Virus record (IMG/VR): IMGVR_UViG_3300009104_000151
Location: 1-20,273 of that record
DNA from: a virus
Strand: one strand, 5' to 3'
DNA: 20,273 nt
Within the stretch, counting starts at the first letter, position 1, and each line of letters opens with the position of its first letter. Of the stretch, positions 1 to 20,273 are shown piece by piece. A program made the translations under genes and the position numbers. A model generated the notes under the pieces. The model searched no databases, had not been told where the DNA came from, and worked only from the letters and a program-made list of their open reading frames with translations.

Positions 1-3000
1 TAAAAGTTAGCAAATTGGTTACTATCAATGTTATCTAATAATGCAGCATTAGAAGCTGTGCCTGTTAGCGCACCAATAAATGTTGTACCAGTTACAGTAC
101 CAGCAAAAGTTGCATTTTGTGAACCATTTATTGTTAATGCTGTTGTGCTGTTTGTTCTAAAATAAAAATCATTATTACCAGTTACAGAAAAATAAGCATC
201 ATTGCCACTATCAATTTCAATTCTTAAAACTTGGTCACCATCTGCGTGTTGCCAATCTAAATTTACATTGTCAGCTTTTAAATCTACATTACCACCAAAA
301 GTTGCATTACCAGTACCTAGCATACGGAATCTATTTACTCCACCACTTTCTAAATCAAGTATTTTATCTGTTGCATCTGTACTGGCTAATTCAACTAATA
401 AACCAGCATTGTGATTGCTTCCAGCACTTTGAGTGTTAGAAAACGCAGCAATATATCCTTGATTATCAACTTCCCAGTTTAACCCTGATAGATGTACTGA
501 TAAACCATCTGCATTGGCTATTCTAGTTGATGTGTTTGATAATAAGGTAGGTGGCGAAGTAGTATTTATTCCGACATTTCCACCATTGAGATATGAATTT
601 CCATTAGAATTAATATTAACTTTAGTTACATTACTATCTTTCAAAAATAAAAACCCTTCATCAGTACCGCCCCAACTTAAACCACCATATTGGTTGCCTG
701 CTCCCGCATACCCATAGATAACATTTCTTACATAAGTAGCGCCATTTACATCTAATTTACTACCAGGCGAAGTAGTTCCTATTCCCACCGAACCACCATT
801 AAAATAAGAATCACCACTTCCAGCTATATAATTAGTAACAGTGCCTGAACTATTTCTAATTAATAAAATACCATGACCACTACCATCATTACCAAAATTT
901 AAAGTTCTAGTTCCAGCTGCATTTTCTGACCTTAAAGTATCTCTACCATTTGCTGCGTTTCTTACACACACAACACCATTTGTACTATCATCATAAACAT
1001 CTAATTTGTAACCAGGCGAAGTAGTGCCGATACCAGTGTTGCTGGTAGCATCTAATATAATATCACCACCAGCATCTAAAGTAATATCCCCACCAGAATG
1101 GGATATTTTATTATCATTTATATATAACGAACCATCTATTGTTACACTATTAGTATAAATATCGGTATTCACTGTGAACCTATCAGCGGTAATAATCATA
1201 CCAGTACTAGATGTGGATATAGAACTATGTTCATCACCATTTTTACCAAATACTATTTGATGTGTTTGAGAAGTGCCACTTCTTGATAAATTTAGATATC
1301 CTGATCCTAATTCAGCACTATTTTCATCAGCAATACCTGTATTTCCAGGATTAATCCCAGCAGCTGTAGTTCTATTTACTAAATAAGTAGTTGCTTGAGT
1401 AGTACCAGCAAAAGTTGCGCCACCAAGATGGGTAAATGATATTTTTGGTGTTGTTGTAGCATTATGATAAAAATTTAAAAGAGTTGATGACCCGCCAGTA
1501 GCACCAATATCCCAATAATTTGAAGCAGCGGGTTGTGATATTATTCTTAATGCTGAAAATAAATTAGAAGATACTTCTGTTGAAAATGCGTTAATAGTTG
1601 CAGCAGCTGTAGCACCACTACCAGCTAAAATTTTTCCTGAAAAAGTTGCAGATGTGCCTGTTAATGTTAATTCAGTAGAAGTCCCTATTTTAAATAATAA
1701 TTGTTCAGATGTATCAAAAGTTAATCTAGCATAATTGTTTTCTTGATTATAAAAATATAAATTAGGGGATGAATCAACATGATCGTCTAAAACTATATCA
1801 CCACCAAAAGTAGATGATGTATTAGTATTTATATTACTAGTATAAACAGTAGCCCATCTATTGCTAGAACCACCCAAATCTTTTGCGCCATTTCCTGATG
1901 GTTTAATAATACCAGTAAAAGTTGCTACTGAACTACTTAAATCTAATACTTCTGTACCATCTATCAAAAACTCTATTTTTGTAGAACCAACTACATTATT
2001 TGTATCTGCTGATATTTGTAATTTATCAGAAGAAGATTTTATTTCGTGTATTAGGTTAGTGGTTGATGTATCTGATAATGTTAAGTTAGGGTTGACATCT
2101 GATATCGTTATATCCCCACTTGCAATAGTGCCACCAACAATTAAATCATTAGTTAATTCTAATTCACCACTTGACCAAATTCCTCTTTGTGTTGAACCTT
2201 GTTTGAAAACATATTTGCCACTACTATTTGTAGATTGTGACCAATAACTACCACCATTATAAACATCTATTGAACTATTTAAAACTAATTTTACACTAGG
2301 CACATTTATTTCTGTGGTTCTAAAATCTGCTATTTCTGTACTACCAACTCTTAACGATAGCCCAGCTGTCGGTCCGCTCAAATATCCACCTGTAACAATA
2401 TCACCACTAGCTTCTAAATTTGTTGTAAATATAGTATCGCCATCAACATAAAAATCTGTGTCATATGTTAATGTAGAATCATTAGACCAAAACGCTAATT
2501 TATTTGTAGAACCAACACCAGATAACACACTAGTATTGTCAATTTTTTTCCATGTATCAGTACCACCAGCTTCAACAAACACCGCCCAATCGCCAACTTT
2601 CCAATCTGTAATACCATCTAAATTTGTTGTGCCTTCTACCGATACATTATAGAAGTATCCAATAGTACCTGTGCCACTTGCTAATGTTGGACTATTAGTG
2701 GATGCATTCCAATTTCCTTGAAAATTTAGACCACTAGGTATGGCTTCAATTTCAGAATCTACATATCCTTTGGATGCTGCATGAGTATCAGCTGTTGGCG
2801 TTTCAGGAATAGTCACTTGACCTGTGAAAGTTGCAACCCCACCAACATCTAAATCTGCTTGGGCAATAAGATCACCACTTGCTGTAAAATTACCATCAAT
2901 AAAATCAAAGATAAATCTGTTGTGTGTTCCACCAGAACCATCATAATCTCTTAATGTCCAAGTTTGAGTAGCGTCACCTTGAAAATCAAAGTAGAAGTCA

Positions 3001-3812
3001 TTATTATTTGAATGAAATCTTGCTCCTTTATCAGAAGAATCCGCAGCAATTTCATTTCCTAAATATAGATTTGCTGTACCGCCTGAACCTAAAACTTGTT
3101 TTCCTGTTACAGTAATATCCCCTGCTATTGTTACGTTAGTGCCACTAGATGACATTATACTATCGCCAATAGTATCGCTATCAGTCCATTTAGCTATATA
3201 GTTAGCAGTACCGCTGCCATCAACACCACCAATTTCGCTTAAAGTAACCCAATCAGTACCACTACCAGTGGCGCTTAATATTTGATTTGATGTACCAGCT
3301 GAATTACCAGAATCATAATATTTTCCAGTAACTCTAGCATTACCAGCTACGTGCAACACTTGTGATGGTGATGACGTGCCTAACCCTGTGCCTGTTGCAT
3401 TAATATGAATGCGTTCACCACCAGCGGAATATAAAGACATTTCTGTATCAGTACCAGTAATGTAAGTTTTACCAGCTGCGCCTTCTAAATAAATTCGTTG
3501 ACCACTATGTACCGCTAACCATCCAGCAGTTACATAGGTGTTGCCAACAATTCCAACTGTACCATTTACGTGAAGTGTATATGAAGGGCTTGATGTAGCT
3601 AACCCAATTTTAGAAGCGCTAGGATCACCAGAATTTATATCAACATAAAAGAATGTAGAAATTTGAAAATCTTCATCTGAAATATACACACTAGAATCAT
3701 TGCCAAGTCCATCAGTAATGATTTTTTTAGTTGATGTTATACCTACGTTATCACTTACTTTTAATAAGCCATCATAAGTGTCTTTTATTTTAGTTCCATA
3801 TAGAGTTGACAT
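1..3812 (-). CDS. Long tail fiber protein with GIGTTSP-type repeats, 3' end off the window
   Basis: The minus strand is open from an ATG at 3812-3810 to the left edge: 1270 complete codons and no stop. It is rich in Gly, Ser, Thr, Asn and Asp. Seen in the translation: about five repeats of the type G-[IL]-x-T-[ST]-S-P followed by a K/T/V-L-[DH]-V strand (near residues 70, 141, 928, 1010 and 1080); the phage-fiber motif HAASKGYVDSE near residue 342, followed by a FQGNWNAST...DWKVGDWAVF module; many ATFxGxI/V beta-turn units; and, near the edge, LLDNIDSNQFANF, resembling the DNIDSxQFLRSD repeats of tail fibers. Such proteins often end in a peptidase S74 intramolecular chaperone, which would lie beyond the edge. 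Likely role: host-receptor binding. The gene follows a terminator, so it probably has its own promoter. Fiber identity is strong; receptor and adsorption role are inferred. Confidence 0.85.
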   Translation of the reverse strand, partial: MSTLYGTKIKDTYDGLLKVSDNVGITSTKKIITDGLGNDSSVYISDEDFQISTFFYVDINSGDPSASKIGLATSSPSYTLHVNGTVGIVGNTYVTAGWLAVHSGQRIYLEGAAGKTYITGTDTEMSLYSAGGERIHINATGTGLGTSSPSQVLHVAGNARVTGKYYDSGNSAGTSNQILSATGSGTDWVTLSEIGGVDGSGTANYIAKWTDSDTIGDSIMSSSGTNVTIAGDITVTGKQVLGSGGTANLYLGNEIAADSSDKGARFHSNNNDFYFDFQGDATQTWTLRDYDGSGGTHNRFIFDFIDGNFTASGDLIAQADLDVGGVATFTGQVTIPETPTADTHAASKGYVDSEIEAIPSGLNFQGNWNASTNSPTLASGTGTIGYFYNVSVEGTTNLDGITDWKVGDWAVFVEAGGTDTWKKIDNTSVLSGVGSTNKLAFWSNDSTLTYDTDFYVDGDTIFTTNLEASGDIVTGGYLSGPTAGLSLRVGSTEIADFRTTEINVPSVKLVLNSSIDVYNGGSYWSQSTNSSGKYVFKQGSTQRGIWSSGELELTNDLIVGGTIASGDITISDVNPNLTLSDTSTTNLIHEIKSSSDKLQISADTNNVVGSTKIEFLIDGTEVLDLSSSVATFTGIIKPSGNGAKDLGGSSNRWATVYTSNINTNTSSTFGGDIVLDDHVDSSPNLYFYNQENNYARLTFDTSEQLLFKIGTSTELTLTGTSATFSGKILAGSGATAAATINAFSTEVSSNLFSALRIISQPAASNYWDIGATGGSSTLLNFYHNATTTPKISFTHLGGATFAGTTQATTYLVNRTTAAGINPGNTGIADENSAELGSGYLNLSRSGTSQTHQIVFGKNGDEHSSISTSSTGMIITADRFTVNTDIYTNSVTIDGSLYINDNKISHSGGDITLDAGGDIILDATSNTGIGTTSPGYKLDVYDDSTNGVVCVRNAANGRDTLRSENAAGTRTLNFGNDGSGHGILLIRNSSGTVTNYIAGSGDSYFNGGSVGIGTTSPGSKLDVNGATYVRNVIYGYAGAGNQYGGLSWGGTDEGFLFLKDSNVTKVNINSNGNSYLNGGNVGINTTSPPTLLSNTSTRIANADGLSVHLSGLNWEVDNQGYIAAFSNTQSAGSNHNAGLLVELASTDATDKILDLESGGVNRFRMLGTGNATFGGNVDLKADNVNLDWQHADGDQVLRIEIDSGNDAYFSVTGNNDFYFRTNSTTALTINGSQNATFAGTVTGTTFIGALTGTASNAALLDNIDSNQFANF

Positions 3813-3825
3813 ACTAGATTTTTTA

Positions 3826-3833
3826 CAAATTTA
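3826..3833 (-). promoter_or_regulatory. Candidate Bacteroidetes-type -7 element for the fiber gene
   Basis: The minus strand reads TAAATTTG, an exact match to the Bacteroidetes -7 consensus TAnnTTTG, 13 nt before the fiber ATG. It sits right after the T-run of the upstream terminator, where a new promoter would be needed. A TTTG lies 15 nt upstream (3849-3852), closer than the usual -33/-7 spacing. Matches are common in A/T-rich DNA, so this is tentative. Confidence 0.35.
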
Positions 3834-3865
3834 CAAAAAATAAAAGGTCAAATTTTACCTTGACC
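3833..3865 (-). terminator. Rho-independent terminator between basic mini-protein and fiber
   Basis: On the minus strand GGTCAA (3865-3860) pairs with TTGACC (3851-3846) over an 8-nt loop, followed by TTTTATTTTTT. The TGA stop of the 43-aa ORF lies inside the hairpin. This ends the lysis transcript before the fiber gene. Confidence 0.65.
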
Positions 3866-3979
3866 CCTATACTTTTTTTTGCGTTGTGAAAGCGATTCAT
3901 TCTTTGAATGTCGTCCTGGTCTTTTTTTAGGGGGTCGTCTAAATTCAATAGGGTTTATTGCCTTGCTACGTTTACGCAT
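3848..3979 (-). CDS. Small basic protein (43 aa) with C-terminal KKYRGQG motif
   Basis: ATG at 3979-3977, TGA at 3850-3848. The product is extremely basic, with Lys/Arg making up roughly two fifths of it, and contains RRPPKKRPGRHSKN and KKKYRGQGKI. It overlaps the 3' end of the holin gene by 8 nt, so translation is probably coupled. From memory, short basic proteins ending in a similar YRGQG motif occur in other environmental phages, which suggests a conserved family; I cannot verify this and know of no function. The charge would suit nucleic-acid or membrane-phosphate binding, which is inference. Its stop codon is embedded in the terminator hairpin. Confidence 0.6.
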   Translation of the reverse strand: MRKRSKAINPIEFRRPPKKRPGRHSKNESLSQRKKKYRGQGKI

Positions 3980-4430
3980 TACTTATTGATTTGCCCTTTT
4001 CATAACTACGCCCACCGAAATATGCCAGAATTACAGACATCATGACCTTTTCAAAGGTGTCATTCCAAGTTTCATTTATATGAAAACCTATACTATCTAC
4101 GCTATCTAATATACCAGCAAATGAAAATATTACAATGCACCACACTAATACTAATGGGCGTACATTTTTAGTTAACCAACTTGAATTTGGTGACATGTCC
4201 GCTTTCCATCTTTCACTAACTTCTTCCATTTCTTTATTTTGTTGGTCATAAATCATTTGTTGTAATTTGATTTTATCATCAACAGAAATATTAGATTTTG
4301 TAATTTCAGATAATGCTTCTTTTGGCGATGTCACACCATTTAAAATACTACCTAATGTAGGATTAATCATGGTTGCAGCACCTAATAATACCTGACCAAC
4401 TTTAGTGTCTTTAAAACGCTTTTTTCCCAT
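3972..4430 (-). CDS. Holin of the GTA 3-TM type
   Basis: A 152-aa protein matching the pattern of the holin_3TM family (GTA-release holin): an amphipathic N-terminus, ERWKADM (73-79), SWLTKNVRPLVL (84-95) leading into a hydrophobic helix (about 92-108), a second helix (about 127-138), and the terminal YFGGRSYEK (137-145). Expected role: inner-membrane pore or lesion that lets the endolysin reach the cell wall. I chose the ATG at 4430; the frame extends two codons further to a TTG at 4436, but the ATG makes a TAATG overlap with the Cys-rich ORF upstream, typical of coupled translation. The M15 peptidase lies one gene upstream, forming a lysis cassette. Family assignment is by motif recognition. 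Confidence 0.75.
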   Translation of the reverse strand: MGKKRFKDTKVGQVLLGAATMINPTLGSILNGVTSPKEALSEITKSNISVDDKIKLQQMIYDQQNKEMEEVSERWKADMSPNSSWLTKNVRPLVLVWCIVIFSFAGILDSVDSIGFHINETWNDTFEKVMMSVILAYFGGRSYEKGKSISNA

Positions 4431-4543
4431 TACCAATAAGATTTTAAAACGTCAACACATTTTTTTACTTTGGATTTTATCCATTCCCATACATTGCAAC
4501 AAACACAATTTATGCAAGTACATTTACTTTTTTTATTTTTCAT
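4430..4543 (-). CDS. Cysteine-rich 37-aa protein in the lysis cassette
   Basis: ATG at 4543-4541, TAA at 4432-4430, with the stop overlapping the holin start as TAATG. The peptide has six cysteines, five of them clustered as CxCxxCxCC (residues 8-16), then an amphipathic Trp/Lys-rich segment (NVWEWIKSKVKKCVDVL). There is no signal peptide. It lies 5 nt after the M15 peptidase stop, so it is translated between endolysin and holin. The Cys cluster could bind a metal or be lipid-modified or disulfide-linked; none of this is established. It could be a lysis regulator or spanin-like accessory. The uninterrupted frame and tight fit between neighbours support it being a gene. Confidence 0.6.
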   Translation of the reverse strand: MKNKKSKCTCINCVCCNVWEWIKSKVKKCVDVLKSYW

Positions 4544-4548
4544 AATTT

Positions 4549-5031
4549 TTAATTTACAATTTTATATACTGTTTTGCCAAATTCCTTTTCAGCAACTAAA
4601 CATCTATTTCTATTTTTTTTACCATCAATATAACTTACGTGAACCCAAGATGGGTTGCCATTAGGGTATGGCTCACCAAATTCCCAAATAAGTTGGTCGA
4701 AATTACAATTCAATTTTATCCATTCATACATTTCTTTATTAGAGCGATAACCATATACATCGTCAATATCAATTGCACTAGCACCCATTAAACATATATG
4801 TTGTGATGATGATGCGCCACCAATAGCTTTGTTTAATTTTTCAGACCTGAAAAAGCTATTTACTTTTATTGCACCACCCACCCATAATCGAAGTGGTTCA
4901 AAAATATTTTCTGCCAATGCCTTCATATTTTCTAGTTGCTTTGCATCAGGCACATTATCTATGCCTAATCTTTTTGCTGTGCTTGAATGTATTGCTTCAT
5001 TGTAAGTAATATGCTTACTTATATTTTCCAT
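4549..5031 (-). CDS. M15-family zinc peptidase, probable endolysin
   Basis: A 160-aa protein that fits Peptidase_M15_3 (D-Ala-D-Ala carboxypeptidase or L-Ala-D-Glu endopeptidase fold), which cuts peptidoglycan stem peptides. Motifs: VNSFFRSEKLNKAIGG (58-72), the zinc loop SQH (76-78) through G83 to AID/DID (86-90), the FDQLIWEF segment (111-118), and the C-terminal SWVHVS (128-133) carrying the third zinc-ligand histidine, H131. No signal peptide, consistent with release through the downstream holin. Oddity: the family loop is usually SxHxxGxAxD, but here H78 and D88 are separated by three extra residues. It starts 3 nt after the beta-barrel gene. Peptidase family is well supported; bond specificity is unknown. 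Confidence 0.8.
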   Translation of the reverse strand: MENISKHITYNEAIHSSTAKRLGIDNVPDAKQLENMKALAENIFEPLRLWVGGAIKVNSFFRSEKLNKAIGGASSSQHICLMGASAIDIDDVYGYRSNKEMYEWIKLNCNFDQLIWEFGEPYPNGNPSWVHVSYIDGKKNRNRCLVAEKEFGKTVYKIVN

Positions 5032-5034
5032 TTA

Positions 5035-6108
5035 TTATATTTTTATATTTATACCAGCTTTTATTGCTTCAAGTTTTCTATCCCAAAACTTTTGCACTTG
5101 CACCTCTGTAAATAATCCAATATTTTTTGTGATTTTAAATCCAATAACACCACCATATTGGTAGTCAATCCAATCATCGCCACCATAATACGTGCCATAA
5201 CTATATTGTTCATCACCTTCAACTAATTTATGTACTGGTAATATATTCCCATACAAGTGCGCCCAGAATTTTGGGCGTTGATGGTAGAAATCTATTCCCA
5301 ACACTGCTGATACATCAGCAAATCCACCAATCATATCTAGTTGTTCTTCATTGTATTGATTAACAATAGCACCAAAATGATTTGCTCTATAATCAGCATC
5401 ACTATTAGAAATTAAATTGCCATCTTGATCAAACCATTGATAATCATAACCTAATGATTGCCCAGTATAAGGATCAGTCATTTCATATAATTGATCAGTG
5501 TGATATTGATATGCCAGATCCCACCAATTATTAGATTCTAAAAATGTGCCAATGGGCGAAAACCCATATGCCTTTTCATAGGTTCTATAAATAGCACCTA
5601 CGCTTATTGATAATTTATTTCCTATTGGAAATCTTGCTCTAGCTTCACCACTTATATAATTCAAATCCTGAATTTCATTTTTCATGTATTCAGCTTTCAC
5701 TAAATAATGTTTACCTAAATATCTAATAAATGCCTGGTGATTTTCAAATTCATCGCCAGTTCTACGACCTTTTTGTACTTCAAAAAGATATTCCAACCCT
5801 TTATTTATATTCCCAATGTTGCTTTTAGTACCTACATTGTTGGTTTGTGTTACAAATTTTTCTCTATTTTCATATTGAAAAAATGCAATTTTACGCCAAC
5901 CATAAGTGATCATAAAATCAGCTGGGTTTTTTTCAGTCGTTTCTATTAACTCATTGTCTTGCGTTACATAAAATGTAGGCGTTGAACTAATAGGATCTGT
6001 TTGTGTATATGCGCCATAAAATGTTGAATACTTAAAAATTTCTTTTAAGAATTGAGCGTTTGCGCTTACGCTTGTAACTAGTAATAATATTAGTAATAAT
6101 TTTTTCAT
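5035..6108 (-). CDS. Predicted secreted outer-membrane beta-barrel protein
   Basis: A 357-aa protein with a clear signal peptide (MKKLLLILLLVTSVSANA, cleavage before Gln19; the NAQ end is typical of Bacteroidetes). The mature part has many short strands with alternating polar and hydrophobic residues and abundant Tyr/Trp/Phe, for example GGVIGFKITKNIGLFTEVQV (about 318-337) and a C-terminal strand AIKAGINIKI. This pattern suggests an outer-membrane barrel. I do not recognise a named family. Phage-encoded outer-membrane proteins such as lambda Lom give precedent; roles could be superinfection exclusion, receptor masking or lysis help. The first 77 nt overlap the 3' end of the upstream YfiM-like gene in another frame. 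The gene is certain; topology is likely and function is inference. Confidence 0.65.
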   Translation of the reverse strand: MKKLLLILLLVTSVSANAQFLKEIFKYSTFYGAYTQTDPISSTPTFYVTQDNELIETTEKNPADFMITYGWRKIAFFQYENREKFVTQTNNVGTKSNIGNINKGLEYLFEVQKGRRTGDEFENHQAFIRYLGKHYLVKAEYMKNEIQDLNYISGEARARFPIGNKLSISVGAIYRTYEKAYGFSPIGTFLESNNWWDLAYQYHTDQLYEMTDPYTGQSLGYDYQWFDQDGNLISNSDADYRANHFGAIVNQYNEEQLDMIGGFADVSAVLGIDFYHQRPKFWAHLYGNILPVHKLVEGDEQYSYGTYYGGDDWIDYQYGGVIGFKITKNIGLFTEVQVQKFWDRKLEAIKAGINIKI

Positions 6109-6442
6109 TTTTTTTCTTTATTAAATTAATTGTTAAACCTATAATGATGCCACCACTCAATGTAGCGACTAAATCATTCTTATCAAACTTGTTATTAGAG
6201 CGTGTGCTGTCATAACTTTCTTTTAATGTGCCTACTATTAACGCACCAGCAATAGCGCCTAAAAACGCTTTATTTTTATTCTTTGTTTTTTCATATATAA
6301 GTTCATAACCTATTGTTCCGCCAAATGTACCGCCCAGTATATGACTTTGTTTGTCAGTTGGCAATAATTGTCCATAAATATTACAAGTTAGAAGCGCTGC
6401 TCCAATAAAACATTTATATGTTCTTGTAATGTGTCTAAACAA
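6032..6442 (-). CDS. YfiM/DUF2279-like exported or membrane protein
   Basis: 136 aa. The core resembles the YfiM/DUF2279 family of small periplasmic or lipoprotein-like proteins: DKQSH (30-34), glycine-rich helices GGTFGGTIGYE and LGAIAGALIVG, then KESYD (74-78) and FDKNDLVATLSGG (86-98). Function of the family is unknown. The N-terminus could be a signal peptide ending near YG|Q; a weak lipobox-like LLTC at 17-20 is also possible. No ATG is available: the best start is the TTG at 6442, with an in-frame TGA further upstream. The 5' end overlaps the thioredoxin-like gene by 55 nt and the Lys/Arg-rich tail overlaps the signal-peptide codons of the next gene by 77 nt. Family call is from motifs only. 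Confidence 0.6.
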   Translation of the reverse strand: MFRHITRTYKCFIGAALLTCNIYGQLLPTDKQSHILGGTFGGTIGYELIYEKTKNKNKAFLGAIAGALIVGTLKESYDSTRSNNKFDKNDLVATLSGGIIIGLTINLIKKKNEKIITNIITSYKRKRKRSILKRNF

Positions 6443-6726
6443 TTTTCTGGTAATTTTAAACTTATTCCACCTTCAATTTTTATTATTTCTACACCATCGC
6501 TAAACAATTTAATGGTTGGCAATGATGTAATTTTTTCCTTTTGAAATATCTTTTGATTTTTAGATAAATACAATGTTTGTGTATTACAATCTTTAAAAAC
6601 ACTTAATGATATTTCTGAACTTTTTACAAACTCTGCTGAAAATTGTACTACGCTAATACCATCTTTTTTAACTTGCGATAACGCAGTTGATGTATATATA
6701 AACATAATTAATACAAACCATTTCAT
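6388..6726 (-). CDS. Secreted thioredoxin-fold protein lacking the CxxC motif
   Basis: 112 aa with a signal peptide (about residues 1-18, cleavage after TALS). The mature part lines up with thioredoxin: VVQFSAEF (26-33) matches the VDFWAEW strand, SLPTIKLFSDGVEI (68-81) matches the cis-Pro segment (I)PTLLLFKDGEV, and KIEGG follows. The usual CGPC is replaced by VKSS (34-37), so classical disulfide chemistry is not expected. Only two cysteines remain (C47 and C96), far apart in sequence. It probably acts in the periplasm as a binding or structural protein. It starts 2 nt after the coiled-coil gene and its 3' end overlaps the YfiM-like gene. Fold assignment is by motif alignment; function is unknown. 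Confidence 0.6.
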   Translation of the reverse strand: MKWFVLIMFIYTSTALSQVKKDGISVVQFSAEFVKSSEISLSVFKDCNTQTLYLSKNQKIFQKEKITSLPTIKLFSDGVEIIKIEGGISLKLPENCLDTLQEHINVLLEQRF

Positions 6727-6728
6727 AA

Positions 6729-7037
6729 TTATTTTGTTAGTTCATAAATTCTCTCGTCTAATTTTTTTACACTTTCCTTTATTTCTTCAACACTAGATTC
6801 AATATTATCAATTTGTAATTGTGTTTTTTCTAATGATCCACGAATCATTTCGTCTTTGAAACTAAACTCTACTTTTTGTACTGCATTGGTTTCTAGGTTT
6901 TCTATTTTTTCTGTGGCACTTGCAATGCTACCTTGCATGGTAAAATATATACCTAGTAAGGCGCTCATTCCAATGGCTGCTGATATAATTTCTCTAATAC
7001 TTAAACTAAATTTACTATCTGGGTTTAATTCACTCAT
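6729..7037 (-). CDS. Membrane-anchored coiled-coil protein
   Basis: 102 aa: a short N-terminus, one hydrophobic segment (about residues 15-34, ISAAIGMSALLGIYF), then a heptad-rich acidic/lysine stretch (about 41-101, for example LEKTQLQIDNIESSVEEIKE) predicting a coiled coil. This layout is common in small phage proteins near lysis genes (XhlA-like hemolysins, spanin-like i-subunits), but I cannot place it in a family. The coiled coil would face the periplasm or the cytoplasm depending on orientation. It begins 1 nt after the tail-completion gene and 2 nt before the thioredoxin-like gene, so it opens the envelope block. Confidence 0.6.
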   Translation of the reverse strand: MSELNPDSKFSLSIREIISAAIGMSALLGIYFTMQGSIASATEKIENLETNAVQKVEFSFKDEMIRGSLEKTQLQIDNIESSVEEIKESVKKLDERIYELTK

Positions 7038-7038
7038 T

Positions 7039-7476
7039 TTAATTTTGTGTTATGCGATTTGATAATTCAATAATTCCTCTATAATATGTATGATCTGTAA
7101 AATCATCTTCTAAATATGTAACACCAGCGTTTTCGCTAGTGTAAACAGTAAATCCATCAGAAGATAAATCAATATAATTTGCTGGTCTAGTGCGTAATAA
7201 TGCTAAACATTGTGATACCATAGAATTAACATCTAATTCGCCACCATCATCAGATACATACCTAGCGATACACTCAATTCTAGTGATCGTTTCCATGTTA
7301 TATTGTGTTTGATTTTGGTCAACCTCATTGTTTGAAACTGAATAAATCCTAATGTGTGGGTAGGTTGCATTGGTAGGTACACGCCCATATACAGGCACGT
7401 TAGATGAATCAATAGTAATGTTGCTATTTAATTTGCCGATTATTGCTTTGCGTACATATTGAATAGCTTCTAACAT
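7039..7476 (-). CDS. DUF3168-like tail terminator/completion protein
   Basis: 145 aa. The pattern LEAIQYVRKAIIGKL at the N-terminus, YPHIRIYSVSNNE (about 59-71), and then an RIECIARYVSDDGGELDVNSMVSQCLALL segment fits DUF3168/gp17-like tail-completion proteins that cap the tail end at the head-tail joint. The position right after the HK97 gp10-like gene supports this. Its ATG overlaps the upstream stop codon (TAATG). In typical siphophages the next gene would be the major tail protein; here envelope and lysis genes follow instead. Assignment is moderate because the family is sequence-diverse. Confidence 0.6.
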   Translation of the reverse strand: MLEAIQYVRKAIIGKLNSNITIDSSNVPVYGRVPTNATYPHIRIYSVSNNEVDQNQTQYNMETITRIECIARYVSDDGGELDVNSMVSQCLALLRTRPANYIDLSSDGFTVYTSENAGVTYLEDDFTDHTYYRGIIELSNRITQN

Positions 7477-7991
7477 TATTTTATAATTTTATTTAATCTA
7501 CGATTAACCCTATCATAAAGATTTTTAAACCCAATTCTAGCACTACTAAAAAAGAATGGTCGTGCTGGTAAATTCACTTCACGTATTCCTTTGCCTTTAA
7601 ATTGCATTGCATATGATGGTGGTATGCCAAGTTCTAACATATCATCTAATTTAACCATACCACCAGTGCCAAATTCTACATAGGGTGCGTAGATTTTATC
7701 GGCAACCACTTGAACTTGTTTACCTCTAGCACTAGCACTAATTGATTGTCTTAAACTTCCGCCATGCCTACCTTTTTTATCTTTTTTATTTTTTCCTTTT
7801 CTAACAGGTGCTGATCGTTTTGCTATCCTTACAATTTCAAGTCCAGTTCTGCCTATTTCTGTAGCCAATCCACGCCTATCAAATGCCTTTAACCTTTTAA
7901 GTTTTGTTTGCAATTTATTATAGTCGCTTTGATTAATTTTCATTGCGACCATTACTGGATGATTACCTGGTATTTTTGATGCTCTTGGCAT
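7476..7991 (-). CDS. HK97 gp10-like head-tail/tail-completion protein
   Basis: 171 aa with the hallmark YAPYVEFGTGG (101-111) and LPARPFFFSSA (141-151) motifs of the HK97-gp10 family, preceded by a basic loop (KGKNKKDKKGRHGG, 65-78) and SLRQSI. Family members act in the connector or tail completion of siphovirus-like phages. The ATG at 7991 lies 1 nt after the head-closure gene; internal Met14 and Met17 are alternative starts since the first 16 residues look unstructured. Context (connector, head closure, this gene, DUF3168-like) is the canonical order. Confidence 0.85.
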   Translation of the reverse strand: MPRASKIPGNHPVMVAMKINQSDYNKLQTKLKRLKAFDRRGLATEIGRTGLEIVRIAKRSAPVRKGKNKKDKKGRHGGSLRQSISASARGKQVQVVADKIYAPYVEFGTGGMVKLDDMLELGIPPSYAMQFKGKGIREVNLPARPFFFSSARIGFKNLYDRVNRRLNKIIK

Positions 7992-7992
7992 A

Positions 7993-8319
7993 TTAATCTA
8001 TTTTAGTTGCTTTAAGTTGAACATAATAATTTAATTCAGATTGATACATTTCATTGATTCTATATTGTTCGCTCTCACCCTCTCTAATAAATATATCGCC
8101 AACTTGAATATCGTCAGCGGTCTTTTTTCTTATAATCATTTCAACATAAACCCTATGTTCACGCATCCCATTTTCCATTTTAATATCACCAGAAACTTCT
8201 TTTAAATCACACCATAGTGTTTTTACGTCAGCTAGTGTTGAATTATAACCACCATAGTTATCACTCACCCTAGTTAATCGTTTTAATGTAATACGATTTT
8301 TTAGTTTTCCAGGATTCAT
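7993..8319 (-). CDS. Head closure protein (SPP1 gp16/Phage_H_T_join type)
   Basis: 108 aa: MNPGKLKNRITLKRLTRVSDNYGGYNST at the start is the usual opening of head-tail joining proteins (KLR.RITL......D..GG). It is followed by alternating strands VKTLWCDLKEVSG, HRVYVEMIIRK, IQVGDIFIREGESEQYRI and YVQLKATKI. These form the small beta-barrel ring that closes the portal after DNA packaging. The start overlaps the upstream stop codon as TAATG. Confidence 0.85.
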   Translation of the reverse strand: MNPGKLKNRITLKRLTRVSDNYGGYNSTLADVKTLWCDLKEVSGDIKMENGMREHRVYVEMIIRKKTADDIQVGDIFIREGESEQYRINEMYQSELNYYVQLKATKID

Positions 8320-8840
8320 TATATATACATTGATCTATACGAACTTAATATGTTTTTAACAGATGTAGGTATTTCGACTTGCCCAAATCTTGAACCCCCT
8401 TCAAACACATCGCTTCTATTGTCATAATAAGTTGCTGTTAATTGCAATATAGCTTGTATTAATAAACTATCATCTAACCCACTAGTAACATATGTTACTT
8501 TAACCTTTTCTGATGCGCCCCCATCCAATTCTATGGTTTCATTATCTAACCCTAGCATTGTATAATCGGTACTAGCTGTTCCGTCAAGTGTAACACTACT
8601 AATACTAGATACAGGCGCAAAGGGTAAATCGAAAACACCATTAGTTGAATCCAAATAATACGTTCTATTTTTAGCAACAATATCACGACTTATATAGTTC
8701 TCACACCATATACGTGCTTGTGTTATCATTCTAACAATTAACGCATCATCCGCTGAAGTATCAATTCTAGCATACAATTTAACGTCAGCTGTGGTAACAA
8801 TTTCAGATCCTGTTGTTGAATTAATCTTAACTTGTCGCAT
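8319..8840 (-). CDS. Head-tail connector, HK97 gp6-like
   Basis: 173 aa. Starts with TTADVKLYARIDTSADDALIVRMI, the helical signature of the Phage_connect_1/gp6-like family, then ARIWCENYISRDIV, a central beta region (YYLDSTNGVFDLPFAPVSSISSVTL) and a C-terminal ILQLTATYYDNRSDVFEG segment. It forms the adaptor ring under the portal. The 5' end overlaps the upstream 64-aa gene by 14 nt, indicating coupled expression. Confidence 0.85.
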   Translation of the reverse strand: MRQVKINSTTGSEIVTTADVKLYARIDTSADDALIVRMITQARIWCENYISRDIVAKNRTYYLDSTNGVFDLPFAPVSSISSVTLDGTASTDYTMLGLDNETIELDGGASEKVKVTYVTSGLDDSLLIQAILQLTATYYDNRSDVFEGGSRFGQVEIPTSVKNILSSYRSMYI

Positions 8841-9021
8841 CGTCTTTAGTTTCTACTGATTTTTTTTTTAATTCTTTAGTTTCTCTTTTTAGCTTTGCTT
8901 CTTTTGAAGCCCAACCTTTATTTAAAAAAACTTGAACCTTTTCGTCTGGCACGTTTATATCGTCACCAGCTTCATAATTTTTTCCCTTGTTTGTCAAAGG
9001 CACTAATACTTTTAATTTCAT
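8827..9021 (-). CDS. Small head-region accessory protein (64 aa)
   Basis: A short protein with the pattern KLKVLVPLTNKGKNYEAGDDINVPDEKVQVFLNKGWA, an SH3-like small fold commonly encoded next to the head-tail connector in siphophages, then a Lys/Glu-rich tail (residues 41-64). Role unknown; possibly head decoration or connector assembly. It is the first gene after a terminator hairpin, so a promoter should lie just upstream, and a TATCTTTAC motif is present there. Confidence 0.7.
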   Translation of the reverse strand: MKLKVLVPLTNKGKNYEAGDDINVPDEKVQVFLNKGWASKEAKLKRETKELKKKSVETKDDATS

Positions 9022-9034
9022 AATATTATTTTTT

Positions 9035-9043
9035 GTAAAGATA
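9035..9043 (-). promoter_or_regulatory. Promoter-like motif TATCTTTAC for the head-completion operon
   Basis: The minus strand reads TATCTTTAC, differing from TAnnTTTG at one base, 13 nt before the ATG of the 64-aa gene and immediately after the terminator T-run. The 17-nt string TATCTTTACAAAAAATA recurs upstream of the small terminase gene. A TTG lies 14 nt upstream. Tentative, but some promoter is required here because the hairpin upstream should block read-through. Confidence 0.4.
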
Positions 9044-9077
9044 AAAAAAAAGTGTCACAATATTTTGCGACACTTTT
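9044..9077 (-). terminator. Strong hairpin terminator after the nuclease gene
   Basis: AAAAGTGTC (9048-9056) and GACACTTTT (9069-9077) form a 9-bp stem, extended inward by CAA/TTG across a TATT loop after one mismatch. On the minus strand a run of at least nine T follows. The flanking A/T runs make it potentially bidirectional. It separates the nuclease gene from the head-completion genes. Confidence 0.8.
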
Positions 9078-9097
9078 AATTAATGAAAACAATAAAA

Positions 9098-9469
9098 TTA
9101 AACAATAACTGCAAAGTTATTAAAATTTTTTGAATATTTACCATTACGTGTAAATTTAAAAGCACTATTGCTACCAGTGTTTTTTATAATAAAGAATCCA
9201 TTGAAAACTTGTACCCAAATTGCAAAGTAATCAACCTCATTTAATTTATAATATCTATTTGTAGTGTGAAGGGTTACATGAATACCACGTGGAACAACTG
9301 GTTTTGCAGTTGATTTGATTTGAATTTTTTTTAGATCGCCATTTGGTAATTCTAAAATACAATCGTAGGGTGATGCATCTAATAGTGGCATTGATACACG
9401 AAGATTATTTTTCATTGCCATAACAGCAAATCTATATTCAGCTGTACATCCTAGTAAATTACCATTCAC
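9098..9469 (-). CDS. Small PD-(D/E)XK nuclease, possible free-standing homing endonuclease
   Basis: 123 aa. LLGCTAEYRFAVMAMKNNLRVSMPLLDASPYDCILEL followed by KKIQIKST matches the PD-(D/E)XK endonuclease family that includes group I intron-encoded enzymes: conserved Glu (E11), Asp (D36) and the Q50-x-K52 pair, then YFAIWV. All catalytic positions appear intact. Expected activity is metal-dependent DNA cleavage; target unknown. The start is a GTG at 9469; an in-frame stop lies about 30 nt upstream and no ATG is available. No intron is apparent, and the gene is isolated by a terminator on each side, the structure of a moron or homing-gene insertion between accessory cassette and connector genes. 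Confidence 0.7.
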   Translation of the reverse strand: MNGNLLGCTAEYRFAVMAMKNNLRVSMPLLDASPYDCILELPNGDLKKIQIKSTAKPVVPRGIHVTLHTTNRYYKLNEVDYFAIWVQVFNGFFIIKNTGSNSAFKFTRNGKYSKNFNNFAVIV

Positions 9470-9471
9470 GC

Positions 9472-9480
9472 TTAAAGATA
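9472..9480 (-). promoter_or_regulatory. Promoter-like motif TATCTTTAA ahead of the nuclease gene
   Basis: TATCTTTAA on the minus strand lies directly after the terminator T-run and 2 nt before the GTG start. It shares TATCTTTA with the site at 9035-9043. If used as a -7 element the transcript would be nearly leaderless. TTTG occurs 12 nt upstream within the hairpin. Low confidence. Confidence 0.3.
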
Positions 9481-9481
9481 C

Positions 9482-9508
9482 AAAAAACCACGCAAATTAT
9501 TTACGTGG
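9482..9508 (-). terminator. Hairpin terminator closing the small-gene cassette
   Basis: CCACG (9488-9492) pairs with CGTGG (9504-9508) around an 11-nt A/T loop that can partly pair (AAAT/ATTT); on the minus strand six T follow. It lies 35 nt after the stop of the 48-aa membrane ORF. Confidence 0.7.
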
Positions 9509-9543
9509 CTTTCATGGACTAAAAAATAAACTAAAAAAACTAC

Positions 9544-9690
9544 TTATTGTTTTTCATTTGCCATTAGTAAACTCATAAAGATTATAAATAGAAATACAAA
9601 TCCTAATACGTCTTTAAATAAATATAATTGGCGTAATGAGAATAACAAAAAAGCAATACTTAAAAATATTTTTATTTTATTATTGTTCAT
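9544..9690 (-). CDS. Small two-helix membrane protein (48 aa)
   Basis: ATG at 9690-9688, TAA at 9546-9544. The peptide is almost entirely hydrophobic with two predicted membrane helices (about residues 8-24 and 28-44) separated by RQLYLFKD, and a polar ANEKQ end. Its start overlaps the stop of the 81-aa gene as ATGA, the classic arrangement for coupled translation, which supports it being real. The pair could be a small membrane effector system, for example holin/antiholin or superinfection exclusion; that is speculation. Confidence 0.6.
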   Translation of the reverse strand: MNNNKIKIFLSIAFLLFSLRQLYLFKDVLGFVFLFIIFMSLLMANEKQ

Positions 9691-9932
9691 CTATTAAAAA
9701 ATGCTAACATTACAACTGTCATTGCCAGTAAAAATATTACCGCCCATTGTAATGTTTTTAATACATGGGCTTTTGCCAATGCCATTTCTTTTTTATCCTT
9801 TTCTATTTTAACTAATTGATTATAATAAATTATACAATCGTTTTTTTGTTTGTGAGTTAGATACCTAAAAGGTTTTTCGTTATATCTTTTTTTAGCGATA
9901 TTATCTAACATTAGTGGTATGTGATTTTCCAT
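9687..9932 (-). CDS. Small protein with C-terminal membrane anchor (81 aa)
   Basis: Unrecognised. A polar, charged N-terminal part (residues 1-58, with KQKNDCIIYYNQLVKIEKDKK) ends in one transmembrane helix (about 61-79, WAVIFLLAMTVVMLAFF), so it is probably a tail-anchored inner-membrane protein facing the cytoplasm. It uses the A-rich leader shared by other genes in the cassette and is coupled by ATGA to the 48-aa membrane ORF. Confidence 0.65.
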   Translation of the reverse strand: MENHIPLMLDNIAKKRYNEKPFRYLTHKQKNDCIIYYNQLVKIEKDKKEMALAKAHVLKTLQWAVIFLLAMTVVMLAFFNR

Positions 9933-9942
9933 TTTATTTGTT

Positions 9943-10140
9943 TTAAGTTATTATTGATTTAAAGTAATTTTCAAGTTCAACACACGCTTTATCATACGCC
10001 ATATCAAAATCGCCTTTTAAATCCCTAAGGACATCAGCTTTAAGAAGTGGATTTAATTTTTTAAATCTTTTGCTCTCTTTCATAGATGCTTCACCATAAT
10101 CTAAATCTATTACTATTTTTAAAAGTTTCTTTGATTCCAT
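9943..10140 (-). CDS. Small hypothetical protein (65 aa)
   Basis: Not recognised. Charged and mostly helical in appearance, with SMKESKRFKKLNPLLKADVL in the middle and DKACVELENYFKSII at the end. No signal peptide or membrane segment. It sits 15 nt after the 106-aa gene and 10 nt before the 81-aa gene, inside the small-gene cassette. Confidence 0.6.
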   Translation of the reverse strand: MESKKLLKIVIDLDYGEASMKESKRFKKLNPLLKADVLRDLKGDFDMAYDKACVELENYFKSIIT

Positions 10141-10155
10141 TTATTAATTATTTTA

Positions 10156-10476
10156 CTAATATCCCATATTACTAAAAACTCTTGACATTTTATTATGTCT
10201 GTTTATAGCTTTTTGTTGTACTTCTTTTTTTGTGTAGTGTTTTTCACGAGATAACCAGTTCTTACGATCTTTTATATATCGTTTTTCTTTTTTATATTGT
10301 CTAACCCATTCCTGTACTTCTTTTTTTGTTTTTGCATAAAAGTATATACAATAAGCATTCATTAAAGAGTAGTTAGCTTGTATTGATTCTTTAGGTGCAT
10401 ATTGTATTCTACCCACCCATTGTTGTGAATAACTATTTTTTCTTATAGTTACTTTTAAAGGATATTTAATTTTCAT
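10156..10476 (-). CDS. Basic hypothetical protein (106 aa), MKIKYP start
   Basis: Not recognised. A basic protein: MKIKYPLKVTIRKNSYSQQWVGRIQY, an aromatic strand ANYSLMNAYCIYFYAKTKKEVQEWV, then a Lys/Arg-rich C-terminal half (KEKRYIKDRKNWLSREKHYTKKEVQ). The beta-beta-alpha start with a basic tail suggests a cytoplasmic nucleic-acid or protein-binding protein; this is inference. Its first six residues and its leader are identical to those of the 64-aa gene upstream through a 31-bp DNA repeat. Confidence 0.6.
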   Translation of the reverse strand: MKIKYPLKVTIRKNSYSQQWVGRIQYAPKESIQANYSLMNAYCIYFYAKTKKEVQEWVRQYKKEKRYIKDRKNWLSREKHYTKKEVQQKAINRHNKMSRVFSNMGY

Positions 10477-10488
10477 TTTATTGTTTTT
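10458..10488 (-). repeat. 31-bp direct repeat, copy 1, over a start codon
   Basis: Identical over 31 bp to 10771-10801. It covers the A-rich leader, the ATG and the first codons (MKIKYP) of the 106-aa gene. The copies are 313 bp apart, so recombination between them would exchange or delete one small gene. Confidence 0.85.
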
Positions 10489-10494
10489 TAATTA

Positions 10495-10569
10495 TTAATT
10501 ATTTTTTAGGGTTTCGTAGAGCGTTTTGAAATAAATTCCTGTCCTATTTCTTTTAAGAGTTCTCGACAT
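10495..10569 (-). CDS. Possible 24-aa basic peptide
   Basis: ATG at 10569-10567, TAA at 10497-10495, encoding a basic peptide beginning MSRTLKRNRTGIYFKT. It fills the gap between the 64-aa and 106-aa genes. A G-run (GGGGGG, unusual in this A/T-rich DNA) lies about 14 nt upstream. Very short, so it may be chance. Confidence 0.3.
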   Translation of the reverse strand: MSRTLKRNRTGIYFKTLYETLKNN

Positions 10570-10594
10570 TGCTGTTAATGACCCCCCTATATTT

Positions 10595-10789
10595 TTATTT
10601 TATATTATTAATTATTGATCTTAATTCCATTGCTGTATCTTCATACTCTTTTAGCAAACTAGAATTTTCCCTTGTTGCGCCTTTTGACTTTAACATTGAT
10701 ACATAATTATCGCATCTACTTAATGTCGCTTTTAAATCTTTTAATTGAGTATTGTCGCTAGATTCCCAGTAAGGATATTTAATTTTCAT
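10595..10789 (-). CDS. Small hypothetical protein (64 aa), MKIKYP start
   Basis: Not recognised. MKIKYPYWESSDNT, then a helical, charged stretch ending in LKEYEDTAMELRSIINNI that looks like a short coiled coil or helical hairpin. No export signal. Leader and first six codons are identical to those of the 106-aa gene, then the sequences diverge, suggesting a shared or copied 5' module. Confidence 0.55.
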   Translation of the reverse strand: MKIKYPYWESSDNTQLKDLKATLSRCDNYVSMLKSKGATRENSSLLKEYEDTAMELRSIINNIK

Positions 10790-10801
10790 TTTATTGTTTT
10801 T
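10771..10801 (-). repeat. 31-bp direct repeat, copy 2, over a start codon
   Basis: Second identical copy, covering leader, ATG and the MKIKYP codons of the 64-aa gene. A shorter version of the leader (TAATAACTAAAAACAA before AAA-ATG) also precedes the 60-aa gene, and a looser one precedes the 81-aa gene. Confidence 0.85.
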
Positions 10802-10814
10802 AGTTATTATTTAT

Positions 10815-10997
10815 TTATATTCCAGAACACCCATTTGATATTCTGATTTCTTTTCTAGTTTTTTCGCATTGTTGGTTACTTACTTTCCTCATTACATTCG
10901 AAAGGTTTTTTTGATGTCTTTCACTCATATCACATAAAGCCAAATCACAAGCGTAATGAATTAATGCTAATTCTTGTTTTGTTAGTTCTATTTTCAT
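10815..10997 (-). CDS. Small hypothetical protein (60 aa), first gene of the cassette
   Basis: Not recognised. MKIELTKQELALIHYACDLALCDMSERHQ resembles a short helical protein with an N-terminal strand; five cysteines are present (residues 16, 22, 44, 56 and one nearby by eye), and the C-terminus is GCSGI. It is the first gene after the candidate promoter at 11024-11031 and after the capsid terminator, so it probably opens a separately transcribed unit. Confidence 0.55.
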   Translation of the reverse strand: MKIELTKQELALIHYACDLALCDMSERHQKNLSNVMRKVSNQQCEKTRKEIRISNGCSGI

Positions 10998-11023
10998 TTT
11001 GTTTGTTTTTAGTTATTATACAT

Positions 11024-11031
11024 CAAAAGTA
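11024..11031 (-). promoter_or_regulatory. Candidate Bacteroidetes-type promoter for the small-gene cassette
   Basis: TACTTTTG on the minus strand matches TAnnTTTG exactly, 26 nt before the ATG of the 60-aa gene and about 85 nt after the capsid terminator. No clear -33 TTTG is seen at the usual distance. The surrounding 11032-11100 is A/T-rich with no ORF. Confidence 0.45.
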
Positions 11032-11108
11032 ATAAAATATTTTCTATTTTATACTATAATTTAAAAAAAATTTTCAATTATTTTTTGCCAACGGATAAGA
11101 TAGAGTAT

Positions 11109-11132
11109 AAAAAAAGGCGCTAAATAGCGCCC
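11109..11132 (-). terminator. Hairpin terminator after the major capsid gene
   Basis: GGCGCT (11116-11121) and AGCGCC (11126-11131) form a GC-rich stem over an AAAT loop; on the minus strand seven T follow. It lies 23 nt after the capsid stop. A T-run on the plus side makes it look bidirectional. Confidence 0.85.
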
Positions 11133-11154
11133 TTTTTATATAGAAAAACTACAA

Positions 11155-12360
11155 TTATGATGCAGTTAGTGCTGTAATTGCAGAACTAAATGTACCATTA
11201 ACGATACCATTAGGTAAATAAGTTGCAAGTGCAACTCTTTCAACTGCTCTAACAGTTACGAAACCATCCCTCACATTTGTTCCATCTTGGCTAAAGAACT
11301 CAATAGATACATTATCTCTAACCCAAACTTGACACGAATTAGCGAAATCACCTACTAGGAATTTCCCAGCAGTCATATTCACATTCTGTACAACAGGTAC
11401 ACCCATAAAACTAGGCGAAAGACCTTGATAAACTTGGTCTTTAATATAGTTATTAGTAGTGTCTTTTGTTAACAAGATTTTGTGAAAATCAGTTGGATTT
11501 AAAAGAATATAATTTGGTCTATAATTGTTTAATGCCAGCTGATTAATAGTGGCAACTAAAACGTCAAACTCATTTGGCGCAGTAACAGCTTGATAAAATT
11601 TACCATTACTACTTTCATCAAAGTCACTAGATGAATTTAATAAACCTTTTAGATTTGGTGCAGAACCAGAACCACCTAATAATTGGTCATCTTCGACTTC
11701 CATTAATTTAGCTGGTACTCTATTAGATATATAACTAGATAATTGTGGTGTATCGGCTAACATTTCTTCACTTATTCTTAAATAAGTACCGATTTTCTCA
11801 ATATTAACACTAGTCGCTGTCATATCGAAATCAGTTTGCCCAAATGTAGCACCTTCAGCTGTTGCTGCTGCACCATTTGAATAACCAGATTCCTCGACAT
11901 ACCTAACTACATCAGAGTTAGTTGAACCAACTGGCAACATTTGTCTAATGTTTTGTGGTCTATTTGGGTCATGGTAGTAACCAGGCACACGTTGTGCTGG
12001 AATAACCTCACCAGTAAAATCAGCTGCAACAGTCATGTCAGCTTTCACTTCAAAACTTGCTGCTCTTGAATTACCTTTTCTTAATGAATCAAGCGCACCA
12101 TCATTGATGGCTTTGATTAACCTACTTTTAAATGACTTATTTTCTCTTTGAGTATTTAATGATTCAATAGATTTCTTATTAGAAACTTCCATTTCATCCA
12201 TTCTCTCATTGAATTTTTGAGTAAGATTGTTTATTTCACCCTTTAGGGTTTCTTCAATCTTCCCATCGGCACGTGTCTGTACCTGTTCACTAGCTTTATC
12301 AATTTTTTCGTCAATTATATTGCCTAATTGATCAAGCTGTTTTTTTACATTTTCTTCCAT
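11155..12360 (-). CDS. Major capsid protein, HK97 fold with N-terminal delta domain
   Basis: 401 aa. Residues 1-75 are a charged coiled coil (LDQLGNIIDEKIDKASEQVQ onward) acting as built-in scaffold; the HK97-fold core starts around 105 (VKADMTVAADFTGEVIPAQR) with VVRYVEESGYSNGAAATAEG, FDMTATSVNIEKIGTYLRISEEML and the C-terminal VRAVERVALATYLPNGIV. Upstream protease gene suggests cleavage of the delta domain near residues 95-105 (SLRKGNSRAAS region). No separate scaffold gene is present, as usual for this type. It starts 3 nt after the protease stop, and a strong terminator follows. Confidence 0.92.
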   Translation of the reverse strand: MEENVKKQLDQLGNIIDEKIDKASEQVQTRADGKIEETLKGEINNLTQKFNERMDEMEVSNKKSIESLNTQRENKSFKSRLIKAINDGALDSLRKGNSRAASFEVKADMTVAADFTGEVIPAQRVPGYYHDPNRPQNIRQMLPVGSTNSDVVRYVEESGYSNGAAATAEGATFGQTDFDMTATSVNIEKIGTYLRISEEMLADTPQLSSYISNRVPAKLMEVEDDQLLGGSGSAPNLKGLLNSSSDFDESSNGKFYQAVTAPNEFDVLVATINQLALNNYRPNYILLNPTDFHKILLTKDTTNNYIKDQVYQGLSPSFMGVPVVQNVNMTAGKFLVGDFANSCQVWVRDNVSIEFFSQDGTNVRDGFVTVRAVERVALATYLPNGIVNGTFSSAITALTAS

Positions 12361-12363
12361 TTT

Positions 12364-13056
12364 TTACGATTTTTTTAAGGAATTAATAAAATATTTATAT
12401 ACTTCAAAATCGTCTTTTTTACTTTCTACATTCGGCAAAGTGACTTCTTCAGTCGGCTTTGTGAACTCTATAAATAGAGATTTTAATTTCAAAATTTCGC
12501 CCTCAATAGCATATCCAAGTTCATCAGATATATTACCTTTGCGAATTATTTTGCATAGATTGTCGTAACGCTTTGATAATTTTTCAACATCTACATTGCC
12601 TTTAACATCCAAGATTTTAGCTTGATCATTTGCAGCTAATGTAACAGCGCTAACTTCATATAGTTTAACTTCACTTATTTCACGATATTCGCCTTTGTTT
12701 TCTTTTTGTATTGGCATAATACCAACACTATTTTCTGTTAAAATACCACCTTTCATTAGTTCAACAACATCTTTACCTAGTTGTGTTTTAGCGATTTCAG
12801 CTACAAACACCAATCCCTTTTCATCTTCGTACAACTCACGCATTTTACCAATAGGTTGATTCATGTCATGTTGATATAAATATTTTACACGCTCACCATT
12901 TTCTTTAATGGTTTTTGTGTAAGATCCTTTCATAATTATATCATTATCGGAATCTTTATTTCCGAAAAAAGAACCATAACCTTTAATGATTCCAGCGTAT
13001 TCGTCAGCATCCAATAATTCACCTATTGGTGTTGACTTATATATAATAGTATTCAT
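12364..13056 (-). CDS. HK97-type prohead protease (S78)
   Basis: 230 aa. YAGIIKGYGSFFGNKDSDNDIIMKGSYTKTI is the typical start of the family; YLYQHDMNQPIGK carries the likely catalytic His63, LTENSVGIMP the likely Ser110, and KLYEVSAVTLAAN the conserved Glu/Ser region near 134. It cleaves the capsid delta domain and itself during prohead maturation. The C-terminal 80 residues are variable and charged. A TATATTTATAAAAA motif lies 14 nt upstream of the ATG. Confidence 0.9.
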   Translation of the reverse strand: MNTIIYKSTPIGELLDADEYAGIIKGYGSFFGNKDSDNDIIMKGSYTKTIKENGERVKYLYQHDMNQPIGKMRELYEDEKGLVFVAEIAKTQLGKDVVELMKGGILTENSVGIMPIQKENKGEYREISEVKLYEVSAVTLAANDQAKILDVKGNVDVEKLSKRYDNLCKIIRKGNISDELGYAIEGEILKLKSLFIEFTKPTEEVTLPNVESKKDDFEVYKYFINSLKKS

Positions 13057-13093
13057 AATAAAAAATTTTTATAAATATACGAAATATTTAACT

Positions 13094-13924
13094 TTATATT
13101 AGTGGTGATCCACTCATGCCAAAACCAATACTTTCAAAGTCATCAATGGCAGATGCAGATTCAACTGGAAATGGTGCTACACTACATCTACAATTTATAA
13201 CTTCATTAGCTGGTGCGCCTGGTTCACCAGGATATTGTATTTGATAACCCCCTACAAAAAATGGGTCATTATAGTTAACAACTTGTCCATCAGCTTCAGC
13301 GTGTGTATCTCTAGTTCTATCATCAAAAGATGCTATCCATTCTTTTTTCATTTCATCACCAGGAAATACAGTTAATGCGCTTTGCATTGTGCCAAAGTTA
13401 GCAGCATTAGTGGCTTCGGTTCTAACTACTCTTTCGGCTTGAAATTGTGCGTAATGATTAAACTTCCTTCTTAATATTACCGCTTGTTGTGGCACACCTA
13501 ACATCATAAATTCTGGATCTGTTAAAAAAGTTTCAACAATTCGCATAAATGTTTTCCTTGCAGTATTTGAAACCATGATTGCCCTAGCAGCACCGACTTG
13601 ACCGCCATAATTAAAAAATCGTTCTTCCCAAAACACCTCATAATCAGTTATAGATAGTGTTTTTTTTATGTATTTTTTGTAGTTTCTAACATACCATTTA
13701 GCAAAACGCATTCCAACATTCTTATATAATTGCTTATATAATCCAATGAAATCTGTCATTTTAAATATAAAACTTGGTTGTGTTTGTCTATTTCTTAAAA
13801 ATAAATCAATAGCAATGTTGTATTGTTTTTTGTAGAATCTCTTTACTATAACAATGTTTTGGCGTTCTGCAATATGCATTTGTTTTTCAAACGCCCTTTG
13901 CCAATTATCTCTTTGCTTTAACAT
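13094..13924 (-). CDS. Minor head protein, Mu gpF-like
   Basis: 276 aa. The C-terminal half has the Mu F family pattern: VVRTEATNAANFGTM, KKEWIASFDDRTRDTHAEADGQ, then INCRCSVAPF. It joins the portal inside the procapsid at low copy. The N-terminal half is basic and helical (residues 1-120). Its start overlaps the 3' end of the portal gene by 20 nt. Confidence 0.88.
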   Translation of the reverse strand: MLKQRDNWQRAFEKQMHIAERQNIVIVKRFYKKQYNIAIDLFLRNRQTQPSFIFKMTDFIGLYKQLYKNVGMRFAKWYVRNYKKYIKKTLSITDYEVFWEERFFNYGGQVGAARAIMVSNTARKTFMRIVETFLTDPEFMMLGVPQQAVILRRKFNHYAQFQAERVVRTEATNAANFGTMQSALTVFPGDEMKKEWIASFDDRTRDTHAEADGQVVNYNDPFFVGGYQIQYPGEPGAPANEVINCRCSVAPFPVESASAIDDFESIGFGMSGSPLI

Positions 13925-15497
13925 ATTCCTGGTGTGTTTTAAAAGGCATATAATATCCAGCTATTTTATGACTGCCTTCACCACCCAGTTCTATGGCACG
14001 TGCTTCAGCTAATTTTTTTGTTTTAAATAAATCCTTTTTAGCTTCTATATCTACCAATTCTTTTTTCTTCTTTTCTTTTTTTGGTGCTTTTATTTCTTCT
14101 GCTTCTTTTACTAAAAATTTAGATACATCAATATCTACTGGCTCATTAATAACATCTTCAAAATCATTTTCAACACCATTAATTGGTAGTAAATTAGCTG
14201 GAATATAATAATCATTCATTGCTTCGTCATCTTCAACTTCACCATAACTCATTGCCATACGTTTTTCATTTGGTGTTAGCCACCACGACTTTGACATTTG
14301 TTCAACTACCTTGTCGGTTTCTTCTTGAAGTTCTGGTATTACACTAAAATCAAAATCAATACATAACTTGTCGCCATACTTTGGTGTCAACCACCTATTT
14401 AATTCATCACGTATTTTACATAATTCAGGAATAACAGCATTTTGATACAATGCTTTTTTTGCTTCCTTCATGTTGTTGTAAGTGCTTGAATCAGTGTTGT
14501 TTAGTAGTTGTACAGGCACATTATATATGTTACATAAATCTTTAATAGATGTATTGTATTGTTCTATTAATGATAAATCACTAGCGCTTAAACCAAAATT
14601 AACCCATGATAATTTTTTTGGTGTTATAATTATATCACCAGCATTGTTAGAACCTTGATGTGCAGATCTGAATTTGTCTTTTAATTGTTGCGCTTGTACT
14701 TCATTCAAATCGCCTTCTTCAGACATCAACACACCACGTGCTGTTTGATTTTGCAGATATTTTACGCCTGTTTGAACTGCTTCGTTGTTGGTAGTTAGAG
14801 ATCGCAGCCCAGCACGTAGTGGTGATTGCCCATACAAGTGTGTGCCAGTTCCATCGTAATAGGGGTTAAAATCTTTAATGTGACATATTTGTTCAGCTGG
14901 TATATCGAAATTACCATTGTATTGTATTTTATATTTTTCTACTGGTTGCATAATACCACCGCTTATTATTTCCATTATTTGTGAAGGCATCACATACATT
15001 TCTTTGTATTTACCTACATTTCTGCCAGTTTCAGGCGCTATTCCATAAATATATCTATTGCCAGTTAATTTACCAAATGCTATTAACTCACTAATAAACG
15101 TATTCCATGATTGTGCTGGATTTGGTCTATCTAATAATTTGTGTAATTCAGTATCTTCTATTTCTGACAATGAGCGTTTACGTAATATGTTGGATTTTTG
15201 AATAACGCCATAATCATAAACACCACTAGTTAATGCCTTATATCGTTTGTAATCAGCTTTGTTATCTATTTCATAAACTTGAAATGGTATTGTAGTTGCA
15301 GCTTTGGTTATAATGTTAATTAACGAATAGATCGTTGCGTTTTTTCTATATCCTTCATTAATATATGAATCGTCATTGTCAGTATTCCACACAACACTTT
15401 CACCTAGCCAATTATAAATAGCTTTGTTGTATTCTAGTGACGTTTTTTGATCGTTTTTTGATAATAAGGATTTCAGTCGGTCAAAGATTGATGCCAT
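13905..15497 (-). CDS. HK97-type portal protein with C-terminal extension
   Basis: 530 aa. Typical HK97 portal features: a basic helical start (SIFDRLKSLLSK), INIITKAATTIPFQVYEI, LHKLLDRPNPAQSWNTFISELI, LTGNRYIYGI, YYDGTGTHLYGQSPLRAG, a stem GDIIITPKKLSWVNFGLSASDLSLIEQY and YNVPVQLLNNTDSSTYNN. It forms the dodecameric DNA portal at one capsid vertex. The last 80 residues are a charged extension (KEAEEIKAPKKEKKKKELVD) ending in a compact motif ELGGEGSHKIAGYYMPFKTH about residues 503-522. The terminase large gene ends 51 nt upstream. Confidence 0.92.
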   Translation of the reverse strand: MASIFDRLKSLLSKNDQKTSLEYNKAIYNWLGESVVWNTDNDDSYINEGYRKNATIYSLINIITKAATTIPFQVYEIDNKADYKRYKALTSGVYDYGVIQKSNILRKRSLSEIEDTELHKLLDRPNPAQSWNTFISELIAFGKLTGNRYIYGIAPETGRNVGKYKEMYVMPSQIMEIISGGIMQPVEKYKIQYNGNFDIPAEQICHIKDFNPYYDGTGTHLYGQSPLRAGLRSLTTNNEAVQTGVKYLQNQTARGVLMSEEGDLNEVQAQQLKDKFRSAHQGSNNAGDIIITPKKLSWVNFGLSASDLSLIEQYNTSIKDLCNIYNVPVQLLNNTDSSTYNNMKEAKKALYQNAVIPELCKIRDELNRWLTPKYGDKLCIDFDFSVIPELQEETDKVVEQMSKSWWLTPNEKRMAMSYGEVEDDEAMNDYYIPANLLPINGVENDFEDVINEPVDIDVSKFLVKEAEEIKAPKKEKKKKELVDIEAKKDLFKTKKLAEARAIELGGEGSHKIAGYYMPFKTHQEYVKAKR

Positions 15498-15523
15498 AGT
15501 AATATTCCTATAATAATTTTTTT

Positions 15524-15532
15524 GTAAAAATA
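15524..15532 (-). promoter_or_regulatory. Promoter-like motif TATTTTTAC before the portal gene
   Basis: In the 51-nt terminase-portal gap the minus strand has TATTTTTACAAAAAAA, similar to the sites at 9035 and 17293. The same bases form an A/T-only hairpin (TTTTGTA/TACAAAA over a 4-nt loop, 15520-15537), so it could instead be a weak structure. Low confidence. Confidence 0.25.
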
Positions 15533-15548
15533 CAAAATTTTAAAGTAA

Positions 15549-16907
15549 TTAAACTACAAAGAAATTTTTCAACAAATTTCGCTCTATTGCATAACTAGTT
15601 ACATCAATATGTTCATCGTGTTTTGCATTAGGAAACGTACCCACTTGTTGTAAATATGCATCATTCCAATGGTCTTTAACAAGGTAAACACGACCCCCTT
15701 CAATGAATGGTGACGATGCTCTAGCACGTTCTATTTTAGAATATCTAACAAAATCTGTTTTTATTTCACTTACATTATAGTTAGTTTCACGCCTCAATAA
15801 TTGAACCAAAGATTTGCCTGATGCTTTTGGTTCTACTAATATTAATTTAATATCAACACCACATCCTTTAATAAAATTTGTAATAAATGTTTTTAATTCT
15901 GGCATTTCTAAATACTTATCAATGCTTTTAAGCACATATAGATTATCATTTGATTTGCCGCTAATTTGTATTCCAGTTGGATCGTTTCTAGTGTCTTTTG
16001 TGTATGCACCATCAACATACATTTCCCATTGCACATCGCTAGGTAATTCGGCTTTATTAATAATATTAAACCAATCTTTACGCCATTCACCGCCTTCTTC
16101 AGGCGCTGGTTCTTGCATATATTGACCACTAAATGTAAACCTATCTGCTTGTCTTATATTCTCTAACTCTTTAAATGAATGCTTACTAGACCATAATGGT
16201 TTGTTGTTTTTATCTATTGCTGGTAGTTTTAAATGATACCATTGTTCACCGCTATTGCCATCTAATAAAAACCCACTCAAATCATCTTCATGAAGTCGTT
16301 GCATTATAACTATAATAGGCACACTTCTATCATTAACCCTAGATCGAATAGTAGTGTTGTATCTATTGTTAATAAATTTTCTTCTAACATCACTAACAGC
16401 ATCATCTGGCTTTAATGGATCATCAATAATTATAGCACCCCCATTACCAGCACCAAATCCAGTTATAGCGCCACCACTAGCAGTAGCATACACACCACCC
16501 CCTTGAATAGTGTACCATTTCTTTTGGCTTTGACTATCTTTTTTTAATTGCATATTCCATAACCTTTGGTAGGAATCGCTTTGAATATATTCTCTAGTTT
16601 GAGAACTATTATCAAGGGCTAATGCATCACTATAAGATAAATGAATAAATCTAGCTTTAGGATTCTTTGCTAAACACCAGGATATATACATTTTAACAGC
16701 TAATTCTGTCTTGCCATATCTAGGTGGTATATTAATAATTAAGCGCTTTATTTCGCCTTTATGTACCTTCTCTAATACATTGGATAGCGTTTCATGAAAT
16801 TGAGCCACCTCAAATTTAACACCAAAACTCTCTTTAAATATATATCTGGTGAAAAATAAAAGAGAATCCTCGCATTTCTCTTTAATAATGCCGCTAATAT
16901 TCGCCAT
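15549..16907 (-). CDS. Terminase large subunit
   Basis: 452 aa. ATPase: Walker A-like PPRYGKTE (61-68), Walker B AIIIDDP (158-164), coupling motif IMQRLHEDDLSGF (201-213). Nuclease: MYVDGAYTKD (with D299), LVEPKASGKSLVQLL (about 356-370) and HDEHIDVTSYAI near the C-terminus supply the acidic residues of the RNase H-like fold. It packages DNA through the portal and cuts concatemers. Length and motifs are complete. Overlaps the small subunit gene by 14 nt. Confidence 0.93.
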   Translation of the reverse strand: MANISGIIKEKCEDSLLFFTRYIFKESFGVKFEVAQFHETLSNVLEKVHKGEIKRLIINIPPRYGKTELAVKMYISWCLAKNPKARFIHLSYSDALALDNSSQTREYIQSDSYQRLWNMQLKKDSQSQKKWYTIQGGGVYATASGGAITGFGAGNGGAIIIDDPLKPDDAVSDVRRKFINNRYNTTIRSRVNDRSVPIIVIMQRLHEDDLSGFLLDGNSGEQWYHLKLPAIDKNNKPLWSSKHSFKELENIRQADRFTFSGQYMQEPAPEEGGEWRKDWFNIINKAELPSDVQWEMYVDGAYTKDTRNDPTGIQISGKSNDNLYVLKSIDKYLEMPELKTFITNFIKGCGVDIKLILVEPKASGKSLVQLLRRETNYNVSEIKTDFVRYSKIERARASSPFIEGGRVYLVKDHWNDAYLQQVGTFPNAKHDEHIDVTSYAIERNLLKNFFVV

Positions 16908-17274
16908 TTAGTATTTCGTCAATTTTCTTTTGGGCTTCAGGTGATAGTTTAGTTGTGCTTATATCTGCATCTACCTGTATGTTTTGACGTTCTATATATC
17001 CCCTTTTGCGCCCTCTTGTTTTTAATAGAAATATAGTTGCTGTTGTATTGCCTTCCATTATTTGTTGATGCAAATTGGTTTCAGCAAAATCTAACATTAC
17101 ATTTTCCAAATCTTCAACCTTTTGTTTGTATTCACTATCGGTTTTTAACCATTCATAATGAGTAGATCTGCAAATACCAACCATAATAGCAGCTGATGAT
17201 ACAACCCCCATTGTTTTTTCAAGGGCTTTAATCATTGCTTTTTTAAGTGTAGGATTTTGTCGTTTTCTTCCCAT
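16894..17274 (-). CDS. Terminase small subunit
   Basis: 126 aa: a helix-turn-helix region (ALEKTMGVVSSAAIMVGICRSTHYEWLK, about 18-45) for recognising the packaging site, a central oligomerisation helix, and the FLLKTRGRKRGYIERQ signature (about 82-97) common in phage TerS proteins. Position directly before terminase large confirms it. Confidence 0.88.
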   Translation of the reverse strand: MGRKRQNPTLKKAMIKALEKTMGVVSSAAIMVGICRSTHYEWLKTDSEYKQKVEDLENVMLDFAETNLHQQIMEGNTTATIFLLKTRGRKRGYIERQNIQVDADISTTKLSPEAQKKIDEILNGEY

Positions 17275-17277
17275 ATT

Positions 17278-17505
17278 TTAACTATATTTTTTGTAAAGAT
17301 ACAAATATAATTCCCAAATTTTTTTATGCAGATCAACCTTTTTATATGTCTTTGGTGATACTTTTCGTTTATTTTTATTGACTATTTCAATTTTTGTACC
17401 ACGCTTTGTGGGTAATGCACTAACGTATATGTCATTGTTAATGCACCATTGGATGGCTTTATAGTGTTCGCTAGTTAATGATATTTTTGGTGGTTGTTTT
17501 GGCAA
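17278..17505 (-). CDS. Hypothetical protein (75 aa) following the primase in the same frame
   Basis: Not assigned to a named family. A small basic protein: ISLTSEHYKAIQWCINNDIYVSALP, then KRGTKIEIVNKNKR and a C-terminal YLYLYKKYS. Its only plausible start is a TTG at 17505-17503, which directly follows the primase TAA stop and is in the same reading frame (TAA-TTG). It is therefore made either by termination-reinitiation or as a read-through extension of the primase. I see no other start codon. Confidence 0.6.
   Translation of the reverse strand: MPKQPPKISLTSEHYKAIQWCINNDIYVSALPTKRGTKIEIVNKNKRKVSPKTYKKVDLHKKIWELYLYLYKKYS
17293..17309 (-). promoter_or_regulatory. Overlapping promoter-like motifs before the small terminase gene
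   Basis: The minus strand reads TATATTTG (17309-17302, exact TAnnTTTG) immediately followed by TATCTTTAC (17301-17293). The second motif with its AAAAAATA tail is identical to the one at 9035. They lie within the last codons of the 75-aa gene, so they may be coincidental coding sequence; if used, they would start the late packaging/head transcript. Confidence 0.3.
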
Positions 17506-19191
17506 TTAGAAGGGTATATTAGTATCTTTTATTACTTCTAGTTTTTTATTTTCAACCCCTAATGCTTTATAAACACCACCATTATAGAAATCAGGTGCAA
17601 TTTCAAAATTACCTAATTGCCCATTTTCTTTTCGTTTAACCTTTTCAATATATATTTTAATAACATCGCTTTTGTATTTTGATTTTTGTCCAATGCATCT
17701 ATATACGATTAAACCATTATATGCTTTATTAAAAAAATCAGCACTACCAGAAATATCATACAATGTTGGTTTTTTATATGTACCCTCGATTGATTCAATT
17801 TTTCTAGGGTGCGCCACTAAAAAAAGATGTGTTTTTGTTTGTTGACAGAATTGTGTTATTTGTGATAATATTCTACCTACATAGGAATAATCACGTTGTG
17901 CAGAATGATCTAACATATTATAGGGATCAATTACACAAATATTAATACCTTTTTGAAATACTAATTCCCTAAATGCTTTTAAAATGCCTTTTAGGGTTAG
18001 ATTTTCCAAATCAATTTTAATCCAATTAAAGTGATCCTGAATAAAATCTTTAGTGTTATTTAAGTCATCATTAGTACAATTTTTTTCATTTAATTTATTG
18101 GCTATTCTTTTTATATGTCCTTCATATGGAAATGATTCAGGTGAAAACATTGCACACCTAAAACCATAATGAGTTGCAAGATTGCAGCATATTTGATCAA
18201 CAATATCAGATTTTCCACTATTCGGAATGCCCGTTACCACGCTCCATTCACCCAATGCTAATTTGAAGAAATTATCTGAATTACCCATTTTAATAGAATA
18301 ATTTTTTATTCCCTTTTCATTAAAGTTTAATACATTTTTCCAAATATTATCAATATTTAAAACCCCTTCCAATGGAAAGTTTTTTGCTTTTTTGATTAAA
18401 TCTCTTAATACTTCTTTACCTTCTTTAACAAGGGTTTCATTTGCATCTTTATAATCACCAAAATCAACGTATTTACATTTATAAAAACCAAAACGCCTTG
18501 CAAGTTCATTTCTTAATAACAACCCAGCTTCGTCATTATCGGTACATAATACAATGATTTTCTTATTTAAAAAATACTTATAACAATTATCTAGGTATTC
18601 TAATTTTTGATTGCCTTTTGATGCACCATTAGGCACACTACAAACGCTGTACATACCAGCTTCATGCATACTCAATGCATCTATTTCACCTTCAGTAATA
18701 TATACAATATCTAATTTTTCTATATTATCAAGTCCATAAAATATCATTTCCGCACCTGAAACCATTTTAAAGTTTTTTTGCGAATCCCTATACTTTACAT
18801 TCACTAATTTATTATCACGATAATAATTGAAATTAATTACACGTCTTTTTTTGTTGACTTGTGGCATATATTCTAATGATTCGCCTATTTTCCAATGCAG
18901 TAATGTGCTTTCACTAATGCATCTAGTGTCGAACCATTTTAATACACGATCATTTATGCCTGTGGATTCTTTGGGTGGTATGGCATAATCAATTCTGGTT
19001 GAAAATTTTGAAACGCTCCCAGCCCATCCACAGTTGTGGCAATTATATAGTCCTTTGTCCACATCAACAGATAAACATTCTTGTCTTTTGTTTTTTCTTG
19101 ATTGAGAACATTTTGGGCATTTTGTTTTGAATTGACCATTTCTTTTTTTTAATGCAATACCTAAATTGCGTAGTTCACCTAAATTACTCAT
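17506..19191 (-). CDS. Primase-helicase, T7 gp4/Twinkle-like
   Basis: 561 aa. Zinc-binding C25-x2-C28 and C51-x2-C54 (CPKC, CHNCGW); Toprim core TEGEIDAL (167-174) and CTDNDEAG (216-223); RecA-like helicase with Walker A GIPNSGKS (321-328), Walker B CVIDPYN (419-425), LFLVAHPRK (456-464) and the SGSADFFNKAYN arginine-finger region (481-492). It synthesises primers and unwinds the replication fork as a ring. Domains are complete. The nuclease gene ends 43 nt upstream and the 75-aa ORF follows directly. Confidence 0.92.
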   Translation of the reverse strand: MSNLGELRNLGIALKKRNGQFKTKCPKCSQSRKNKRQECLSVDVDKGLYNCHNCGWAGSVSKFSTRIDYAIPPKESTGINDRVLKWFDTRCISESTLLHWKIGESLEYMPQVNKKRRVINFNYYRDNKLVNVKYRDSQKNFKMVSGAEMIFYGLDNIEKLDIVYITEGEIDALSMHEAGMYSVCSVPNGASKGNQKLEYLDNCYKYFLNKKIIVLCTDNDEAGLLLRNELARRFGFYKCKYVDFGDYKDANETLVKEGKEVLRDLIKKAKNFPLEGVLNIDNIWKNVLNFNEKGIKNYSIKMGNSDNFFKLALGEWSVVTGIPNSGKSDIVDQICCNLATHYGFRCAMFSPESFPYEGHIKRIANKLNEKNCTNDDLNNTKDFIQDHFNWIKIDLENLTLKGILKAFRELVFQKGINICVIDPYNMLDHSAQRDYSYVGRILSQITQFCQQTKTHLFLVAHPRKIESIEGTYKKPTLYDISGSADFFNKAYNGLIVYRCIGQKSKYKSDVIKIYIEKVKRKENGQLGNFEIAPDFYNGGVYKALGVENKKLEVIKDTNIPF

Positions 19192-19213
19192 TGTTTATTG
19201 TTTATTGTTATAG

Positions 19214-19221
19214 CAAATATA
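19214..19221 (-). promoter_or_regulatory. Candidate Bacteroidetes-type promoter for the primase gene
   Basis: TATATTTG on the minus strand (followed by C) matches TAnnTTTG exactly, 22 nt before the primase ATG in the 43-nt gap after the upstream nuclease gene. A TTTG lies 14 nt upstream, overlapping that gene's stop. Tentative. Confidence 0.4.
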
Positions 19222-19234
19222 CTTATTTTATATT

Positions 19235-19735
19235 TCAAATATTTAACTCATTAAATTCTAATAATTTTGTTTTATTAAGCACATATGCTTCTACTTTAGT
19301 CATTCTTAAATTAGATTTTTTAAAGATCATTTCATTAGTAGCAAATCCTTCAAATCTATATTTAGGGTATTTACAACTAAACAATGCAAACAAATGACAA
19401 CAACTCTTAGCATATTCTGGTATCATTAATGGGTTTTTTGGATTCCTATTTACTTTAACATCTATGGTTTTATTTTTATACATACAATCATAATTATCAG
19501 TACCTTTTATTTTACTAGTATTATGAATTTTAAAATCAGGGTGAATATTAAATTCTCTACAAAATATAAGTTCAGCGCCAAAACCAACAACATTTAATTC
19601 GGCATCTTGTTTATCAGCAACAGTACCATAACCATTCCAACCTGTGTTTTCTTTATTTTTTTGTCTTTCATTTGCTACCAATTCAACAATCATTTTTTCT
19701 ATTTTGTCTAATGTAAAAACTTGACCTTTTTTCAT
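19235..19735 (-). CDS. Putative PD-(D/E)XK nuclease of the replication module
   Basis: 166 aa. The central part has the nuclease-like pattern: VVGFGAELIFCREF with E55, then NYD with D83, and TIDVKV with D92-x-K94, the spacing expected for a PD-(D/E)XK active site. It could act in recombination, repair or DNA processing, like other small phage nucleases next to replication genes. A cysteine-rich segment (CCHLFALFSCKYP, 112-124) follows. Its ATG overlaps the upstream stop as ATGA. Fold is inferred from motifs; no specific family recognised. Confidence 0.5.
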   Translation of the reverse strand: MKKGQVFTLDKIEKMIVELVANERQKNKENTGWNGYGTVADKQDAELNVVGFGAELIFCREFNIHPDFKIHNTSKIKGTDNYDCMYKNKTIDVKVNRNPKNPLMIPEYAKSCCHLFALFSCKYPKYRFEGFATNEMIFKKSNLRMTKVEAYVLNKTKLLEFNELNI

Positions 19736-20273
19736 TTAATATCATTTATTTTATTTAACAATGTATCAATGTCGTTTTTAGATAGCATTGTTTTTAACAT
19801 TTCAAAATCAATATCTCCATTAATTGTTTTTAGCCCAATAGATATATTGCCCAATGGATCATTATATTTATAGAACTTAATGGCGCTAGGTATTTTTCTT
19901 TTAATGCTATTAATATTATTTTTTTGTTTATACATAAATGCGTCAATATATCTAACGCCATCCCTATTATAATTTCTTAATTTAACTAAACTTAAAAAAT
20001 TAGTTTCCCAAAAGGGATCATTTCTTAATTCTTTACATCTAATATACACTTCACGTAGATCATATTTATCCAGGCGTTGTACTTTATCTAATATATCCAT
20101 CCATTTATTTATTGCTGCTTTTGTCTTGGGGCGATTTTTTTCAGGAAATAATTCAATAAAATAACCAAACGCTGAATTCACTAATGGGTCAAATTTTTCA
20201 GTGTTTGGTATATTATTACTTTTTATAGTATTAATATTATACTTAGTATTAATACTATTATTACTTTGTTGTT
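19732..20273 (-). CDS. C-terminal part of a probable replication initiator, 5' end off the window
   Basis: The frame stays open to the right edge. A GTG at 20181 could be read as a start, but 30 more sense codons lie upstream with no stop: a Gln/Asn/Ser/Ile-rich linker (QQSNNSINTKYNIN and on) leading into KFDPLVNSAFGYFIELFPEK. The visible domain is helical and charged (KTKAAINKWMDILDKVQRL, DLREVYIRCKELRNDPFWETNF). An Asn-rich linker followed by a small helical domain just upstream of a helicase gene is the usual layout of phage replisome organisers or helicase loaders, whose N-terminal DNA-binding domain would be outside the window. Role inferred from context. Confidence 0.55.
   Translation of the reverse strand, partial: QQSNNSINTKYNINTIKSNNIPNTEKFDPLVNSAFGYFIELFPEKNRPKTKAAINKWMDILDKVQRLDKYDLREVYIRCKELRNDPFWETNFLSLVKLRNYNRDGVRYIDAFMYKQKNNINSIKRKIPSAIKFYKYNDPLGNISIGLKTINGDIDFEMLKTMLSKNDIDTLLNKINDIK
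20226..20257. repeat. Iteron-like repeats with a 14-bp palindrome
   Basis: TAGTATTAATA occurs at 20226-20236 and again at 20244-20254, an 18-bp period; the second copy is part of the perfect palindrome TAGTATTAATACTA (20244-20257). ATTATTACTTT flanks both sides (about 20211 and 20257). All lie within the linker codons of the putative initiator gene. Low complexity of the A/T-rich linker may explain part of this. Confidence 0.5.

Follow-up and report, generated by a model that had tools for sequence, protein, structure and literature searches.

Comparison of a viral DNA fragment with its relatives has shown that two unrelated neighboring genes have their leader, start codon, and first codons in common by descent. 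It has also shown that whole coding sequences are exchanged, inserted, or lost between close relatives, with one edge of the change at a start codon and the other at a stop codon or at the next start codon. The region in common to the two neighbors is a 31-bp repeat, and this repeat is probably the footprint of recombination between the translation-start leaders of unrelated genes. Its location is a hypervariable slot that has the major capsid gene on one side and a PD-(D/E)XK-like gene on the other. The whole stretch of DNA that was analyzed, called the window here, comprises the 20,273 bases of an IMG/VR virus record and, judged from its sequence, represents part of a tailed phage whose expression signals are of the Bacteroidetes type. 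Capsid- and protease-type genes on the minus strand were confirmed by PHROG and Pfam, and we read the open reading frames as adding putative terminase- and portal-type genes on the same strand. No similar DNA was found among phage isolates, and in none of the 948 phage records that match the capsid protein does identity reach 60%. The only genome match of the capsid (L089, PBPJ01000031.1) is 84% identical and carries the label Candidatus Woesearchaeota (archaeal MAG); it is probably a phage contig that was binned by mistake. The 35,483-base contig of L191 and L165 has capsid matches at two places, one of them at its very start, and may have a second capsid gene, be chimeric, or be terminally repeated.

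The repeated start region

Each copy of the repeat begins with 12 nt of A-rich leader, continues with the ATG, and extends another 16 nt into the coding sequence (Table 1). The initial annotation had described a perfect repeat across two start codons, and this description is exact: the copies agree at 31 of 31 positions and both lie over the ATG. The window contains two copies of the 31-mer and no more, both on the minus strand, and no match with three or fewer mismatches was found in 100 dinucleotide shuffles. The 20,273 bases hold no other exact direct repeat of at least 22 nt. The partial versions that had been noticed at other cassette genes were recovered as well, with the 25-nt form ATAATAACTAAAAACAAATAAAATG matching at the 60-aa and 81-aa genes with one mismatch each.

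Table 1. Positions of the genes, signals, and repeats discussed in the text, numbered from the first base of the window
Feature	Position	Strand	Remarks
Major capsid gene	11155..12360	minus	PHROG 10, PF05065; left anchor of slot
Terminator-like hairpin after capsid gene	11116..11131	minus	Sequence prediction
TACTTTTG, TAnnTTTG match	11024..11031	minus	Motif alone not significant in window; post-capsid position significant across loci
60-aa gene	10815..10997	minus	Slot 1 after capsid; leader variant 10995-11019
31-bp repeat, copy 1	10771..10801	minus	Exact match; leader 10790-10801, ATG 10787-10789, 16 coding nt of 64-aa gene
64-aa gene	10595..10789	minus	No significant family match; predicted helical hairpin
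118-nt conserved intergenic element and leader	10477..10594	minus	Precedes different genes in L011, L012/L013, L229
14-bp repeat AAAATAATTAATAA before 106-aa gene	10492..10505	minus	Single copy at contiguous empty site of L229
31-bp repeat, copy 2	10458..10488	minus	Exact match; leader 10477-10488, ATG 10474-10476, 16 coding nt of 106-aa gene
106-aa gene	10156..10476	minus	No significant family match; missing at homologous site of L229
14-bp repeat AAAATAATTAATAA before 65-aa gene	10141..10154	minus	With other copy bounds 351-nt unit missing in L229
65-aa cassette gene	9943..10140	minus	Homolog directly after conserved element in L229
81-aa cassette gene	9687..9932	minus	Leader variant 9930-9954; family 9, in 12/121 loci
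Terminator-like hairpin closing cassette region	9483..9513	minus	Sequence prediction
PD-(D/E)XK-like gene	9098..9469	minus	PF11645; right anchor; reached in 121/136 loci

The identity was weighed against what start regions of this kind have in common anyway. When non-homologous cassette leaders were paired within loci (806 pairs), 31/31 was reached only in L009 and L010, two rows that represent one virus, the same as the window, and the next best pair reached 24/31. The maximum among 4,498,500 simulated leader pairs was 29/31, and a position-specific start model that treats positions as independent gives a probability of 1.9e-11 for a 31/31 match. Because the observed match exceeds both chance and this start-composition model, the two start regions are identical by descent. 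In general, leaders from one locus resemble each other hardly more than leaders drawn from separate loci, which speaks against recombination between leaders: at least 20 matches were counted in 30 of 806 same-locus pairs and in 1,630 of 59,187 different-locus pairs. Two other IMG/VR contigs carry the 31-bp repeat with the same 313-nt spacing. Both are the same virus as the window (14,762 nt identical; 1 mismatch in 11,895), so they do not amount to independent recurrence. The proposed search of relatives for the same 31 bp before unrelated genes was run and found exact copies confined to this virus: neither the 31-mer nor its first 25 nt occurs in any virus of the IMG/VR collection besides this one (2 contigs). 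The same searches turned up no relative that carries just one 31-bp copy.

The slot behind the capsid gene

Two sets of relatives were compared. The first is the best 80 of 260 capsid matches, 69 of which extend 1,000 nt or more past the capsid gene. The second consists of 81 further places from later searches, one of which kept the best 80 of 403 capsid matches; 67 of these places have 1,000 nt. By comparison of contig names, 80 of the 81 are on contigs absent from the first set, and the remaining one, L191, is a second place on the contig of L081. In 121 related loci the slot between the two anchors is about 0.8-2.2 kb in size, and 114 protein families were counted in it. Of these, 87 are confined to three or fewer loci and 3 occur in at least a quarter, where families are ATG-only ORFs of at least 30 aa joined by single linkage at E 1e-3 and some may be spurious. 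The first slot position is occupied by 61 families across these loci. A search with one representative of each of the 114 families hit 5 Pfam and 10 PHROG families, no family being hit by more than two members, and gave no PADLOC match.

A terminator hairpin was predicted within 75 nt after the capsid gene in 61 of 69 loci of the first set and 39 of 67 of the second, and in none of the loci of one shuffled copy per set. The sequence TAnnTTTG, which we take to be the -7 element of Bacteroidetes promoters, is found 80-185 nt after the capsid stop in 63/69 and 51/67 loci, compared with about 5 in shuffles. On inspection by eye, inner slots mostly have leaders alone, without the terminator and promoter-like site. 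Starts in the slot region are A-rich, and SD-like motifs were seen in 3 of 508 leaders. Such A-rich starts without Shine-Dalgarno sequences are as expected for Bacteroidetes; Kozak-like starts of this kind are described in Flavobacterium johnsoniae (PMC6847099). A role of the leaders as stop-in-all-frames linkers was considered and is not convincing (stops in all three frames in 15 of 83 with one leader per family; shuffles mean 9.3, max 17). Four loci (L033, L039, L043, and L065) carry an insert of ~320 nt without a called ORF within the first 490 nt past the capsid stop, flanked by two copies of the promoter region that include an 18-bp exact repeat, TAAAATAAATGCAAAATA. Part of the insert looked tRNA-like by eye, and a tRNA in that of L033 and L039 was rejected with ARAGORN, which found none in 6 loci.

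Breakpoints, junctions, and rival explanations

The edges of homology between relatives were compared with expectations from shifted gene maps, using 55 non-redundant loci of the first set and 57 of the second. Start codons coincide with 89 of 243 left edges in the first set (31.6 expected, sd 5.1) and with 69 of 147 in the second (18.5 expected, sd 4.4). Right edges fall at a stop codon in 104 of 264 cases (37.1 expected, sd 5.7) and 65 of 150 (20.0 expected, sd 4.4), and they are also enriched at start codons (60/264 vs 35.9; 38/150 vs 19.7). Left edges at stop codons show no excess in either set (32/243 vs 35.9; 16/147 vs 21.6). At the level of single loci, L017, L018, and L019 are 97-99% identical for 176 nt ending with the ATG, after which come 141-, 84-, and 118-aa genes of different families, respectively. 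Identity resumes 6-7 nt before the end of the stop codon and covers a GAGGGG/CCCCTC stem-loop and a second leader, and then the genes differ again. The initial annotation had suspected recombination-prone 5′ ends that exchange unrelated small genes, and the start-codon breakpoints in two non-overlapping sets of relatives support this suspicion.

The same pattern is found around the 106-aa gene of the window, whose leader forms the end of a 118-nt intergenic element. In L011 this element precedes an 82-aa gene; in L012 a 42-aa gene is inserted before the 82-aa gene, directly behind the element, and this one-gene insertion relative to L011 has CTAAAAACAAA at both ends. In L229 the element precedes a homolog of the window's 65-aa gene. 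One element is followed by four different arrangements in L009, L011, L012, and L229. Relative to the window, L229 is the same site without the 106-aa gene: a 351-nt unit lies between two copies of AAAATAATTAATAA in the window, and L229 has one copy. The L229 sequence is contiguous across this empty-site junction, with a 10-N gap ~175 nt further on, and beyond the gap the contig of L229 and L238 has a second, partial copy of the element before another gene. Over 41 bp, the 64-aa gene has a leader and start 90% identical to the corresponding region of the L011 82-aa gene, which implies that this start has stood before three unrelated genes. Strong RNA structure of the 118-nt element was rejected (fold z -1.25), and a micro-ORF picked out by eye in the element was dropped as a gene because its ends differ among the window, L011, and L229.

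Junctions were inspected in 12 distinct whole-gene indels, with the redundant carriers L013, L054, L057, and L070 excluded; the indels of L042 and L056, both of family 20, may go back to one ancient event. Two more start-codon whole-gene indels, L137/L130 and L208/L199 in the second set, have no clear junction repeats. Junction repeats at a rank p of 0.02 or below were found in 4 of the 12 (L042, L049, L056, and L012). Those of L042 (TAATTATGGCAAA), L049, and L056 lie across the ATG and that of L012 lies in the leader; for L049 and L056 the mechanical ORF call begins at another ATG upstream of the junction-repeat ATG. The other eight indels have no junction repeat at this rank, and illegitimate joining may therefore be the commoner route. 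The proposal of a mobile 5′ module is not supported by these results, as the exact 31-mer is present only in this virus, the leader in relatives mostly stays put with genes changing behind it, and a junction repeat at this rank accompanies only a third of the whole-gene indels. The earlier reading was mostly right in direction, with a gene-swap footprint in place of a mobile module.

Candidate recombinases were sought as well. ERF, RecT, Rad52, and RecA were not found in the 35.6-kb contig of the window phage, and ERF was detected in 3 of the 13 contigs examined. A tyrosine recombinase or integrase (PF00589) was found in 0 of the 13, a result on which an integron-type cassette array was rejected and which makes lysogenic expression doubtful. 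Minimal pairing lengths of 23-27 bp for Red-beta and a lower bound of 31-34 bp for RecA are given in PMC3945230; a repeat of 31 bp is above the cited Red-beta minimum and equal to the cited RecA lower bound, which favors annealing or crossing-over between leaders.

A course of events can be proposed from these observations. Behind the capsid gene the clade keeps a predicted terminator, then a promoter-like site and an A-rich leader ending in ATG, followed by a row of small genes, several with a similar leader of their own. An incoming gene lands behind a working start signal, and whole genes are gained or lost. Crossing-over or annealing between the leaders of unrelated genes, either in one genome or between co-infecting phages, probably made the 31-bp repeat, and both proteins would tolerate MKIKYP as an unstructured N-terminal cap. 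The 313-nt unit made up of the 64-aa gene and the conserved intergenic element now lies between identical leaders, so that another event of this kind could remove or add it. A bolder version, which we hold only tentatively and think doubtful, is that the post-capsid stretch is a dedicated gene-capture slot that works without a site-specific recombinase, the leader being the joining site and leaders multiplying with each capture. If that were true, an incoming ORF would be translated in one step, and the multiplied leaders would ease further captures.

The leading alternative to recombination between leaders is illegitimate joining with selection for an intact leader and coding sequence, the 31-bp identity then being a later local copy. 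This alternative is unlikely in our estimation, even though random joining plus selection could produce most of the pattern: eight of the 12 indels are without a junction repeat at the rank used, selection too would leave edges at start and stop codons, and the window phage's contig yielded none of the four recombinase families searched. What it does not readily explain is the 16 coding nt in common, which an intact gene does not require, and the same coding overlap is seen at ATGGCAAA in L042, L049, and L056. It is improbable that the repeat is a regulatory or start-associated signal which function has kept identical, the proposal made for Cluster K mycobacteriophages. The position over leader and start, the similar leaders at the 60- and 81-aa genes, and the signals that Cluster K genes of different families have in common (PMC3203893) would all suit such a signal. 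However, the repeat extends into coding sequence, no other virus in the collection carries it exactly, and the other leaders of the clade diverge freely, which points away from a fixed motif under selection.

That one gene was duplicated in full and everything except the 5′ end then diverged would fit two adjacent genes with the same first six residues, and yet it is very improbable. The residues common to the 64-aa and 106-aa proteins are MKIKYP only. BLASTP of the two without MKIKYP gave E 0.019 over 28 residues, a score that 47 of 500 shuffles equal or exceed. At the sequence level nothing detectable is in common past MKIKYP, in agreement with the original remark that the remainder of the proteins differs; full-length homology, named beforehand as the finding that would speak for simple duplication, was looked for at this level and not found. 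Single-sequence AlphaFold models give a helical hairpin for the 64-aa protein (pLDDT 82) and a weak beta-beta-beta-alpha-alpha model for the 106-aa protein (pLDDT 63), with a low-confidence N-terminus in both. The proteins differ in length as well as in predicted fold, and 31 unchanged nt beside total divergence would be implausible. Convergence of two strong A-rich Bacteroidetes initiation regions is less probable again: it accounts for the partial versions of the leader and suits both the Kozak-like starts of F. johnsoniae (PMC6847099) and the scarcity of SD-like motifs (3/508 leaders), but the leader model gives a 31/31 match a probability of only about 1e-11 per pair. An assembly artefact is a conceivable fault of any metagenome contig and hardly credible here, as the presence of the repeat and its spacing in two further records argues against assembly error and the window is without N.

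Comparison with known systems

Whether the neat splicing of unrelated phage genes comes from short common sequences or from random joining plus selection has been argued for decades. The present clade offers relatives with and without a given gene, flanks that are 97-99% identical at best, and a hypervariable slot, so breakpoints can be read at base level and the question of homology or selection becomes testable at that level. The arrangement also suggests that small genes of unknown function may gain expression at once behind a ready leader and start codon. No description of this capsid-linked start-codon slot was recognized in searches of open-licence papers. Flexible regions of phages as such are known, an example being a cryoconite Bacteroidetes phage (PMC7468147).

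Several known systems resemble parts of what is described here. Morons are accessory genes with their own control signals (PMC6814406). Like them, the slot genes are accessory genes between conserved structural genes, with a promoter and terminator predicted here from sequence signals; unlike them, they form a row of swapped genes and not a single inserted unit. The PeSLs of T4-type phages (Arbiol 2010; Comeau 2014, as cited in PMC4503421) are units of early promoter and stem-loop between which genes are shuffled. The likeness lies in promoter-like and hairpin signals beside shuffled genes, which here are predicted from sequence. In contrast to the early promoters of those T4-type phages, a predicted terminator and promoter-like site stand here before the first slot, with mostly leaders alone at the inner slots inspected by eye. 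The window capsid matches the Phage_capsid family PF05065. Cluster K start-associated sequences are described in PMC3203893 as 13-bp SD-containing motifs, 11-19 per genome, at non-structural genes. Both systems have a repeated sequence directly before the start codons of genes of different families, whereas the leaders here are A-rich, without SD, and beside the capsid gene. The Cluster K 13-bp sequence GGGATAGGAGCCC has one match with 3 mismatches in the window, which is chance level.

A further likeness is to mosaicism at short conserved boundary sequences, as in the mycobacteriophages Island3 and Brujita. In PMC3029335, Island3 gene 68 is compared with Brujita: adjacent genes, one of them without a homolog, have ~50-60 bp in common, a close relative has a single copy, and the arrangement is read as recombination between the copies. 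Here, too, two adjacent genes have a short common sequence. Short common sequence at the edges of exchanged modules was likewise found for the L017/L018/L019 and L229 pairs, and at a rank p of 0.02 or below in 4/12 indels. Unlike the Island3/Brujita sequences, which lie at 3′ gene ends, the sequence here covers leader, ATG, and first codons, and the shift at the start codon recurs throughout the clade. A further difference is that the pair of 31-bp copies has no single-copy relative among those found, whereas the 14-bp repeat of the 106-aa gene does have one in L229. Shuffling at short boundary sequences is already known, and what is described here, with start leaders as the boundaries and a slot linked to the capsid gene, is a variant of it.
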